From assembly GCA_018335855.1 (NCBI GenBank), contig JAGXRM010000045.1:1-64000 (forward strand): a stretch of 64,000 nucleotides of DNA. The letters run 5' to 3'. Within the stretch, counting starts at the first letter, position 1. Each line of letters begins with the position of its first letter. This document shows positions 1 through 64,000 of this stretch, piece after piece. A program made the position numbers and the translations under genes. This DNA is from Clostridiales bacterium. GTDB taxonomy: Bacteria > Bacillota > Dethiobacteria > Dethiobacterales > Dethiobacteraceae. The notes below the pieces were generated by a model that made no database searches, was not told where the DNA came from, and was given only the letters and a program-made list of their open reading frames with translations.

Positions 1-2
1 AA

Positions 3-119
3 GGCTCTGCAGCCCTTATTATGGTTGAAATAATGTATTTGATAAACAGATACACTACAGAGCACGGGGAGGTGAGTATTGCAGTTAAGTACTGCCCGCA
101 TAAAAAGATGTGTCATTAG
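3..119 (+). CDS. 3' end of an unidentified protein (partial)
   Basis: An open frame runs from the left edge to a TAG stop and encodes about 38 residues ending in a short Cys/His/Lys-rich tail (CPHKKMCH). I do not recognise the family. It may be the C-terminus of a gene that starts outside the window, or chance. Two small hairpins just downstream (around 107-143, the stronger one CATGAGG/CCTCATG) lie between its stop and the convergent gene at 139-483 and could end both transcripts. Confidence 0.25.
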   Translation, partial: GSAALIMVEIMYLINRYTTEHGEVSIAVKYCPHKKMCH

Positions 120-138
120 CGACATCATGAGGTTATCC

Positions 139-483
139 TCATGAATCGCATCCCCCAAAATACTTGCCCCTGGTTACTACTTGTGCTATCCATAGGTGCA
201 TTAACAATATACTTTTATCCGGGTAAAGCTTTGCTGATTCTTGTATTTCCGCAAAGTTGAAATATTTTTCATAGCCAACAATCATTTCTCTTGTTCCGTC
301 TTCACGATGGGCCACAAGCATGGTATTGTCGCTTTCCCGGAATTGAGTTTCTTCCTTAAGCGTTGCTCGCCGAATATATAATGAATCATTCAAACCTTCT
401 TCTTTTATGCGCTTATTAACATAATTTTCTATTTCTTGCCAGTATGGCTCTTTTTCTAATTCAGCTGAAAGAATAACACACAC
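139..483 (-). CDS. Hypothetical protein, 114 aa
   Basis: This open frame starts with GTG at 483. A strong AAGGAGG site sits about 8 bases upstream, which is the main reason to accept it as a gene. The product is a soluble, acidic, mixed alpha/beta-looking protein without a signal peptide or membrane segment. It has no motif I recognise. It lies downstream of, and on the same strand as, the phosphonate gene cluster but is separated from it by about 450 bases of poorly coding sequence, so a link with phosphonate use is not supported. A real protein is likely; its function is unknown. Confidence 0.5.
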   Translation of the reverse strand: MCVILSAELEKEPYWQEIENYVNKRIKEEGLNDSLYIRRATLKEETQFRESDNTMLVAHREDGTREMIVGYEKYFNFAEIQESAKLYPDKSILLMHLWIAQVVTRGKYFGGCDS

Positions 484-947
484 AAAAAAACCTCCTTGTC
501 ATTTCTCACCTACTAATGAAAAGTCTTCGATCCCGTCATCACTTTGCGCGTCGATCCTGCGCACTACGAAGCCGCCTGGTAGCGCATCGCATCGCCGTGC
601 ATAGACTTCTGCCGCAAACCTATAAAAGATAGGAATTTGCCTTATTGATGATTCAATAATATCATTTAATCAGGTGTAAGACAATCTCAGTAATCCGGCC
701 GGAGCCTAAATTTCAAAGCATTTATTGTAAATATTCATCCTTGTAATGGCCTTTTCTAAAAAAATCAAGAATTCTTTCATATCCTTTTTCAAATTCATCG
801 ATATCTTGTTTACGCCTAACTAAAAGGGCCAAAAGCTGACGGTATTGCCTGACCGGAAGCTGCCAGATATAATGACCATAGAATCTTGAGAATTTTGTAT
901 CTCCATGAACAAACCGCAAACTTAGATTGCTGCAGCCGATCAATATT
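484..947. other. Poorly coding interval with possible gene debris
   Basis: About 460 bases separate the hypothetical gene at 139-483 from the phosphonate-linked phosphatase. Part of it (722-919, minus) carries an open frame described separately. The stretch 520-700 has short GC-rich open pieces on both strands but no ribosome-binding site or recognisable domain. I see no tRNA, promoter or terminator that I would defend here. It reads like a degraded former gene. Confidence 0.3.
722..919 (-). CDS. Possible small gene or C-terminal gene remnant, about 65 aa
   Basis: Downstream of the IMPase-like gene, one minus-strand frame stays open and encodes a plausible charged, aromatic-rich polypeptide containing GHYIWQLPVRQYRQLLALL and ending GHYKDEYLQ. 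The only start near its upstream end is a TTG at 919, without a convincing ribosome-binding site. The same frame continues upstream, out of register, through the IMPase 3' end. The simplest reading is the C-terminal remnant of a deleted gene. A genuine small gene cannot be excluded. Confidence 0.3.
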   Translation of the reverse strand: MRFVHGDTKFSRFYGHYIWQLPVRQYRQLLALLVRRKQDIDEFEKGYERILDFFRKGHYKDEYLQ

Positions 948-974
948 TTACTTATACTTAAAATATTGATCGGC
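935..974. repeat. Perfect 16-bp inverted repeat over the IMPase stop codon
   Basis: GCCGATCAATATTTTA at 935-950 is the exact reverse complement of 959-974, with an 8-base loop. The right arm encodes the last residues of the IMPase-like protein and the left arm lies just after its stop. As RNA it would form a long hairpin, but no T-run follows on the minus strand, so it is not a typical terminator. Confidence 0.7.
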
Positions 975-1739
975 AACCTGATCAAAGAGCACCTTGGACG
1001 AACACGCCAAGAAAGCCATTGGTTTTCCTGACAAATCCAGTTCATCCTGGTACAAAGCTCCATAATGACCGCCAACTTCACTTAGCAGAATGCCTGCCGC
1101 AGCAAAATCCCACGCTTTAATTTTTGCAGATACATACATGTGGATTTTCCCTGTTGCTATTTTGCAGATAGTAAGCGAGGCTGCTCCTAAACAACGGTGT
1201 CCTCTGATAACCTGTGCGATGTTAAAAACCTTGTGATTTTTATGATTATAAAAGAACTGTATACTGTTTAAGCTGGAATCAAGGATACAGTCTTGCAAAT
1301 GAACAGGTGATAGTCGGTCTAATTTCTGGTCATTCAGGTAAGCGCCCTGGCCGGTTATACCTACATATAAATCATTGTTCATTACATCATAAACAATACC
1401 AAATAGAGGTTTTGCATCATTGTACAGGGCTATAGAAATTGAAAAATCTTTTTTAAAAGTAATAAAGTTTGTAGTCCCATCGATGGGATCTATGATCCAG
1501 ACATAGCCACTGATATTCGGCACATTTTCCTTCTCCTCGGAGATAAATGCATGGAAAGGGAATTTACTCTTTAAGTTGGAGATAAGGTAATTCTCTATTT
1601 CCACATCACACATCGTCAATAAATCACGCTGGTCTCCCGCTTTATAGGAACAAGCAACCTCACCTTTTACAGCTTCTTTTAAGAGATTCCCCGCTCGAAT
1701 CACTAGTGTTTCCGTATAGCAAATGATTTCTTTTAGCAT
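948..1739 (-). CDS. Inositol-monophosphatase family phosphatase
   Basis: This 263-residue protein has the IMPase signatures: an acidic pair near 68-69 (SEE), the metal-binding motif WIIDPIDGTTNF at about 81-92 and the AWDFAAAG motif near 210. The family comprises Mg-dependent, Li-sensitive phosphomonoesterases acting on inositol phosphates, fructose-1,6-bisphosphate or 3'-phosphoadenosine nucleotides. The ATG overlaps the stop of the PHP gene by 7 bases, so it is the last gene of the phosphonate transcript. Its place suggests dephosphorylation of a sugar- or nucleotide-phosphate by-product of C-P lyase chemistry. That role is an inference; the family call is firm, the substrate unknown. Confidence 0.85.
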   Translation of the reverse strand: MLKEIICYTETLVIRAGNLLKEAVKGEVACSYKAGDQRDLLTMCDVEIENYLISNLKSKFPFHAFISEEKENVPNISGYVWIIDPIDGTTNFITFKKDFSISIALYNDAKPLFGIVYDVMNNDLYVGITGQGAYLNDQKLDRLSPVHLQDCILDSSLNSIQFFYNHKNHKVFNIAQVIRGHRCLGAASLTICKIATGKIHMYVSAKIKAWDFAAAGILLSEVGGHYGALYQDELDLSGKPMAFLACSSKVLFDQVADQYFKYK

Positions 1740-2548
1740 AGAATATCCTTGACATAATCAAGGGGAAACGTTAGCTGTCCAAGTTTGGTTTTACCACCGT
1801 ATGCCCCATGAAAATCACTTCCCCCGGTGAGTATTACATCATGTTTTGCTGCAAATGTCTGGATTTTCTGATGATCCTCTTGGGTGTGGTCTTCATGGAA
1901 TAACTCAACACCATCCAAGCCTGATTCCCTTAATTCTTCCATAATGGTGTAGGAGTTTAACTGACCGGGATGTGCCAAAACAGCTATTCCGCCATCTGCT
2001 TTAACAGCAGTAACGGCAGCAAACACGTCTATATATTCTATTTCACCAACACAGATTCCCTGACCCTTAAAAAGCTTCTGATATAGATTCGAATGTACAT
2101 GGCTACAGTAGCCCTTATCCACCAAAACAGCCATGATATGCTGCTTATAAATGCAGGTACTATGCTGGGACTTTTGCAGTACATCCTCGATATCAATCTG
2201 AAACCCATTTTCTTGAAGCTGTCTTATCTGCCATAAGCTATGATTGTGCCGCCGCTCAATTATAGGCGCACACAATTTATTAATATTTGAGGCATTTAGG
2301 TCAAAGTTGTATCCCAAAATATGAACCTTCCTTTTCCGCTTGTAGTCATATGCGGATATTTCAATTCCAGGAATCACCAAAACCCCGTAATGCTTTCCCA
2401 GAAAAATGGCTTGTTCCAATCCAGCAACAGTGTCATGGTCTACGATACCCAAATAATGTATATTATTAAGTTTAGCAAGCTGAATCGTTTCTTCAATTGA
2501 ATAGCTGCTGTCGGATACTGCAGTATGAACATGTAAGTCAGCTTTCAT
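1733..2548 (-). CDS. PHP-domain phosphoesterase, probable cyclic ribose-phosphate hydrolase
   Basis: The 271-residue PHP protein begins MKADLHVHT; ATG 2548 is preferred over upstream codons because GGGAGG precedes it by 7 bases. Metal ligands visible are H6, H8, the DHD at about 37-39, E63, H76, AHPG and the C-terminal GSDFHG. PHP phosphoesterases of C-P lyase clusters, such as the Eggerthella lenta enzyme, hydrolyse 5-phosphoribosyl 1,2-cyclic phosphate, the product of PhnJ. Here no phnP or phnN is present, and this gene follows phnE in the same direction. It therefore probably supplies the PhnP function. A nucleotide-type PHP phosphatase (3',5'-bisphosphate) is the alternative. Confidence 0.8.
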   Translation of the reverse strand: MKADLHVHTAVSDSSYSIEETIQLAKLNNIHYLGIVDHDTVAGLEQAIFLGKHYGVLVIPGIEISAYDYKRKRKVHILGYNFDLNASNINKLCAPIIERRHNHSLWQIRQLQENGFQIDIEDVLQKSQHSTCIYKQHIMAVLVDKGYCSHVHSNLYQKLFKGQGICVGEIEYIDVFAAVTAVKADGGIAVLAHPGQLNSYTIMEELRESGLDGVELFHEDHTQEDHQKIQTFAAKHDVILTGGSDFHGAYGGKTKLGQLTFPLDYVKDILC

Positions 2549-2653
2549 ACCGATCCTCCCAACTTCACTTATAGTACATAGTGATGTCACTTTGTCCCTG
2601 TTTTTTCTTTCCAAACACATTTTCACTCTCCAAGTCAAGACCTAAGTAGAATA

Positions 2654-3523
2654 CTAATGTGTATTTAACCTTAATTTTAAACGAATAGAAACAAGCTCGA
2701 GCACGATGGCAACAGACAAAATAAAGTATGTGATTAAACCAACCTCTCGCAAATCATAATAGTGATTGCCGGCCATGAAAAGCTCAAAGCCGATACCGCC
2801 AGCGCCAGCTGCAGCACCCATAGCGACAGCAACTGCATAGTTGATTTCAAAACGCATAAAAGTCCAGGACAAGAGGCTGGTTGCCGAAGATGGAATAACG
2901 GCCTGAAAAACAATCTGCCACCAGTTGGCACCGCTGCCTCTTAGTGCCTCAATCACACCCGGATCCAATTCCTCAAAGGATTCAGAATATGCTTTAATGA
3001 GGTAACCTATTGTATGAAAAGTCATCCCGATGACGGCAGCAACACTTCCTAAGCCCGCGGCGACAGCAAAAATCAGAACCCATAATACAGTATCAATTGC
3101 ACGAATTACGGCGACAAAACTTTTGATGGCATTGGATACAACGGTTGAGGAAAGATTCTGGGCTGCAAAAAGTCCCAGAAATAAAGCAATAAAAGCTCCG
3201 ATCAATGTAGTCAGAAACGTCAGGCCTAGGGTCACCGCTACCTGATAAACACCTTGGCCAAAATTAAAATGGTTAAATCTGGGCTGTGTAAACATCGTCT
3301 TAAACGTGGTGAGTGCTTGAGTGATCGCATCGATTATCCTGATATCTTTATAGTCGAACGTGTAAAAACCATATACCGTCAGAATCACAAGAGACAGCAA
3401 CGTGATCCTCATAACAATGGAAGCCTTTGTAACCTTTTTAATACTATAGTTATGCAAAGTCACACCACTCTTGTATGAGGGAAATTGTGTTCGGAGAGCT
3501 TCTAATGAGTCAAGATAGTTCAT
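2654..3523 (-). CDS. phnE: Phosphonate ABC transporter permease PhnE (second copy)
   Basis: A 289-residue inner-membrane permease with about six hydrophobic segments and the binding-protein-dependent permease loop (EALRGSGANWWQIVFQAVIP, about 190-210) that docks on PhnC. An N-terminal soluble stretch of about 35 residues precedes the first membrane helix. The ATG overlaps the stop of the upstream phnE as TAATG, so the two permeases are translationally coupled. They probably form a heterodimeric channel with PhnC and PhnD. It is a paralogue rather than a duplicate of its neighbour: the loop motif is shared but the sequences differ widely. Confidence 0.93.
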   Translation of the reverse strand: MNYLDSLEALRTQFPSYKSGVTLHNYSIKKVTKASIVMRITLLSLVILTVYGFYTFDYKDIRIIDAITQALTTFKTMFTQPRFNHFNFGQGVYQVAVTLGLTFLTTLIGAFIALFLGLFAAQNLSSTVVSNAIKSFVAVIRAIDTVLWVLIFAVAAGLGSVAAVIGMTFHTIGYLIKAYSESFEELDPGVIEALRGSGANWWQIVFQAVIPSSATSLLSWTFMRFEINYAVAVAMGAAAGAGGIGFELFMAGNHYYDLREVGLITYFILSVAIVLELVSIRLKLRLNTH

Positions 3524-4308
3524 TAAAGTATCACCCTTCTCACATAGTTTGAAATAAACTCAATCACCAGCACAGAGATGATGATAAATATCACGACCAG
3601 ACTTGCAACATGGTACTGAAAACTTTTATAATATAACTCAAAAATAAAACCGATACCTGTGCCGGTAAGAATGCCGATGAGTGTAGCACTGCGAATATTG
3701 GTTTCTATCATAAATAGGATCCAACTTATCATTTGCGGGAGGCATGTAGGTATCACAGCCTGAAAAATAATCTGAAAATAGGTGGCTCCGGCAGCCTGCA
3801 GCGCTTCTACCCCATCACTGCTGACTTCGTCGATAGTGTCCACAAAAGCTCTAGCAAGAAAGCCGAAATTGAAAAAAAACAGAGCAAAAAACCCGGTTAA
3901 AGAACTCTGTCCAAAGGAAAGAAGTAAGATCAAAGCCCATGCAGTTAAAGGTATATTCCGAAATATGGACGAGATCCCTCTACTAGCAGCACCTAATAAA
4001 CGATTGACCCGCGTTGTTTTAGAACCTAACAGGGCCAGAAAAGCAGCACATATGGCGGCCATCGTAGTTGCTGCAATAGATAAGAAAATAGTTTCTCTTA
4101 GTTTAATCCAGATTCGCGGTATCTTCTCTAACGACTTAATATCCGGATAAAAGTTACTAGTTGCCCAGCGGATAGCTCTGGGAATACTGGTAATTCCTTT
4201 AGCTGCATCAAATTCAGTCAGCACAATGGAAGTCAGCGTCAAGATCAGCAAGACAGCGAAAAAGATCACATTATATTTCCTTTTTTTCACTAAAGCTTCA
4301 ACTCGCAT
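3523..4308 (-). CDS. phnE: Phosphonate ABC transporter permease PhnE (first copy)
   Basis: A 261-residue membrane permease with about six transmembrane segments and the conserved cytoplasmic loop EALQAAGATYFQIIFQAVIP (about 160-180). ATG 4308 is chosen over the upstream TTG 4326 because a GGGGGA site lies 5 bases before it. It overlaps the end of phnC by 11 bases and couples to the next permease by TAATG. Together with PhnC and PhnD it imports phosphonates. The adjacent phn genes make a phosphonate rather than a phosphite or phosphate substrate likely. Confidence 0.93.
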   Translation of the reverse strand: MRVEALVKKRKYNVIFFAVLLILTLTSIVLTEFDAAKGITSIPRAIRWATSNFYPDIKSLEKIPRIWIKLRETIFLSIAATTMAAICAAFLALLGSKTTRVNRLLGAASRGISSIFRNIPLTAWALILLLSFGQSSLTGFFALFFFNFGFLARAFVDTIDEVSSDGVEALQAAGATYFQIIFQAVIPTCLPQMISWILFMIETNIRSATLIGILTGTGIGFIFELYYKSFQYHVASLVVIFIIISVLVIEFISNYVRRVIL

Positions 4309-5080
4309 GTTGTCCCCCAACGTCAAAGATCAGATCTCCAGCCGCAGACCCGTATATCATATAAACTTCTTCTGGTGTCAGATTGGGTGGTCCGTCGTAA
4401 ACAATTTTACCTTTATTTACACCGATAATTCTGTCTGCATAGTTTAATGCCACATCCACCTGATGAAGGTTAACCAGGCAGGTTATGCCCAATTTGGTTG
4501 AGATATTGCGCAGATAATCCATAATTACTTTAGAAGCACTAGGATCTAGAGAGGCAATAGGTTCATCACAAAGCATCATTCTAGGGTTTTGTATTAAAGC
4601 CCTGGCGATACCTACACGCTGTTTCTGTCCGCCGCTTAACTGGTCACACCGCTTGTAGACCTGCTCCGTAAGACCAAGCATCTCTATAATCTCAAAGGCC
4701 TGTTTCTTTTCATCCTTACCATAGTGACTGACAATACCTGCGAACGTCGATTTATAGCCTAATCTGCCATGCAGCACATTTTCTATGACAGTAAGACGGC
4801 TGACCAGATTATAGTGCTGAAAAATCATACCGATTTTTCTTCTCTGCATTCGCAGTTCATTCTTTTTAAGTTTGCTCATCTGAACGCCGTCAAAGACGAC
4901 CTCTCCATCTGTCGGGTCAATCATGCGATTAATACAGCGCAATAACGTCGATTTTCCTGCTCCGGACGGACCGATAACAGCAACAAACTCGCCATTCTGG
5001 ACAGAAAAACTGATATTTTGCAGGGCTAAAAGATCGTGCCCATATTGTTTTGAGAGATTTGTGACTTCCAGTAAATTCAT
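4298..5080 (-). CDS. phnC: Phosphonate ABC transporter ATP-binding protein PhnC
   Basis: A 260-residue ATPase subunit: Walker A GPSGAGKST near residue 36, Q-loop (GMIFQHYNL), signature LSGGQKQR, Walker B MMLCDEP and the switch His in NLHQVD. ATG 5080 has AAAGGAG 7 bases upstream; the frame extends further up but without coding features. The cytoplasmic dimer drives phosphonate import through the PhnE pair. About 80 bases separate it from phnD and contain a 13-bp inverted repeat that could lower downstream expression relative to the binding protein. Confidence 0.95.
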   Translation of the reverse strand: MNLLEVTNLSKQYGHDLLALQNISFSVQNGEFVAVIGPSGAGKSTLLRCINRMIDPTDGEVVFDGVQMSKLKKNELRMQRRKIGMIFQHYNLVSRLTVIENVLHGRLGYKSTFAGIVSHYGKDEKKQAFEIIEMLGLTEQVYKRCDQLSGGQKQRVGIARALIQNPRMMLCDEPIASLDPSASKVIMDYLRNISTKLGITCLVNLHQVDVALNYADRIIGVNKGKIVYDGPPNLTPEEVYMIYGSAAGDLIFDVGGQHAS

Positions 5081-5105
5081 TGGTTTACTCCTTTTATCAG
5101 AGTAG

Positions 5106-5143
5106 GCAAAGTTTAGCTCAACGTAAGATAAGCTAAACTTTGC
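5106..5143. repeat. 13-bp inverted repeat in the phnD-phnC gap
   Basis: GCAAAGTTTAGCT at 5106-5118 is perfectly repeated in inverse orientation at 5131-5143 with a 12-base loop. It lies between phnD and phnC, where many ABC operons carry a stem-loop that stabilises the binding-protein mRNA or partly stops transcription. There is no T-run after it, so a stabilising hairpin or a protein-binding palindrome is more likely than a terminator. Confidence 0.65.
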
Positions 5144-5161
5144 ACAAGTATTGAGGATCAA

Positions 5162-6208
5162 TTATTGAGCAGATAACGCTCTGATGGGGTTAAACCAACT
5201 ATCTTCTATTTTCAGGAAACGCATTCCTTGCCGATATAAACCTTTATGTTGAGAATCCTTGGGAACAAAAATCTTTTCATTGTTTGCTACTTCATCTGAT
5301 GTGGCTACTGACAGAATTTTTGCTACATCTTCTGCACTTAATGACTCGCTGTTATAAATAAACGGGGCATTTAAGACAGGGGTTGATGAAATTACAACAA
5401 ATTCTTTGCCAGGCATTGTGTTGAATGGTTCATCCGCATCATCTTTAACTCTGTAAACGGCACCAGGCCTGTTGTGTGTGCCGGAGATGTGTTCAATATA
5501 GTTGAAAATGCATGTATCACAGACGGCGGCAACATCTGCTCTACCGCTTAGCAGGTTTACAGCTGATCCTTGGTGAGAACCGCCAAAGAGTACTTCTGAG
5601 AAAAACGAACCGGCTTCGAGAAGATCTTCAACCGTCAAATTTTTCCATGAATCCATCTTGGTAAAATAATTGGTAATCCCAGCAGAAGGTACTCTGAAAC
5701 CAGAAGTAGAGCTGTTGGAGACGAAAGAAAACTTTTTATCTTGGATGTTGTCAATTTTGAACGTGTCTCCATCCTTATACTGATCTTCTTCGCCTTTTCT
5801 GACGCATAACCAGGCATAATATGTAGCATCGTCTAGCGTACCGGAACTGCCGCTGTTCACAAATAAGGGTACTACTTTGTTATTTTTATTATGTGCCTGA
5901 ATGTAACCTTCTGCGCCTGTATAGGCGATGTCGACATTTCCATTTACAATTGCCTCAATAACAATCAAATAATCTGTTGTCGTTTTATGTTCGACCTTTT
6001 TACCTGTTGCCTTTTCGATCATCATACCGATTTCTTTACGGGCATCTGCTAGTTCTGCGCCTGATTCATTCGGATACCAAGCAACCGTAATGGTGCTTTT
6101 TTCGGGGGGAGGGGGAGGGGTTTGTCCACCCTTTGTTTGCTCACTGCATCCTGTAACAAGGGAGGCGATCATAATAACAGCCAACATGATACTTAAAGCT
6201 TTTTTCAC
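5162..6208 (-). CDS. phnD: Phosphonate-binding lipoprotein PhnD
   Basis: A 348-residue substrate-binding protein. GTG 6208 is chosen because AGGAGG lies 10 bases upstream and the protein then begins with a lipoprotein signal (hydrophobic run, lipobox LVTGC at about 17-21). A proline/glycine linker (PPPPP) follows, then the PhnD/SsuA/TauT-like fold with the motif AWYPNESGAELADARKEIG and the ligand-site SSTSGFR. It would be tethered outside the membrane and hand phosphonate to PhnCEE. It has its own promoter and operator at 6252-6272, separating phnDCEE-PHP-IMPase from the upstream catalytic genes. Confidence 0.94.
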   Translation of the reverse strand: MKKALSIMLAVIMIASLVTGCSEQTKGGQTPPPPPEKSTITVAWYPNESGAELADARKEIGMMIEKATGKKVEHKTTTDYLIVIEAIVNGNVDIAYTGAEGYIQAHNKNNKVVPLFVNSGSSGTLDDATYYAWLCVRKGEEDQYKDGDTFKIDNIQDKKFSFVSNSSTSGFRVPSAGITNYFTKMDSWKNLTVEDLLEAGSFFSEVLFGGSHQGSAVNLLSGRADVAAVCDTCIFNYIEHISGTHNRPGAVYRVKDDADEPFNTMPGKEFVVISSTPVLNAPFIYNSESLSAEDVAKILSVATSDEVANNEKIFVPKDSQHKGLYRQGMRFLKIEDSWFNPIRALSAQ

Positions 6209-6251
6209 TTTACTTATTCCTCCTGATAATCTTATTAGTGGGTACATATAC

Positions 6252-6272
6252 ATTGTAGCTTGTTGCCAAGTT
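6252..6272 (-). promoter_or_regulatory. phnD promoter -10 and probable PhnF operator
   Basis: On the minus strand the sequence reads CTTGGCAACAAGCTACAAT, that is, a TACAAT -10 (6252-6257) joined by one base to the near-palindrome AGCTTG-N4-CAAGTT (6257-6272, plus-strand reading). The same arrangement with the same offset lies upstream of phnG. No good -35 is visible at 17 bases. The shared element and the neighbouring GntR gene point to PhnF repression. Confidence 0.6.
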
Positions 6273-6321
6273 CTGTACTGTTAATGTTGTGTGAGAAACG
6301 TTAACTGTCCGTAAAGTAACG

Positions 6322-7026
6322 CTAAACATTGATGACATATTTAAAACAATCTGTCCGATAAACAATTTTCGTATATTCTAGGACGGTATCTGTTTTTTTA
6401 TCGATGCAGCCGGAGTTCAGAACTAGAAGGGGTATTAGATGTGAACAATGAAGAATCTTTCTCTCATGCTTTGTGGGAAAGGATACACTTACAATACTTT
6501 TCTCGGAATAAAATTCATCATATCCCTGGGAATTATAATAGGCAAACATTGATGTGATCTTCTCGCCCTCTTTATCAATATTTTGAAAAACAGAATTTGC
6601 GATAAGGGATATATGGAGTGCAGTAGGGGTATCATCAATGATTCTTAATCTGCCAATCTTAAACACTCTGTCTGATTGGTCAATGCGGAGAAAATCATAG
6701 ATCCTCTTATTGTACGCTATTTCTTTACAAAAAAGATTTCTTGTTTCAAACTTACAGTCGACCTTTTTCATTTTCTCACTAAAACTGACATCACCAGAAA
6801 GCACCAGTTCGATCTGCCCCTTACGGTTTTTTACAAAACTGCCCTTTCCCTGCAAAGCATATATGTATCCCATTTCCTGCAGTCTTTCATATGCTTTACG
6901 AACAGTCATTCTGGGCACACAAAAACGATAGGCCAGATCGTTTTCAGACGGCAGTTTTTCATTCGGTTCGTATTTTTCCGATACGATATCGAGAATGATC
7001 TGATCAACAATGTCAATTTCATTCAT
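6322..7026 (-). CDS. phnF: GntR/UTRA-family regulator PhnF
   Basis: A 234-residue HutC-subfamily GntR regulator. Residues about 5-70 form the winged helix (KLPSENDLAYRFCVPRMTVRKAYERLQ), then a UTRA effector domain (VFKIGRLRIIDDTPTALHISLI). ATG 7026 is preferred because AGGAG lies 8 bases upstream. It sits inside the phn locus between phnL and phnD. PhnF proteins are repressors of phosphonate or phosphate-ester uptake genes and are released by a ligand of the pathway. The palindromes at 6257-6272 and 13550-13565 are the likely operators. None is seen upstream of phnF itself. Confidence 0.88.
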   Translation of the reverse strand: MNEIDIVDQIILDIVSEKYEPNEKLPSENDLAYRFCVPRMTVRKAYERLQEMGYIYALQGKGSFVKNRKGQIELVLSGDVSFSEKMKKVDCKFETRNLFCKEIAYNKRIYDFLRIDQSDRVFKIGRLRIIDDTPTALHISLIANSVFQNIDKEGEKITSMFAYYNSQGYDEFYSEKSIVSVSFPTKHERKILHCSHLIPLLVLNSGCIDKKTDTVLEYTKIVYRTDCFKYVINV

Positions 7027-7051
7027 AGACAACTCTCCTAGTCTCAAGGTG

Positions 7052-7079
7052 ATTCTACTACGGTAATGTAACGCAGCAA
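7052..7079 (-). promoter_or_regulatory. Putative phnF promoter
   Basis: Minus strand TTGCTG (7074-7079), a 16-base spacer and TAGAAT (7052-7057) lie 25 bases before the phnF ATG, right after an imperfect hairpin. This would let phnF be expressed apart from the phnG operon. It is a consensus match only. Confidence 0.4.
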
Positions 7080-7119
7080 AAAAAGCAGTCGGATTAGTCT
7101 GAACCTGATTGCTTTTTTA
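7078..7119 (-). terminator. Imperfect hairpin between phnL and phnF
   Basis: An A-run, a GC-containing imperfect stem and a T-run (AAAAAAGCA...TGCTTTTTT in minus orientation) lie just after the phnL stop. The stem has mismatches on the minus strand and G-U wobbles on the plus strand. It may end or attenuate the phnG-to-phnL transcript. Confidence 0.45.
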
Positions 7120-7147
7120 TTTGAGACACCATCAACAGCATGATTTT

Positions 7148-7849
7148 CTAAATTACAAAATCACCTGTCTCCATTGCAAACTCTCTGTCACACACGCCCT
7201 CCATAAATTCCAAATCATGAAATATACCAATCATAGAAGTCCCTTCATTCTTTAACTTCTCCAACAGCACTTTCACGTTCTTTTTGGATTCATGATCTAA
7301 TGAAGCTGTTGGCTCATCAAGCAGCAGCAATCTTGGCTTTTTAACCATGGCAGAGGCAATATTCAGACGCAGTTTTTCACCACCGGAAAAAGTATTAGGA
7401 TACGTATCCCACAGCCCTTCGTCCAACTCAAAATGGCGTAGAATGTTTACAGCTTCTGTCCTGGCATACCCGATATCGTACCCTACATCCAACACTGCCT
7501 GCTCGACAATTTCCCGGGCCGTTGTTCTGGGCATTACATGTAAAAACTGAGAGACATAACCTATTTCCTGTTTTCTAAGGTGAATAACTTGCCTTTCTGT
7601 AGCTTGCGCCAGATCAATTTCGCCGTAGATTTGTGATTGATACCAGATGATGCCTTTTTTCGGGAGATAGGTGCGATAAATACATTTTAAAATTGTTGAT
7701 TTTCCTGAACCGCTTCTTCCGGTAATCCCAACGAATCCCCCTGAATGCAACGTAAGATTGATGTCCTGACATCCTCTGATGCGTTTATTTTGATTATGCA
7801 ACTCGAAATATTTATTTAAACCTGTAATCCTGATAATTTCTTCCATCAA
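7148..7849 (-). CDS. phnL: C-P lyase subunit PhnL (ABC-type ATPase)
   Basis: A 233-residue ABC ATPase without membrane partner: Walker A GRSGSGKST near 44, signature FSGGEKLRLN, Walker B LLLLDEPTASLDHES, switch FHD. In the C-P lyase system PhnL, with PhnG, PhnH and PhnI, makes alpha-D-ribose 1-methylphosphonate 5-triphosphate from ATP and phosphonate. The length is as in E. coli PhnL (about 226). The start overlaps the stop of the hexapeptide gene by 4 bases. The last residues (MGVCDREFAMETGDFVI type ending) agree with the family. Confident call. Confidence 0.93.
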   Translation of the reverse strand: MMEEIIRITGLNKYFELHNQNKRIRGCQDINLTLHSGGFVGITGRSGSGKSTILKCIYRTYLPKKGIIWYQSQIYGEIDLAQATERQVIHLRKQEIGYVSQFLHVMPRTTAREIVEQAVLDVGYDIGYARTEAVNILRHFELDEGLWDTYPNTFSGGEKLRLNIASAMVKKPRLLLLDEPTASLDHESKKNVKVLLEKLKNEGTSMIGIFHDLEFMEGVCDREFAMETGDFVI

Positions 7850-8478
7850 GCCACCTGATTCCCATCATATTTATGCACAAAATCCTCTACGTTCAAGGCA
7901 AAATCAAGCAAACGTTCTTTAAGTGTCTCATAAGACCAGTACCACCACTGGATCTTTTCCAGGCTGAGAATGATTTCATCACTGAACCTAATACGTAGTA
8001 CTTTGGCTGGCACGCCCGCAACAATAGTAAAAGGTGCAACATCTTTGGTTACAACAGCACCACTGCCTACGACTGCACCATTACCTATTGTTACACCAGG
8101 CATAATGATCGCATTATGACCGAGCCAAACATCATGACCAATCGTTACAACTTGTGCAGCCCGCCAGTTTAATATTTTTTCGTCATCAACAACATCAAAC
8201 CCATACAATCTTCTACGATACGTAAAATGATGCAGTGTCGGCCTGTCCATGGGATGATGCGTAGGCCCAATCCGCACGCCAGAGGCAATATTGACGAAAT
8301 TACCTATTTTTGCATTTTGAATTTGATTATTTCCGGACGTATACGAATAATCACCAAATTCCACATTATCCCAGTAATTGTTGGGTCCCACTTCCGTCCA
8401 TTTTCCCAGTTCAGTATGCTTTAAGCTGCAGTTTTCATGGATGGTGGGTTTTTCCATCAGCATCTTTTCCCCAATCAT
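7846..8478 (-). CDS. Phosphonate-cluster hexapeptide-repeat acyltransferase
   Basis: A 210-residue left-handed beta-helix protein. Hexapeptide turns are visible from about 30 to 170 (IGNFVNIASGVRIGPTHHP, IGHDVWLGHNAIIMPGVTIG, VVGSGAVVTKDV), with a xenobiotic-acetyltransferase-like ending (AGVPAKVLR). It matches the hexapeptide-repeat protein regularly found in phn clusters, which may acylate an aminoalkylphosphonate as PhnO does in E. coli. Start ATG 8478 has GAGGTG upstream. It overlaps phnL by 4 bases and follows phnM by 11, so it belongs to the catalytic operon. The acyl acceptor is not known. Confidence 0.85.
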   Translation of the reverse strand: MIGEKMLMEKPTIHENCSLKHTELGKWTEVGPNNYWDNVEFGDYSYTSGNNQIQNAKIGNFVNIASGVRIGPTHHPMDRPTLHHFTYRRRLYGFDVVDDEKILNWRAAQVVTIGHDVWLGHNAIIMPGVTIGNGAVVGSGAVVTKDVAPFTIVAGVPAKVLRIRFSDEIILSLEKIQWWYWSYETLKERLLDFALNVEDFVHKYDGNQVA

Positions 8479-8489
8479 TTTCTCACCTC

Positions 8490-9665
8490 TTATCGATAAT
8501 AATTTAGTGTCGAAACTAACCGACCATCAACAAAGACAGCAGTAATCACGGGGAATTCATCTTCAGCATTATCAATAATAATAACATCCCCTTGCTTACC
8601 CTCGGCAAGAGAGCCGTATTCACGGCTGATACCGACGGCTTTAGCCGGATTAATGGTTACCAATTGAAACAATTCCGCTAAGTTTAGTCCGTAATGGTTG
8701 TGCAAGTGGAACACTGCATGCAGTAGAGAGGCAGGAAAATAGTCACTGCAGAGAATATCAATACAACCCTGCCCAATAGCTTCCGCTGCCGAAAGATTTC
8801 CGGCATGAGACCCCCCCAGTAAAACATTGGGCGCTCCCGCAGTTGTATACATATTTTTTGCTTGTGCCGCTTTAGCCACTTCCATTGTGATGGGAAATTC
8901 AGAAATAGTCGTGCCAAAACTTTTTACCACATCTAACTTTTCGACACTGTCATCATCATGGGAGGCTACTGCAATGTGATGTTTCTGCGCCAATGCAGCA
9001 ATTGTACTGATAGTATCCCAGTCGAGTTTTTCTTTGTCCTGATATTCTTGAATATGCTGTTCTAACTCAGTATTGTTCATATCCTTATAACCTTTCATGA
9101 TATCACAGTAGTTTTCAAGATTTCTGTACTGCCCTTGCCCTGGGGTGTGATCCATAAAAGAAAGCAGATGAATTTTATTTTGCATAATAAAATCGCATAG
9201 AAGCTGTACCTGATCGACATTGTCAATTTCAAAACGGGCATGGAATTTGTGATGAATCAATTTACTTTGCCCATCAATTTTTTCAATCATATCAATCAGC
9301 TTTTTAACATTTTCTGGAGTCCGTATTTTCTGGGGTGTAAAGTACGAGTCTTTCATTAAAGATAAGGAATGATACATAGTCGTAACGCCTTGGTTTATTA
9401 ACTGTTTTTCTATTTCTCTGGCTGCCATTTGGAAATCAAGAACGGTGGTTGGTCTCGGTGCAGCCATGTGCTCTATATAGTCGGAATGAATGTCAATAAA
9501 ACCTGGGGCGACATACCCACCTCTTGCATCGATGACGTCTGCCCCGTCTACTTTTATAACACCTGCAGGTGCAATCTTGCAGATCTTGCCATCTGCAATC
9601 AGCATGTCATGGTTCTGTGCTATTTTGTTCTCAAAGACAAGCTGCCCGTTCTTTATTAAATACAT
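8490..9665 (-). CDS. phnM: Alpha-D-ribose 1-methylphosphonate 5-triphosphate diphosphatase PhnM
   Basis: A 391-residue amidohydrolase-superfamily enzyme. It removes pyrophosphate from the triphosphate made by PhnGHIL, giving the 5-phosphate substrate of PhnJ. Visible metal site features are the beta-strand-1 motif GFIDIHSDYIEH at about 56-67, a Lys/His-rich middle (HHKFHARFE), SFMDHTPGQGQ, ASHDDDS and SDYFPASLLHA. The length fits PhnM (about 378). It lies between phnK and the hexapeptide gene, as in many phn operons. Confidence 0.94.
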   Translation of the reverse strand: MYLIKNGQLVFENKIAQNHDMLIADGKICKIAPAGVIKVDGADVIDARGGYVAPGFIDIHSDYIEHMAAPRPTTVLDFQMAAREIEKQLINQGVTTMYHSLSLMKDSYFTPQKIRTPENVKKLIDMIEKIDGQSKLIHHKFHARFEIDNVDQVQLLCDFIMQNKIHLLSFMDHTPGQGQYRNLENYCDIMKGYKDMNNTELEQHIQEYQDKEKLDWDTISTIAALAQKHHIAVASHDDDSVEKLDVVKSFGTTISEFPITMEVAKAAQAKNMYTTAGAPNVLLGGSHAGNLSAAEAIGQGCIDILCSDYFPASLLHAVFHLHNHYGLNLAELFQLVTINPAKAVGISREYGSLAEGKQGDVIIIDNAEDEFPVITAVFVDGRLVSTLNYYR

Positions 9666-9683
9666 CTGCTCTTCTCCTTTGCT

Positions 9684-10538
9684 CTATAGCAGTGAATAAA
9701 CCAATTGCTGGGTATATGCATGCTGGGGATCCTCCAAAACCTGATCTGTTAATCCGTGTTCAATAATCCTGCCGTTAAGCATGACTATCGTTCTGTCAGT
9801 CAGCATACGTATCACCGCCAGATCATGGGAAACTACAATCATACCGATTTTTAGATCCCGCTGAATTACTTTAATTAAATCTAAGACATTGGCCTGAACC
9901 GATAAATCAAGTCCCGTGGTTACTTCATCCAATAAAAGCAAAGGGGGATTATTTGATAATGCTTTGGCAATCTGCACACGCTGCTGCATTCCGCCGGAAA
10001 ATTTTTCAGGAGCTTCTTTCATCCTATAGGTCGGGATATTGACAGCCGCCAATAGTTCCTGAGCACGAGCAGCCATAAAATCTACTTTCCTGTTGCCTGC
10101 TCCGATTAATTTTTCCGCAATATTACCAACCGATGAAAAATTCATTCGCAACCCTAAATACGGGTTCTGATAAACCATTCCCAACAGATGGTTTCGAATA
10201 TAATTTTTCTGCTGGGACGTTTCTGTGAAAATATTGGTTCTTCCTTCATTATATCCATGGATGTACCCTTCACCGCTGGTGCTATCCTGATCGAAGTAGA
10301 GACATCGCAGTAAAGTTGATTTTCCTGAACCAGATTCACCGACAACTCCCAGGATCTCTGCCGGATACACTTTCAGTGATACATTCCGGCAAGCGTAAAC
10401 CGTGCCGCATACAGGGCAATAGTTATCTTCTAAATTGTGCCCCTGGGTATCTCTACAATGAGAGCACCCGCAACCAAACTGCTTATTCAAGTTCTTAATA
10501 GTTAAGAGAGGTCGTTCCTGCTGATGCAATCGTTTCAC
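9684..10538 (-). CDS. phnK: C-P lyase subunit PhnK (ABC-type ATPase) with Cys-rich insert
   Basis: A 284-residue ATPase: Walker A GESGSGKST near 65, signature FSGGMQQRVQIAKAL, Walker B LLLLDEVTTGLD, switch SHDLAV. PhnK docks on PhnJ of the core complex. Between strand 1 and the Walker A lies an insert CGCSHC...CPVCG...AC (about residues 22-50), absent from E. coli PhnK and probably a zinc- or cluster-binding finger. The GTG at 10538 overlaps the phnJ stop by 4 bases; a TTG at 10529 has a better-placed GAGGTG site, so the start is uncertain by three codons. Confidence 0.93.
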   Translation of the reverse strand: MKRLHQQERPLLTIKNLNKQFGCGCSHCRDTQGHNLEDNYCPVCGTVYACRNVSLKVYPAEILGVVGESGSGKSTLLRCLYFDQDSTSGEGYIHGYNEGRTNIFTETSQQKNYIRNHLLGMVYQNPYLGLRMNFSSVGNIAEKLIGAGNRKVDFMAARAQELLAAVNIPTYRMKEAPEKFSGGMQQRVQIAKALSNNPPLLLLDEVTTGLDLSVQANVLDLIKVIQRDLKIGMIVVSHDLAVIRMLTDRTIVMLNGRIIEHGLTDQVLEDPQHAYTQQLVYSLL

Positions 10539-11386
10539 CTCAAGTCATCCATTTCTTTGTTTTCACGCTGCAAACAATAACTGACATCATTACACTGATA
10601 GTACGTTTCCTCTGTATCCCGATCAAACAATTCATCCATATAAACCCCTGTGGTGCCGCACAAGCGGCAGACTTTAGCACTCATATCCTCCACGGTAAAG
10701 GGATAATCCGCAAAAGCAAGAGACTGCACCTTCGTATATGGCGGGACCGCATAAATCTTTTTTTCTCTGCCCGCTCCCAGCAGCGTTAACGTTTTGGAGT
10801 CATTTAATTTCTGATTGTCAAATCTGGGAATCGGACTGGGAGCCATGATATAGCGGCCGTGAACCTGTACGGGATGGTCGGCACCAGTGGACATGCGGCC
10901 GTGTTTCATAATTTGTTCAAATAACATCAGCCAAATGCCATTATAATCTTGATCAGCATGCAGCTTTTTTGTTTTATACTCACTTGGTTCAATCGTTCTA
11001 AGAGGTTCCGGTAGAGGAACCTGCAAGACAATAATTTGGTCTTCACGCAGCTCAACTTCCGGAATGCGATGCCTGCTCTGAATCAAGGTAGCTTCCGCCG
11101 TTTTTTCCGTATCCTGAACGCCCGTAGTTGATATGATCAATTTTTTAATATTCACGGCATTGACGGATTCATCGGCGCCTTGGTCAATCACCTTAATGAT
11201 ATCGTCTCGTCCGATCAGTGATAACGTCAGCTGCAGTCCGCCTGTCCCCCAGCCGCGTGCAATGGGCATTTCACGGGACGCGAACGGAACCTGGTACCCT
11301 GGAATGGCAATTGCTTTTAACGTAGCTCGCCTGATTTCTCTTTTCGATCCTTCATCAAAAAAAGCAAAATTATATTTTTTCATCAT
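10535..11386 (-). CDS. phnJ: Carbon-phosphorus lyase PhnJ (radical SAM)
   Basis: A 283-residue radical SAM enzyme that cleaves the C-P bond of alpha-D-ribose 1-methylphosphonate 5-phosphate, giving methane (or another alkane) and the 1,2-cyclic phosphate. The cluster ligands occur as C240-x2-C243-x21-C265, with C271 as the thiyl-radical cysteine, exactly spaced as in E. coli PhnJ (241, 244, 266, 272). Gly30 in AIPGYQVPF corresponds to E. coli Gly32, the glycyl radical site. All catalytic residues are therefore present. It overlaps phnI by 17 bases and phnK by 4. Confidence 0.97.
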   Translation of the reverse strand: MMKKYNFAFFDEGSKREIRRATLKAIAIPGYQVPFASREMPIARGWGTGGLQLTLSLIGRDDIIKVIDQGADESVNAVNIKKLIISTTGVQDTEKTAEATLIQSRHRIPEVELREDQIIVLQVPLPEPLRTIEPSEYKTKKLHADQDYNGIWLMLFEQIMKHGRMSTGADHPVQVHGRYIMAPSPIPRFDNQKLNDSKTLTLLGAGREKKIYAVPPYTKVQSLAFADYPFTVEDMSAKVCRLCGTTGVYMDELFDRDTEETYYQCNDVSYCLQRENKEMDDLR

Positions 11387-12482
11387 GCTGCTTCCCCTCC
11401 CTTGTTTTTCTCACACTATCCAGCTCGGACTGGAAGGTTACATAATGGGGGAGCTTTAAATGGGAGATAAATCCGGTCGCTTCAACACAATCAATATGCA
11501 TCAGTACAAATTCTTCATCATGCACCGGCGAGTTGATATGACTTTTTTCCAGACAATTATCAAGAACACTCATGGCGATAGCTTTTGTTTCATTCTGGCC
11601 ATAGCAAATGCCATAACCGATACTAAATTCAATTTTTGCCTTACCGTTCTCTTCTCTAACCTCAGGCACTAACGTTTCAACCTCTGTTACCTGAATTTCT
11701 CCGATATAAATTACATCATCCTCTGTTTGTGAGTTCGCCATGGGATAATCAAGATGAACAGGCAGATAACCGACCCGCAATTCTCCAACAGTCGGATGCA
11801 CGATGCCGTATCCGCGAATAGCAGCGTAACCTAAGGCTGTGACTGCCCCAGTCTCCCCCCGGGTTAGAATCTGTAATCTTTCGCTTCTTCTAGTCGGAAA
11901 ACGAATGTTGTCCCGGGTCACATCCTGCGGCTCTGTGTCGTCACGCTCCGTCTCCGTCATCAGACCTTCTCTCCGCAACAAATCAATCACCTTCGGCAGT
12001 TTACCATGATCCTCCGGGACCTCCTGGGAAAACGTTTCCGTATATAGATGTAACCATTGTAGGATTTCCCGCTTACTCTCGTTGTAAAGGTCAAAATCCA
12101 ACAAACGATGGACATAATCATACGCGGCTCCCAGAATTTGCCCTCCCGGGATGTCTTTAAATGCTGACGAAATTCGGCGCTCAACACACATATCTTTCGG
12201 TGCTATAGGTCTGGAATAGTGCATTCTGGGAAGTGTTGACCGGTAGGCCCGAAGCAGAAAGGTTGCTTCTTCTGGATTTCCCTCGGCCTGCTTGATCGCC
12301 AAGGCAGCCAAATCTCTGGAATAGATACTTCCTTCCGACATAATACGGTCAATTAAACCTCTCATACAGCTTTTTATTACCTCAACTTCAATGACCCGAC
12401 CATCTTTAAGACGCTCATAACGAAGCCTCTTGATAGACTCCTCTATGGCCGTTGTACCGCCTTTGACAGCTACATAGCCCAT
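11370..12482 (-). CDS. phnI: C-P lyase core subunit PhnI
   Basis: A 370-residue protein matching PhnI throughout (start MGYVAVKGGTTAIEESIKRL, central LGYAAIRGYGIVHPTVGELRVGYLPV). PhnI alone is a purine nucleosidase and, with PhnG, PhnH and PhnL, exchanges adenine of ATP for phosphonate at ribose C1. The length agrees with E. coli PhnI (354). It overlaps phnH by 13 bases and phnJ by 17, so stoichiometric expression by translational coupling is expected. Confidence 0.95.
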   Translation of the reverse strand: MGYVAVKGGTTAIEESIKRLRYERLKDGRVIEVEVIKSCMRGLIDRIMSEGSIYSRDLAALAIKQAEGNPEEATFLLRAYRSTLPRMHYSRPIAPKDMCVERRISSAFKDIPGGQILGAAYDYVHRLLDFDLYNESKREILQWLHLYTETFSQEVPEDHGKLPKVIDLLRREGLMTETERDDTEPQDVTRDNIRFPTRRSERLQILTRGETGAVTALGYAAIRGYGIVHPTVGELRVGYLPVHLDYPMANSQTEDDVIYIGEIQVTEVETLVPEVREENGKAKIEFSIGYGICYGQNETKAIAMSVLDNCLEKSHINSPVHDEEFVLMHIDCVEATGFISHLKLPHYVTFQSELDSVRKTREGKQHDEKI

Positions 12483-13078
12483 GCCTTATCCCCCCGGCTC
12501 TGTATCACAGTTGTTCTGGGAAGAGCAGCAATCCGGTACTCTTTATCAACGAAGTAGATTTCTATTCCCAGTGGATATTCGATGTTCTTCACAGCTCTGG
12601 CCGTCACCCAATCTGCAGCGGTTTCAACACAAAGATAATTACTTTCTTTAATTCCGGGACCTCTTAACATTAAATCCCGATCCTCGGTAATCTTTTCTGC
12701 TTCGATGATGAGAGTAGCCGAGCTGTGTGGATTGATAAGATCGCCCAGTTTGCATTTAATGATGGAAGCAATTAATTCTTTACTGTCCGCGTCTGCGGCA
12801 ACAAAAACATAATCTGCTTCATCAAGCGGTGCAGCTACTGTATATGTCAACTGACTGATGGTATTGGAGATGATTTCACTTGCCTTTCCTATAACATGAA
12901 AACAAACTTCGGTGTCTAAAAGCATCCGTGCCAAAACCAATAATGCTTTGTTACAATAAATCGGAAACCCCATTTTCTCGCTTTCAATTCGCAGAGAATG
13001 GACCCTCCCCGGGTTTGCATTACAGTCAACAAGTTTCCGGTATGCTTGCTGTATATCGTGGACATCATCAAATTTCAA
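12470..13078 (-). CDS. phnH: C-P lyase core subunit PhnH
   Basis: A 202-residue protein, close to E. coli PhnH (194). It starts MKFDDVHDIQQAYRKLVDC, where the N-terminal FDxVHDxQxxYR motif is typical, and ends in a PRTT/WAM-type tail. PhnH is a pyridoxal-transferase-fold subunit of the GHIJ core complex. Start and stop overlap phnG (4 bases) and phnI (13 bases). No missing segment is apparent. Confidence 0.94.
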   Translation of the reverse strand: MKFDDVHDIQQAYRKLVDCNANPGRVHSLRIESEKMGFPIYCNKALLVLARMLLDTEVCFHVIGKASEIISNTISQLTYTVAAPLDEADYVFVAADADSKELIASIIKCKLGDLINPHSSATLIIEAEKITEDRDLMLRGPGIKESNYLCVETAADWVTARAVKNIEYPLGIEIYFVDKEYRIAALPRTTVIQSRGDKAWAM

Positions 13079-13515
13079 TTTGTCGCACCTCCTAATACAT
13101 CCATTGTCTCGAAGTTAACTGTTGTCTTCAACAACGTGAAGCGTTCCTGTGCCTCACGAGCCATAATTCTGTTTTCTTCCTCGGTGAGCATGGCTTCCCA
13201 ACGTTTTGTTTCTGCTAAATCCGCATTATAAGCAGCGTCTATTAAGGCCAAGTAATAAGCCATCTCCGGTTGATCATCCTGAATAATCCCCACGCCAAGG
13301 ACATTTCCAACTTGCACTTTACATTCCGTAACAAAAACTTCGCCCAAATAAAATAACTTGTTTTGTGCGCTTTCGCGCATTTTAATCATGATCAATCCGT
13401 TTTGCGGCTCCTGCACAGTTACAACGGGATAGTTTTGTATGATTTCACCTGCAAAAAGCTTGGCCAATTGCTTACCGCTTTTTACTAAGATTGTTGTTCT
13501 CCTTTTTCTCTGCAT
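13075..13515 (-). CDS. phnG: C-P lyase core subunit PhnG
   Basis: A 146-residue protein of the PhnG family: MQRKRRTTILVKSG start, GLIMIKMRESAQNKLFYLGEVFVTEC core and a C-terminal helix rich in Glu/Arg. It is the first gene of the catalytic operon and contributes to the (GHIJ)2 core complex. A ribosome-binding site GGAGGT lies directly before ATG 13515. Its promoter and the PhnF-type operator lie 30-50 bases upstream. Confidence 0.93.
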   Translation of the reverse strand: MQRKRRTTILVKSGKQLAKLFAGEIIQNYPVVTVQEPQNGLIMIKMRESAQNKLFYLGEVFVTECKVQVGNVLGVGIIQDDQPEMAYYLALIDAAYNADLAETKRWEAMLTEEENRIMAREAQERFTLLKTTVNFETMDVLGGATN

Positions 13516-13544
13516 ACGTTACCTCCGCATTCTGTTTTACCTTT

Positions 13545-13565
13545 ATTATAGCTTGTTGCCAAGCT
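13545..13565 (-). promoter_or_regulatory. phnG promoter -10 and probable PhnF operator
   Basis: On the minus strand CTTGGCAACAAGCTATAAT contains a perfect -10 TATAAT (13545-13550) and the perfect palindrome AGCTTG-TTGC-CAAGCT (13550-13565). The element upstream of phnD is identical at 14 of 16 operator positions or better and has the same offset to the -10. No consensus -35 is present at 17 bases. Confidence 0.65.
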
Positions 13566-13683
13566 GCCAAGGTAAAGCCGATGTTAACTTTTCGTTATTT
13601 CCATCCTTAGTTACGTTAAGTTTTATCTGAAAACTCAAATCCTTTTTATGTAAAGTAACATCACAAAAGAGTGCCCTCCTGCC

Positions 13684-13857
13684 GGGGACAAGCACGCCGT
13701 ATTTTTCAATGCTCTCGGCGGTGTCCCGCATGGCGTCATCGTCCACAACCTTGAAGGGATGGTCTTTGAACGGGAAAAGCTCGGCCGACGGGATTTCCAT
13801 AACCTTTTCGCGCTGTCCGTCCTCACGGGCCGCATCGTCTTGGAAAAGTTCATCTTT
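13684..13857 (-). pseudogene. Remnant of a ParB-like protein
   Basis: One minus-strand frame encodes about 58 residues with the N-terminal ParB/Spo0J-like core: REKVMEIPSAELFPFKDHPFK, then DDAMRDTAESIEKYGVLVP. In intact proteins this leads into the nuclease-like domain with the GHRR motif, but here the match stops at VLVP and unrelated sequence follows. The upstream part of the open frame does not resemble ParB. Such ParB proteins are often encoded on integrative elements, so this is probably debris of one. Confidence 0.65.
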
Positions 13858-13936
13858 TCCTTTACCCAAGTGCACGGGTTTCCTCTTTATAGATGCTTTT
13901 ATCGTCAAGCTGCCTAACCTTTTTTTTACTATGGCT

Positions 13937-14059
13937 AATTTGACCGCGAATTTCACCGGCAGGATGTCGTTTTGTGTGGACATTTACATAGGTGTTGCCT
14001 GCTTGCATCTGGTTTAATAATTCTGAAAATGGCTGACCTTCCAAAGGACCAATTAAATC
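13937..14059 (-). pseudogene. Remnant of a CHRD-domain protein
   Basis: A minus-strand frame encodes about 41 residues with the C-terminal CHRD signature: a DLIGPLEG start, then LLNQMQAGNTYVNVHTKRHP and AGEIRGQI. CHRD domains are extracellular beta-domains of roughly 120 residues. Here the N-terminal two thirds are missing and no start codon with a ribosome-binding site precedes it. The frame differs from that of the ParB remnant next to it, so the two are separate broken genes joined by deletions. Confidence 0.65.
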
Positions 14060-14097
14060 TCTTTGACTTGAATTTGAGTCAAAGTGCGGGCACGCAA

Positions 14098-14127
14098 TAA
14101 AAACGACCCGACATAAATGTCGGGTCG
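14098..14127 (-). terminator. Terminator of the acetoacetyl-CoA synthetase gene
   Basis: A perfect 11-bp stem CGACCCGACAT/ATGTCGGGTCG (14104-14114 and 14117-14127) with a 2-base loop is followed on the minus strand by a T-run (TTTTTATT). It lies 47 bases after the synthetase stop. Confidence 0.85.
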
Positions 14128-14173
14128 CACGACTGATGCAAATAATCAACGGTCTTGATGCACTATTTCATCG

Positions 14174-16126
14174 CTAGACGGCTAAATCCGGTAAATCCTT
14201 GTAGAGATCTAATGATTGAGGGTTGGCTAAAGCTTCTCTGTTTGTGACACTTTCTCCGTGGATAATTTTCCTTACAGCGATTTCAACTTTTTTGCCGTTG
14301 ATTGTGTACGGAATATCGCCAATCTCAATTATTTTTTCCGGAACATGGCGCGGTGTGGCATTTTGACGAATAGTTTTTTTGATTTTTGCTTTTAGGTCGT
14401 CGTTCAGTTCCAGACCAGGGGCCAGTTTCACGAAGAGAATAACACGGACATCATTTTGCCAGTCCTGGCCAACCACCAGGCTGTCTGTCAGTTCCGGCAT
14501 TGCTTCCATCTGGCGGTATATTTCTGCTGTGCCGATTCTGACTCCACCCGGGTTAAGAGTGGCGTCGGAACGGCCGTAAATCACCAACCCGCCGGTGTCC
14601 GTTATTTCCACATAGTCGCCGTGGTGCCAGACATTATTAAAGGTTTCGAAATAGGCGCCAAGGTATTTTTTATCATCTGCATCGTCCCAGAAATACACGG
14701 GCATGGAAGGAAACGGTGCCGAGCAAACAAGCTCTCCCTTTTCACCCATAACAGGCTTAGCGTCTGCACTGTATGCTTCCACTTTCATGCCAAGTCCTCT
14801 GCACTGCAGTTCACCGGCATAGACCGGGCCTGTGGGGTTACCCAATGCGAAGCAGGAGATGATGTCAGTCCCGCCGGAAATCGAGGATAAACAAAGATCT
14901 TCTTTGATATCCCGATACACATATTCAAAGCTTTCTACGGAGAGGGGGGAACCGGTGGACAATACCGCTTTGAGCGGCGTTAAATCATACGTTTCCCGTG
15001 GTTTTACACCTGCTTGCTCCAGTGAAGCGATATATTTTGCACTGGTACCAAAGACAGTGAATGCTTCATCCTGTGCTAGTTTAAAGAGCGCGCCCGCTTC
15101 CGGATAGAAGGGTGATCCGTCAAATAACACAACAGATGCCCCCACAGCCAACGAGCTGACAACCCAGTTCCACATCATCCAACCGCATGTGGAGTAGTAA
15201 AAGATTGTGTCTTCCCTGGTCAGATCGGTGTGCAGAATTAATTCTTTAAGGTGCTGAATCAGTGTGCCTCCGGCACCGTGGACAATACATTTAGGAACTC
15301 CCGTGGTTCCCGATGAGTACATAATATAGAGCGGATGTTCAAAGGGCAGTTGCTCAAATTCAATTTCTGTGTCATAGTCGGCAACAGAGAAGTCACTGGC
15401 GTGAACAGCGATATTTATGCTGCTGATGTCTGCCCGTGGCTCGGTATAAGGCACAACCACAACTTTCTCAATTGTTGGTATTTTCTCGGTGATCTGTTTC
15501 GCTTTCTCCAGAGAATCAAACGTTTTGCCGTTGTAGGAATAGCCATTGGCAGTAAACAGTACTTTGGGCTTAATTTGCCCGAAGCGGTCCATGACCCCCT
15601 GGAAGCCAAAATCCGGGGAGCAGGAAGACCAGATAGCGCCAATACTGGCTGTGGCCAGCATGGCAACCACAGTTTCTGCCATATTGGGCATAAAACCGGC
15701 CACACGATCTCCTACCGTGACGCCCATATCGCGCAGTGAGCGGCTCATTCCGGCTACCTGAGCATAAAGCTCTTTATACGAAGTCTTTTGAACATCCTGA
15801 GCTTCCCCTTTAAAAATTAAGGCCGTACGGTCGTCCCTGTAACGGAGCAGGTTTTCAGCAAAATTCAGTCGTGCGCCTGTAAACCACTCACTGTTGAACA
15901 TATCTGAAAAGTTTGTTACGACCTCATCACAGAGTTTGGATGATTTGATTTCACCGAACTCCCACATCAACTCCCAAAATTCAGGTGCATTTTGCACCGA
16001 CCAATCGTAGAGTTCGTCATAACTTGTGTAACTCTTGCCAAAACTATCATTGACAAGCTTCATAAACCTGGTCATATTTGTTTTTGCGATACGTTCCGGA
16101 CCCGGTTGCCAAAGCGGTTTCTTCAT
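14174..16126 (-). CDS. Acetoacetyl-CoA synthetase (acetoacetate-CoA ligase)
   Basis: A 650-residue member of the ANL adenylate-forming superfamily, of the length and N-terminus typical for acetoacetyl-CoA synthetases (PLWQPGPERIAKTNMTRF). Motifs: AMP-binding P-loop YSSGTTGVPKCIVHGAGG near 270-290, STCGWMMWNW (A4/A5 region), YGRSDATLNPGGVRIGTAEIY near 525 and the C-terminal lysine region TINGKKVEIAVRK. It activates acetoacetate with ATP and CoA in the cytosol, feeding ketone bodies or poly-hydroxybutyrate breakdown products into acetyl-CoA. AAGGAGG precedes ATG 16126. It is monocistronic, ended by the terminator at 14098-14127. Confidence 0.92.
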   Translation of the reverse strand: MKKPLWQPGPERIAKTNMTRFMKLVNDSFGKSYTSYDELYDWSVQNAPEFWELMWEFGEIKSSKLCDEVVTNFSDMFNSEWFTGARLNFAENLLRYRDDRTALIFKGEAQDVQKTSYKELYAQVAGMSRSLRDMGVTVGDRVAGFMPNMAETVVAMLATASIGAIWSSCSPDFGFQGVMDRFGQIKPKVLFTANGYSYNGKTFDSLEKAKQITEKIPTIEKVVVVPYTEPRADISSINIAVHASDFSVADYDTEIEFEQLPFEHPLYIMYSSGTTGVPKCIVHGAGGTLIQHLKELILHTDLTREDTIFYYSTCGWMMWNWVVSSLAVGASVVLFDGSPFYPEAGALFKLAQDEAFTVFGTSAKYIASLEQAGVKPRETYDLTPLKAVLSTGSPLSVESFEYVYRDIKEDLCLSSISGGTDIISCFALGNPTGPVYAGELQCRGLGMKVEAYSADAKPVMGEKGELVCSAPFPSMPVYFWDDADDKKYLGAYFETFNNVWHHGDYVEITDTGGLVIYGRSDATLNPGGVRIGTAEIYRQMEAMPELTDSLVVGQDWQNDVRVILFVKLAPGLELNDDLKAKIKKTIRQNATPRHVPEKIIEIGDIPYTINGKKVEIAVRKIIHGESVTNREALANPQSLDLYKDLPDLAV

Positions 16127-16209
16127 GCAAACGCCTCCTTTTGTAAATCCGCAGAAATGCGGTCATGTAATATGCATTTTAATTTTGCAAGTTCTGTGCC
16201 AAAACGAGC

Positions 16210-16250
16210 AGAAAACAGAAACTGAGCAGCCTTTTGTTTTGGCTGCTCAG
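16210..16250 (-). terminator. Terminator downstream of ytaF
   Basis: A perfect 10-bp stem CTGAGCAGCC/GGCTGCTCAG (16222-16231 and 16241-16250) with a 9-base loop is followed on the minus strand by TTTCTGTTTTC. It lies 20 bases after the ytaF stop. Confidence 0.8.
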
Positions 16251-16269
16251 TCGACCATGTGTTTAGAGG

Positions 16270-16899
16270 TTAGGCTACTAAATGACCGATACCCAGAAAA
16301 ACAAGCACCAACCCGGCAAAAACCGCGGCTTTTTCACTGGCAACATTCCGTGCAAACCGCTTGCCAAGAAGTATACCAGACGTTAACAGGAACAGTTTTG
16401 ACACGCCTACTGCCACCGCCGTGGATAGCGGATGAAAGCCCATCATTGCCGCACCGAAACCTGCGCCAAATGCGTCCATTGCTAATGCAATCCCAAGAAC
16501 CATGGCTTCTTTTCCTGTAATCACTCCGGACGAATCAAAGTCGGCCAGTTCCGGATGCCGTAAGACGCCGGAAAAAATGGAAAACCCTTTGCCCTCCGAT
16601 TGCTCTTTTTTAACAGGACGGCGGGAAAATATGTCTCTTCCTAAGGACTGGCTGACAATAATCAGCCCAACCCCAATCAACATGAATCCACCTAAAGAGG
16701 AACTGACCTGGGGGCTGAACAGGCCTGCAACTTTGTTTCCGGCCACCATCGATACAAACATAGACAGCGACGAGGACAGACAAATGATGATTAACGAATA
16801 GAGCGGGATATGTACTTTCCGCAGGCCGTATGCGAATCCGGCACCGAATCCGTCAAAAGAAACGGCGATTCCCAAAAAGAGCATGGAAAGAAGTGGCAC
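16270..16899 (-). CDS. ytaF: Sporulation membrane protein YtaF (MntP/TerC-like)
   Basis: A 209-residue integral membrane protein with about six hydrophobic helices. Two internally related halves carry SFDGFGAGFAYGLRK near the N-terminus and AMDAFGAGFGAAM near 140. This Asp-x-Phe-Gly-pair pattern is typical of YtaF/MntP proteins, which resemble the manganese exporter MntP. The long open frame starts further upstream, but GTG 16899 has AAAGGAGG 8 bases before it and gives the family N-terminus (VPLLSML). In Bacillus relatives ytaF follows mutM and polA, as here, and is expressed in sporulation. The transported ion is unknown. Confidence 0.85.
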   Translation of the reverse strand: MPLLSMLFLGIAVSFDGFGAGFAYGLRKVHIPLYSLIIICLSSSLSMFVSMVAGNKVAGLFSPQVSSSLGGFMLIGVGLIIVSQSLGRDIFSRRPVKKEQSEGKGFSIFSGVLRHPELADFDSSGVITGKEAMVLGIALAMDAFGAGFGAAMMGFHPLSTAVAVGVSKLFLLTSGILLGKRFARNVASEKAAVFAGLVLVFLGIGHLVA

Positions 16900-16944
16900 C
16901 CTGCTACCTCCTTTACAACAAGTACTACATTGTATGGAAGTAGC

Positions 16945-16998
16945 GCAAAATGGTGCAAGGCCGCCTACAGTCAACCTGACTAGTAGGCGGCCTTGCAC
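16945..16998 (-). terminator. Strong hairpin between mutM and ytaF
   Basis: GTGCAAGGCCGCCTAC at 16953-16968 is perfectly inverted at 16983-16998 (16 bp, 14-base loop). On the minus strand it starts 10 bases after the mutM stop and is followed by ATTTTGCG, a weak T-run. It probably ends the polA-mutM transcript and leaves ytaF to its own promoter. Confidence 0.75.
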
Positions 16999-17008
16999 AT
17001 TATGTTTA

Positions 17009-17833
17009 TTAATATTGGCAGTCAGGGCAGAAATGTGTCCCCCTGCTGGCCACAATACTGCGGCATATCATGTTTCCGCAGCGCGGGCACTTTTCATTGT
17101 GACGTTGGTAGACACGGAGTCTGTTCTGAAAACGGCCGCTTAACCCGGCAGCATCACGATAGTCATTCATGGTGGTTCCCCGCCATTCGATGGCTTCCGT
17201 CAACACATCCCGGACCGCCTGAAAAAGTGTAAGCCTCTCTTCCCTGCTCAGAGACCTGGATTGACGGTCGGGAAGAATGCAAGCGCGGTGGAGAATCTCG
17301 TCCGCATAAATATTTCCCAGACCGGCCAAAAATGTCTGATTCAATAACAGCGACTTAATGCTCACCTTTTTTTTCTCCACTTCACGGTTCAGGTAAGGGA
17401 AATGAAAGTCGGCTGAAAGCGGTTCGGGCCCCAAAGAAGCCAGACCGGAGATTTCTGTCAATCTTTGATCCGGCAGCCACCAGATGGTGCCAAACTTTCG
17501 CACATCATTGAAATACAGACTGCTACCGTCCTCGAAGTGAAAGATAATGTGGGTATGCTTGTCTGCCGGAAGCGGAACTTCCGAGAAAACCAGCCGCCCT
17601 GTCATGCGTAAATGAATCACGATGGTACTGCCGTCATCAAGATGAAGGAAGAGGTACTTACCGCGACGACCTGTCCCGGTTACCATGCGTCCAGCCAGCC
17701 CGGTGCAAAAAGATTGGGCATCAGGCTTCTTAATGGATCCGCTGTAATTCACTGTAACATCACAAATAACGCGGGACGGCAGGACTGCTGCCAACCCGCG
17801 CCGGATTGTTTCCACTTCAGGTAATTCAGGCAT
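17009..17833 (-). CDS. mutM: Formamidopyrimidine-DNA glycosylase (Fpg)
   Basis: A 274-residue base-excision repair enzyme removing 8-oxoguanine and ring-opened purines. After the initiator Met come the catalytic Pro and Glu (PELPEVETIRRGL), then a beta-strand domain with the conserved Lys near 57-60 (GRRGKYLF) and the helix-two-turn-helix (LAGLGNIYADEILHRA). The C-terminal zinc finger has four cysteines (CPRCG...CPDC). It lies 27 bases after polA on the same strand, the usual Firmicute pairing of repair polymerase and glycosylase. Confidence 0.97.
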   Translation of the reverse strand: MPELPEVETIRRGLAAVLPSRVICDVTVNYSGSIKKPDAQSFCTGLAGRMVTGTGRRGKYLFLHLDDGSTIVIHLRMTGRLVFSEVPLPADKHTHIIFHFEDGSSLYFNDVRKFGTIWWLPDQRLTEISGLASLGPEPLSADFHFPYLNREVEKKKVSIKSLLLNQTFLAGLGNIYADEILHRACILPDRQSRSLSREERLTLFQAVRDVLTEAIEWRGTTMNDYRDAAGLSGRFQNRLRVYQRHNEKCPRCGNMICRSIVASRGTHFCPDCQY

Positions 17834-17860
17834 CTTCTCACCTCTGTAGCTTGGCTGAAT

Positions 17861-20512
17861 TTAGTTGAACTTAATCATTTCCGCCCAGTTGGGTCCGGCT
17901 TTTATGTCCACGGTAAGCGGCACAGAAAGCGTGATGGCATCCTGCATCTTAGTTCGAACCTGCTCTGCCACCTCGTTCACTACGCGCTCGTCCACTTCAA
18001 TAACCAGATCATCGTGAACCTGAAGAATCATTTTTGCGGCATCACCGAAGGGCTCCAAAACTTTTTCCACCTGCAGCATCGCCAGCTTAATAATATCGGC
18101 AGCGGTACCCTGAATTGGCGTATTCATAGCCGTCCGTTCCGCGAAACTACGTAAATTGAAATTACGGTTGTTGATATCAGGCAGATATCGCCGTCGGTTG
18201 AGGATTGTCGTGACAAAGCCGTTCTTATGTGCCTCTGCCACAACGCTGTGGATAAACTCACGCACACCAGGATAACGTTCCAGGTAGCGCTCAATATAGA
18301 TTTTTGCCTCCTGACGGGGAATGCCAAGCTGCCGCGATAATCCATAGTCGCTGATCCCGTAGATAATACCAAAGTTTACTGCTTTGGCTTTGTCCCGCAT
18401 TTCCCTGGTTACCTCCTCCTGGGAAACGCCGAAAACTTCCGCTGCAGTACGCTGATGGATATCTTCTTCCTGTCTAAAGGAATCAATGAGTACAGCGTCA
18501 TTGGAAACATGGGCCAAAATACGTAACTCAATCTGTGAATAATCTGCTGATAATAACAGCTTGCCCTTTTCCCCGGGGATAAAAGCACGCCGCACACGGC
18601 GGCCTTCTTCCAGACGAATCGGGATATTCTGCAAATTAGGCTCTGTGCTGCTGAGTCGACCGGTAGCCGTAACTGTTTGGTTAAATGTGGTATGAATACG
18701 TCCGGTGGTCGGATTGACCAACTTTGAGAGCCCTTCCAAATAGGTGGTCAGTAGCTTGATCAGGGTTCTGTACTGTAAGATGATGGCAACAATGTCATGG
18801 TGTGGCGCCAGTTCTTCCAAGACCTGAGCGTCGGTGGAATAGCCGGTTTTTGTTTTCTTAATCGCAGGCAGAGAGAGTTTCTCAAAAAGGATAGTACCTA
18901 GTTGCTTGGGAGAATTCAGATTAAATGTTTCTCCTGCGAGGCGATATACCTCTTCTTCCAGGACTGCGATACGTCCGGTAATCTCTATTTTTAGTGCAGA
19001 AAGAGCTGCCAAATCCACAGCTACACCGCGTCTTTCCATTCTGGCCAGTGTATGGGCAAGAGGCAGTTCCAGGTCGTCGTAAAGTTTTTCCAGGGAACTA
19101 TCAGCCAATTTTGCACGCAGTACCGGATACAGGTCAAAAAGGGCACGAACAGCCGCGCAGGAGAAATCACGCTCACAGTAAATCAGCTGTCCCTTTTTTT
19201 TCCCCGGTGCCTCGGGCAGAGTCCGGTCCAGATAACGCTCCGCCATTTTTTCCAGGGGATACCCGTTCTCCAGCGGATCCAACAGGTAGGCGGCTAACGA
19301 TACGTCAAACATCGGGCCTTCCGGTTCCTGACAGAACATACGCCATAATATATTAATCCAGTTTTTTGCGTCGTAAACAATGGTTAGAGCCTTTGTGTCC
19401 CGGAATAACGATGCTGCCCTGGCAAGCTCCCCACCTTCCGTTGTGAGGGGGATATGATACGTTTCGCCGGGAAGGGCCACAGTCATTCCCTGTAACTCAT
19501 GCTGCCAGGAGGCGCCAACGGGCAGTGTGAGAATCGCTGTTTGCTTTGCTTTCCCGATTTTTTCAGCCAAACGCATCCAGTCTTCCTCTTCACTGACTGT
19601 GACAGCCGTTTCATCTGTCACAGTTCTTTGCTCTATCTCCTGATCATTATCGGGAAGTTTTTCCAGCAGGCTTTTAAATTCCAATTGGGTAAAAAGCAAA
19701 CGCAGTTTTTCGTTGTCAGGAGCCTGTCGCAAATAGTCTGCAGCTTGAAATTCCCATGGCACATTGGTAACTATTGTGGCGAGCCGTTTGCTTAATTCGG
19801 CCTGCTCCCGGTTATTTTTCAACAAATCGTGGAGCCGTCCGGGTATTTCGTCCAAGTGTTCGTATATACCCTCCATGGAACCAAACTGTGTGAGAAGTTT
19901 GATAGCCGTCTTTTCACCCACCCCGGGTACACCGGGAATGTTGTCGGAAGCATCGCCTTTTAACCCTTTAAAATCAATGAACTGTTGTGCCGACAAGCTG
20001 TAACGTTCCATGAGTTCCTTTTCAGTTATCCGCTCTACCTGGGTAATACCGCGCCGGGTGTAAATTACCTCAGCCGGCATGTCCACCAGCTGAAACACAT
20101 CGGCGTCACCGGATACAATGACCGGCTGCATGCCGTTTTCATTAGCCAATCTGGCAAACGTGCCAATTAAATCATCGGCTTCATAACCATCCAGTTCCAC
20201 TACGGGAATATGCAGTGCAGCCAGGAGTTCCCTGACCCGGGATATTTGTTCTGAGAGTTCTGACGGCGTTTTTTCCCGTTTCGCTTTATAGTCACTGTAT
20301 TCAACGTGTCGAAACGTGGGCTTAGCTTTATCAAAAGCCACAGTGACGTAGTCGGGCTTTTCCTCATCAAGGAGGCGCAACAGCATGGTGGTAAAGCCGT
20401 ATACAGCGTTGGTATACAGCCCCTGCTTAGTCTGTAGCAGGGGCAGAGCAAAGAAAGCGCGGTAGATCAGGCTACTGCCGTCAATAATAATAAATTTGTT
20501 TTTTTTATTCAT
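17861..20512 (-). CDS. polA: DNA polymerase I
   Basis: An 883-residue family A polymerase. Residues 5-290 are the 5' nuclease (DGSSLIYRAFFALP, GYEADDLIGT, GDASDNIPGVPGVGEKTA). Residues about 310-480 are the 3'-5' exonuclease fold but without its acidic residues: the Exo I D-x-E position reads AILTLPVG and the Exo III region CAAVRAL. Proofreading is therefore probably lost, as in Bacillus and Thermus Pol I. Residues 490-883 are the polymerase (DYSQIELRILAHVSND, AMNTPIQGTAADI, QVHDDLVIEV). The ATG overlaps the anti-sigma stop, so translation is coupled to it. Confidence 0.98.
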   Translation of the reverse strand: MNKKNKFIIIDGSSLIYRAFFALPLLQTKQGLYTNAVYGFTTMLLRLLDEEKPDYVTVAFDKAKPTFRHVEYSDYKAKREKTPSELSEQISRVRELLAALHIPVVELDGYEADDLIGTFARLANENGMQPVIVSGDADVFQLVDMPAEVIYTRRGITQVERITEKELMERYSLSAQQFIDFKGLKGDASDNIPGVPGVGEKTAIKLLTQFGSMEGIYEHLDEIPGRLHDLLKNNREQAELSKRLATIVTNVPWEFQAADYLRQAPDNEKLRLLFTQLEFKSLLEKLPDNDQEIEQRTVTDETAVTVSEEEDWMRLAEKIGKAKQTAILTLPVGASWQHELQGMTVALPGETYHIPLTTEGGELARAASLFRDTKALTIVYDAKNWINILWRMFCQEPEGPMFDVSLAAYLLDPLENGYPLEKMAERYLDRTLPEAPGKKKGQLIYCERDFSCAAVRALFDLYPVLRAKLADSSLEKLYDDLELPLAHTLARMERRGVAVDLAALSALKIEITGRIAVLEEEVYRLAGETFNLNSPKQLGTILFEKLSLPAIKKTKTGYSTDAQVLEELAPHHDIVAIILQYRTLIKLLTTYLEGLSKLVNPTTGRIHTTFNQTVTATGRLSSTEPNLQNIPIRLEEGRRVRRAFIPGEKGKLLLSADYSQIELRILAHVSNDAVLIDSFRQEEDIHQRTAAEVFGVSQEEVTREMRDKAKAVNFGIIYGISDYGLSRQLGIPRQEAKIYIERYLERYPGVREFIHSVVAEAHKNGFVTTILNRRRYLPDINNRNFNLRSFAERTAMNTPIQGTAADIIKLAMLQVEKVLEPFGDAAKMILQVHDDLVIEVDERVVNEVAEQVRTKMQDAITLSVPLTVDIKAGPNWAEMIKFN

Positions 20513-21161
20513 TGGGCATCGCCTCCCGTCTCTTTCTCAGAGTAAGCAATGCCAATAGCAGAAAAAGCGGTATCGATACCAGGTTAAATAGTATTCTGTA
20601 AGGTATTATTCGTTTAGTCGTTTGTTCTCCGTTGTCACCAGTAGCACTCACAGATGTAGTACTCGTGTGGGCACCGTCTGCCTCTGCCGAAGAGATATCG
20701 TAGTTTTGAGTGTCACCGCTATCGGAAGCTCGAAGAAAATCTTGTTCTTCAGGTGCCTCTGTGTCGTTGGCAGAAGAATTAAACATTTTTACTTCTTCCT
20801 GCATAACGGAAGGAGGTGCTTCAGAAGCAAGCTTCATTGGTGACTGCAGAGCTAGATTGCCGGCCACCAGCATCATAAATACGGCGGCAGCGGCGGCAGC
20901 GTGGTTCAACCAGGATGGGAACCGGTGCCGCTTCTTCCTGGCCTCCTGCTCCAGTTGCGTCAGTACGTTACGGCGCAGGGTTACAGGTGGAGTCATGTCT
21001 TCGGCCTGTTTAATCCAGGCAAGAGCCTGCTTCAGTTCCTGTATTTCCTGACGGCATTGTTCACAATCTGATAAATGTGTTTCTGCAACAGTGAGTGCAT
21101 CTCCGGCCAAAACACCGTCCAGGTAATCAACTATATTTTTCTGTAACTGCTCACATGTCAT
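20505..21161 (-). CDS. Zinc-finger anti-sigma factor
   Basis: A 218-residue membrane protein. The N-terminal zf-HC2 (ZAS) domain has the His-x3-Cys-x2-Cys signature in HLSDCEQC near residues 30-37 and an upstream Cys3. A hydrophobic segment lies at about 85-105 (AAAAAAVFMMLVAGNLAL) and a second close to the C-terminus (NLVSIPLFLLLALLTL). The middle is a Ser/Thr/Asp-rich extracytoplasmic stretch. It overlaps the ECF sigma gene by 11 bases and should hold that sigma factor at the membrane until a signal releases it. Its 3' end overlaps the start of polA by 8 bases, an unusual neighbour. Confidence 0.85.
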   Translation of the reverse strand: MTCEQLQKNIVDYLDGVLAGDALTVAETHLSDCEQCRQEIQELKQALAWIKQAEDMTPPVTLRRNVLTQLEQEARKKRHRFPSWLNHAAAAAAVFMMLVAGNLALQSPMKLASEAPPSVMQEEVKMFNSSANDTEAPEEQDFLRASDSGDTQNYDISSAEADGAHTSTTSVSATGDNGEQTTKRIIPYRILFNLVSIPLFLLLALLTLRKRREAMPNE

Positions 21162-21780
21162 GACTCCACCCCCCTTTCTCCTTTAGATGTACTTCTTGTC
21201 GAAAATGTTCCTGCTCGCGGAGATAAAGTTCTCTGAGTTTGGAGCGCGCTCTGTTAAGCCGGGATTTTAGCGTTCCCATGCTCAGTTGTAATGTATCTGC
21301 CATCTCTTCATAACTGTAACCGTCTATATCGCGCATGACCACTACAATTCTCTGATCCGACGGAAGTTTACCTAAAAGTGCCTGTATTTCTCTTTGTAGT
21401 TCTCCATCCAGAGTGAATTTCAGAGGATCGGGAGAATCGCCGGGCAGGGTGAGAGCAAGTTCACCGTCTTCTGTTTCCAGCTTCTTATCCAGAGAAACAA
21501 GGAACGGTCTCTTTGACACCCGTCTTTTTTCATCCAGGCAGGTGTTGGTTACAATACGGTATAGCCAGGTGGCAAAAGCCGATTCCCCCTTAAACGAAGG
21601 CAAAGCCCGGAAAGCCTTTAAAAAGGCTTCCTGGGCCAAATCGGCCGCATCATCGTGGTTACCGGCCATACGGAAACAGAGGGAATATACTTTTTTCTCA
21701 TACTGTTGCATGATTTGGTCATACGCTGCCAGATCTCCTCCCCGGCAGCGGTTAACCAAATCTAATTCATCATATTGCAC
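21151..21780 (-). CDS. ECF-type RNA polymerase sigma factor (SigW-like)
   Basis: A 209-residue sigma-70 family group 4 factor. Region 2 is at about 22-90 (YSLCFRMAGNHDDAADLAQEAFLKAFRALPSF, then FATWLYRIVTNTCLDEKR). Region 4 is at about 135-190 (LPSDQRIVVVMRDIDGYSYEEMADTL and MGTLKSRLNRAR). It starts with GTG 21780, with AGGTGG upstream. The following gene encodes its membrane anti-sigma factor, with overlapping reading frames. It probably answers envelope stress; the regulon cannot be read from the window. It starts 29 bases after ribH, with no terminator between. Confidence 0.92.
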   Translation of the reverse strand: MQYDELDLVNRCRGGDLAAYDQIMQQYEKKVYSLCFRMAGNHDDAADLAQEAFLKAFRALPSFKGESAFATWLYRIVTNTCLDEKRRVSKRPFLVSLDKKLETEDGELALTLPGDSPDPLKFTLDGELQREIQALLGKLPSDQRIVVVMRDIDGYSYEEMADTLQLSMGTLKSRLNRARSKLRELYLREQEHFRQEVHLKEKGGWSHDM

Positions 21781-21809
21781 GCGCCCACCTACTCTCTTTC
21801 TCGTATGGA

Positions 21810-22277
21810 CTAGCCGACTTTTTTCAGCAGGTCAGCCATTTCAATGGCGCTGACGGCTGCGTCCCAGCCTTTGTTTCCGGCTTTGGTACCGGCACGCTCT
21901 ATGGCCTGCTCCAGTGTATCACTGGTAATAATGCCGAAGATGGTGGGCACGCCGGTATCCAAAGATACCTTCGCCACTCCTTTGGCAACTTCACTGGATA
22001 CAAACTCAAAATGAGGCGTTGCGCCGCGAATGACGGCTCCTAAACAAATCACAGCATCATAGCGACCGGAGGCTGCCATTTTCTGTGCCACCAAAGGCAC
22101 CTCAAAAGCACCGGGAACCCAAGCGATGTCGATATTGTCTTCCAATGCATCATGACGCTTTAGAGCGTCAATGCATCCACCCAGAAGCTTACTGGAAATA
22201 AACTCATTGAAACGGCCTACAACAACTCCAAATTTATAATCCGTTGCCACCAATTGTCCTTCGAAAAGTTTTGCCAA
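21810..22277 (-). CDS. ribH: 6,7-dimethyl-8-ribityllumazine synthase
   Basis: A 155-residue subunit of the icosahedral or pentameric lumazine synthase, which condenses 5-amino-6-ribitylaminouracil with dihydroxybutanone phosphate. Visible motifs are [42 protein letters not shown] and the catalytic-loop [16 protein letters not shown]. The start is TTG 22277 with GGAGG 8 bases upstream. It ends the ribD-ribE-ribBA-ribH order. Confidence 0.97.
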
Positions 22278-22297
22278 AATGTCCGCCTCCCTTTAAT

Positions 22298-23503
22298 TTA
22301 TAGGCACCGCTTCGTCAGCATATGCCCCAGTTTCATTTTCTTTGTTTCCAGGTAATGCTCATTGGATTTGCACGGGGACATTTCCACAGGAACCCGTTCC
22401 TCAATGGTCAGTCCATACCCTTCCAAACCTTTGATTTTCCGGGGGTTATTTGTGAGCAAACGTATTTTTCTCACACCAAGATCAACCAGTATCTGCGCAC
22501 CTACGCCATAGTCGCGTAAATCAGGAGCAAAACCTAATTCTTCATTGGCTTCCACAGTGTCTTTCCCGCGATCCTGCAGGGCGTACGCCCTGATTTTATT
22601 AACAAGGCCAATACCTCGGCCTTCCTGGCGCATGTAGATAAGAACTCCCTTACCGGCCTTTTCAATTAATTCCAGCGCATGAGCCAACTGAGAACCGCAG
22701 TCACAGCGCTGTGAACCGAATACATCTCCTGTCATACATTCAGAGTGAACTCTGACCAGTGTAGGCTCATCCGGATGAATGTCACCTTTGACAATAGCCA
22801 GATGTTCCAGGGGATCTACGCTGTTCTCATAAGCAATCACTTTAAAATCACCGAAGCGGGTAGGCAAATCGGCTTCAGCAGCCCGCCATACCAACTTTTC
22901 CTTCTGCATACGGTACTTTATCAGCGCCGCCACAGTAATGATTTTAAGGTTGTGTGTTTTGGCAAATTCCATGAGCTGCGGTACTCTGGCCATGGTTCCG
23001 TCCTCATCCATGATTTCACAGATGACACCGGCCGGATAGAGGCCGGCCAAAACAGCAAGGTCAACCGCCGCTTCCGTATGTCCTGCCCGGCGCAATACAC
23101 CGCCTTCCATAGCTTTAAGCGGAAAGATGTGGCCTGGGCGGCGCAGGTCAGCAGGCTTAGTGGATGGGTCAATGAGGGACTGTACGGTACGGGCCCGCTC
23201 CGCTGCCGATATCCCTGTGGTGGAATGGACGGAATCTACAGAGACAGTAAACGCCGTGCAATGGGCATCTGTATTATGTGTGACCATTTGCGGCAGTTCC
23301 AGTTCTTCGATTCGTTCCGCCGTCATCGGAGTGCATATCAGTCCACGGGCATACTTCGCCATAAAGTTAATAGCTTCCGGCGTCGCTTTTTCCGCGGCCA
23401 TGATTAGGTCCCCTTCATTTTCCCGGTCTTCATCATCCACAGCAACGATCATTTTACCCTGCCTGAGATCCTCGATTGCTTCCTCGATTGTGTTAAATGT
23501 CAT
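22298..23503 (-). CDS. ribBA: Bifunctional dihydroxybutanone-phosphate synthase / GTP cyclohydrolase II
   Basis: A 401-residue fusion. Residues 1-200 are the RibB half ([16 protein letters not shown], the acidic metal site; [13 protein letters not shown]), making 3,4-dihydroxy-2-butanone 4-phosphate from ribulose 5-phosphate. Residues 205-400 are the RibA half, with the zinc cysteines [15 protein letters not shown] and the catalytic RQEGRGIGL motif opening GTP. Both active sites look intact. ATG 23503 has AAGGAG upstream. Confidence 0.98.
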
Positions 23504-23519
23504 TTTGTTTCACTCCTTG

Positions 23520-24170
23520 TTATTGAAGAAAGCCGTTTGCTTTTAAAAACTCCAGATTTATATCTTTTTTCCCTGCATCCAGGGATGAATGAAGGAGCCG
23601 ATCTACATATTTGCCAATCATATCATTTTCCAGATTCACCACATCGCCCACAGCCTTGCTGCCCAGGGTAGTCTGGGCGGCTGTATGGGGGATGACAGAC
23701 ACCGAAAAAGAATCCCCGGTCACATCGGCCACAGTCAGCGATATACCATCAATGGCCACACTACCCTTGGGCACAATGAACCGCAGTACTTCGGGAGGTG
23801 CTGTAATGTGGAATATAACTGCGTTCCCTTCCGTACGTTTCTTTTCAATCCGGCCCACTCCGTCGACATGCCCGCTGACCAAGTGACCTCCGAGGCGACC
23901 GCCTAACATCATTGCCCGTTCCAGATTTACGGGATGCCCGGCTTTTAGATCATTTAAATTAGACTTTCGTAATGTTTCAGGCATAATATCCACTGTAAAT
24001 TCCTCAGTCGAAAAAGATACAACCGTGAGACATATCCCATTCACCGCGATACTGTCTCCGAGCCGGACATCGGACAATGTCTTTTTTGCTCCAACTTTTA
24101 ATTGGGCAGCGTCACTGTAGACCGAAAGCGCCTTAACCGTTCCCAATTCTTCAATAATTCCGGTAAACAT
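23520..24170 (-). CDS. ribE: Riboflavin synthase, alpha subunit
   Basis: A 216-residue trimeric enzyme that dismutates two lumazines to riboflavin. It starts with the family signature MFTGIIEELG and has two related lumazine-binding repeats (VNGICLTVV near 45-53 and IDGISLTVADV near 142-152). It sits between ribD and ribBA with short gaps of about 10-16 bases. Confidence 0.97.
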   Translation of the reverse strand: MFTGIIEELGTVKALSVYSDAAQLKVGAKKTLSDVRLGDSIAVNGICLTVVSFSTEEFTVDIMPETLRKSNLNDLKAGHPVNLERAMMLGGRLGGHLVSGHVDGVGRIEKKRTEGNAVIFHITAPPEVLRFIVPKGSVAIDGISLTVADVTGDSFSVSVIPHTAAQTTLGSKAVGDVVNLENDMIGKYVDRLLHSSLDAGKKDINLEFLKANGFLQ

Positions 24171-24179
24171 AGCGTCCTC

Positions 24180-25298
24180 CTAACCTTTATCTTGCTCCTT
24201 CGTGTATTCAATATATCCTGTTACCAACAGGTCGCTTTCATAACGGCTGATTTCTATATTATTTACTTTCCAGGCATTGGCCACTACGTCCACCCCGCCG
24301 CCTCCAACCGGTGATGGGGCATTCACTCCACCGAATATCAGGGGAGCAATGAAGAAATATACTTTATCCACCAGTTCCCCTGCCAGGAGGGAAAAATTAA
24401 GAGTGCTTCCCCCTTCAACAAGGACGGACGTAATTTCCCTGCGTCCCAATTCAAGCATCATTTCTTCCAGAGGAACTCTGCCGTCTGCATCCGCCGTCAG
24501 AATCACCACATCCGCGCCTGCATTTCGCAGGGACTCTACTTGATCCGGCGAAGCCGCTTCTGTTACAAACAGAAGCGTACTCTCTGGGCTTTGGGCAATT
24601 ACCTTTGCGTGTAACGGGGTAGCCGCTTTACTGTCTACAATGATACGTAAAGGGTTATGCCCGCCTTCCGGCAAGCGGGTAGTCAGACTGGGGTTATCCG
24701 CAAGAACCGTACCTACTCCCACCATAATGGCATCGTTATGGTGGCGAAGCCGGTGGCCGAACTCCCGGGATTTCTCACTGGATATCCAACGTGAGGCTTT
24801 TGTGCGTGTGGCAATTTTTCCGTCCAGAGTCATCGCAGCTTTCATTGTCACAAAAGGTTTATTGGTGGTAATGTATTTAACAAAGACTTCATTTAAACGG
24901 GCCGATTTATCATCCAGTACATCTGACTTAACTTTAATCCCTGCTGCCCGAAGTTTCTCCAGACCACGGCCGTTTACCAAAGGATTGGGATCTCCCATTG
25001 CAACCACGACTTTTCTGATTCCGGACTCAATAATTTTGTCAACGCAGGGTGGCGTTCTGCCGGTGTGTGAACAGGGCTCCAGCGTTACATATAATGTGGC
25101 GCCACGGGCCGCTTCACCGGCCGCATCCAGGGCAATCACCTCAGCATGGGGTCCCCCGGCCTGCTGGTGGTAACCAGTACTGATTACCTCACCGCCTTTC
25201 ACAATAACGGCGCCGACAACCGGATTTGGGCTTGTCCCTCCCAATCCCTTTGCCGCCAGATCCAATGCCAGCCACATGTATCGTTCGTCCGCGTCCAT
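24180..25298 (-). CDS. ribD: Bifunctional riboflavin biosynthesis deaminase/reductase RibD
   Basis: A 372-residue protein. The N-terminal deaminase has the zinc site HAEVIALDAAGEAA and TLEPCSHTGRTPPC (about 50-90). The C-terminal reductase domain begins near 150 (PFVTMKAAMTLDGKIAT). It converts the first pyrimidine intermediate to 5-amino-6-ribitylamino-uracil 5'-phosphate. ATG 25298 is chosen over the longer open frame because GAGGTG lies upstream and the extra frame runs back through the riboswitch terminator. It is the first gene behind the FMN riboswitch. Confidence 0.97.
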   Translation of the reverse strand: MDADERYMWLALDLAAKGLGGTSPNPVVGAVIVKGGEVISTGYHQQAGGPHAEVIALDAAGEAARGATLYVTLEPCSHTGRTPPCVDKIIESGIRKVVVAMGDPNPLVNGRGLEKLRAAGIKVKSDVLDDKSARLNEVFVKYITTNKPFVTMKAAMTLDGKIATRTKASRWISSEKSREFGHRLRHHNDAIMVGVGTVLADNPSLTTRLPEGGHNPLRIIVDSKAATPLHAKVIAQSPESTLLFVTEAASPDQVESLRNAGADVVILTADADGRVPLEEMMLELGRREITSVLVEGGSTLNFSLLAGELVDKVYFFIAPLIFGGVNAPSPVGGGGVDVVANAWKVNNIEISRYESDLLVTGYIEYTKEQDKG

Positions 25299-25330
25299 TC
25301 TCGCCAACACCTCACAGTTTTTAAAATGAC

Positions 25331-25357
25331 AAAAAAACCTCGGGTATCCCCGGGGTT
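25331..25357 (-). terminator. Riboswitch-controlled terminator before ribD
   Basis: On the minus strand AACCCCGGG/CCCGAGGTT (one A-C mismatch, 4-base loop) is followed by a run of seven T. It lies between the FMN aptamer and the ribD start, as expected for the expression platform that stops transcription when FMN is bound. Confidence 0.88.
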
Positions 25358-25380
25358 TTTGGCATGGAAAGTACACACTC

Positions 25381-25503
25381 CTTCTCCCATCCAGACTATA
25401 CTGTCGGCTCCGGAATTTCGCCGGATCAGCCAAATGTTGGCTCGCGGGCTCTACCGCCGGTTAGGAATTGAAGGGGAACCTTCTCACCTGACCCCGAAGG
25501 AAT
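25381..25503 (-). ncRNA. FMN riboswitch (RFN element)
   Basis: Read on the minus strand, the leader has the conserved RFN blocks in order: CTTCGGGGTCAGGTG, ACCGGCGGTAGAGCCCGCGA, GATCCGGCGAAATTCCGG, GCCGACAGTATAGTCTGGAT and GGGAGAAGG. Together they define the six-helix FMN aptamer. It begins about 5 bases after the predicted transcription start and leads into the terminator at 25331-25357. Binding of FMN should stop the riboflavin operon. Confidence 0.96.
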
Positions 25504-25514
25504 AGAATGATTCT

Positions 25515-25543
25515 ATTATAGCATAAAGGTGCATTTAAACCAA
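25515..25543 (-). promoter_or_regulatory. Promoter of the riboflavin operon
   Basis: Minus strand TTGGTT (25538-25543), a 17-base spacer and a perfect TATAAT (25515-25520). The -35 hexamer lies within the last codons of rpe. The expected start of transcription falls just before the FMN aptamer. Confidence 0.7.
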
Positions 25544-26188
25544 CTTTTTTTCAGTCTGCAGCATTTTAATCGCCCGAACCGCATTTTCTTCACCAAATAC
25601 AGCCGTCCCCGCCACCAGGACTGTGGCACCGGCTTCCCTGGCCCGTACCGCCGTCTTAGGATTAATGCCGCCGTCGACCTCAATTTCCACCGGCCGCTTA
25701 CCGACCATTTCCTTAATTCGGCGAATCTTGGGAAGGGCAGCGGGAATAAACTCCTGGCCGCCAAAACCCGGGTTTACACTCATCACAAGCACGAGATCTA
25801 TATCATCCAGGACATATTCGATGACTGCCGGAGACGTTGCCGGGTTGAGAGCTACGCCGGCTTTAACACCCAGCCCTTTGATCATTTGCAATATCCGGTG
25901 TAGATGGGTACACGTTTCCACGGAGACGGTGAGCAAATCAGCTCCTGCAGCGGCAAATATTTCTAAGTAACGTTCCGGATTCTCAATCATCAGGTGCACA
26001 TCGAAAAATAAATCAGTCTTATTGCGCAGTGATTTTATCACCTGGGGACCCATCGTTAAATTAGGGACAAAGTGTCCGTCCATGACATCAAAATGCAGCC
26101 ACTGGGCCCCTCCTGCCTCAACTCTTTTCACTTCATCAGCCAGACAGGAAAAGTCGGCTGAAAGTAACGATGGTGCAATTTTTATCAT
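25535..26188 (-). CDS. rpe: Ribulose-phosphate 3-epimerase
   Basis: A 217-residue TIM-barrel enzyme of the pentose phosphate pathway. Visible are [10 protein letters not shown] at the start, the metal ligands in [17 protein letters not shown] and [19 protein letters not shown] and [11 protein letters not shown]. It follows rsgA with 1 base between genes, the common Firmicute order prkC-rsgA-rpe. Its end overlaps the riboflavin promoter. Confidence 0.97.
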
Positions 26189-26189
26189 A

Positions 26190-27065
26190 CTAATAGCTCC
26201 TCTCCTGCGCCCGGGTTTCCTCTAAAAAAGTCAGATAGTTCTCATATCGGCTGGCGGCTATTTTTCCCGTATCCACCGCTTCCTTTACGGCGCAATCAGG
26301 TTCCCCCCGATGCATACAGCTTTTAAAGCGACAATACAGTGCATGATCTTTAAACTCCGGAAAAAAATGCGGCAGCTCGTTGCTGGCGACATCGGACAGC
26401 TCCAGTTGGCTGAACCCCGGCGTATCGGCCACGAAACCTCCGCATTCCAGAATAAGCAGTTCTACATGGCGGGTTGTATGACGCCCCCGCTTCAGTTTAT
26501 CGGATATCTCCCCCGTCCGCAGGGAGAGCCCCGGTTGCACCTGGTTTAACAGGGAAGATTTGCCCACCCCGGACTGACCGGCCAGTACAGAAATTCGACT
26601 GCAAAGCTTTTCTTTCAGTTGTTCAATATTATGCCCGAGAAGAGCACTGGTAAAAATGACAGGGTACCCGGCACTGCCGTAAACCTCGGCCATCATTACA
26701 TCTTCTCCTCCCAGGGACAAATCTTCTTTATTCATACAGATCACAGCTTCTAAGAACTGGCTTTCAGCCAGCACCAGCAGCCTGTCCAGCAGTTGCAAAG
26801 ACATTGGAGGTTCCTGCGGCGCACACACCACAACGACCTGGTCAACATTGGCAATAGGCGGGCGCTTTAAAAGAGTACGCCGTTCATCTACTCCCTCTAA
26901 AACTCCCTCGCTAGGTGTGAGGACAGTCACAGACACACGGTCACCAACCATAGGCGCCGTCCCTTTCATTTTAAACCGTCCTCGTGCACTGCAGCGATAG
27001 ACGGTGCCGTCCTCGGAGCGCACATCAAAAAAACCTCCGACTGCCCTGAATATAATACCTCGCAG
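26190..27065 (-). CDS. rsgA: Ribosome small-subunit GTPase RsgA
   Basis: A circularly permuted GTPase assisting 30S maturation. Visible are the OB domain ([10 protein letters not shown]), NKED-type G4, G1 [13 protein letters not shown]3 [10 protein letters not shown] and the C-terminal zinc site ([14 protein letters not shown]). The shortest usual start is GTG 27023 (GGAGG 10 bases upstream). The frame, however, stays open and homologous 14 codons further up ([19 protein letters not shown] fits the RsgA N-terminus), to a CTG at 27065 with GAGGTG 7 bases before it. An ATG near it is in another frame. I give the CTG start, with the GTG as the alternative; length 291 or 277. Confidence 0.92.
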
Positions 27066-27086
27066 TCTTCATCACCTCTTTACCGG

Positions 27087-28898
27087 TTATCTGGGGAACG
27101 TCTTTTTCTCCACCTGATCCAACCAGCGAACTGTTACTTCGCCACTTCCCCAGCCAAACGTGACAATCGCCTGGCCCTCGTTTATATATTCTTCTTCCCG
27201 GGGACCGTAAACATCAGTTACGGTAACAAACACAGTTTCACCCAACGGAATCTGGGAAGTATTAATGTTGATTGTATGGCGCTGCAGTTCAGCCTGATTA
27301 GGGCCCTTGCTGATAACTAGATCCACCGGATCCCCTGCCTGCACCATCTCTCCGGCCTCCGGCGTTTGCCGAATTACGTAGCCGGCAGCAATAGTATTGC
27401 TGTGTTCTTCAACAGTAAACGGCGATAATAAGCCATACAGCTCAATCCAGCCGCGGGCGTCATCCAGTGACAGACCCTGTAAGTCTTTCATTCTGAAAGG
27501 CCGGCCGCCTTTGCTAACCGTCAGCTTCACCGTAGAACCTTTTGCCAGTTTAAATCCCTGACCCGGATCCTGACGGATAACGGTACCAGGAATCTGGTCA
27601 CTGAAATCAGACTCTGCGATGACTTCAAACCCTTTCCCTCTCAGAATCAAAGTCGCTTCCAGCTCTGTCTTTCCGATAACATCCTCAATTTCCACCAAAT
27701 CGGGACCAGTGCTCAACACTAACTCGATTTCCCGCGTTTTCTTCACAGTCCGCCCTGCTGACGGTGTCTGTCTCAGCACATGTCCTGAGGGAATGGTGTC
27801 GCTGGGCATCTGGTCGGTGACCCGGCCTTTCAGGCCGACTTCTTCAAGAATATCCATAGTTCTGGCAACATTTTCACCTACCACATCCGGAACCTGCACC
27901 TCGGGAACAACAAAAATATTACGCAATTGGGATATACCGATTATAATACCAACCAACAGCAGTACAAGCAAGGCTATCCCTGCCCAGTGCCAGGGGGTAA
28001 GTTTTTTCTTGACTTTTGGTTTCTCCACCGGCGGTGCAGGCTGGCTCTTTTGAGAACGGAGTTCCGAGGGCTTTATTTCCCGGCCCTGCAGCCAGGCACT
28101 CAGCTCATCCGAAATTTCCCGTGCCGACTGGTAGCGCTTCTCCGGTTCTTTTTCCACAGCTTTTCGTATAATATTGCTGATCACTGACGGCAGTTGCGTA
28201 TTAATCTCCTGTGGATCGGGAAATGGCTCCTGGATATGCTTGACAGCCACTGAAACAGGGGAGTCGCCGTCATACGGCACGCGGCCGGTCAGCATCTCAT
28301 ATAACACAACACCCAGTGAATAGATATCCGATTTTTCCCCTGTTTGCCCTCCCCTCGCATGCTCCGGTGAAAAGTAATGTACCGAACCGAGGATAGCTCC
28401 GTCATAGGTGACGGTAGAAGAAGTTACAGCCTGGGCAATTCCGAAATCAGCAACTTTCACCCTGCCCTCTTCACTGATTAATATATTGTGAGGTTTTACA
28501 TCACGGTGAATTATGCCATGGCGATGGGCATTTTGCAGGGCATGGGCAATTTGGCAGGCATAGTCTGCCGCCATTCTCACGGGTAAGTGTCCCATCTCTC
28601 CGATCAGTTCTTTCAGAGACTGACCCTTGATATACTCCATAACAATATAGTGGATTCCTTCTTCGTAACCCACATCATAGATACTTACTATATTCGGATG
28701 GGAAAGGCTTGCCGCAGCCTGGGCCTCACGCCGGAACCGGCGTACAAAGTCCTGATCGCTGACATATTCGGGCCGCAGTACCTTGATGGTAACATTGCGG
28801 TTCAGCAGGTTATCAAGGCCCATGAAAACAAAGGCCGTCCCGCCGTCTCCTATCTTTTCCACCACCTGATACCGGTTCCCCAGAATCTTCCCAATCAT
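27087..28898 (-). CDS. prkC: PASTA-domain serine/threonine kinase PrkC
   Basis: A 603-residue membrane kinase. The kinase domain is at about 10-270 (GDGGTAFVF loop, VTIK lysine, HRDVKPHNIL, DFG, SPEHARGG). One transmembrane helix is near 305-325. Three extracellular PASTA repeats follow at about 335-540, and a beta-rich tail with a TVTDVYG-type motif at 545-603. PASTA repeats bind muropeptides, so the kinase couples peptidoglycan turnover to growth and spore germination. It lies beside its phosphatase PrpC and the translation GTPase RsgA, a known PrkC target in Bacillus. Confidence 0.96.
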   Translation of the reverse strand: MIGKILGNRYQVVEKIGDGGTAFVFMGLDNLLNRNVTIKVLRPEYVSDQDFVRRFRREAQAAASLSHPNIVSIYDVGYEEGIHYIVMEYIKGQSLKELIGEMGHLPVRMAADYACQIAHALQNAHRHGIIHRDVKPHNILISEEGRVKVADFGIAQAVTSSTVTYDGAILGSVHYFSPEHARGGQTGEKSDIYSLGVVLYEMLTGRVPYDGDSPVSVAVKHIQEPFPDPQEINTQLPSVISNIIRKAVEKEPEKRYQSAREISDELSAWLQGREIKPSELRSQKSQPAPPVEKPKVKKKLTPWHWAGIALLVLLLVGIIIGISQLRNIFVVPEVQVPDVVGENVARTMDILEEVGLKGRVTDQMPSDTIPSGHVLRQTPSAGRTVKKTREIELVLSTGPDLVEIEDVIGKTELEATLILRGKGFEVIAESDFSDQIPGTVIRQDPGQGFKLAKGSTVKLTVSKGGRPFRMKDLQGLSLDDARGWIELYGLLSPFTVEEHSNTIAAGYVIRQTPEAGEMVQAGDPVDLVISKGPNQAELQRHTININTSQIPLGETVFVTVTDVYGPREEEYINEGQAIVTFGWGSGEVTVRWLDQVEKKTFPR

Positions 28899-28931
28899 TT
28901 CTTCACCTCATGTTTCTCTCCAAACACGATT

Positions 28932-29672
28932 TTAAAATGTTACAAGGACAGCAGTAATATTGTCCTTGCCCCCCCGTTCATTGGCCAGCCGGACAAGCCT
29001 CTCCAGTACATTCTCTGGTTCCCCTCCACCCAGCACAACATCGCGAATTTCATTATTCTCAATGAATCCGTGCAGCCCGTCGGTACACAACAGAACAACA
29101 TCCCCGGGCCAAAAACTTTGCGGTATAATATCAAAAACAGAATCTTCATCGGTTCCTAACGCCCTGGTTAAGAAATGCCGCTGCGGGTGCCCGTTGGATT
29201 CCTCTTCACTAATTTGTCCGCACCTCATCAGTTGTGTAACCAGGGTATGATCTTCCGTCAAATGAAAAATCCCTTCCCTGTTAATTAAATACGCACGGCT
29301 GTCCCCAATGTGGCCCAGCCAGAAATGATCTTTCGCTGCAAGGAGCATTGTCAGAGTGGTGCCCATTCCCACAAGTTCGGTGTCGACACTGGCAGTATCC
29401 AGCACTTTTTTGTTGGCCTGCAAAAGCATTTCTTCCAATAAAGACGTCATATTACGCCCGGCATCTATTTTCTCCAACAAAGAAGTACCGTTCTGAACCA
29501 GGTATGTTTTAACCGTTTCCAGTGCCAAAGTGCTGGCCACTTCTCCGCCGGCATGGCCGCCCATTCCGTCAGCAACAGCGAATAGACAAATAGGGCCGTC
29601 ATGGTAAATCAGGTAACGGTCCTCGTTGGTTTCTCTGACTTTTCCCCTGTCACTAATTCCCACGGCTATCAA
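28932..29672 (-). CDS. prpC: PP2C-type serine/threonine phosphatase PrpC
   Basis: A 246-residue Mn/Mg-dependent phosphatase. Metal-binding aspartates lie in VRETNEDRYL, VADGMGGHAGGEVAS, LCTDGLHG and GGKDNITAVLV. It reverses PrkC phosphorylation. The start is TTG 29672, with GAGGTG about 7 bases upstream. It lies 33 bases before prkC on the same strand. Confidence 0.96.
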   Translation of the reverse strand: MIAVGISDRGKVRETNEDRYLIYHDGPICLFAVADGMGGHAGGEVASTLALETVKTYLVQNGTSLLEKIDAGRNMTSLLEEMLLQANKKVLDTASVDTELVGMGTTLTMLLAAKDHFWLGHIGDSRAYLINREGIFHLTEDHTLVTQLMRCGQISEEESNGHPQRHFLTRALGTDEDSVFDIIPQSFWPGDVVLLCTDGLHGFIENNEIRDVVLGGGEPENVLERLVRLANERGGKDNITAVLVTF

Positions 29673-29693
29673 GACGGCTCACCTCTTTAAGGG

Positions 29694-30737
29694 TTAACAC
29701 TCCCGCATGTAATTATTTCTCAACTGACCGCAGGCAGCGGCAATATCTGCTCCCAGCTCCCGCCTAACAGTTACATTAATCTTTTTTTGCCGCAGAGTAT
29801 CCCTAAATGTACGAACAGCAACTTCTGGGCTTGGACGCAAATCCAGTTCCGGCACTGCGTTTAAAGTAATCAGGTTAACATGACAATTTCTACCCCGTAA
29901 ACGTGCCGACAGTTCCAAAGCCAAATCTACACTGTCATTTAACCCGGCAATTAAAATATATTCATACGTAACCCGCCTGCCCGTCGCCTTCGTGTATTCA
30001 TCGCATGCAGTCAACAACGGGGTAAGCGGGTATTTTGTGTTAATGGGCATAATTTTACTGCGCAGGTCGTCATTTGGGGCATGCAACGAAACCGCCAGCG
30101 TAAGTGGAAATTCTAAAGCAGCCAGTTCCTTTATTTTTGGAACCAAGCCCGAAGTCGAAAGCGTGACGTGGCGCAAACTCATTCCCAGCCGCCCGGGATC
30201 TTTCACAGCCTCGAGAAATTTTATGGTTGCATCCCAATTATCCAGAGGCTCCCCAGAGCCCATTAATACCAGGCTTTTTAATTCCTGATCCCGATTGCGG
30301 GCTGATCCCCCCGCCTGCAAAACCTGAGCCATCATCTCTGCAGCCGTCAGGTTGCGGATGTACCCCGGCAGCCCCGAGGCGCAAAAAATACAACCCATTT
30401 TACAGCCAACCTGAGTGGAAATACAGGCACTGTACCCAATATCATAAGGCAGGACTACAGTCTCTACCCCCTGGCCATCAGAAAGATTGAACAATATCTT
30501 CGCCGTACCGTCCGCCGATACCTGCTCTGTTATTTTTTCCAAAAATCCGATTTCTGTTGTCTGCTCCAGCCGTTCACGCAGACTTATGGGCAGATTGGTC
30601 ATCTCTTTGAACGAAGTGGCACCTTTTTGGTAGACCCACTCTAATATCTGTTTTGCCCTGTATCCCGGTTCACCAAGATTTACGAGAAACTGCATCAATT
30701 CTTTGGGTGTAAACTTTAAAATTACTGCTTTTCTCAA
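29694..30737 (-). CDS. rlmN: Dual-specificity 23S rRNA/tRNA A-methyltransferase RlmN
   Basis: A radical SAM enzyme making 2-methyladenosine in 23S rRNA (A2503) and some tRNAs. The cluster motif is CKMGCIFCASG; the C-terminal catalytic cysteine lies in the last 20 residues (ACGQLR). The open frame begins at 30797, but homology starts at about FTPKELMQFL. The candidates are TTG 30737 (AAAGGTG 11 bases upstream) and GTG 30749; I prefer the TTG, giving 347 residues. It is followed by prpC after 21 bases. Confidence 0.94.
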   Translation of the reverse strand: MRKAVILKFTPKELMQFLVNLGEPGYRAKQILEWVYQKGATSFKEMTNLPISLRERLEQTTEIGFLEKITEQVSADGTAKILFNLSDGQGVETVVLPYDIGYSACISTQVGCKMGCIFCASGLPGYIRNLTAAEMMAQVLQAGGSARNRDQELKSLVLMGSGEPLDNWDATIKFLEAVKDPGRLGMSLRHVTLSTSGLVPKIKELAALEFPLTLAVSLHAPNDDLRSKIMPINTKYPLTPLLTACDEYTKATGRRVTYEYILIAGLNDSVDLALELSARLRGRNCHVNLITLNAVPELDLRPSPEVAVRTFRDTLRQKKINVTVRRELGADIAAACGQLRNNYMREC

Positions 30738-30864
30738 GGAAATTATCACACCTTTATTGATTTGACCGGCTCCGCCAGCCTGCAAAAAGTATATCAAATC
30801 AGCTATAAAAAAGCAATGCTGCCCCTATTACCATGCTTTTGTAGTACATAATCCATGGAGATAC

Positions 30865-30894
30865 AAAATGGAGTGCACCAGAAATGCACTCCAT
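30865..30894 (-). terminator. Terminator after rsmB
   Basis: A perfect 10-bp stem ATGGAGTGCA/TGCACTCCAT (30868-30877 and 30885-30894) with a 7-base loop, followed on the minus strand by TTTTGT. It lies 13 bases after the rsmB stop and divides the rsmB block from rlmN. Confidence 0.75.
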
Positions 30895-30906
30895 AATATG
30901 ACGAAT

Positions 30907-32259
30907 TTAGAGTTTCTTTTGTAAGCGGGAGATAAAAAACCCATCCACCCCGTGTATATGTGGGTAAAGGTGAATGCCGTGTTCCCCGGCAGAATCTTGC
31001 CAGGACTTTGGCAGATAGGTTTCCTGGGCAACGACCCCAAAATCAGAGTGAGATGACAAGAACGATGTAATCACTTCATCGGTCTCTTCCGGTTCATTGG
31101 TGCAAGTGCTGTAGACTATGATTCCTCCAGGCTTCAGAATTCCGGCGGCTGCATTCAATATCGCTTTTTGCACGTTAGACAGTTCTTTTATATTCTCTTC
31201 TTTACGGCGCCACTTTAAATCTGGCTTACGCCGAATCACACCGAAGCCCGAACACGGCACATCCAGGAGGATGCGGTCAAACACACCGACCAGTTCCTCC
31301 GTTGCCTCTCTGACATCCAGACATTGGGTACGAACTATGTCTATGCCAAGCCTGCGGCAAGTTGCATCCACCAGAGTGAGTCGGTGTGGATAGATATCCA
31401 AAGCCACAATCTTGCCCTGGTTCTCCATCAGCTGAGCCAAATGAGTTGTCTTGCCGCCGGGTGCACTGCACCCGTCCAGCACCTGTTCTCCGGGAGCCGG
31501 GTCCAGTATCCGGGATGTAAGCATAGCGCTTTCACCCTGTACCTGGAAATAGCCTGAACGGTATGCCATCAGGCCTGTAAGCCTGCCGCTTCCTTCCAAA
31601 ATAACATCTTCCGGCGTTACCTCGCCGGGAACCGCTTTAACCCCCTGCCCTTCCAGGGCTTCAATCAGTTCGGGACGGGTCACCCGCAGTGTATTTGTAC
31701 GAACGGACAGTGGTGCGGGTCTATTATTTGCTGCCAACAGCGCTTCCGCCTCTTCACTGCCGAGGCGGGATACCCAACGGGAGACCAGCCAGTGGGGGTG
31801 GGCGTACTTCAGAGAAAGGTACCCGACTTCATCCGTATCCCTGTCAGGCCAGGGGAACGTGTCTTTCTTGCGCAGCGCACCGCGCATGACGCCGTTGACA
31901 AAGGATGCCAATCCCTTTTTCTTACTTTTCTTGATTAATTCCACCGTTGCGTTACAGGCCGCCGATTCAGGCACACGATCAAGGTAAAAAAGCTGATAAA
32001 AACCTATCCGCAAAATAGTAAGGACAAGTTTGTCCAATTTGCTTACCGGACGGCCTGCAGCCTGACTAATTAGCCAGTCCAGAGTCATTTTATACGAAAC
32101 TACCCCGTAGGTAATTTCTGCAGCAAGTCTTTTATCACGCGGGTCCATTTGATGTGCACCCAATACTTCCGCCAACGCCAAATTGATGAATGCACCTTCA
32201 TCTTCCACCCGGTTCAGCGCAAGCAAGCTGGCTTCCCGGGCATTTATTATTTTTTTCAT
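30907..32259 (-). CDS. rsmB: 16S rRNA (cytosine-967-C5)-methyltransferase RsmB
   Basis: A 450-residue enzyme. An N-terminal NusB-like RNA-binding domain spans about 1-140 (ALNRVEDEGAFINLAL). The methyltransferase follows, with the SAM site LDGCSAPGGKTTHLAQ and the two family cysteines in DVPCSGFGVIRRKPD and YSTCTNEPEE. The start is immediately after the YugP-type gene, without a gap. Length matches the family. Confidence 0.96.
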   Translation of the reverse strand: MKKIINAREASLLALNRVEDEGAFINLALAEVLGAHQMDPRDKRLAAEITYGVVSYKMTLDWLISQAAGRPVSKLDKLVLTILRIGFYQLFYLDRVPESAACNATVELIKKSKKKGLASFVNGVMRGALRKKDTFPWPDRDTDEVGYLSLKYAHPHWLVSRWVSRLGSEEAEALLAANNRPAPLSVRTNTLRVTRPELIEALEGQGVKAVPGEVTPEDVILEGSGRLTGLMAYRSGYFQVQGESAMLTSRILDPAPGEQVLDGCSAPGGKTTHLAQLMENQGKIVALDIYPHRLTLVDATCRRLGIDIVRTQCLDVREATEELVGVFDRILLDVPCSGFGVIRRKPDLKWRRKEENIKELSNVQKAILNAAAGILKPGGIIVYSTCTNEPEETDEVITSFLSSHSDFGVVAQETYLPKSWQDSAGEHGIHLYPHIHGVDGFFISRLQKKL

Positions 32260-32964
32260 TTAGTTTCTTCTGTTACGCAGAATCAGGAGTCGTATTAACT
32301 GCGAAAGAGCTACGGCAACCGCGGCAATATAGGTCAGCGCGGCAGCATTTAATACCTGCCTGGTTGGGCCTACTTCTTCCCGGGTGATGTAATTACTGCT
32401 TTCTAAAAGGGCAACAGCTCTGCTGGAAGCGTTAAATTCAACAGGAAGTGTAATCAGTTGAAAGACTACAGCAAAGGCAAACAATAGAATCCCTATATCC
32501 ATTAAGAAGCCCAGACCGGCGCCTTCAGCTCCGGCAAAAATAAAACCGATGAAAAACAGAGGAAATGCCATTCTGGAGCCGATATTTGCTACCGGAAAGA
32601 TATTGTTACGGAAGTTCAGCGGAAAGTAACCGTCGCCGTGCTGGATGGCATGGCCCGTTTCATGAGCAGCAATACCCAAAGCGGCTAAGGAGCTACTTTG
32701 GTAAACGTCTGGCGAAAGACGTATCGTTCCGTCCCGGGGGTCGTAATGATCAGACAGATTGCCCCGGCCCATTTCGACCGCAACATTCTGTAAGTTTGCA
32801 TCATCCAGCAACCGCCGGGCTACTTGCGCGCCGGTCACACCGGAGCGGGAATGAACCTTGGAATATTTCTTGTAGACATGCCCAACCCGGTTTTGGGCCC
32901 ATAATGCAAAAAAGAACGCAGGTAAAATCAGAAAAAAGGTGGAATCAGGTAGTAAATATAACAT
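32260..32964 (-). CDS. yugP: Zinc-dependent membrane metallopeptidase, YugP family
   Basis: A 234-residue membrane protein with a helix at the N-terminus, the zincin motif AAHETGHAIQHGDGYFPL near 115, and two or three hydrophobic segments downstream. The SRSGVTGAQVARRLLDDAN segment is typical of the family. The substrate is not known. It overlaps the DUF116 gene by 20 bases and abuts rsmB, the standard Firmicute arrangement between fmt and rsmB. Confidence 0.9.
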   Translation of the reverse strand: MLYLLPDSTFFLILPAFFFALWAQNRVGHVYKKYSKVHSRSGVTGAQVARRLLDDANLQNVAVEMGRGNLSDHYDPRDGTIRLSPDVYQSSSLAALGIAAHETGHAIQHGDGYFPLNFRNNIFPVANIGSRMAFPLFFIGFIFAGAEGAGLGFLMDIGILLFAFAVVFQLITLPVEFNASSRAVALLESSNYITREEVGPTRQVLNAAALTYIAAVAVALSQLIRLLILRNRRN

Positions 32965-33718
32965 GGCTGTCGCCTCCTTTTATGAAGAACTGAATAGCTT
33001 TTTCAACCGCTTCCGGATTCACCTGGGTATTAAAACAGGGACCCATTGGCCTTTCATTGGTTACTCCCAGTACCGGCAGCGGGATACAGTCAAGAATACC
33101 GCTGGTCAGATCCCGTTCGCACGCCACGGCAACAATGGCACGGGGCCGCAATTTTTTAACGACTTCCCTGGCCAAAGTACCTCCTGTGGCAATGCGTACA
33201 TGAACACCGTATTGTTCTCCGAGGACTAGCAGGTCACCAACAGGGCACCTGCCGCAGCGGCTGCAATTATCAGGGTTGGTGGTAATCCGGTTGGGACAAT
33301 CCCTCTCCTGCAAACAGTGGGGTAGCAATACCAGTAGGCGGTCCGGTGTCAGCTTTCCTTTTTTTGCCCGAACAAGCTGATTATTCACTTCCACGAATGA
33401 GCATTGTATTTTATCCTGGGCAATTTTAAAAATCTTCCCCAGCCAAATGACGACCGGATACAGGACGGAGACGGTAAAGTTCATCGGGCGGTCCAAAACG
33501 GTAATGTTCCGGGATGACAGAAGGGACAAAACGATACCCAGAAAGCCAAGACCAATAACAAACAGAACCATCAGTACCGCCAACACCATGGCAATCAGAA
33601 GATAGCGGAGAATGCCGGCATCACGTTGAAAGAACGTCAACCAGAGATAAACGAGAGCTCCGGAGAACATAAGCAGAGTCACGCCCAGAAGTCCCAGATA
33701 CAGTCTTTTTTTGATCAT
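32945..33718 (-). CDS. DUF116-family membrane protein
   Basis: A 257-residue protein with two N-terminal transmembrane helices (about 7-28 and 40-65) and a cytoplasmic domain with clustered cysteines (PHCLQERDCP, then NCSRCGRCPVGDL near 150-163). Further cysteines near 200-230 suggest a metal or iron-sulfur site. The family has no assigned function but is often beside fmt. It follows fmt after 20 bases and overlaps the protease gene, so co-expression is likely. Confidence 0.88.
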   Translation of the reverse strand: MIKKRLYLGLLGVTLLMFSGALVYLWLTFFQRDAGILRYLLIAMVLAVLMVLFVIGLGFLGIVLSLLSSRNITVLDRPMNFTVSVLYPVVIWLGKIFKIAQDKIQCSFVEVNNQLVRAKKGKLTPDRLLVLLPHCLQERDCPNRITTNPDNCSRCGRCPVGDLLVLGEQYGVHVRIATGGTLAREVVKKLRPRAIVAVACERDLTSGILDCIPLPVLGVTNERPMGPCFNTQVNPEAVEKAIQFFIKGGDSHVIFTT

Positions 33719-33737
33719 TCAGTATCACACGCTTTCT

Positions 33738-34670
33738 TTATCCGCCAAGAATCGTCCCCGCAGGCACGTTGTTACCCCGCAGAAATTCACCCGCCGACAT
33801 TGCTTTTTTACCCGGCGGCTGGACAGATGTAATCCGGTAGGAACCCTCACCGGTAGAAACAACAATATCCTCATCCGCTGTTTGTACCATACCACTGCGT
33901 CCACTGCCCCCGTCTTCCGGTACTCCTGCCCATATTTTCAGTCTGTCCCCGTTAAAGAAAGTATACGCGCCTGGCCAGGGGTTCATACCGCGCACCTGGT
34001 TGTGGACAATATTCGCCGAAACGTTCCAGTTTATCAGCTCTTCTTCCCGGCGAAGGGGCGGTGCTAACGTAGCAAGACTTTCATCCTGCTGCAATCGGGG
34101 TGCCGTACCACTCAAAACGGCAGGCACAGCCTTAACGATCATCTCTGCACCAAGAGAGGCCAGCTCATCGTGGAGATTACCGGTAGTATCAAAAAAGCCA
34201 ATAGAAACAGCTTCCCTGAAAATGATATCTCCCGTATCCATGCCAGCGTCCATATGCATAATTGTTATCCCGCTCTCTGTGTCACCGTTAATCACTGCGC
34301 GGTGAATGGGTGCAGCACCCCGGTAGCGCGGCAGCAATGACGCATGGATATTCAGTGCGGCAACCTTTGGTGCCGCCAAAACGGACGGCGGCAGAATCCT
34401 GCCATAGGCTGCGGTGACAATAAAATCGGGAGCTAGCTCCTTGAGCCAAGCCAGAAAACTGTCGTCTTTCATTTTTACAGGTTGTACCACATGGATGCCA
34501 AGCTCCAAAGCCGCATTTTTTACGGCCGGCTGTGTTGTTTTTTTTCCTCTGCCACTGGGGCGGTCCGGTTGGGTTACCACTGCGACCACGGTAAACGCCG
34601 CCGCAACGGCGTGAAGTGCATCCACGGCAAAGTCAGGCGTTCCCATAAATACAATTCTTGTATCTTTCAT
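33738..34670 (-). CDS. fmt: Methionyl-tRNA formyltransferase
   Basis: A 310-residue enzyme that formylates initiator Met-tRNA with 10-formyl-tetrahydrofolate. Motifs are RIVFMGTPDFAV, LPRYRGAAPIHRAVINGD with the catalytic Asn-His-Asp arrangement (NIHASLLP, HMDAGMDTGD), and a C-terminal OB domain. ATG 34670 is chosen over ATG 34688, which lies inside def and lacks a site; AAAGAGTG precedes the chosen codon. It pairs with def as usual. Confidence 0.97.
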   Translation of the reverse strand: MKDTRIVFMGTPDFAVDALHAVAAAFTVVAVVTQPDRPSGRGKKTTQPAVKNAALELGIHVVQPVKMKDDSFLAWLKELAPDFIVTAAYGRILPPSVLAAPKVAALNIHASLLPRYRGAAPIHRAVINGDTESGITIMHMDAGMDTGDIIFREAVSIGFFDTTGNLHDELASLGAEMIVKAVPAVLSGTAPRLQQDESLATLAPPLRREEELINWNVSANIVHNQVRGMNPWPGAYTFFNGDRLKIWAGVPEDGGSGRSGMVQTADEDIVVSTGEGSYRITSVQPPGKKAMSAGEFLRGNNVPAGTILGG

Positions 34671-34674
34671 CCAA

Positions 34675-35145
34675 TCACTCTTTCTCATCCGATTCTATAA
34701 AGCGAATTACACGGTCCACGAATAGGATGCCGTCTAAATGATCAATCTCATGCTGCAGTGCCCGTGCCAACAGCCCGGAAGCGCAAATTTCCACAGTTTT
34801 TCCTTCCGGCGTTAACGCCCGCACCGTTACCGATTCATCTCTTTCCACTTCTCCGGCGATACCGGGAAAACTGAGGCAGCCTTCTACACTACATTCCTTG
34901 CCTTCACCACTGACTATTTCCGGGTTGATTAGTTTGAGCAGGCCGTTTTCATCCTGGACATCAATAACTATAATCCGCTTGTTGATACCAACTTGTGGAG
35001 CGGCCAATCCGACACCCTCGGCAGCATACATTGTTTCCACCATATCTTCCATAAGTGCAATGAGTGGTGGCGAGATTTCTTTTACTTCCCGTGAGACCTG
35101 GCGCAGAACCGGATCCTTTGTTTTTCGAATGAGTCGGATGGCCAT
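34675..35145 (-). CDS. def: Peptide deformylase
   Basis: A 156-residue iron/zinc enzyme removing the N-formyl group from nascent proteins. All three family motifs are present: GVGLAAPQVG, EGCLSFPG with the metal cysteine, and HEIDHLDGILFVDR with two metal histidines. It lies 14 bases after priA and is directly followed by fmt. Confidence 0.97.
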   Translation of the reverse strand: MAIRLIRKTKDPVLRQVSREVKEISPPLIALMEDMVETMYAAEGVGLAAPQVGINKRIIVIDVQDENGLLKLINPEIVSGEGKECSVEGCLSFPGIAGEVERDESVTVRALTPEGKTVEICASGLLARALQHEIDHLDGILFVDRVIRFIESDEKE

Positions 35146-35159
35146 GAAGTACTTCCTTT

Positions 35160-37538
35160 CTATAGTAAACTTTGGGGGTCTACATCGACCGACACCCGCA
35201 CAGAACCTGCAAGCGGGCTTTTGCGAAACATTGCGGTAGATTCATCCACCGCCCTCAGCAAAGTTGTCAGTATTTCCGACCGGACTAAAAGGTGCCACCG
35301 GAAATTCCCCCTTAATTTCGCGATGGGACAGGGAGAAGGACCGAGTACTTCTGCATGATGTTCGAGCAGGGCTGCCAATTCTCCGGCAGCGTCAATTACT
35401 TTACCTTCTTCACTACCAGCCAGAAGCAACCGTACTAAGTGGGAAAATGGTGGGTAGCCAAGTTCTTCCCTTGTTTGTACTTCCTGTGAATAGAACGCCA
35501 GATAATCGTGGGTTTTAGCCGCCTCTACTGCGTAATGGCCCGGCGCATACGTCTGGACGACGACGCTCCCGCCGGCAGCACTTCTGCCGGCCCGGCCGGA
35601 AACCTGTGTCAGAAGTTGAAATGTTCTCTCTCCGGCACGAAAGTCAGGCAAGTTAAGGGCAGTGTCTGCGGTAATTACACCGACTAAGGTGACATTGGGG
35701 AAATCAAGCCCTTTAGCCACCATTTGTGTACCTATAAGCACATTAAACTGACCGCTTTTAAATGAACTTAGTATTTTCTGGTGCGACCCTTTCCGGGATG
35801 TCGTATCAGCGTCCAGTCTGGCTGCTCGGATTTCCGGGAAAAAGCGGAGCAGTTCTTCTTCCACCTTTTGGGTTCCTGTGCCAAAATGACGAATGTAGCG
35901 TCCGCTGCAAGACGGGCAACTTACAGGATAGCTTTCACTATACTCGCAATAATGGCAGCGTAATTGCTCCCCCGCAAGGTGAAATTTTAGTGAAACCTGG
36001 CAGGACGGGCAACGCATGACAAAGCCGCATTCCCGACAAAGGACAAAGGTGGCAAACCCTCTGCGATTCAGAAAGAGAATAGCCTGGCGGCCCTCTTTAA
36101 CCGTTTTTTCCAGTCCGGCCAATAATGCTCTGCTGAAGATACTGCGGTGGCCATCTTTTAGTTCCTGTCTCATATCTACCACTTCTACCGGAGGCAATGG
36201 GCGCTGCTCAATCCGTTCAGGCAAACTGCAAAGTATATATTCCTGAAGCACCGCTTTTCTATACGACTCCAGGGAAGGGGTAGCGCTGCCGAGAACAACG
36301 GTTGCTTGGTGTCTGTTAGCACGCCAGAGAGCTACATCACGGGCATGGTACCTGGGTGCTTCTTCCTGCTTATAAGTGTGCTCATGTTCTTCATCCAGGA
36401 TAAGTAATCCCAGTTCCTTAAATGGTGCAAATACAGCGGAACGGGCACCAATTACAACAAGAGCCTCCCCTGACACAATACGCCGCCACTCATCATAACG
36501 CTCTCCGGCAGACAGCCTGCTGTGCAGGACAGCAACTTTGCCTCCGAAACGACCAATAAAACGTTCAATCATTTGCGGAGTCAAAGCAATTTCAGGGACA
36601 AGAACGATGCTTCCCTTTCCGGACTTTATCATCCGGGATATAGCCTGCAGGTATACTTCCGTTTTACCGCTTCCCGTAACGCCGTAGAGCAATACAGTAC
36701 GAGATTGTTCTTTACCGGTTGCGCCGCTTTCAATATGACGCAGCGCATCGGCCTGGGCTTGGGTTAGTTCAGGGACGCTGGATAATTCCATTGTTTCCCC
36801 GGACAGCGGACTGCGCATAATCTGTGTCTGCCCGATTTCCACCAGGCCTTTTTCCGTTAATGCCCGTAGTACCGCGTCACCAATACCCATATTTTTTAAA
36901 GCAGGCACTGTCAATGTCCCTTTTTCCCGTAAAGCGTCAAGGGCTAAATTTTGTTTTTTACCTTTAACTTCTGCTAATAAAGCTCCTTCCGTCAAAGAAA
37001 CGGTACGCACTGTTTTCTCGCTCACACCACGGTGTTCTTGTCTTCTTATGGTAATTATACCGCTCTGTTGCATGTGACGCAACATCGTACCCTGCCCAAG
37101 CAAAGGAAATTCTTTGACCCACCGACTGAGCTTAATCGGCCCCCGCTCCTTTAAATATGTAAGGTGCAAATTGTCAGGTTCACCGGTGCCTGTATAACTA
37201 ACCCACTGATACGTAGTCCAACGTACACCCGAGGGGATCATGGCCTGTAAAAAATCTACTTTACGGCAAAGATAACGGTCGGCGCCCCAGGAAGCCAGAT
37301 CAATCAGTTCCCCTGTTAACAGCGGTATTTCATCCAGCACTTCTTCTATATCTTTCGTTTCCCCGCTAAATCCTCCGCTGGAAATCTCTACACAATATCC
37401 TTCCAGCCTTCGCGGTCCAAAGGGAACGATTACCCGACTGCCCACGCATACATTCATACCATCTGGTATTCTGTATGTAAAGGAGCGATCCAGACGTTCA
37501 TGATGAATATTAACAATAATTCGGGCAAATGGCTCCAT
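35160..37538 (-). CDS. priA: Primosomal replication helicase PriA
   Basis: A 792-residue helicase that reloads the replisome at stalled forks. The N-terminal DNA-binding domain is at 1-110; Walker A YGVTGSGKTEVYLQA near 295, DEEH box, and two zinc-binding units (CRECGFVMRCPSC and CHYC...CPSCSG) near 515-555 interrupt the helicase core. ATG 37538 is chosen because AAGGAGG lies 6 bases upstream; the frame above it is out of family. It heads the minus-strand def-fmt transcript. Confidence 0.97.
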   Translation of the reverse strand: MEPFARIIVNIHHERLDRSFTYRIPDGMNVCVGSRVIVPFGPRRLEGYCVEISSGGFSGETKDIEEVLDEIPLLTGELIDLASWGADRYLCRKVDFLQAMIPSGVRWTTYQWVSYTGTGEPDNLHLTYLKERGPIKLSRWVKEFPLLGQGTMLRHMQQSGIITIRRQEHRGVSEKTVRTVSLTEGALLAEVKGKKQNLALDALREKGTLTVPALKNMGIGDAVLRALTEKGLVEIGQTQIMRSPLSGETMELSSVPELTQAQADALRHIESGATGKEQSRTVLLYGVTGSGKTEVYLQAISRMIKSGKGSIVLVPEIALTPQMIERFIGRFGGKVAVLHSRLSAGERYDEWRRIVSGEALVVIGARSAVFAPFKELGLLILDEEHEHTYKQEEAPRYHARDVALWRANRHQATVVLGSATPSLESYRKAVLQEYILCSLPERIEQRPLPPVEVVDMRQELKDGHRSIFSRALLAGLEKTVKEGRQAILFLNRRGFATFVLCRECGFVMRCPSCQVSLKFHLAGEQLRCHYCEYSESYPVSCPSCSGRYIRHFGTGTQKVEEELLRFFPEIRAARLDADTTSRKGSHQKILSSFKSGQFNVLIGTQMVAKGLDFPNVTLVGVITADTALNLPDFRAGERTFQLLTQVSGRAGRSAAGGSVVVQTYAPGHYAVEAAKTHDYLAFYSQEVQTREELGYPPFSHLVRLLLAGSEEGKVIDAAGELAALLEHHAEVLGPSPCPIAKLRGNFRWHLLVRSEILTTLLRAVDESTAMFRKSPLAGSVRVSVDVDPQSLL

Positions 37539-37548
37539 GCTTTCCTCC

Positions 37549-37578
37549 TTGCAATAAATCCTGTCCATTCTGTATAAT
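37549..37578 (+). promoter_or_regulatory. Putative promoter of the SpoIIM-like gene
   Basis: TTGCAA (37549-37554), an 18-base spacer and a perfect TATAAT (37573-37578) lie just before the AGGAGG site at 37584-37589. The 5' leader would be very short. Consensus match only. Confidence 0.45.
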
Positions 37579-37596
37579 GATACAGGAGGTTAGGTT

Positions 37597-38047
37597 ATGA
37601 CACATCGTTCAATTGGCACAATTAAGGAAAACCAATCCTGGCTGTTGCTGGCAACCGTCTTTTTCCTGTCATCTTCTATTTTCTCGTATCTCGTTTTAAT
37701 ACGGGAGCCGGAGCTTTTTGCAGCAGTGGAAGAAGCATCTTTCCCGTTTCTTCAGGAAATGGCGGAAATGGTTTTTGGCGGCCCGCCGCTCCGTGGCTCA
37801 CTCATTCTTTTTCTACATAACCTTACGTCTTCCCTGCAGGTAATTGTCTTTGGGCTATTCCTCGGCATTCCCGCCCTCTTTTCATTGATTGCCAACGGCG
37901 CTCTGGCCGGAGCTGCCGCCGCAGCACTGGCCAGGGAAGGTATTTAAAGAGGTGGGCGCAGTGTTACCGTTAATTATCGTCTTTTTAGCTGCAGCCGCAC
38001 TCATTGAAGTTTTCCTGACGCCGGGGCTCATTCAGCGCATTCTATAA
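37597..38047 (+). pseudogene. SpoIIM/DUF95-like membrane protein gene with internal deletion
   Basis: The first frame (37597-37947) encodes 116 residues with a transmembrane helix and the segment LFLGIPALFSLIANGALAGAAAAA typical of the SpoIIM/DUF95 family. It then meets a stop after LAREGI. In another frame the family's C-terminus follows at once: FKEVGAVLPLIIVFLAAAAL and IEVFLTPGLIQ, ending TAA 38045-38047. The family's middle part with the PHG..E motif and two helices, about 60 residues, is missing. This is a deletion with frame change, so the sporulation engulfment-type protein is probably not made. AGGAGG precedes the start. Confidence 0.72.
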
Positions 38048-38225
38048 AAAAGACGCTACGCGTTTTCAGATGAACGTCTTTTTTATTCCGCTAGGGGCTG
38101 CCGCCCCTTCGGCGGGTCTGAGGACCCTGAGCACCCCGCAGGAGTAAGGGGGAACACCCCCTTACAACCCCCACGGCAAGGATCGTAGCTTCCCTGAGCG
38201 TTATAATTTCGCTTGCCTATAAAAA
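38043..38225. repeat. 183-bp dispersed repeat, copy A
   Basis: The first 98 bases (38043-38140) differ from copy B at 44716-44813 at only two positions; the rest is recognisable but diverged. Inside are an A-run/AAGACG...CGTCTTTTTT hairpin that could stop transcription in either direction, a GC-rich palindromic block (GGGGCTGCCGCCCC and GGGTCTGAGGACCC) and AAGGGGG-AACA-CCCCCTT. It has no open frame. It begins on the stop codon of the broken SpoIIM gene. It may be a small non-autonomous mobile or REP-like element. Confidence 0.75.
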
Positions 38226-38250
38226 TTGCCTACGGCTGTAGCCGTAGGCA
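38222..38250 (-). terminator. Terminator of the Spo0E-like gene
   Basis: A perfect 10-bp stem TGCCTACGGC/GCCGTAGGCA (38227-38236, 38241-38250), 4-base loop, followed on the minus strand by ATTTTTAT. It overlaps the last codons and stop of the small gene at 38230-38406. Confidence 0.8.
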
Positions 38251-38406
38251 GTTTTCTTGTTGTTTTAATTTTTTCATATATGCTACAACCATCTTGTCCA
38301 ACAGTTGGCTTTGCTTTAGTGTGGCTTCGTGTCCGATTCCCATCCGACTGGCAAAATCCGCTAGCCGCAATCTTTCCGCCTCCATGCGCGATAACTTACG
38401 GCACAC
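38230..38406 (-). CDS. Spo0E-like aspartyl-phosphate phosphatase (58 aa)
   Basis: A short minus-strand gene. GTG 38406 has AAGGGGAG 6 bases upstream. The 58 residues form two predicted helices with the Spo0E-family signature SQLLDKMVVAYMKKL (consensus SQxLDxLIxxY) at about 33-47. Spo0E proteins dephosphorylate Spo0A~P and delay sporulation. Its own terminator overlaps the stop. It lies 100 bases after the coaBC stop in the same direction. Not all residues of the motif are conservative (M for L at one position), but the match and gene structure are good. Confidence 0.7.
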   Translation of the reverse strand: MCRKLSRMEAERLRLADFASRMGIGHEATLKQSQLLDKMVVAYMKKLKQQENCLRLQP

Positions 38407-38507
38407 GTTCAGCTCCCCTTTCCGTCTATTCTTATTTGGTATATTTCTACAGGTACAAACAATTTCCTTTAATTATTTTGTCATTTCTGTGAGATTTATG
38501 GAAATAA

Positions 38508-39716
38508 TCATTCTTTTTGTTTGGCAGAATAAATTAACCATATTTCATCCAGAATTCGTTGAGCAACATCCTGTTTTGACATGAGTGGCAGCTGCTTGTC
38601 CTGCCCGGTTTTAAAGATTAATCTGACAATGTTGGTGTCGGATGTGAACCCGGCACCGGGTTCAGTCAGATCATTAGCCACAATCATGTCCAGGTTTTTC
38701 CTTGATAATTTATCCGCTGCGTTCTCAAATACATCGGTTGTTTCCGCAGCAAAGCCGACCAGTATTTGCTTCTCTTTACGTTTACCCAGTTCGGCCAGAA
38801 TATCCGGATTTTTGACCAAAGAGATTGTCATATCATCAGTCGTCTTCTTAATCTTTTGCCCGCTGATGGAAGCCGGTCTGTAATCTGTGACTGCTGCAGC
38901 TTTGATAACCACATCTGCTTTCGGGTACGCAGCCAGGACAGCCTGATACATCTCACTGGCAGTCGTCACGGAAATCACCCTGACGCCGGGGGGATGACTT
39001 AGGTTTACAGGTCCGGAGATTAAAGTGACGTCAGCACCTTGTTCCACGGCGGCTCTGGCCAGGGCATAACCCATTTTCCCACTGGAATGGTTAGTTAGAT
39101 AGCGGACGGGGTCCAGCGCTTCCCGGGTAGGACCGGCAGTGATCAGAAAATTTTTCCCCTGCCAGCGTGTACCCGCTGATAATAGAGCCGCTGCCGCTGT
39201 ATATATGTCCTGCACATCAGCCATCCGGCCACGACCTGTATCACCACATACTAGGTCGCCTTCAGCAGGCGGGACGAAATGATACCCTAGAGAAACAAGC
39301 TTATTTAGATTCCCCTGGGTTACAGGATTTTCATACATCCTTACATTCATTGCCGGTACTAGCAGAACCGGACTGCATGCGGCCATTACAGATGTGGTTA
39401 ATAAGTCATCGGCAATTCCGCCCGCAATTTTTCCAATACAATTGGCCGTAGCCGGCGCAATAATAAAAAGGTCGGCCTCCTTGGCCAAGCCGATATGTTC
39501 CACACTATATCGCGTGGCGGCTGAAAATAAATCATCATAAACCGCGTGTCCGCTGACAGTTTGAAACGTTAACGGCGTAACAAACCTTTTTGACGCCTCA
39601 GTCATAATGACACGTACTTGTGCTCCGGATTTAACAAATAGCCGGCAGAGTTCCACCGTTTTGTAGGCGGCAATTCCCCCGGTCACGCCAAGAACAATGC
39701 GCTTTCCAGTCAGCAA
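38508..39716 (-). CDS. coaBC: Phosphopantothenoylcysteine decarboxylase / phosphopantothenate-cysteine ligase
   Basis: A 402-residue bifunctional coenzyme A biosynthesis enzyme. The N-terminal CoaC flavoprotein domain (1-180) has GVTGGIAAYK, the catalytic His in VEHIGLAKEAD, PATANCIGKIAGGIADD and PAMNVRMYENP. The CoaB half (190-400) has TAGPTREALDPVRYLTNHSS and the GFAAET motif. Start TTG 39716 has GAGGTGAGG upstream. It follows rpoZ by 11 bases. Confidence 0.97.
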   Translation of the reverse strand: MLTGKRIVLGVTGGIAAYKTVELCRLFVKSGAQVRVIMTEASKRFVTPLTFQTVSGHAVYDDLFSAATRYSVEHIGLAKEADLFIIAPATANCIGKIAGGIADDLLTTSVMAACSPVLLVPAMNVRMYENPVTQGNLNKLVSLGYHFVPPAEGDLVCGDTGRGRMADVQDIYTAAAALLSAGTRWQGKNFLITAGPTREALDPVRYLTNHSSGKMGYALARAAVEQGADVTLISGPVNLSHPPGVRVISVTTASEMYQAVLAAYPKADVVIKAAAVTDYRPASISGQKIKKTTDDMTISLVKNPDILAELGKRKEKQILVGFAAETTDVFENAADKLSRKNLDMIVANDLTEPGAGFTSDTNIVRLIFKTGQDKQLPLMSKQDVAQRILDEIWLIYSAKQKE

Positions 39717-39727
39717 GTCCTCACCTC

Positions 39728-39934
39728 TTACTTGAGATTGGTTGCAAGCCGCTCATAAGAAATCTTATCTGTGGCTATTTCCTCCAGGGCGACGGAAACA
39801 TCTTTTGTACTTTTGGTCTCCACCAGACGCGGAGCATCTTCATTGAGCATTCTTGCCCGCTTAGCAGCGGCAATAACTAAGGTATATTTACTATCCACTT
39901 TATTGATGAGCTGGTCTATGGAAGGATAAATCAT
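39728..39934 (-). CDS. rpoZ: RNA polymerase omega subunit
   Basis: A 68-residue protein with the omega-family core ([27 protein letters not shown]). It binds the beta' C-terminus and helps assembly of RNA polymerase. Its ATG overlaps the gmk stop by 4 bases. The order remA-gmk-rpoZ-coaBC is standard in Firmicutes. Confidence 0.96.
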
Positions 39935-40548
39935 GCCTTAACCTCCTCGGTGATTGCCTGAATCAGGTCGGTATTTCTTGCAACGCTGCTTGATTCCGCA
40001 CGGATAATCGCAACAATTCTGTCACGGGCATCTTCTACCCGGTCATTTACCACGATATAGTCATAACGATGCGCCAGTGAGACTTCATCAGCGGCGGCTG
40101 ACAAACGTTGTCCCAGGTTTTCTGCCGATTCCGTCCCGCGGTTAATGATACGCGAACGAAGTTCCGCTCCCGATGGCGGAAGTAGAAATATTAATACTCC
40201 GGCAGGAAAAGCTTCTTTGACCTGCAACGCTCCCTGGGGGTCAATTTCCAGGATTACATCGCGACCGGCCGACAGCATTTTTTCGGCAGCACCGCGCGGC
40301 GTCCCGTAAAACTCGCCGTATACACGGGCATATTCAAAGAAGTCTTCCTTTTTTATTGATTCCGCAAACTCTTTTTGATTAACAAAAAAGTAATTAACCC
40401 CGTCCATTTCTCCGGCACGGGGTTGGCGGGTTGTTTTTGATACGGACAGAACCAATTCCGGATTCTGGTCCAAAAGGGCCCTGCACACCGTGCCTTTACC
40501 TGCCCCTGACGGTCCGGATATTACGATAAGCAAACCCTGTTTTGCCAT
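39931..40548 (-). CDS. gmk: Guanylate kinase
   Basis: A 205-residue nucleoside-monophosphate kinase making GDP from GMP and ATP. P-loop [17 protein letters not shown] at 9-25; GMP-binding segment [22 protein letters not shown]; lid [17 protein letters not shown]. Normal length. It lies 14 bases after remA. Confidence 0.97.
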
Positions 40549-40562
40549 AACGTCCTCCGGTT

Positions 40563-40832
40563 CTATTCTTCATCCTCAGCAGCAGCTGTTTCTTTTGTGT
40601 GCAGCCTGTGTTTTACTGTTTCAGGCTGAACAGCCGACAGCACCACATGGCCACTGTCCGCTATTATAACGGCGCGTGTCCGCCTGCCGTATGTAGCGTC
40701 AACTAACATGCCCCGGTCCCGCGCTTCAGTAATCACGCGCTTAATGGGCGCCGACTCCGGACTGACTATGGCAATAATTCTGTTTGCCGAAACAATGTTG
40801 CCGAAGCCGATATTAATAAGTTTAATTTGCAA
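40563..40832 (-). CDS. remA: RemA/DUF370-family DNA-binding regulator
   Basis: An 89-residue protein with the RemA core ([20 protein letters not shown], then [21 protein letters not shown]). In Bacillus subtilis RemA is a DNA-binding activator of matrix and osmoprotection genes that forms multimeric rings. Start TTG 40832 has GGAGG 9 bases upstream. The acidic tail (EDEE) extends slightly beyond the family core. Confidence 0.95.
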
Positions 40833-40946
40833 CAGAACAAACCTCCTTCGTTATTATCTATTCATTAAATTTGTCAAACTCTGCTAATAGTATAACGGAA
40901 ATGCTGGAAATAATGCAAGAGGTAATTCCTAATAGCTGTCGCGCAG

Positions 40947-41828
40947 TTATTCTATATTTTGCACTTGCTCACGGATTTTTTCAAGTTCAGATTTCATTTC
41001 TACAACCAACCGGGTAATTTCGTAATCATTTGCCTTGGAACCTATGGTATTAATTTCCCGGAAAAGCTCCTGGCTTAAAAAGTCAAGCTTCCTGCCTACC
41101 GGGCCAACCTCACCCATAGCTTGCCTGAATGCGGCAAGATGACTCTTCAACCTAGTCAGTTCCTCAGTAATACTGCTGCGATCTGCAAATATAGCTGCTT
41201 CGGTCAGTAAGCGGGACGGATCCAGCTCCACTGATTCAAGGTAACTCTTTAGCCGTTCTTCCAGTTTCTTTCTGTACTCCACAGCCACAATCGGAGCACG
41301 CTCCGCCACTTGGTCAGCAAAAGCTTCAACAAAATCCAGCCTTAGGCGGAAATCCACCGATAAGCGTTCGCCTTCTTCCTTCCTTTGTTGAACCATACTA
41401 TCCAAGGCTTCCTTCAGAGGTTGCTCCAGTTCAACCCAGGCTTCATCGAGGTCTAACTGTTTTTTTTCAACTCGAAGCACATCGGGAAAACGAGAAATTA
41501 AGTGCAAATCCGGAGTTTGATCTAAGGCGCAAATTTGAGAAACTTCCATTAAAGCATTGTGATATGCGTGCACCAACTGTCGGTCCAGCAGCACACTGAC
41601 ATTCTCGACGGAGCTTTCCCGCCACGTAATAAAGATATCTACCCGCCCGCGGTGAATTACAGCCTGGATAGCTTTCCTCACTCTGTCTTCCAGTGCCTGG
41701 ATTTCCCGGGGCAAGCGAATCGCCAAATCCAGGTAACGATGATTTACAGAACGGGCCTCCACTTTCAGACGTACCAGTCTCTCAGGCCCGTTTTCAGCCT
41801 GCCCGTATCCTGTCATGCTTATTATCAT
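40947..41828 (-). CDS. yicC: YicC-family endoribonuclease
   Basis: A 293-residue protein with the family N-terminus (MIISMTGYGQAE), YRKKLEERL centre and C-terminal KANDYEITRLVVEMKSELEKIREQVQNIE. E. coli YicC is a ring-shaped endoribonuclease for small RNAs. ATG 41828 is preferred because the 34 residues above it in the long frame do not fit the family. It heads the remA-gmk-rpoZ group with a 110-base gap. Confidence 0.94.
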   Translation of the reverse strand: MIISMTGYGQAENGPERLVRLKVEARSVNHRYLDLAIRLPREIQALEDRVRKAIQAVIHRGRVDIFITWRESSVENVSVLLDRQLVHAYHNALMEVSQICALDQTPDLHLISRFPDVLRVEKKQLDLDEAWVELEQPLKEALDSMVQQRKEEGERLSVDFRLRLDFVEAFADQVAERAPIVAVEYRKKLEERLKSYLESVELDPSRLLTEAAIFADRSSITEELTRLKSHLAAFRQAMGEVGPVGRKLDFLSQELFREINTIGSKANDYEITRLVVEMKSELEKIREQVQNIE

Positions 41829-41916
41829 ATAATTCCCACTCGCTCTCTGTGTAGTTGGCTCTGGCGTTTTGTGTTTATTGTATACAGAATTTTTCCATTT
41901 AGCAAGTTCGGTTCTA

Positions 41917-44661
<2,745 letters not shown>

Positions 44662-44715
44662 CTTTTCACCCCACAAATCCTAATTTAATTCTAAGCAATG
44701 TATATTGCCCCAATA

Positions 44716-44898
44716 TATAAAAAAGACGCTTTGCGTTTTCAGATGAACGTCTTTTTTATTCCGCTAGGGGCTGCCGCCCCTTCGGCGGGTCTGAGGACCC
44801 TGAGCACCCCGCAAGATTAAGGGGGAATCCCCCTTAAAAACCCCCGGGTAAGGATTGTGGCATCTTTTATCTGTTATAATTTCCTTACCCCTAAAAAA
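44716..44898. repeat. 183-bp dispersed repeat, copy B
   Basis: Direct-orientation partner of 38043-38225. The first 98 bases match with two differences, including the AAGACG...CGTCTTTTTT hairpin and the GC-rich block. The stem AAGGGGG-AATC-CCCCCTT keeps pairing though the loop differs. It occupies most of the gap between the divergent ATPase and rqcH genes. It encodes nothing. Confidence 0.75.
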
Positions 44899-44932
44899 GA
44901 CGTTTCTTACATAAAAAGAAGGCCCATATATT

Positions 44933-44967
44933 GTTGCTTTGGACAGCGTTCAACTGATATACTCTAT
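44933..44967 (+). promoter_or_regulatory. Putative rqcH promoter
   Basis: TTGCTT, 18 bases and TATACT lie about 30 bases upstream of the rqcH start, directly downstream of repeat copy B. Consensus match only. Confidence 0.35.
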
Positions 44968-44989
44968 ACCGTAGCAAGGAGTGAAAACG

Positions 44990-46708
44990 ATGGCTTATGA
45001 CGGCATTACCATGGCAGCAGTCTGCCATGAACTGAATCAAACACTATCCGGTTCCAGGGTAGAACGAATCTATCAACCTCATCCCATGGAAATCGTCCTG
45101 CATCTGCGAAGCAGGGATACCATCCGAACACTTATCTGTTCGGCACAGTCACGCCATCCTCGCGTTCACCTTTCCCAGGCCAGACCGGATAATCCCCCCG
45201 CACCTCCCGCTTTTTGCATGCTTTTGCGCAAACACCTATCTGGCGCCCGTCTTCTGTCTGTAGAACAAACCGGGCTTGAAAGAATCCTGACAATCCATTT
45301 CCGCTCTTTTGATGACTTCGGTGAAGGAACAAGAAAAATATTAATTTGCGAGATCATGGGAAAACATTCAAACATTATTTTATCTGCACCGGATGATTCC
45401 ACTGTCTTGCGAATTCTAGGCAGTGCAAAAACGGTTACGGAAACGATGAGCCGCCACCGACTGGTTATGCCGGGCGAATCTTATGAATACCCGCCGCCTC
45501 AGGAAAAACTTCCATTGTCGGGAATCACTGAAGAATCATTAGCCAAAGTTCTGGCAAAAACCGAAGCTGCCACCCCAGTACAAATGCTGGTTAACACAAT
45601 AATGGGCTTAGGACCGGATACAGCAAGAGAAATTATGTTTCGTACCGCAGGTGGAGAAAAAGTCCATCCGCTGGAAATCGCACGCAGCCTGACCATACAA
45701 CTAACCCATGTAAATAAAATCATAGAAAACCAAACTTTTGAGCCTTGTATCGCATTTAATGCAAACGGTGTACCTATGGTGATATCACCCATTTCATTAA
45801 CAATCTTCAACCGGGATCAAATCATTGAATATCCTACCATGAACGAAGCACTGGACGTTTTTTATACTGCCATACTTCATAAAGAACGGGAAAATGAACT
45901 GCGTCGTCAACTTTTGCAAATCGTTGCAAGCTCACAGGCAAAAACAGAAAAGAAAAAGCGTTTACAAGAACGGGAATTAGTTGATATGAAAGGTGCCGAC
46001 AAATTTCGTCTCTACGGTGAAATGCTTACGGCCGCCCTACATCTCGCTCATGCCGGAGTGAAAGAGATAGAAGTCATCAACTACTATTCACCGGAACAGG
46101 AAATGATGCGTATTCCCCTGGATCCTGCCCGCTCTCCGCAAGATAATGTACGCCGATTTTTTAAGAAATACCGCAAGTTAAAAGACGGAGAAGTATTTTT
46201 ACGAAAACGCATAAAAGAAACACTTAATGAACTCAACTACCTGGGAACGCTGCAACTTGCCATCGAACGTGCCGATTTTGCAATCATGGAAGAAATCAGG
46301 GCTGAAATGGTACAAACAGAGTTAATCCGGGAGAAGAAAAATAAAATAATTAAAGAGGATTTATCTTCCCAGCCCCTACATTTTGTTTCTGCCGACGGAA
46401 TTGATATTTTTGTTGGTCGCAACAACAGACAAAATGACCGTCTTACTTTGAAATCCGCTTCATCTTACGACACTTGGTTGCATACCAAAGATATCCCCGG
46501 TGCCCATGTCATCATTAAATCAGCAACCCCCCCGGAAGAGACACTTCTTGAAGCAGCCAAACTGGCTGCACTCCACAGCAGAGCGTCTGCATCATCCAAT
46601 GTCCCCGTTGACTACACCCTGGTAAAGCACGTCCGCAAACCAAAGGGAGCAAAGCCGGGGATGGTTATTTACGACAACCATCGTACAATCTATGTAACCG
46701 CAGACTGA
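44990..46708 (+). CDS. rqcH: Rqc2/RqcH-type NFACT ribosome quality-control protein
   Basis: A 572-residue NFACT protein. The NFACT-N domain spans about 1-180, a helix-hairpin-helix region 180-260, a coiled coil 290-430, and the NFACT-R domain lies at the C-terminus (FVGRNNRQNDRLTLKSASS, TWLHTKDIPGAHVIIKSA). It binds stalled 50S-peptidyl-tRNA and adds alanine tails marking the chain for degradation; older names are FbpA and fibronectin-binding protein. ATG 44990 with AGGAG 8 bases upstream is preferred over GTG 44981. Confidence 0.95.
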   Translation: MAYDGITMAAVCHELNQTLSGSRVERIYQPHPMEIVLHLRSRDTIRTLICSAQSRHPRVHLSQARPDNPPAPPAFCMLLRKHLSGARLLSVEQTGLERILTIHFRSFDDFGEGTRKILICEIMGKHSNIILSAPDDSTVLRILGSAKTVTETMSRHRLVMPGESYEYPPPQEKLPLSGITEESLAKVLAKTEAATPVQMLVNTIMGLGPDTAREIMFRTAGGEKVHPLEIARSLTIQLTHVNKIIENQTFEPCIAFNANGVPMVISPISLTIFNRDQIIEYPTMNEALDVFYTAILHKERENELRRQLLQIVASSQAKTEKKKRLQERELVDMKGADKFRLYGEMLTAALHLAHAGVKEIEVINYYSPEQEMMRIPLDPARSPQDNVRRFFKKYRKLKDGEVFLRKRIKETLNELNYLGTLQLAIERADFAIMEEIRAEMVQTELIREKKNKIIKEDLSSQPLHFVSADGIDIFVGRNNRQNDRLTLKSASSYDTWLHTKDIPGAHVIIKSATPPEETLLEAAKLAALHSRASASSNVPVDYTLVKHVRKPKGAKPGMVIYDNHRTIYVTAD

Positions 46709-46710
46709 AA

Positions 46711-46738
46711 GCCGCCTGAAATAAGGCGGTTTTTTTTG
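46711..46738 (+). terminator. rqcH terminator
   Basis: CCGCCT-GAAATA-AGGCGG (46712-46717, 46724-46729) followed by nine T. It begins 3 bases after the rqcH stop. Confidence 0.92.
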
Positions 46739-46786
46739 CGTTATTTTTCCAATTATTTTACCAAAAAGAAGGAAATAGCCAGACAT

Positions 46787-46860
46787 ATGTAGAAAGATGT
46801 AGCATCAAATACCATTATATATACCAGGCCTTTCTGCATGTAGTAACAATGTAGTATGAT
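46787..46860 (+). promoter_or_regulatory. Promoter with four phased ATGTAG repeats
   Basis: ATGTAG occurs at 46787, 46797, 46838 and 46849, that is, at offsets of 0, 10, 51 and 62 bases, close to whole helical turns. The last two fall between a weak -35 (TTTCTG 46831-46836) and a -10 TATGAT (46855-46860) of the gene at 46890. The layout fits a binding array for the encoded helix-turn-helix protein. Confidence 0.45.
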
Positions 46861-46889
46861 TCGTCCTTGTTCTGAAGGGGGACCGCGGA

Positions 46890-47354
46890 GTGCAGGAGTA
46901 CTATACTGTGTCCGAAGTAGCAGACATAAAAAATGTAAATCCTGAAACAGTTCGTCGTTGGTTGCGTGACGGCAAAATTCAGGGACAACGTCTTGGGGGA
47001 ACCAAGTCGGGCTGGCGTATTCACCGCAAAGAGCTCTACCCTGAGGAAACGCATATGGAACAGCGGGTCGTTGAACTCATCAAAAACATGCTGGAAGACC
47101 GGGCCATGTTTAATCAGTTTGCCCGGGATGTCCTCTACCTGTTAAAGAAAACAACCCGCCAACTGTTACCGGAGGAAACATCAGAAATGTATCTGGCCCG
47201 GACGACCGCAAGAGATCCCGATCTGACTGCAGAGCTTTGGCGAAGCCGGGTGTCTGAACAAAAAGAACGTCTGGAAGAAGTATGCCACCTACTGGAGAAA
47301 AACTACGAAACGTTTAAGAAGCACTGGCAGGTTGGCGGACAAGAAAGACGTTAA
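46890..47354 (+). CDS. MerR/excisionase-type DNA-binding protein
   Basis: A 154-residue protein. Residues 1-50 form a helix-turn-helix of the excisionase/MerR type (YYTVSEVADIKNVNPETVRRWLRDGKIQGQRLG, then GWRIHRKEL). The remainder is helical and charged and probably mediates oligomerisation; it has no cysteine pattern for metal sensing. Start GTG 46890 follows GGGGGACCGCGGA. It lies alone between two terminators. Phased ATGTAG repeats over its promoter suggest autoregulation. The target genes are unknown. A phage or plasmid excisionase origin is possible but no integrase is near. Confidence 0.8.
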   Translation: MQEYYTVSEVADIKNVNPETVRRWLRDGKIQGQRLGGTKSGWRIHRKELYPEETHMEQRVVELIKNMLEDRAMFNQFARDVLYLLKKTTRQLLPEETSEMYLARTTARDPDLTAELWRSRVSEQKERLEEVCHLLEKNYETFKKHWQVGGQERR

Positions 47355-47386
47355 GTTTTTTAGTTCTAATCGCTACATCTTTAGAT

Positions 47387-47415
47387 AAGGCTACTGGATA
47401 ATATCCAGTAGCCTT
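47387..47415 (+). terminator. Terminator after the MerR-type gene
   Basis: A perfect 13-bp stem AAGGCTACTGGAT/ATCCAGTAGCCTT with a 3-base loop, followed by ATTGCAATTCTTT. The stem is strong and the T-run poor. Confidence 0.75.
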
Positions 47416-47425
47416 ATTGCAATTC

Positions 47426-47466
47426 TTTACCTGACTAGCTAATTGTGTTATAATTACGACAATTAG
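47426..47466 (+). promoter_or_regulatory. Promoter and operator of the PII-like/antiporter operon
   Basis: TTTACC (47426-47431), a 17-base spacer and TATAAT (47449-47454). The inverted repeat CTAATTGT (47439-47446) / ACAATTAG (47459-47466) flanks the -10 box, so a dimeric repressor bound there would cover it. Confidence 0.6.
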
Positions 47467-47513
47467 GACTATTCCGACACATGCAACTCTGAGGGTACAG
47501 GAGGATGAGAATC

Positions 47514-47864
47514 ATGGATATGCTAATGATTATTCTTAATAATGAAGAAGATACCGACCCCGTATTGCAAGGACTGTTAGATATAGGAGTTCGTGGGGCA
47601 ACGATTATTGAAAGCACGGGAATGGGCAGGACACTGTGTACAAAAGTTCCTATGTTTGGAGGTTTACGTACACTTTTTCAGGAATGTAGACCGACCAATA
47701 AAACAATTTTTTCAGTAATCCGCACCAAGGAAAAGTTACGCGAGGCTATTGAATTCATAAATAGTAAATTAAATCTGGAAAAGCCGGGTACTGGCTTTAT
47801 GTTTGTCCTTCCCGTTAGCGAGGCGTACGGCTTTGCTTCTGCCTTAGACTCTGAACAGAAGTGA
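47514..47864 (+). CDS. PII-like regulatory protein
   Basis: A 116-residue protein with the ferredoxin-like pattern of the PII superfamily: first strand MLMIILNNEE, GLLDIGVRGATIIESTGMGRTL where PII has its T-loop, and a closing strand GTGFMFVLPV. ATG 47514 has AGGAGG 9 bases upstream; ATG 47505 lies inside that site. PII-like proteins bind adenyl nucleotides and gate transporters. The gene for a cation/proton antiporter starts 8 bases after its stop, so it is probably the cytosolic regulator of that antiporter. The ligand is unknown. It is not a canonical GlnB (no uridylylation-site Tyr context). Confidence 0.7.
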   Translation: MDMLMIILNNEEDTDPVLQGLLDIGVRGATIIESTGMGRTLCTKVPMFGGLRTLFQECRPTNKTIFSVIRTKEKLREAIEFINSKLNLEKPGTGFMFVLPVSEAYGFASALDSEQK

Positions 47865-47871
47865 GGAAGAT

Positions 47872-49050
47872 ATGTTAAATAATCAAGCACTAGTTATAGC
47901 ATTATTACTATTTGGAGGCTTGTTGCTAAGTATACTGTTCCGCAGGTTTAGAATTCCAAGTGTATCAGCCTATATTTTTTTAGGCCTGATTCTAAGTCCG
48001 TCATTGCTAAACATAATACCAGGGAATGTTACGAAGGAATTAGTTATCATAAAAACATTGGGTTTGGGGTTTATTGCTTTTATTGTCGGCGGGGAACTCA
48101 AACTGGACAGAATTCAAAGTCTGCGCAAGTCTATTTTATATATGACCGGGCTATTAAGTTCAGTTACTTTTCTTTTTGTCTTTCTTGCCATGTACTTTGT
48201 AATTCGCCTGCCACTGCCGGTCGCACTGTTACTGGGAGCAACTTCTACCACAACTGCGCCCGCTCCCCCGGTGACAGTAATGAGAGAACTTCGTGCACGC
48301 GGACCATTCACTACTACACTGTTAGGCACAGTTGCAATGGCTGACGCAGCTGCAATTCTTCTTTTCGGTCTGATTTCCGCTGTTGTCTCTACTTTGCTAG
48401 CCGGAGGTCAGGGAACCATAATGTCTGCGCTTCAATACAGTGCTATCGAGCTGTTGGGCTCATTAGCACTGGGCTCTCTGGTTGCTCTCTGCATTGCTAT
48501 ATTGTTTACTAAGTACGATGCGGGAAAATATTCTCTTGTGATTATGCTGGGGACCATTCTGCTGGTTATTGGGATTTCTGAAATAGCTCATTTTTCTCCG
48601 TTACTGGCAAACCTAATTTGCGGCTTTACATTTGCCAATTTATATAATAAAGCAGATTTTGTCCTGTCATCCCTTGACCCGGTTGAGGCTCCGTTATTTA
48701 TTGCATTTTTTGCTCTCGCCGGAACTACTTTGCAGCTTGGGGTACTCGTTGCTAACTGGCCCATTGCATTAACATATATAATCATGAGATCTGTGGGCAT
48801 TCTTGTGGGAGTTGGTCTGGGGGCCCGCCTTTCAAATGCCGGTGAAAATATTCGACGTTATCTGGGTTCGGCAGTTTTGTCTAAGGCAGGTGTGACTATC
48901 GGATTAGTTATGTTGGTGCAGACCCGTTTTCCGGAAATAGCAGGTATTGTGACAGCCGTTGAATTTGCTGCAATCGCTTTCTTTGAAATTATCGGACCCA
49001 TATTAACGAGAAATGCTATTATTAAATCTGGAGAAGCACAAACGACGTAA
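47872..49050 (+). CDS. Cation/proton antiporter (CPA/NhaP-Kef type)
   Basis: A 392-residue membrane protein with about eleven or twelve helices. The unwound-helix region TSTTTAPAPPVTVMRELRARG corresponds to the T-D-P motif of CPA antiporters. The ion-binding pair in helix 5 reads TVAMADAAAIL, i.e. Ala-Asp where Asn-Asp or Asp-Asp is usual. It lacks the TrkA-N domain of Kef proteins; instead a PII-like protein is encoded just upstream in the same operon. It probably exchanges Na+ or K+ for protons across the inner membrane. Which ion cannot be told from sequence. Confidence 0.85.
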   Translation: MLNNQALVIALLLFGGLLLSILFRRFRIPSVSAYIFLGLILSPSLLNIIPGNVTKELVIIKTLGLGFIAFIVGGELKLDRIQSLRKSILYMTGLLSSVTFLFVFLAMYFVIRLPLPVALLLGATSTTTAPAPPVTVMRELRARGPFTTTLLGTVAMADAAAILLFGLISAVVSTLLAGGQGTIMSALQYSAIELLGSLALGSLVALCIAILFTKYDAGKYSLVIMLGTILLVIGISEIAHFSPLLANLICGFTFANLYNKADFVLSSLDPVEAPLFIAFFALAGTTLQLGVLVANWPIALTYIIMRSVGILVGVGLGARLSNAGENIRRYLGSAVLSKAGVTIGLVMLVQTRFPEIAGIVTAVEFAAIAFFEIIGPILTRNAIIKSGEAQTT

Positions 49051-49093
49051 TATTAACAGTGTTAAACGGCCAAACTACCAGCCGAAACCCCCT

Positions 49094-49127
49094 AAAGCTC
49101 AGGTTGCCGCAAGGCTTCCTGAGCTTT
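49094..49127 (+). terminator. Terminator after the antiporter gene
   Basis: A 10-bp stem AAAGCTCAGG/CCTGAGCTTT with a 14-base loop that can itself pair partly (TTGCC/GGC). It lies 44 bases after the antiporter stop. Confidence 0.75.
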
Positions 49128-49208
49128 ATCTATATCCTCGATTCTACGTCAACAAATTGAAAAATACCCTTTAAGTCATAATACATATGGGTTTCTTCGA
49201 AATTCATT

Positions 49209-49295
49209 TTTCACCCAATGGGTGAAAGAAAAAAGCACAAAACCATTTTGAACTGATTTCTAACAATTCTACATTAATAAACAAGATTTATTAAT
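49209..49295 (+). promoter_or_regulatory. Palindromes upstream of the multiheme cytochrome gene
   Basis: In the 325-base gap before the cytochrome gene I see two inverted repeats: TTTCACCC-AAT-GGGTGAAA (49209-49227) and ATTAATAAA-CAAGA-TTTATTAAT (49273-49295). Both have the form of operator sites. I see no promoter with confidence, and no other gene in this gap. Confidence 0.45.
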
Positions 49296-49375
49296 AAAGT
49301 CCAAATTGTGGCAGGATTTTTACGAGCTTGTGTCGAATGTAACAAAGTCCAATAAAAAAATAAGGGGGTTATACA

Positions 49376-50404
49376 ATGGACAGAAGAAAGACTTTTTTAG
49401 CAGGACTTGCTTTGGTGCTGGTTTTGGCACTGGTAGCAGGTTGCGGTACGCAGGCGCCGCCGCAAACCACAAATCCCGTAGTAGAAGGGATTAGTGCCCT
49501 GGAGATGGCAAACCTCATTACCGCGGAATGGCAAGCATCAGGCAAGCAGTTTGCCATGAGTTACGCTGCCGGAAGAAGTGCAAATACCTGCGCTTCATGT
49601 CACGACGGTTATGGTTTTTCTGTGAAGAACGAAATTAATTTCGCCACAGAGTGGAATCCGGGTGGAGCAAATGCAGAGATGGAAATGAACCCGGAACACT
49701 TAACTGGCATTGGTTGCCAGGCATGTCATGCCGGTGCCGGTTTGGACTATATGAACAGCGGCACGGTGGAACTACCCTATGCTACCATCGATAACGCCGG
49801 CAAAGGCGCTGCTTGCATGTTCTGTCATAGTGGCAGGAGAAATACAGCAGCAGAATACGAAGCGTATGCAGCCGGTGGAGCCACACGTTTTTCCTATCCC
49901 CATTACGGACCTGCAGCCTTATTGACAGCAAAGGGCATGATGGAATATCCTGATATGGAGTACGCTTCTACAGGCGCCCATGCCAATATCGCCGACAGCT
50001 GTGTTTACTGTCATATGCCTGAAACGGAAGACGGCTATGTATCACACATATTTGTAATGGATGTCGCCTTCGTCGACCAAACATGCGGAAGCTGCCACAG
50101 TGGTATCGAAAATTACAATCTAAACGGTTACCAGGATAATGTTAAAGCTATGCTGACTCAACTAAAAGAGGCCGTTATGGAAGCAACCGGTGCTGTGGAT
50201 ATCACATCAGCATCAGGCCAGTTAGTATTTAAAGCTGCCGACGGTACATCTATGACAACAGACCAGATTTCAACAGAAGCATTTGTTGCAGGCTATAACT
50301 ATTATGGTATCAAGTCCGAAGGAAGCTATGGTGTTCACAATCCAAAATATACTGAATCTTTAATTAAAAACTCCTACAAAGCGTTAACAGGAGAAGATAT
50401 GTAA
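49376..50404 (+). CDS. Pentaheme c-type cytochrome lipoprotein
   Basis: A 342-residue exported lipoprotein: signal helix at 5-21 and lipobox LVAGC with Cys23. Five CxxCH heme-binding motifs are seen (C72, C114, C147, C209 and C237 as first cysteines: CASCH, CQACH, CMFCH, CVYCH, CGSCH), with further histidines that may be axial ligands. The C-terminus GVHNPKYTESLIKNSYKAL resembles the closing helices of NrfA- and Mtr-like multiheme proteins. It should sit on the outer face of the membrane and carry electrons. AAGGGGG precedes the ATG. No maturation genes or partner are nearby, so donor and acceptor are unknown. Confidence 0.88.
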   Translation: MDRRKTFLAGLALVLVLALVAGCGTQAPPQTTNPVVEGISALEMANLITAEWQASGKQFAMSYAAGRSANTCASCHDGYGFSVKNEINFATEWNPGGANAEMEMNPEHLTGIGCQACHAGAGLDYMNSGTVELPYATIDNAGKGAACMFCHSGRRNTAAEYEAYAAGGATRFSYPHYGPAALLTAKGMMEYPDMEYASTGAHANIADSCVYCHMPETEDGYVSHIFVMDVAFVDQTCGSCHSGIENYNLNGYQDNVKAMLTQLKEAVMEATGAVDITSASGQLVFKAADGTSMTTDQISTEAFVAGYNYYGIKSEGSYGVHNPKYTESLIKNSYKALTGEDM

Positions 50405-50417
50405 TTCGCTTAAAACT

Positions 50418-50461
50418 ACTAAAAAGATCAGGTTGCCGTAAGGCAACCTGATCTTTTTAGT
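50418..50461. terminator. Bidirectional terminator
   Basis: A perfect 20-bp inverted repeat (50418-50437 / 50442-50461) with a GTAA loop, A-rich on one side and T-rich on the other. It stands between the convergent cytochrome gene and the gene at 50462 and can end both. Confidence 0.93.
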
Positions 50462-50770
50462 TTACTCTGTGTGGCAGGAAGGCCGCTCCAATGGATTAAT
50501 TCTGTAACGGATCGCTGCGTCCAATACCACTTTTTCTTCCTGAATATCCATCCGTACCATACCGATAACACCGCCGGTATCGCCACACCATTTTAAATAC
50601 TGTTCCACAAAATCCTGGGACGCCGCTTCACTGAACGGTTCCTCATGCCGGCTTAGAACATCCTGATATACATCTCTGGGAATATGTAAAATCCGGTGGG
50701 TAACCTGAAAGATTTCACCTTGCAGCTCCCTCTCTTCTACCTGTGAAAAAACATTGCTTCCCTTGTCCAT
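50462..50770 (-). CDS. Hypothetical protein, 102 aa
   Basis: A small soluble acidic protein that I do not recognise; VGEIFQ/VTHRILHIPRDVY and WCGDTGGVIGMVRMDIQEE are its most structured parts, and the end is PSCHTE. The start has GAGGTGAAGAT before ATG 50770, so translation is likely. It is the last gene of a three-gene minus-strand group (MFS transporter, 70-aa membrane protein, this), ended by the terminator at 50418-50461. Function unknown. Confidence 0.55.
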   Translation of the reverse strand: MDKGSNVFSQVEERELQGEIFQVTHRILHIPRDVYQDVLSRHEEPFSEAASQDFVEQYLKWCGDTGGVIGMVRMDIQEEKVVLDAAIRYRINPLERPSCHTE

Positions 50771-50800
50771 ATCTTCACCTCGTTAACAGTTTGTTTGCCA

Positions 50801-51013
50801 CTAGATAAAAACATTAAAGAATACCTGCAATATAGCCAGAACCACATGAAATACGCCAAAAAATACACCAATTAAAGCTAACTTGTGATGCCACCGTCCT
50901 CTAACTATCTTTTTATACCGGCGTCCCAGATATACGGCGGAAACGGCTGCGCCGATAAATATTGCTGTCAGCAGTCCCAGCCAAACTAAAAGTGAATACC
51001 CAAAGATAAACAT
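50801..51013 (-). CDS. Small membrane protein, 70 aa
   Basis: Two hydrophobic helices (about 5-28 and 44-68) with a basic loop between them (GRRYKKIVRGRWHHK) give a hairpin topology with the loop inside. Its ATG lies 1 base after the MFS stop, with GGGAGTG upstream, so it is coupled to the transporter. Family not recognised. It could be an accessory subunit of the transporter, by position only. Confidence 0.6.
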   Translation of the reverse strand: MFIFGYSLLVWLGLLTAIFIGAAVSAVYLGRRYKKIVRGRWHHKLALIGVFFGVFHVVLAILQVFFNVFI

Positions 51014-51014
51014 T

Positions 51015-52265
51015 TTAGAAACACTCCCTTATCTGCTCTTCCCTCTTTTTTAATCTTTGCAGTCCTACCATCGCTACCGGTCCCAGGAGTGCCCCCAACC
51101 CCAGTACAACAAATGCCGGACCCCAGTTAGGCGTAAACCCCGCTGCTTCCACTACATGTGCCGGATTGGTCCAGTCCAGCACGATCCCGAAGATAATCGG
51201 TGAAACAGCAGCCGCAGTCCATCCCAGAAAAGACTGTAAAGCCATGGCGCTCCCCAGACAGGGAAAAGGAACTTCCTCCGTGACCGCGGTGGAGAGCACA
51301 GAAGATTCAGCAGTTACAAAAAAACCGTATATTAGACTGAACAAAATCAGGACCGCAACAGGCAACGGTCGCAGCCAGCCAAATATAAACGAGCAAAACG
51401 CACCGGCCAGCATGATAACCTGAATCGTACGAACACGGCCATAGCGGTCAGAAAGCCTGCCTGCCCAGACGGTTGAAAAAGCACCAGCGAGAATAATTAA
51501 CGCAGATATTTGTGCACCGTAACTTGCTGCAGCGGCAACACCGGAACTTCGACTGACCAAAGCTGCCGCAAAAAAAGCAACGATCCATCCCCTCATACCA
51601 AACATTTCCCACATATGGGCCATGTAGCCTACCATAACTAACAGAGCCGGACGATTGGTAAATACCTGTCGCCGCACATCCCTCTCGCCCTGGAGTTCAA
51701 CCTGTACGGGTGGCATATTATTTAAAGTTTTTATAGCCAGGAGTCCCCCGATAATCGGTCCCAGCGAAGTTATGAAAAGCGCTGTTCGCCAATGGAAATA
51801 TCCCATCAATAACCCGGTAAGAAAAAGGGAAAGTGCTGTACCCAGAGAGAACGTCCCTACATATAAGCCAACCGCTTTACCCCGCTCTTCCGAAGGGAAC
51901 GAAGCGGAAACCATTTTCAACCCGGGCATATACGTCCCTGCCAGTCCAAAGCCTGTCAGAGAGCGTAAAATTAGCGCAGATAGAAAACTGTTGGCAAACA
52001 GAGAAAAGAGAATCCCTGAAACCCCAGCCCACAGAGCCGAGGCAACATAGATTTTTTTTGTGTCCACATAGTCGGTTAAGGTGGAAAGCAAAACCACCAG
52101 CAGGATATATCCACCCTGATAGGAACTGTAAATTAAGCCAGCACGTGTATTGGTAAGTCCCCACTCTTCCTTAATAATCGGCAATGCCGCTGAGTAATTA
52201 AGTAAAACCAGCATCGTACCAATTTCGGCAAAACATAACAAGCGGAGCCATTTATCTCTGTGCAT
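51015..52265 (-). CDS. MFS transporter
   Basis: A 416-residue major facilitator with twelve predicted helices and the loop 2-3 motif in modified form (LTDYVDTKKIYV); the repeat in the second half is clearer (GRLSDRYGRVRTIQVI). The N-terminal helix carries NYSAALPIIKEEWGLTNTRAG, as in cyanate/NarK-like and sugar-phosphate-like permeases. The substrate cannot be named. It leads a group with two small proteins. A divergent LysM gene starts about 150 bases away. Confidence 0.85.
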   Translation of the reverse strand: MHRDKWLRLLCFAEIGTMLVLLNYSAALPIIKEEWGLTNTRAGLIYSSYQGGYILLVVLLSTLTDYVDTKKIYVASALWAGVSGILFSLFANSFLSALILRSLTGFGLAGTYMPGLKMVSASFPSEERGKAVGLYVGTFSLGTALSLFLTGLLMGYFHWRTALFITSLGPIIGGLLAIKTLNNMPPVQVELQGERDVRRQVFTNRPALLVMVGYMAHMWEMFGMRGWIVAFFAAALVSRSSGVAAAASYGAQISALIILAGAFSTVWAGRLSDRYGRVRTIQVIMLAGAFCSFIFGWLRPLPVAVLILFSLIYGFFVTAESSVLSTAVTEEVPFPCLGSAMALQSFLGWTAAAVSPIIFGIVLDWTNPAHVVEAAGFTPNWGPAFVVLGLGALLGPVAMVGLQRLKKREEQIRECF

Positions 52266-52413
52266 AAATCTCCTTTTTACTACAGTCTATCTGGAACTAA
52301 TTCTTTGTTTCCGTACGATTTCCTTCTCGACAACACAAAGACAGTATTATATTGAAATGAAACTCTATTTTTACTTTGTACATATAGTGTACTAGAAAAC
52401 TATCAATAAGGGG

Positions 52414-52596
52414 GTGATATCGTTAGATACTGATAAATATACACGCGCAATGCATCCTGTTGTAGCAGGGCAAGTTCCACGCCCGCCGAAAAAATGTAAA
52501 GGACAGCTATACACTATCAGAGCTACCGATACAATTTTTAGTATTGCACACAAGTTTGGGGTAACAGTGGAACAGATTAACCCCTTTGTATTCTAA
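52414..52596 (+). CDS. Small LysM-domain protein, 60 aa
   Basis: The C-terminal half carries a LysM-type motif (YTIRATDTIFSIAHKFGVTVEQINPF) that binds peptidoglycan or spore cortex; the protein ends right after it. There is no signal peptide. The reading starts at GTG 52414, which overlaps an AAGGGGGTGAT site, so the true start is uncertain; no better start is seen. Small LysM proteins of this form are often spore-coat or cortex associated, but this is an inference. Confidence 0.6.
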   Translation: MISLDTDKYTRAMHPVVAGQVPRPPKKCKGQLYTIRATDTIFSIAHKFGVTVEQINPFVF

Positions 52597-52652
52597 CTAA
52601 GCTTTACTGCCAAACAACTACCGTAAATTTTCCAGAATAAAGCACCCCGCGA

Positions 52653-53711
52653 TTAATGAATTCTCGGGAGTGCGATAAGCCTGGTTTCAGGGAAATAATC
52701 CTTCCAAACAAACCAAAATGATGTTGCTGAGGGTAATAAACGGAGGCGTTGCCCCTGCAAAGGGCCGCTTACTGCGCTACCACTTAATGATGACCAAACA
52801 CTTCCGGTTTGGTCGTCTATTATTTTATGTCTCTCCCGGTGAAACGATAAGTACGTACTATCAACTTTACTATAAAACGCAGTAGCACACTGAGCCTGCC
52901 CGTCGAAAAATACGACTATTTTTTCTTCGCTGATTGTATCATGGAGCACACCCCGTTCATTAAGTACTGTAAACGGGTACGCTGCAGTATCCCCGCCAAA
53001 GGTCAGTCCTATAACTATCTCTTTGTTGGCTATCCTTTTATCCCGATGCAGCGGCGCCCGGATTCCCGTTTTACCTGACTGGTAGTAATCAGACATATGA
53101 TCTTCCTCGTAGAATCCGAACGGACTTGCTTCCTTGGAAAGTAGGGTGCTCTCCGGAAATTCCCTGTACCAAGCATCCCATGTCGTTAACACAGCAGGTA
53201 GCCGATTCAGGTGGGTTCCGGTCAAGGAGCCGGAAATCGCTTCTCCTGTAAGCTGGCTCCACTGTGAACCAGTCTCTTCATCGTACATAACCAGGCCGTT
53301 GCGCAGAATATTTCCGGATACACCAAAGTGTAATACACGGTCCAGGAGAGTTCTGGAATATACTGCACTGGTATAACTAAGAGGACACCAGGTTACCATG
53401 AAAGGCATTCCGTCTGCCATATCATTTACAATTTCATGAACCGATAAAATATTAATTGGGTACGCCCTGAATTCACCGTTAATCTCAACCGCCAATACTT
53501 TTTCCGATTCTGTCATCTGCGCACACGCTTCTGCCCCGGATACAAACACCGGCTTGAAAATCGACTGAATGGCATCTTTCGGCAAGACAGCCACCATTTC
53601 TCCAGGGTGCACCCCGGTACCCCCTTTCATCCCTTCCGGGAGAAATTGGGCTAAATTTTGCCTGATTACCTGCAAAATACTCAGGAAGACACTTCCTTTC
53701 TTAATTTTCAT
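52653..53711 (-). CDS. DUF3179-domain protein
   Basis: A 352-residue protein matching DUF3179 (AYPINILSVHEIVNDMADG, VTWCPLSYTSAVYSR, LRNGLVMYDEETGSQWSQLTGEAISG), including a His, a Cys and Trp-rich segments that may form a metal site. The second half repeats the fold (FDGQAQCATAFYSK, TGSVWSSLSGSAVSGPLQG). No function is assigned to the domain. The start at ATG 53711 has no strong ribosome-binding site. A 27-codon frame with a good site lies 18 bases upstream in the same direction. Confidence 0.8.
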   Translation of the reverse strand: MKIKKGSVFLSILQVIRQNLAQFLPEGMKGGTGVHPGEMVAVLPKDAIQSIFKPVFVSGAEACAQMTESEKVLAVEINGEFRAYPINILSVHEIVNDMADGMPFMVTWCPLSYTSAVYSRTLLDRVLHFGVSGNILRNGLVMYDEETGSQWSQLTGEAISGSLTGTHLNRLPAVLTTWDAWYREFPESTLLSKEASPFGFYEEDHMSDYYQSGKTGIRAPLHRDKRIANKEIVIGLTFGGDTAAYPFTVLNERGVLHDTISEEKIVVFFDGQAQCATAFYSKVDSTYLSFHRERHKIIDDQTGSVWSSLSGSAVSGPLQGQRLRLLPSATSFWFVWKDYFPETRLIALPRIH

Positions 53712-53729
53712 CTTGCCAGTTCTGCGCGT

Positions 53730-53813
53730 TTAACACTGACCGGCAAAAATTTGCACATAAATCCGTCCATCCTGGTTAAGTTCTACCCAACTACAGCCGA
53801 AGTGGTCGAGCAT
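53730..53813 (-). CDS. Putative 27-residue microprotein
   Basis: ATG 53813 has GGGAGGCG about 5 bases upstream, stronger than the site of the following DUF3179 gene. The frame encodes 27 residues (starting MLDHFGCSWVELNQDG, ending IFAGQC) with two cysteines. It lies 18 bases before the DUF3179 start, so it may be a leader peptide that couples translation, or a partner peptide. No homology known to me. Confidence 0.4.
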   Translation of the reverse strand: MLDHFGCSWVELNQDGRIYVQIFAGQC

Positions 53814-53861
53814 AATATCGCCTCCCTCTTTCCCATGTAGCTTTTCCAATTTAACGCATAT

Positions 53862-53888
53862 AAAAAAGCAGGAAAATCTTCCTGCTTT
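53862..53888 (-). terminator. Terminator-like hairpin before PrcB and the microprotein
   Basis: AAAGCAGGAA-AATC-TTCCTGCTTT (53865-53888) is followed on the minus strand by a run of T. It lies 50 bases upstream of the microprotein on the minus strand and 17 bases before the PrcB start on the plus strand. It could stop antisense transcription or act as an attenuator. Confidence 0.55.
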
Positions 53889-53905
53889 GTTCAATAAGAT
53901 TAACT

Positions 53906-54229
53906 ATGGATAAAAAACGATATATTCTCGGAAGTAAAATAAATATGCCTGATGAAATACGCAAGTGGGCAGAACAGCATAAAGTTGTAGCTGGCGTCTA
54001 CGAAACTGTTTATCAGGGGAAACGGGTCTATTTGCTTGCCGCCGGAGAGTACCCCACTGGAGGATACGGTATAAAAGTTACTGAACTCCGTGGCAGAAGC
54101 GGCGTCCTGGCATACCAGGTTGTCGGCCCGGGACGGGATGACTTTGTGATACAAATCATCACTTACCCCTATGAGTTAGTCTTCTCCGAAGATGAATTGC
54201 GTTTCGTTTATCTGGAGATGAAAAAGTAG
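53906..54229 (+). CDS. PrcB C-terminal-domain protein, 107 aa
   Basis: A 107-residue protein that is mostly the PrcB_C domain (VYLLAAGEYPTGGYGIKVTEL, with the typical G-E-x-P-T-G-G-Y motif). It lacks a signal peptide. PrcB of Treponema stabilises a protease complex; most relatives are uncharacterised. Only a weak ribosome-binding site (AATAAG) is seen before ATG 53906. Its neighbours are on the other strand. Confidence 0.7.
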   Translation: MDKKRYILGSKINMPDEIRKWAEQHKVVAGVYETVYQGKRVYLLAAGEYPTGGYGIKVTELRGRSGVLAYQVVGPGRDDFVIQIITYPYELVFSEDELRFVYLEMKK

Positions 54230-54258
54230 TACATCCCATATTATTATTTCAATAAACA

Positions 54259-54290
54259 ATCGCGGCTAGAGCCTGAGCTCCAGCCGCGAT
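54259..54290. terminator. Bidirectional terminator
   Basis: ATCGCGGCT-A-GAGC-CTGA-GCTC-C-AGCCGCGAT, a long two-part stem between the convergent PrcB and LysE genes. T-rich sequence follows on both strands. Confidence 0.85.
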
Positions 54291-54295
54291 TTAAA

Positions 54296-54937
54296 TTAAC
54301 CACTGAGAAAACTGATTCCCGACCGCACAAAGTAAACCGCTAATGCCAAAAGAAACAAACCGCAACAAAAAACCACTGACCGGTAAATCGTCTGATTGAA
54401 ATAACGACGGCCACTGCCAACAGCACCACTGACAAGGGAATACCAGGTATAATCCGACAGTAGATGCCCTGCGGTAAATGCGACGAGGCCGGCCAATCCC
54501 CGGCCCATTGCTATGACTACATACCCGGCACCAATAGTTAACCACCACATGAGAAAATAAGGATTTGCCAGACTAGTCAGCGCGCCGAGCGATAATGGGC
54601 CAAGTTTGCTTGCCGACGGAACAGCGTCAAGCTCCAACCGGATTGTTTGCCTGATAGCGCCTTTCGCTAACTGCCACCCCATCCAGGCAATAAAAATCCC
54701 ACCAATTAACGCCACAGCACCAAATATAGTATTGTTGCTGACAAAACGGTAAAAACCGGTGGCAATCAATGCTACAATGCCGATTTCCAGAATTGCGTGG
54801 CCTGTGATTAACTGCGGTCCTGCTTTGAAACCCCGATGAAATGACTCATTGACAGTGACTGTTAGCAGTGGTCCAGGCACCAGAGCACCTGAAAAGCCAA
54901 CAAAGTATGCAGAAATAAATATCGCCCAAATTGTCAT
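54296..54937 (-). CDS. LysE-family exporter
   Basis: A 213-residue membrane protein with about six helices. It has the family N-terminus (FSGALVPGPLLTVTVNESFHRGFKAG), the GGIFIAWMGWQLAKGA segment and SLANPYFLMWW. ATG 54937 is chosen because GGGGG lies upstream and the frame above it is not membrane-like. The family exports amino acids (lysine, threonine, homoserine lactone). The substrate is not given by sequence. Divergent from the HIT gene. Confidence 0.88.
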   Translation of the reverse strand: MTIWAIFISAYFVGFSGALVPGPLLTVTVNESFHRGFKAGPQLITGHAILEIGIVALIATGFYRFVSNNTIFGAVALIGGIFIAWMGWQLAKGAIRQTIRLELDAVPSASKLGPLSLGALTSLANPYFLMWWLTIGAGYVVIAMGRGLAGLVAFTAGHLLSDYTWYSLVSGAVGSGRRYFNQTIYRSVVFCCGLFLLALAVYFVRSGISFLSG

Positions 54938-55052
54938 CGTAAACCCCCGCCTAATAATAATCTTACTAATAATATTGCCTGCGCTTGACCGCACTTTTAC
55001 AATTGAGATAAGATAGAGGAAAAACTTACCGGACATTTGAGGAGGTAAACGT

Positions 55053-56084
55053 ATGACCGTAGTTTTCCGTAGGGAAAATATTTCTGCGACATTGCTTGAT
55101 CCGCGCAGTGGGTTTTCCCCGGTCAAGCATGAGATGGAATTCCGCTATGACCCGCTTACAGGCAGGTCAACCCGGCTGGCCCACTACGGAGCCATCAAGC
55201 CACAGCCGCTTAATTACAATGATTATGACGGTGAAAATAAAGGATTTTGTCCGTTTTGCCCGGATAAAATAGATAGTGTTACCTCTTTGTTTTCAACGGA
55301 TTTGATTCCCGAAGGCAGACTTCGTCAAGGTGAAGCCGCATTAATTGCGAATATCGCACCTTATGACGCATATAGCGGGCTTATTGTTATGGCTAAAAAA
55401 CATGTGCTATCCATAGCAGATCTGACTGTAGAACGGCTGCACGACGCACTCTCTCTGGGGATTGAATTTTTGCGCCGAATAAAGCGCTATGATCGGCAAA
55501 TCCCTTATTATTTTATGGGCTGGAATTATATGCCCCCTTCAGGGGGCGGCCTGGTCCATGCCCACCTGCAATTGTTCGGCAGCAAAGACCCGGGCAATGT
55601 TTACATGGACTATTTACATGGTACCGACCGCTACAATCAGGAGAATGGCGGATCTTTCTGGCAGGATTATTTAACAGAAGAGCAGCGGTTGGATGAACGC
55701 TATCTGGGACAAACCGGAGACATCCACTGGCTGGTCCCCTTTGCCCCACTGGGAGTTAATGGGGATGTTCTGGCTGTGGCACCCAATGTATCCACCGCTG
55801 AAAGCATCACACCGGAGATTGTTGCCAGCCTTGTCGGTGGAATTCGCTCTCTCTTTGATTATTATCAGGAGAAGAACGTCTTTAGTTTTAACGCTTCTCT
55901 CTTTTTCAGCCCTGAAGGGCACCCCGATTTTCCCCTGCAAATGCGCTTTTCCCCACGGACATACTTAAACACGAAAATTTTTCCACCGGATACCAACTTT
56001 TTTCATGTAATGATGCAACAGCCAATATGTGTTATCAAACCTGAAGAACTATGCAGGGAAATCCAGCCATTTTTTAGAAAATAA
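55053..56084 (+). CDS. GalT-like HIT-superfamily protein
   Basis: A 343-residue protein with the fold of galactose-1-phosphate uridylyltransferase: zinc-type CPFC at about 68-71, and the HIT motif GGGLVHAHLQLF near 165, where the second His is the nucleotidyl-accepting residue. PLTGRSTRLAHYGAIKPQP near the N-terminus is typical of a DUF4931-like subgroup. It probably transfers or cleaves a nucleotide-sugar or diadenosine polyphosphate bond. No Leloir genes are nearby, so galactose metabolism is not supported. A good GAGGAGGT site lies before the ATG. Confidence 0.78.
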   Translation: MTVVFRRENISATLLDPRSGFSPVKHEMEFRYDPLTGRSTRLAHYGAIKPQPLNYNDYDGENKGFCPFCPDKIDSVTSLFSTDLIPEGRLRQGEAALIANIAPYDAYSGLIVMAKKHVLSIADLTVERLHDALSLGIEFLRRIKRYDRQIPYYFMGWNYMPPSGGGLVHAHLQLFGSKDPGNVYMDYLHGTDRYNQENGGSFWQDYLTEEQRLDERYLGQTGDIHWLVPFAPLGVNGDVLAVAPNVSTAESITPEIVASLVGGIRSLFDYYQEKNVFSFNASLFFSPEGHPDFPLQMRFSPRTYLNTKIFPPDTNFFHVMMQQPICVIKPEELCREIQPFFRK

Positions 56085-56726
56085 TTATAACCCGGGCTTC
56101 AGCAAATGATGAATGCTTATAGAAAACTGGCCGAACGCCGACTCTGCATCTTTTTCCACAGTGTCTACCCTGATTTCTGTCATCCCCAGTTCAGTTATTA
56201 CCTGTTGCACAAAATCATAGGTATGCTTTCTGCATTGATGGGAGAGCAAAAGCTGTCCGCCCTCCTTCAGATTGTTGCGAAAAATCTTTAGCACATACGG
56301 ATTTAATTTTGGGTCATAAAATACGTCGGAGCCGATGATCCAGTCATATTTTTCAGTTAGCATGAAGTTCCGCCAATCTCCCTGATATCCTGCGGCACTA
56401 ACACCGTTAAGTCCGGCATTATGCAGTGACAGTTGGACAGCATCCTGATTATAGTCGGAAAAGGTAACTGTTGCACCTTTTAGACCGCAAACCGTTCCCG
56501 GCAGGCCCAGGCCGCTGCCCAGCTCCATCAGTGTCTTGCCTGTCAGGTCAAGATGTTCCCAGATATAGCGGGCTAAGGAACGGGCCGCCGGCCAAATTTC
56601 GGCCCAACAGGGCACAAGGTCGGCATCGGAAAGATCAGTGATTAACGCCTCCACATCATCAACAATATCCAGGTTAATGATCTTACCTGGCAGGTAAAAC
56701 GGAGTTCGTCTCAACCGGATATCCAT
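56085..56726 (-). CDS. Class I SAM-dependent methyltransferase (lysine-methyltransferase-like)
   Basis: A 213-residue methyltransferase: motif I LMELGSGLGLPGTVCG near 70-85, motif II VTFSDYN, and GSDVFYDPKL. The WPAARSLARYIWEH segment before motif I is typical of METTL20/ETFB and METTL21-type protein-lysine methyltransferases. ATG 56726 has GGAGG upstream. It ends back to back with the HIT gene, with no gap. The substrate is uncertain, perhaps a protein such as ETF-beta or a ribosomal protein. Confidence 0.8.
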   Translation of the reverse strand: MDIRLRRTPFYLPGKIINLDIVDDVEALITDLSDADLVPCWAEIWPAARSLARYIWEHLDLTGKTLMELGSGLGLPGTVCGLKGATVTFSDYNQDAVQLSLHNAGLNGVSAAGYQGDWRNFMLTEKYDWIIGSDVFYDPKLNPYVLKIFRNNLKEGGQLLLSHQCRKHTYDFVQQVITELGMTEIRVDTVEKDAESAFGQFSISIHHLLKPGL

Positions 56727-56824
56727 ACAGACCTCCAAAAGTTATTTTAAAACATAATTCCCCCTTCCCATTGTCAATTCCTGCTATGTATCTGAAGAAG
56801 TACTTATAAAAACGAGGTGAGCGA

Positions 56825-57289
56825 ATGTTTCGTTGGCGTCCCGTCATGAGACCGAAAAATTATACTGTTAAGGACTTATGGCGCAAAGGTGATAAACTGC
56901 TACGTAAGGGGAAGACCGCAGAAGCGAAAGAGGCTCTCCTCGCCGCGGCCCAATCCCACTCTCCCATAGACCGGCACTATGCATATGTAAAGCTTATCCG
57001 TCTCCTTCAATCCGCTCCTGGTCAAAACGACGAACTGGTAGAAATCTGCAAACAGGATATAGATTTATTTCCGGAGTTTTACGAAGCCTGGATGCTAGAG
57101 TATCTGAACAATATACCTACACCTTATTTTCCTTCTTTTGCCGTACTGGCAGGCATCTATGAGCAGCAAGGCAAGCATACTGAAGCACTGTCCCTTTGTG
57201 AACTGGCCATCGGTTACGGCCTTACCGAGACAATCGGTGAGGACTTCCCCGAGAGAATGGAAAGATTATTAGCTAAACTAAAATGCTAA
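56825..57289 (+). CDS. TPR-like helical repeat protein, 154 aa
   Basis: An all-helical protein with TPR-like helix pairs (LLRKGKTAEAKEALLAAAQ and LAGIYEQQGKHTEALSLCELAI). It has no signal peptide. GAGGTGAG lies before the ATG. It probably acts as a small scaffold; no partner can be named. It is monocistronic and ends in a strong terminator. Confidence 0.65.
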   Translation: MFRWRPVMRPKNYTVKDLWRKGDKLLRKGKTAEAKEALLAAAQSHSPIDRHYAYVKLIRLLQSAPGQNDELVEICKQDIDLFPEFYEAWMLEYLNNIPTPYFPSFAVLAGIYEQQGKHTEALSLCELAIGYGLTETIGEDFPERMERLLAKLKC

Positions 57290-57318
57290 AAACGGCGGTT
57301 ATCCGCCGTTTTTTTATT
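57289..57318 (+). terminator. Terminator after the TPR-like gene
   Basis: AAAACGGCGG-TTAT-CCGCCGTTTT followed by further T, directly over the stop codon. Confidence 0.93.
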
Positions 57319-57388
57319 ACTCCATTGCAAAACAGGTATACCTAAACCTAAAATAGAGCAAATTATAGAAACAAAGGAGGTGAGGAAA

Positions 57389-57571
57389 ATGATGTCAACA
57401 TTCCACTGGATTCACATTGTCGTAGGTGCGTGGCTGGCATTTGTCAACTTTTTGCCGTTTCTGCCTTCGGGGTTGTTATTAATTAACAACGTGGTAATCG
57501 GCATTATCGTCGCTCTTTATAACGCGTACTTTCTATTCGCCAAGAACAACACAGAAGTAAAACAGAAGTAA
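57389..57571 (+). CDS. SPW-repeat-like small membrane protein, 60 aa
   Basis: Two hydrophobic helices (TFHWIHIVVGAWLAFVNFLPFL and LLINNVVIGIIVALYNAYFLF) in the pattern of a single SPW repeat. ATG 57389 is chosen because AAAGGAGGTGA lies 8 bases upstream; the GTG at 57380 is part of that site. The role is unknown; single-repeat SPW proteins are common in spore-formers and actinobacteria. Confidence 0.65.
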   Translation: MMSTFHWIHIVVGAWLAFVNFLPFLPSGLLLINNVVIGIIVALYNAYFLFAKNNTEVKQK

Positions 57572-57577
57572 AAACCC

Positions 57578-57603
57578 GGTGGGCACCTCTTGGGGTGCCC
57601 ACC
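57578..57603 (+). terminator. Hairpin after the SPW-like gene
   Basis: GGTGGGCACC/GGTGCCCACC, a perfect 10-bp stem with a 6-base loop just after the stop codon, without a T-run. It may stabilise the 3' end or act as a weak terminator. Confidence 0.6.
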
Positions 57604-57633
57604 ACTGTATCAATAACAACCTCCGGGACTTCT

Positions 57634-57740
57634 GCAAATCGGGGACGGTTCTCAAGTTGCAAAGACAGTGTAACTCTGAGTTGCGTAGTACAGAGACTCA
57701 AGACGTTCGTTATGCAACTCAGGAACCGTCCCCGGTTTGC
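57634..57740. mobile_element. MITE/REP-like inverted-repeat element
   Basis: 28-bp imperfect inverted repeats bound 107 bases: 57634-57661 (GCAAATCGGGGACGGTTCTC...) and the inverse of 57713-57740 (GCAAACCGGGGACGGTTCCT...), with four mismatches in 28. The GGGGACGGTTC core is a motif I know from dispersed repeats in many anaerobes, some near REP-associated transposases; that link is from memory. No transposase lies in the window, and only one copy is seen here. Confidence 0.6.
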
Positions 57741-57793
57741 AAAATGTGCCCAACGCTGTATCAATCTACTTTGCGACATGGGAGGTGAAAAAT

Positions 57794-57934
57794 GTGAGTG
57801 AATTTAAGCATGATTCACGGGAAGAAGAAGTGGCATCCTCAGCCATTAAATACGGTGCCTGGCTCCTTGGCCTGATTATTGTCCTCTACTTTATTTCCAG
57901 AAACGTTTTTCCCTTTATCCGTTCACTGTTCTAG
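57794..57934 (+). CDS. Small single-pass membrane protein, 46 aa
   Basis: GTG 57794 has GGAGGTG 6 bases upstream. The 46-residue product has a charged N-terminus (SEFKHDSREEEV) and one helix (YGAWLLGLIIVLYFISRNVF). An upstream ATG in the same frame would run through the inverted-repeat element and is unlikely. Family not recognised. It ends by overlapping the remnant of a convergent Nudix gene. Confidence 0.5.
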   Translation: MSEFKHDSREEEVASSAIKYGAWLLGLIIVLYFISRNVFPFIRSLF

Positions 57935-58162
57935 CTCCCCACACAGCTTTTCTACGATGGGAATATCCGCCGGTGCGAAATTATAATGGTGTAAGTCACA
58001 GATGTTTACCCATTTAATTTCATCATGGGCGTTTATTTTTATTTCCCCGGAAATTCATGTAGTCTGAAAAGCTAACAGTTCAATACTGCCGTGGCCGTAA
58101 TTATGTTTGGGAAAAAGGCACTCGCAATCTCCTGTAGCCAATCCTAATTGTTCCAGTTCCTG
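57923..58162 (-). pseudogene. C-terminal remnant of a Nudix hydrolase with in-frame stop
   Basis: On the minus strand one frame reads LEQLGLATGDCECLFPKHNY, GHGSIELLAFQTT, a TGA at 58055-58057, then ISGEIKINAHDEIKWVN and DLHHYNFAPADIPIVEKL. This is the C-terminal half of MutT/CTP-pyrophosphohydrolase-type Nudix proteins. The N-terminal half with the Nudix box GX5EX7REUXEEXGU is gone, replaced by the start region of comA. Loss of the catalytic half plus a nonsense codon makes it a pseudogene. Confidence 0.78.
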
Positions 58163-58232
58163 TAACTTATAGTCCGGGGTTTGAATACGATAACTACAGG
58201 TATCCTGATTAACAGAGAGGAGATTTTTTTGC

Positions 58233-59069
58233 ATGAACGATAATTTCAATAACGGATGGGGCTTAGATTTACAGTTTCCCTTACAGGACAGAACTCCTGA
58301 TAAACCCCGGAATGACGGAATTACCATGATTCTGGACAAAGGTCTCGGTTTACGGGAAACGGCAGACTTGCTGGAAATGTCAGCACGATACATAGATTTT
58401 TGGAAATTGAGCTTTGGCTCCTCAGCTCTCTATAATCCGCGGATCCTGGCAGATAAAATAAAACTGGTCTGTCAGTTTGATGTCCAAATCTATCCTGGCG
58501 GCACGTTTACTGAGATTGCCTTCAGCCAGGGTAAACTGTCAGCATATTTCCAGCGCGCAAAAGCTCTGGGTTTTTCTGCGGTTGAAATCTCTGACGGTAC
58601 TATTCAAATCTCTCCCTGGCAGAGAAGCCAAATGATTAAGACGGCCCGGGATCTGAATCTTCCCGTTATTACAGAGATTGGTAAAAAAGAAGCCGGTGAA
58701 ATCTTTGTCGCAGATGCAATGGCTGAACAAGTAAACAGGGACTTGGAAGACGGAGCGTTTAAAGTCATTCTGGAGGCAAGAGAATCGGGGAGAAATGTTA
58801 CTATTTTTAATGACCGGGGAAACATTGAACGGGAAAAGTTAAATAAATTTTTACTGGCAGTCTCTCGGCAAGAAAACCTTATCTGGGAAGCTCCTCTGAA
58901 AAAACAGCAGGTAGAATTTGTCACTATGTTTGGACCCAACGTTAATCTGGGAAATATTGCACCCGAGGAAGTGATTGCCTTAGAGTCCCTCCGTACCGGA
59001 TTACGCGCGGATACCTTTAAACTCTCACTGATAGAACATGAAGCTGACTTTATCAGTAACAGAAGGTAG
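58233..59069 (+). CDS. comA: Phosphosulfolactate synthase ComA
   Basis: A 278-residue TIM-barrel enzyme adding sulfite to phosphoenolpyruvate to give (R)-2-phospho-3-sulfolactate. Family motifs: GITMILDKGLGL, IDFWKLSFGSSALY, IYPGGTFTEIA, GFSAVEISDGTI, TEIGKKE and FGPNVNLGNIAPEEVIALESLRTGLRADT. The next gene, 6 bases later, encodes the phosphatase ComB. In methanogens this opens coenzyme M synthesis; in Bacillus relatives it makes sulfolactate stored in spores. No other coenzyme M genes are seen, so the spore role is more likely. Confidence 0.95.
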   Translation: MNDNFNNGWGLDLQFPLQDRTPDKPRNDGITMILDKGLGLRETADLLEMSARYIDFWKLSFGSSALYNPRILADKIKLVCQFDVQIYPGGTFTEIAFSQGKLSAYFQRAKALGFSAVEISDGTIQISPWQRSQMIKTARDLNLPVITEIGKKEAGEIFVADAMAEQVNRDLEDGAFKVILEARESGRNVTIFNDRGNIEREKLNKFLLAVSRQENLIWEAPLKKQQVEFVTMFGPNVNLGNIAPEEVIALESLRTGLRADTFKLSLIEHEADFISNRR

Positions 59070-59075
59070 CACGTT

Positions 59076-59825
59076 ATGAATATTGACATCATTCTTACGC
59101 ATGAAGCGATTGATTTGCGAAAAATAAGAGGAAAAATTTGTGTTGTTATTGATACACTCAGAGCGACAAGTACGATAATTACCGCCGTAAACAGCGGTTG
59201 TTCTGAAATTATTCCTGCCTCCTCCATAACCGAGGCGCTGCGCCTAAAAGAAAATATATTATACAATGAATACCTTTTAGGCGGGGAAATCGAAGGTCAG
59301 CATATTCAGAACTTTCATTTAGGTAATTCACCCTTGGAATATTATAACGGGCACTTACGGGGTAACGGGTTAATATTTAGCACTACTAACGGAACCCGGA
59401 CCTTACAGAAAGTAAGAAAGGCCCGTTCAGTAGTTGTGTGCGCTCTGCTTAACGCAACAGCGGTAGTAAAATGGTTAGCCAGTCAGAGCAAGGATATCCT
59501 GATTTGCTGCGCGGGCACCCGGGGAAACTATTCCCTGGAAGATTTTTTAACTGCCGGATGTATTGTCAGTGGGCTTACACAACGAAAAATTATCTGCACA
59601 ACTACTGACATAGCTTATACAGCGGCTTGCTTCTACAGACATAACAAACTACTGGCAGGAAACCCACTTTCGTTTGCCTCGCTGTTAAAAAGAACAATAA
59701 ACGGAAAGCGGCTGCTGGAAGCCGGTTTTGAAGAAGATATTATTTACTGTGGACAGCAAGACATCCTCTCTGTCCTGCCATTTTATAAAAATGGCACAAT
59801 TAAGGCTTTTGCTAATCTGCGCTAG
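59076..59825 (+). CDS. comB: 2-phosphosulfolactate phosphatase ComB
   Basis: A 249-residue Mg-dependent phosphatase releasing 3-sulfolactate. Motifs: VVIDTLRATSTIITAVNSG near the N-terminus, LLGGEIEGQHIQNFHLGNSP, STTNGTRTL and CAGTRGNYSLEDFLTAG. It acts after ComA, encoded directly upstream. No sulfolactate dehydrogenase (ComC) follows, again pointing to sulfolactate as the end product. Confidence 0.95.
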   Translation: MNIDIILTHEAIDLRKIRGKICVVIDTLRATSTIITAVNSGCSEIIPASSITEALRLKENILYNEYLLGGEIEGQHIQNFHLGNSPLEYYNGHLRGNGLIFSTTNGTRTLQKVRKARSVVVCALLNATAVVKWLASQSKDILICCAGTRGNYSLEDFLTAGCIVSGLTQRKIICTTTDIAYTAACFYRHNKLLAGNPLSFASLLKRTINGKRLLEAGFEEDIIYCGQQDILSVLPFYKNGTIKAFANLR

Positions 59826-59886
59826 ATTCTAGCGTGCCCCTTTCTCACATATACTTTTTACATATTAAAAAGCAAGGGGCAGTTAT

Positions 59887-60342
59887 ATGAACGGATTTAT
59901 CTTCACACTGGGAATTTTTATTCTGGGTCTGGTGGCTCGTTCACATTCAATTACCATTGCTGCAGGGATAATTTTAGCTGTAAAGTTACTCAATATAAAA
60001 AGCCTGCTTCCTTTATTGGAGGAACGGGGGATTGAAATCGGGCTCCTGTTTCTGATGATCGCGGTGCTCGTCCCCATTGCAGTAGACCGGGTCGGCACAA
60101 AAGATATCATACTGACATTCAGCTCGTTACCTGGAATTCTGGCCATTGCCGGAGGAATCATTGCTACCCGTCTGAACGGCATGGGGTTAAATTTACTCGA
60201 GAGCCAGCCCCAGATTATTCTGGGGCTGGTAATCGGATCTATCATCGGTATTGTTTTCTTAAAAGGTGTTCCCGTCGGTCCTCTGATGGCAGGCGGTATT
60301 ACCGCATTCTTTTTAGCGTTAACTTCGCTTTTTAGTAAATAA
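59887..60342 (+). CDS. DUF441 (YeaL-type) membrane protein
   Basis: A 151-residue protein with four hydrophobic segments and the family features: GLVARSHSITIAAGIILAVKLL, LLEERGIEIGLLFLMIAVLVP, and GVPVGPLMAGGITAFFLAL. It is found in many Firmicutes and enterobacteria (YeaL) without known function. AAGGGG precedes the ATG. It follows comB by 60 bases; TGCCCCTT and AAGGGGCA flank that gap as inverted repeats. Confidence 0.9.
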   Translation: MNGFIFTLGIFILGLVARSHSITIAAGIILAVKLLNIKSLLPLLEERGIEIGLLFLMIAVLVPIAVDRVGTKDIILTFSSLPGILAIAGGIIATRLNGMGLNLLESQPQIILGLVIGSIIGIVFLKGVPVGPLMAGGITAFFLALTSLFSK

Positions 60343-60393
60343 TTTAATAACCTCCTATCTTTTCCGCAAAGTCTACGGTCAGGGGTGTTGTCC

Positions 60394-60540
60394 ATGTATA
60401 TTGAAATATCATTTATGCTTTTTATTTTTCTCGTCTCCTGGCTAATGGCACGGGGACCGTTCATGAATGTAAACCGTGGTGATACATATCAATATTATTT
60501 TCGCAAGAAAAACGCCGGGCAAAAGCGAAATGCCAACTAG
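60394..60540 (+). CDS. Putative small membrane protein, 48 aa
   Basis: ATG 60394 follows GGGGTG by about 6 bases. The product has one hydrophobic helix (FMLFIFLVSWLMA) and a basic Tyr/Lys-rich tail. The frame ends by overlapping the convergent MFS gene stop by 4 bases. No family recognised. Confidence 0.45.
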   Translation: MYIEISFMLFIFLVSWLMARGPFMNVNRGDTYQYYFRKKNAGQKRNAN

Positions 60541-61745
60541 GCATTCCCAGTCCCCATAATAACTTTTTCCTTGATGAGAATGAACCCTAAAATACCTGAA
60601 ATTAAAGCTAATCCCCCTCCGAAAAAAAACATGACAGGAATACTGATATCTTGTAGCAGAGAAAATGCAGGCGGCCCCAACGCCACACCAATAAAGCGCA
60701 CAGCACCGTAAAGGGACGTTACCCCGCCCCTCTGCTCACTTTGTGTTGCACTTGTAACCATGGTATTTATCGCTGGCAGAACAAGGCCACTGCCTAAACC
60801 TAACACTCCTAGTATTGCTGGATAAACATAAACACTCTCACAGCAGAACGGGAGAATTCCCATGGCAACCGATACAATAATCATGCCTGCAAATAAAGCC
60901 AGTTTGTAGTATTTTCCTTTTTTACGTAAAAAAAGACCCGTTAAATACGCTGTTACAGACATGCTCAAAAGAGGGATGGATAAAACCATCCCTTTTATAA
61001 TTCCGCCAAGATTAAAATTAGTGACCAGGATATCAGACGTAAATGATAAGACACCAAAAAGGATGAACAGGACAACCATCCCCGCTAAAAAGTTAAACAG
61101 CAGTGAAACGCCTTTTTGCTTAAATATCTCTGCAATGGCACCAATATATTTGCCAAAGGGGCGTTTTTCCACATTTCCCTTTGGTTCTTTTACCAGAATC
61201 CAAATCAGAATTGCAATTGGAACGGAAAGCAAGGCGTATGAAAAAAAAAGCGCATACCAGACGATAAGTGCCACTGCGGCACCGATAATCGGGCTAAGCA
61301 CTTTACCCATTCCATTAGCCGCCTCCAGAATACCCATGCTCTCTGAGCGTTCCTTCGTCTTAAACATATCCCCCGCCAACGCCATGGCCAAAGGGCCTGT
61401 TCCCGCAGCCCCCAGTCCCTGAATAACCCGGGCGCCCAAAATCACAGCATACGGGTTGCTCAACAGAGCCGAAGCCGTCCCTGCAATAGCTCCACCCAAC
61501 CCATAAAGAATAATGCATGGTATGATAATGATCTTTCGCCCGATCCGGTCTGATAAATACCCCAAAAAAGGGATTGCTACGGCGGCAGGTGCTGAAAAAA
61601 AAGTAATGAGTAAACCTACCTGAAATTGTGTAATGTTAAGTTCGTTTTTTATCGTCGGAAATTCCGGAATCAGCATGGAGTTTCCTAACACCATCAGGAA
61701 GGGGACTGTGCTTAGAATGACTACCATCAATTTTTTATTCTGCAT
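60537..61745 (-). CDS. MFS drug-efflux-type transporter
   Basis: A 402-residue twelve-helix permease. Motif A between helices 2 and 3 is clear (GYLSDRIGRKIIII), and LGARVIQGLGAAGTGPLAMAL is the antiporter-type helix 4-5 motif of the DHA1 family (Bcr, EmrD, YfmO type). It is probably a proton-driven exporter of small hydrophobic compounds. ATG 61745 has GGAGG 5 bases upstream and is preferred over 61757. Confidence 0.87.
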   Translation of the reverse strand: MQNKKLMVVILSTVPFLMVLGNSMLIPEFPTIKNELNITQFQVGLLITFFSAPAAVAIPFLGYLSDRIGRKIIIIPCIILYGLGGAIAGTASALLSNPYAVILGARVIQGLGAAGTGPLAMALAGDMFKTKERSESMGILEAANGMGKVLSPIIGAAVALIVWYALFFSYALLSVPIAILIWILVKEPKGNVEKRPFGKYIGAIAEIFKQKGVSLLFNFLAGMVVLFILFGVLSFTSDILVTNFNLGGIIKGMVLSIPLLSMSVTAYLTGLFLRKKGKYYKLALFAGMIIVSVAMGILPFCCESVYVYPAILGVLGLGSGLVLPAINTMVTSATQSEQRGGVTSLYGAVRFIGVALGPPAFSLLQDISIPVMFFFGGGLALISGILGFILIKEKVIMGTGNA

Positions 61746-61915
61746 ATAAACCTCCATCTCGCTGCTAAAGCAGCGCTAGCTCCTCTATTTTACTGTTGAT
61801 TTTTACAGGCAAGGTTTAGTGTAAGGTTAATATGCCGAATTTATACGCTGCCAGCTTCTCACCTTTTTAAACGATGCACCATAAGATAGAGAATAAAACA
61901 ACAGGAGGTTATAGG

Positions 61916-63244
61916 ATGGCAAGTCTGGTCCGGAGAGCATCGTCTAAACTTCAAAACGTCAATTGGTCACCCTTATGGAAAACGGAAGACTGGTGGACCG
62001 TTTGGCTGGGAACATCGATTATGCTTATCGCTCTGCTGAAAATTGTCACTAAAATTCCTACCCCCGGCAAGTGGGCTACAAACCCTTTGGAAGCTGTGAC
62101 CGTAGCGTCGCTCTGGCAGCTCATACTCCTTGGTTTGGGAATAGGAGCAATTACATGTCTGGCCTTAAAATTCATGGAAAACAAAGCCCAAAAGTTTATC
62201 ATTGGTTTCCCCTTTCTCTTCTCCCTTTCTTTTCTCGCCTTTCTGCTTGGCAGGAACATCACGTTTAGTAAATACCAACTCGATAACGTTATCTGGGCAC
62301 TGGTTATCGGACTTGTTATCAGTAATACTGTAGGGAAGCCGAAATGGCTGGCCGAAACGACTAGGACCGAGTTGTTTATTAAAACAGGACTGGTGCTACT
62401 TGGAGCCGAAATTCTATTTAACCGAATTATGGTGTTGGGTCTATATGGTTTAGGGGTTGCCTGGCTCGTCACACCGGTAGTGTTCAGCTTTATGCTATTT
62501 CTGGGCATTAAAGTTCTCAAAATTGAAAGCAAATCTCTTGTTGCGACCATCAGTGCCGCTACATCCATATGCGGTGTCTCCGCCGCAATTGCAGCCGGTT
62601 CTGCCACCCGTGCAAAAAAAGAGGAGATCGGCTACGCAATCTCACTCTCACTAATCTTCACTGTATTAATGATGTTAGGAATGCCTTACATAATCAAGCT
62701 GGTTAATTTAGGCCAGTACGTAGGCGGTGCCCTGATTGGAGGTACTGTGGACTCCACTGGTGCAGTCGTAGTGTCCGGTGCTCTACTGGGCGAAACGGCA
62801 ATGGAGATCGCAGCCATCATCAAAATGATCCAAAACGTACTTATCGGTATAGCCGCTTTTGCGTTATCCTATGTATGGGTAACCCGCGTAGAAGAAAGAG
62901 AACACGACAGCAAACCCACAATCTTAGAAGTTTGGTATCGCTTCCCCAAATTCATCCTCGGCTTTGTCCTGGCCTCCGCCGTTTTCTCCTTTGTTCTCAC
63001 TCCGATGTTGGGCACCGAGGGTGTGGGAGAGATTCTTAGCGTGACCAGGGGAATGCGCGGTTGGTTCTTCTGTCTTGCCTTTGTCTCCATCGGTCTGGAA
63101 ACAAATTTTTCAAGATTGCTTGAACTCGGCAAAGGCGGCAAGCCTGTCATTCTGTATATAGTTGGTCAGAGCTTTAATATTATTATGACTTTAATCGCTG
63201 CACTTATCTTTTTCAGCGGGAGAATCTTCCCTCTGCCAATGTGA
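61916..63244 (+). CDS. YeiH-family (UPF0324) putative sulfate/anion exporter
   Basis: A 442-residue membrane protein with about eleven helices. It carries the Cons_hypoth698 features: TGLVLLGAEILFNRI, ATISAATSICGVSAAIAAG, GGTVDSTGAVVVSGAL and SIGLETNFSRLLELGKGGKP. Members are described as putative sulfate exporters. ATG 61916 has GGAGGT upstream; the frame above is not conserved. Position near comA-comB makes a sulfonate or sulfate anion plausible, but this is only association; an MFS gene and others lie between. Confidence 0.87.
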   Translation: MASLVRRASSKLQNVNWSPLWKTEDWWTVWLGTSIMLIALLKIVTKIPTPGKWATNPLEAVTVASLWQLILLGLGIGAITCLALKFMENKAQKFIIGFPFLFSLSFLAFLLGRNITFSKYQLDNVIWALVIGLVISNTVGKPKWLAETTRTELFIKTGLVLLGAEILFNRIMVLGLYGLGVAWLVTPVVFSFMLFLGIKVLKIESKSLVATISAATSICGVSAAIAAGSATRAKKEEIGYAISLSLIFTVLMMLGMPYIIKLVNLGQYVGGALIGGTVDSTGAVVVSGALLGETAMEIAAIIKMIQNVLIGIAAFALSYVWVTRVEEREHDSKPTILEVWYRFPKFILGFVLASAVFSFVLTPMLGTEGVGEILSVTRGMRGWFFCLAFVSIGLETNFSRLLELGKGGKPVILYIVGQSFNIIMTLIAALIFFSGRIFPLPM

Positions 63245-63296
63245 CAGGACACATGATCCCTCAATTCCATAGCGATAAAAAAGAAAGCGTCTGTGT

Positions 63297-63452
63297 TTAC
63301 GCTCCAACGATAACTCCGGCAAAAACAGCACCATGGAACGCTAGTCCACCCTGATGCACAGCAAAAACACTTAACAGGTTTCCCCGGTAGCCACTGAAGT
63401 TTAAAACTACATAGAGCACCCGCGCTCCTACCAGGCCTCCTTTTCGTTTGTC
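63297..63452 (-). pseudogene. Fragment of prolipoprotein diacylglyceryl transferase (Lgt)
   Basis: A minus-strand frame encodes about 51 residues (KRKGGLVGARVLYVVLNF, then GGLAFHGAVFAGVIVGA and a stop). This is the Lgt segment with the GARxxYV and GGLAxHGG-like motifs, normally followed by further helices. Both ends of the gene are missing. An intact lgt must lie elsewhere, because this genome encodes lipoproteins. Confidence 0.7.
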
Positions 63453-63493
63453 TTGGCCAGCCGTTCCATAAATTTTTTTAAGAAATCAAGCAT
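63428..63493 (-). pseudogene. 21-codon frame, possibly the 5' remnant of a small LDCC-type protein gene
   Basis: ATG 63493 follows an AGGGGG site. The frame reads MLDFLKKFMERLAKTNEKEAW and stops where the Lgt-like sequence begins. The beginning resembles the N-terminus of small (30-40 aa) clostridial proteins with a later LDCC cysteine motif; here that part is missing. The similarity is recalled, not tested. Confidence 0.35.
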
Positions 63494-63662
63494 ATTACAG
63501 CCCCCTAACTCCCCCCCTAGGGGGGTTGCTGTCATTATATCCTATTTTTCCTATGGTTTCAATAGTTTTTTTTCAATTTAACCATCCAATTTGATACTCA
63601 CCTGATCGGTCCGGCACCCCTTTTGGCCAAGATAATCTCATCACCATTCTAGAAAAACCAAA

Positions 63663-63824
63663 GAACTACTTCCCGGCGATGAAAAAACTATCCCCGGCGC
63701 TCCCGGTTACCATCTCGAAGTCTGGCGGAATGTTTTCCAAGATACCAAATTAATTCGGCAAGACAAAATCTCAACCGATCACTACATGCCCTATCCTACT
63801 GTAATCCTACAAGGGTCTAAGTAG
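63663..63824 (+). pseudogene. C-terminal fragment of a VanW-like protein
   Basis: One plus-strand frame encodes about 53 residues: ELLPGDEKTIPGAPGYHLEVW, then RNVFQDTKLIRQDKISTDHY and PTVILQGSK before TAG 63822. This matches the end of VanW-family proteins (PGKPGYxVEVWR...DxYxPxPTVIxxG). The frame is closed upstream by a stop near 63630, and the VanW domain proper is missing. Confidence 0.6.
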
Positions 63825-63904
63825 CAATGTCTGTATTGCAGTTACATAAGTCACCCCCTTATTAATCATACTATTGTTGAGTAATTTGTAAGGGAGGTGA
63901 TTTC

Positions 63905-64000
63905 TTGGTTAAACCAACTGATATTCAAAACTGCATTGATAAATGCACCCAAAGCGCTCAAATGATTCGGACAATTGCCAATGATATGGTAGACCACAGA
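63905..64000 (+). CDS. 5' part of an unidentified gene (runs off the window)
   Basis: TTG 63905 is preceded by AAGGGAGGTGA 6 bases upstream, a near-perfect site. The 32 residues visible (VKPTDIQNCIDKCTQSAQ, then MIRTIANDMVDHR) are helical with two cysteines four residues apart. They could belong to a four-helix spore-coat or copper-binding-like protein, but that cannot be decided from this length. Confidence 0.5.
   Translation, partial: MVKPTDIQNCIDKCTQSAQMIRTIANDMVDHR

Follow-up and report, generated by a model that had tools for sequence, protein, structure and literature searches.

What does a protein of the PII family do beside the gene of a cation/proton antiporter? PII proteins are the textbook example of how nitrogen and carbon status is sensed and are best known for the control of ammonium uptake; the question is raised by two adjacent genes in the stretch of 64,000 nucleotides that was analysed (the window). 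The initial annotation described them as a two-gene operon. Both ORFs are present as it read them, with 7 nt between the PII stop and the antiporter start, a GAGG motif overlapping the PII stop and a promoter-like site upstream, and they would form a single transcription unit. Use of an alternative in-frame ATG at 47505 would give a PII-family protein of 119 amino acids.

Features of the PII-antiporter locus (positions in the window)
Feature	Position	Strand	Basis and remarks
Terminator-like hairpin	47384..47418	+	16 pairs, 6 of them G-C; perfect 16-nt arms in 47385-47417; follows the upstream HTH gene
Promoter-like site, sigma-70 type, TTTACC-17-TATAAT, TG before the -10 box	47426..47454	+	Consensus match only
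Perfect 8-bp inverted repeat, CTAATTGT-N12-ACAATTAG	47439..47466	.	Around the -10 box
PII-family gene, 116 aa	47514..47864	+	PF00543 match; predicted PII fold
T-loop, residues 40-62	47631..47699	+	Alignment; low model pLDDT, 55-60
B-loop P-G-T-G-F, residues 91-95 (canonical I-G-D-G-K)	47784..47798	+	Alignment
CPA antiporter gene (NhaA fold), 392 aa, without C-terminal regulatory domain	47872..49050	+	PF00999 match; model
TM5 Ala157-Asp158, CPA-motif positions 6 and 7	48340..48345	+	Aligned with NapA D156-D157
TM10 Ile310 at CPA-motif position 8, where the conserved residue is Lys (NapA K305)	48799..48801	+	Alignment
Hairpin AAAGCTCAGG/CCTGAGCTTT 3′ of the antiporter gene	49094..49127	+	Read directly from the sequence

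The first hairpin parts the upstream HTH gene from the pair, and the second, which has no T-run after it and so escaped the terminator scan, is likely to mark the end of the transcript. The promoter-like site ranks first among 6 in the 64-kb stretch (5.4 in shuffled sequences). No riboswitch or other known RNA family was found 5′ of the pair at E<=0.1. The inverted repeat said to frame the -10 box is indeed there and perfect, and may be a candidate operator, of local significance, or due to chance. The 2.96-Mb genome has a single copy of it, and no counterpart is evident 5′ of the relatives' pairs, in an upstream alignment that is poor because it includes one 3-kb sequence. A role as conserved operator was dropped on these two grounds, which are weak in view of that alignment.

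Profile searches and structural models assign both products to families. The PII-family protein matches PF00543 (E=8.8e-8, 32.9 bits for a cut-off of 25), and so do 48 of its 51 relatives at E<=1. Its AlphaFold model, made for a single chain (mean pLDDT 83), has the ferredoxin-like PII fold with a T-loop, and in the PDB it comes closest to PII/GlnK proteins (prob 1.00), with PotN at rank 23. The antiporter matches PF00999 (E=1.6e-27, 96.8 bits, cut-off 26.2). Its model (mean pLDDT 88) has the NhaA fold and finds NapA (5bz2, TM 0.80), MjNhaP1 and KefC (0.77) as best PDB matches, so that profile and fold both place the protein in the CPA superfamily. The remark that it has no TrkA domain holds: a profile search of the 392 residues revealed neither the C-terminal RCK/TrkA-N domain of Kef systems nor any other second domain.

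The PII-antiporter pair is conserved in many anaerobic bacteria. A scan of contigs with the PII protein gave 49 loci, some with two PII genes, two antiporters or both, and in about half of them an antiporter gene lies directly 5′ or 3′ of the PII gene. Among 60 relatives, an antiporter adjoins 20 of the 22 strong PII matches. Of 28 strong PII genes in the 98 genomes of the class, 25 have a window-type antiporter gene no more than 500 bp away, and in 23 cases the two share a strand. For the phylum, sampled evenly with 399 genomes, the corresponding figure is 67/88, all 67 on the same strand, and a more diverged PF00999 antiporter, confirmed by Pfam for the examples tested, adjoins 12 of the 20 inspected among the 21 PII genes without a window-type partner; adding these 12 to the 67 brings the antiporter-paired share to about 79/88. 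The concern that the pair might not be kept in other genomes is thereby answered. A position picked at random in a 2.2-Mb genome would have an antiporter within 500 bp in about 0.1% of cases, and the pairing is far beyond chance. The two genes also co-occur by genome (62/14/27/296 in the 399 genomes, Fisher p=3e-37), p-values that overstate independence because the sampled genomes are related.

The pair is spread over Bacillota families, with some loci labelled as other phyla. In 80 distinct same-strand pairs the PII gene is upstream in 51 and downstream in 29, and the flanking genes differ between relatives; these flips of order and varied flanks fit selection for the pairing itself and not frozen synteny. 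Distances between PII proteins correlate with those between antiporters (r=0.56, 0 of 2000 permutations as high), a correlation to which shared descent contributes in part. No PII-antiporter fusion was found among the ORFs of the loci examined. A contig titled Desulfovibrio (L010) and a locus of the window's class (L069) have identical PII and antiporter sequences; the former is therefore probably misbinned and was not counted as another phylum. Two plasmid matches of the PII protein were also considered: one is a record as long as a chromosome (Acetoanaerobium noterae), in which PII adjoins a DcuC-family carrier and not a CPA protein, and a plasmid location of PII was not retained. Five loci (L018, L024, L027, L028, L035) have two PII genes and one or two antiporter genes in a row, and in L024 two different antiporter types adjoin each other, an arrangement that suggests hetero-oligomers or partner-specific regulators.

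The genome that contains the window repeats this organization. It encodes exactly two PF00999 proteins, each the partner of its own PII gene, and the second pair (contig C30) shares 57% (PII) and 46% (antiporter) amino acid identity with the first. The remaining two PF00543 genes lie in a row, 3′ of two DUF1538-like genes (four-gene row L191, contig C8, 2145-4224, minus strand). The DUF1538-like neighbours were identified from their sequence, and the homologous neighbour in locus L075 matches PF07556 (Pfam). In the relatives' loci L075-L077, L079, L080, L082 and L083 the two PII domains are fused in a single ORF of 230-290 aa. UmpAB, a DUF1538 pair known from Halomonas, exchanges Na+ (Li+, K+) for H+ (PMC5484666); the report on it makes no mention of PII.

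PII relatives without a CPA neighbour often adjoin genes for Mrp antiporters, Na+/Ca2+ exchangers, CLC channels, FeoB or DcuC. In loci L011, L013, L014, L019 and L022, a PII relative, in most cases with a PTS-EIIA-like gene after it, heads multisubunit Mrp antiporter genes (MnhE etc.); loci combining PII and Mrp come from MAGs titled Spirochaetes, Fermentibacteria, Aerophobetes and others. In three Chloroflexi-titled MAGs (L048, L050, L051) the PII relative is directly 5′ of a Na+/Ca2+ exchanger gene (PF01699) and its T-loop is unlike the others. The type of partner follows the PII tree, with 13 changes compared to 56 in shuffles (FastTree, 115 columns, many forks open), an agreement owed in part to shared descent. 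The T-loop, by which known PII proteins bind their targets, has a consensus that differs by partner class while G-A-T-I-x-x-S-x-G-M and N-K-T-I-F are constant. Tuning of the T-loop to its target would give such a pattern, but descent confounds this reading of the alignment.

The conserved pairing suggests that the antiporter is switched on and off by a PII-family sensor in response to a signal. We privilege the hypothesis, to which we give a reasonable though far from certain chance, that the PII-type protein acts in trans as the regulatory subunit of a dimeric antiporter that itself lacks a regulatory domain. The antiporter would be a NapA-like CPA2 exchanger of Na+ or K+ against H+. By analogy with its family, the PII protein would be a trimer with a small molecule bound in its intersubunit clefts, and its T-loop would touch the cytoplasmic face of the antiporter, a contact that would hold the antiporter inactive or release it. 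CPA antiporters are dimers whereas PII proteins are trimers, and to our knowledge all transporter targets of PII with known structure are trimers as well. This mismatch rules out here the symmetric plug of GlnK-AmtB and SbtB-SbtA; since CPA antiporters are dimeric, a new docking geometry would be needed.

Alternatively, the PII-family protein could report cation or pH status and act elsewhere, on transcription or on an enzyme, without contact with the antiporter, the genes being adjacent because they are expressed together. Canonical PII proteins do have several targets, some PII relatives stand alone (loci of Massilimicrobiota and Erysipelotrichaceae and several others have no transporter neighbour), and in two genomes of the class (G085, G074) the genes of the pairs are convergent instead of co-directional. 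We nevertheless find this explanation unlikely. The recognisable partners are nearly all ion or solute transporters, from CPA, Mrp and DUF1538 to CaCA, CLC, FeoB and DcuC, the T-loop changes with the partner, and the numbers of PII and antiporter genes are equal in several multi-copy loci. Contact between a PII-type protein and a transporter is proven for GlnK-AmtB and SbtB-SbtA.

Regulation in trans could extend beyond the CPA antiporters. We advance only tentatively, and with less than even expectation, that an anaerobe PII subfamily serves as an exchangeable regulatory subunit of unrelated ion transporters (CPA, Mrp/CPA3, DUF1538/UmpAB, CaCA, CLC), responding to a ligand other than ATP/2-oxoglutarate, controlling dimeric and trimeric carriers alike, with its T-loop tuned to the partner.

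The nature of the signal can be approached through the ligand pocket, aligned for 124 relatives with E. coli GlnB and GlnK as references. The glycine scaffold and T29 are kept (T29 124/124, G35 124/124, G89 120/124). The position of K90 is hydrophobic in all 124 relatives, R101 is replaced by Gly in 115 and R103 is lost. The position of Y51 is Thr in the window protein, and Tyr is outside the six commonest residues across the 124. With K90, R101, R103 and Y51 lost, canonical sensing of ATP and 2-oxoglutarate and control by uridylylation are unlikely, and the disappearance of the ATP-phosphate residues would point towards a new ligand.

c-di-AMP controls other K+ and Na+ transporters, and a more specific form of the in-trans explanation is that the PII protein is a receptor for c-di-AMP or another adenine-nucleotide second messenger, coupling osmotic or K+ signalling to the antiporter as the PF00543 equivalent of DarA/PstA. 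Two diadenylate cyclase domains are encoded in the genome, the pocket combines the loss of phosphate-side residues with an invariant adenine-side T29 and invariant glycines, and the PII-like protein SbtB binds c-di-AMP (PMC10117731). We give this receptor role a small chance. The window protein matches PF00543 alone and PF06153, the DarA/PstA family, is not among the 25 families listed for the 51 relatives, so that membership in DarA/PstA was dropped for want of a profile match; among known structures, canonical PII proteins and PotN come closest, and sequence alone assigns the ligand to no candidate. It is very improbable that the protein is an ordinary nitrogen-regulatory GlnB/GlnK that happens to adjoin an antiporter, a reading favoured by the PF00543 score above the gathering cut-off and dropped because the four canonical residues are missing from nearly all 124 relatives, no AmtB is encoded in the genome, the NCBIfam GlnB/GlnK scores are far below cut-off (14.9 bits for the equivalog cut-off of 181) and all 4 PF00543 genes of the genome adjoin antiporter-type genes.

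The antiporter that the PII protein would regulate in trans has a peculiar ion site. The reading of its helix-5 motif as Ala-Asp was right (Ala157-Asp158), in an alignment with NapA as landmark. As a feature of the system it does not stand, since 64 of 82 antiporter relatives, including the second pair of the same genome, combine Asp-Asp in TM5 with a TM10 Lys. The window antiporter has neither of these hallmarks of electrogenic CPA2 proteins, the change of the TM10 Lys to Ile310 having been overlooked by the initial annotation. Ala-Asp with Ile is found only in the window antiporter and, of the 82, in its nearest relative (L055). As judged from the alignment, it is a derived state of these two copies that goes with the loss of the TM10 Lys. 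Across the 82 antiporters this loss tracks that of the first Asp (7/17 versus 1/65, p=4e-5 with kinship ignored). Masrati et al. report K or R at CPA-motif position 8 in 95% of CPAs and tie Asp6 and Lys8 to electrogenic transport (PMC6181914); KefC, with the motif Q-D, is described as electroneutral (PMC11150392). Because Asp6 and Lys8 are lost, the window antiporter is predicted by analogy to these proteins to perform electroneutral exchange of one cation per proton. The antiporter of the second pair, with D-D and K, would be electrogenic by the same analogy. One genome thus offers matched antiporters (Asp-Asp/Lys and Ala-Asp/Ile), each with its own PII protein, which makes both the electrogenicity model and the specificity of PII directly testable.

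Several known systems resemble parts of this one. GlnK-AmtB is likewise an operon of a PII-family gene and a membrane transporter gene, conserved as a pair in many genomes, but its target is a trimeric channel whereas the window PII protein, devoid of K90, R101, R103 and Y51, is paired with a dimeric antiporter of NhaA fold. SbtB-SbtA shares a PII-like protein dedicated to one neighbouring transporter and a non-canonical ligand pocket. It differs in that SbtA is trimeric with another fold, and the window protein fits PF00543 and PII structures best and does not have the CGPxGC R-loop. PotN (PDB 7o4x) is, like the window PII, a Firmicute PII variant tied to a transporter; that transporter is a polyamine ABC system, and PotN carries Lys92 close to its B-loop (PMC9692440), whereas every relative of the window protein has a hydrophobic residue at the B-loop lysine position. 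On the antiporter side, KefC is also a CPA2 protein under ligand control with the first TM Asp replaced (Q-D in KefC, A-D here), but it is controlled by a fused RCK domain and KefF instead of PII, and keeps the TM lysine K307. NapA of Thermus, the best structural match, is an electrogenic CPA2 with D156-D157 and K305 where the window protein has A-D and Ile. The nearest, loose precedent for PII control of a proton/cation antiporter is PII-NG (Sant'Anna et al. 2009, cited in PMC7726332), a separate clade of PII proteins whose genes go with those of the RND pump CzcABC. PII-NG is described from Proteobacteria and with three-component RND metal pumps, whereas the clade described here is mostly from Bacillota and goes with single-gene CPA antiporters.

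The initial annotation called control of a cation/proton antiporter by PII a less known pairing, and a search of the open literature agrees with it, having brought up no description of PII together with a PF00999 antiporter. If regulation in trans is true, a widespread PII clade would act on dimeric cation/proton antiporters and PII control would reach pH, Na+ and K+ homeostasis.

The genomic surroundings of the pair differ from those in its family relatives. In L055-L057, L063 and L065 a DAHP synthase gene, in some cases within a trp-type operon, is followed by a hairpin and then by the pair or by PII alone. The window pair lies elsewhere, 3′ of an NFACT-family gene and the HTH gene. Directly 3′ of the pair, positions 49376-50404 encode a multihaem c-type cytochrome lipoprotein with partial similarity to NrfA (PF02335, residues 189-335 only).
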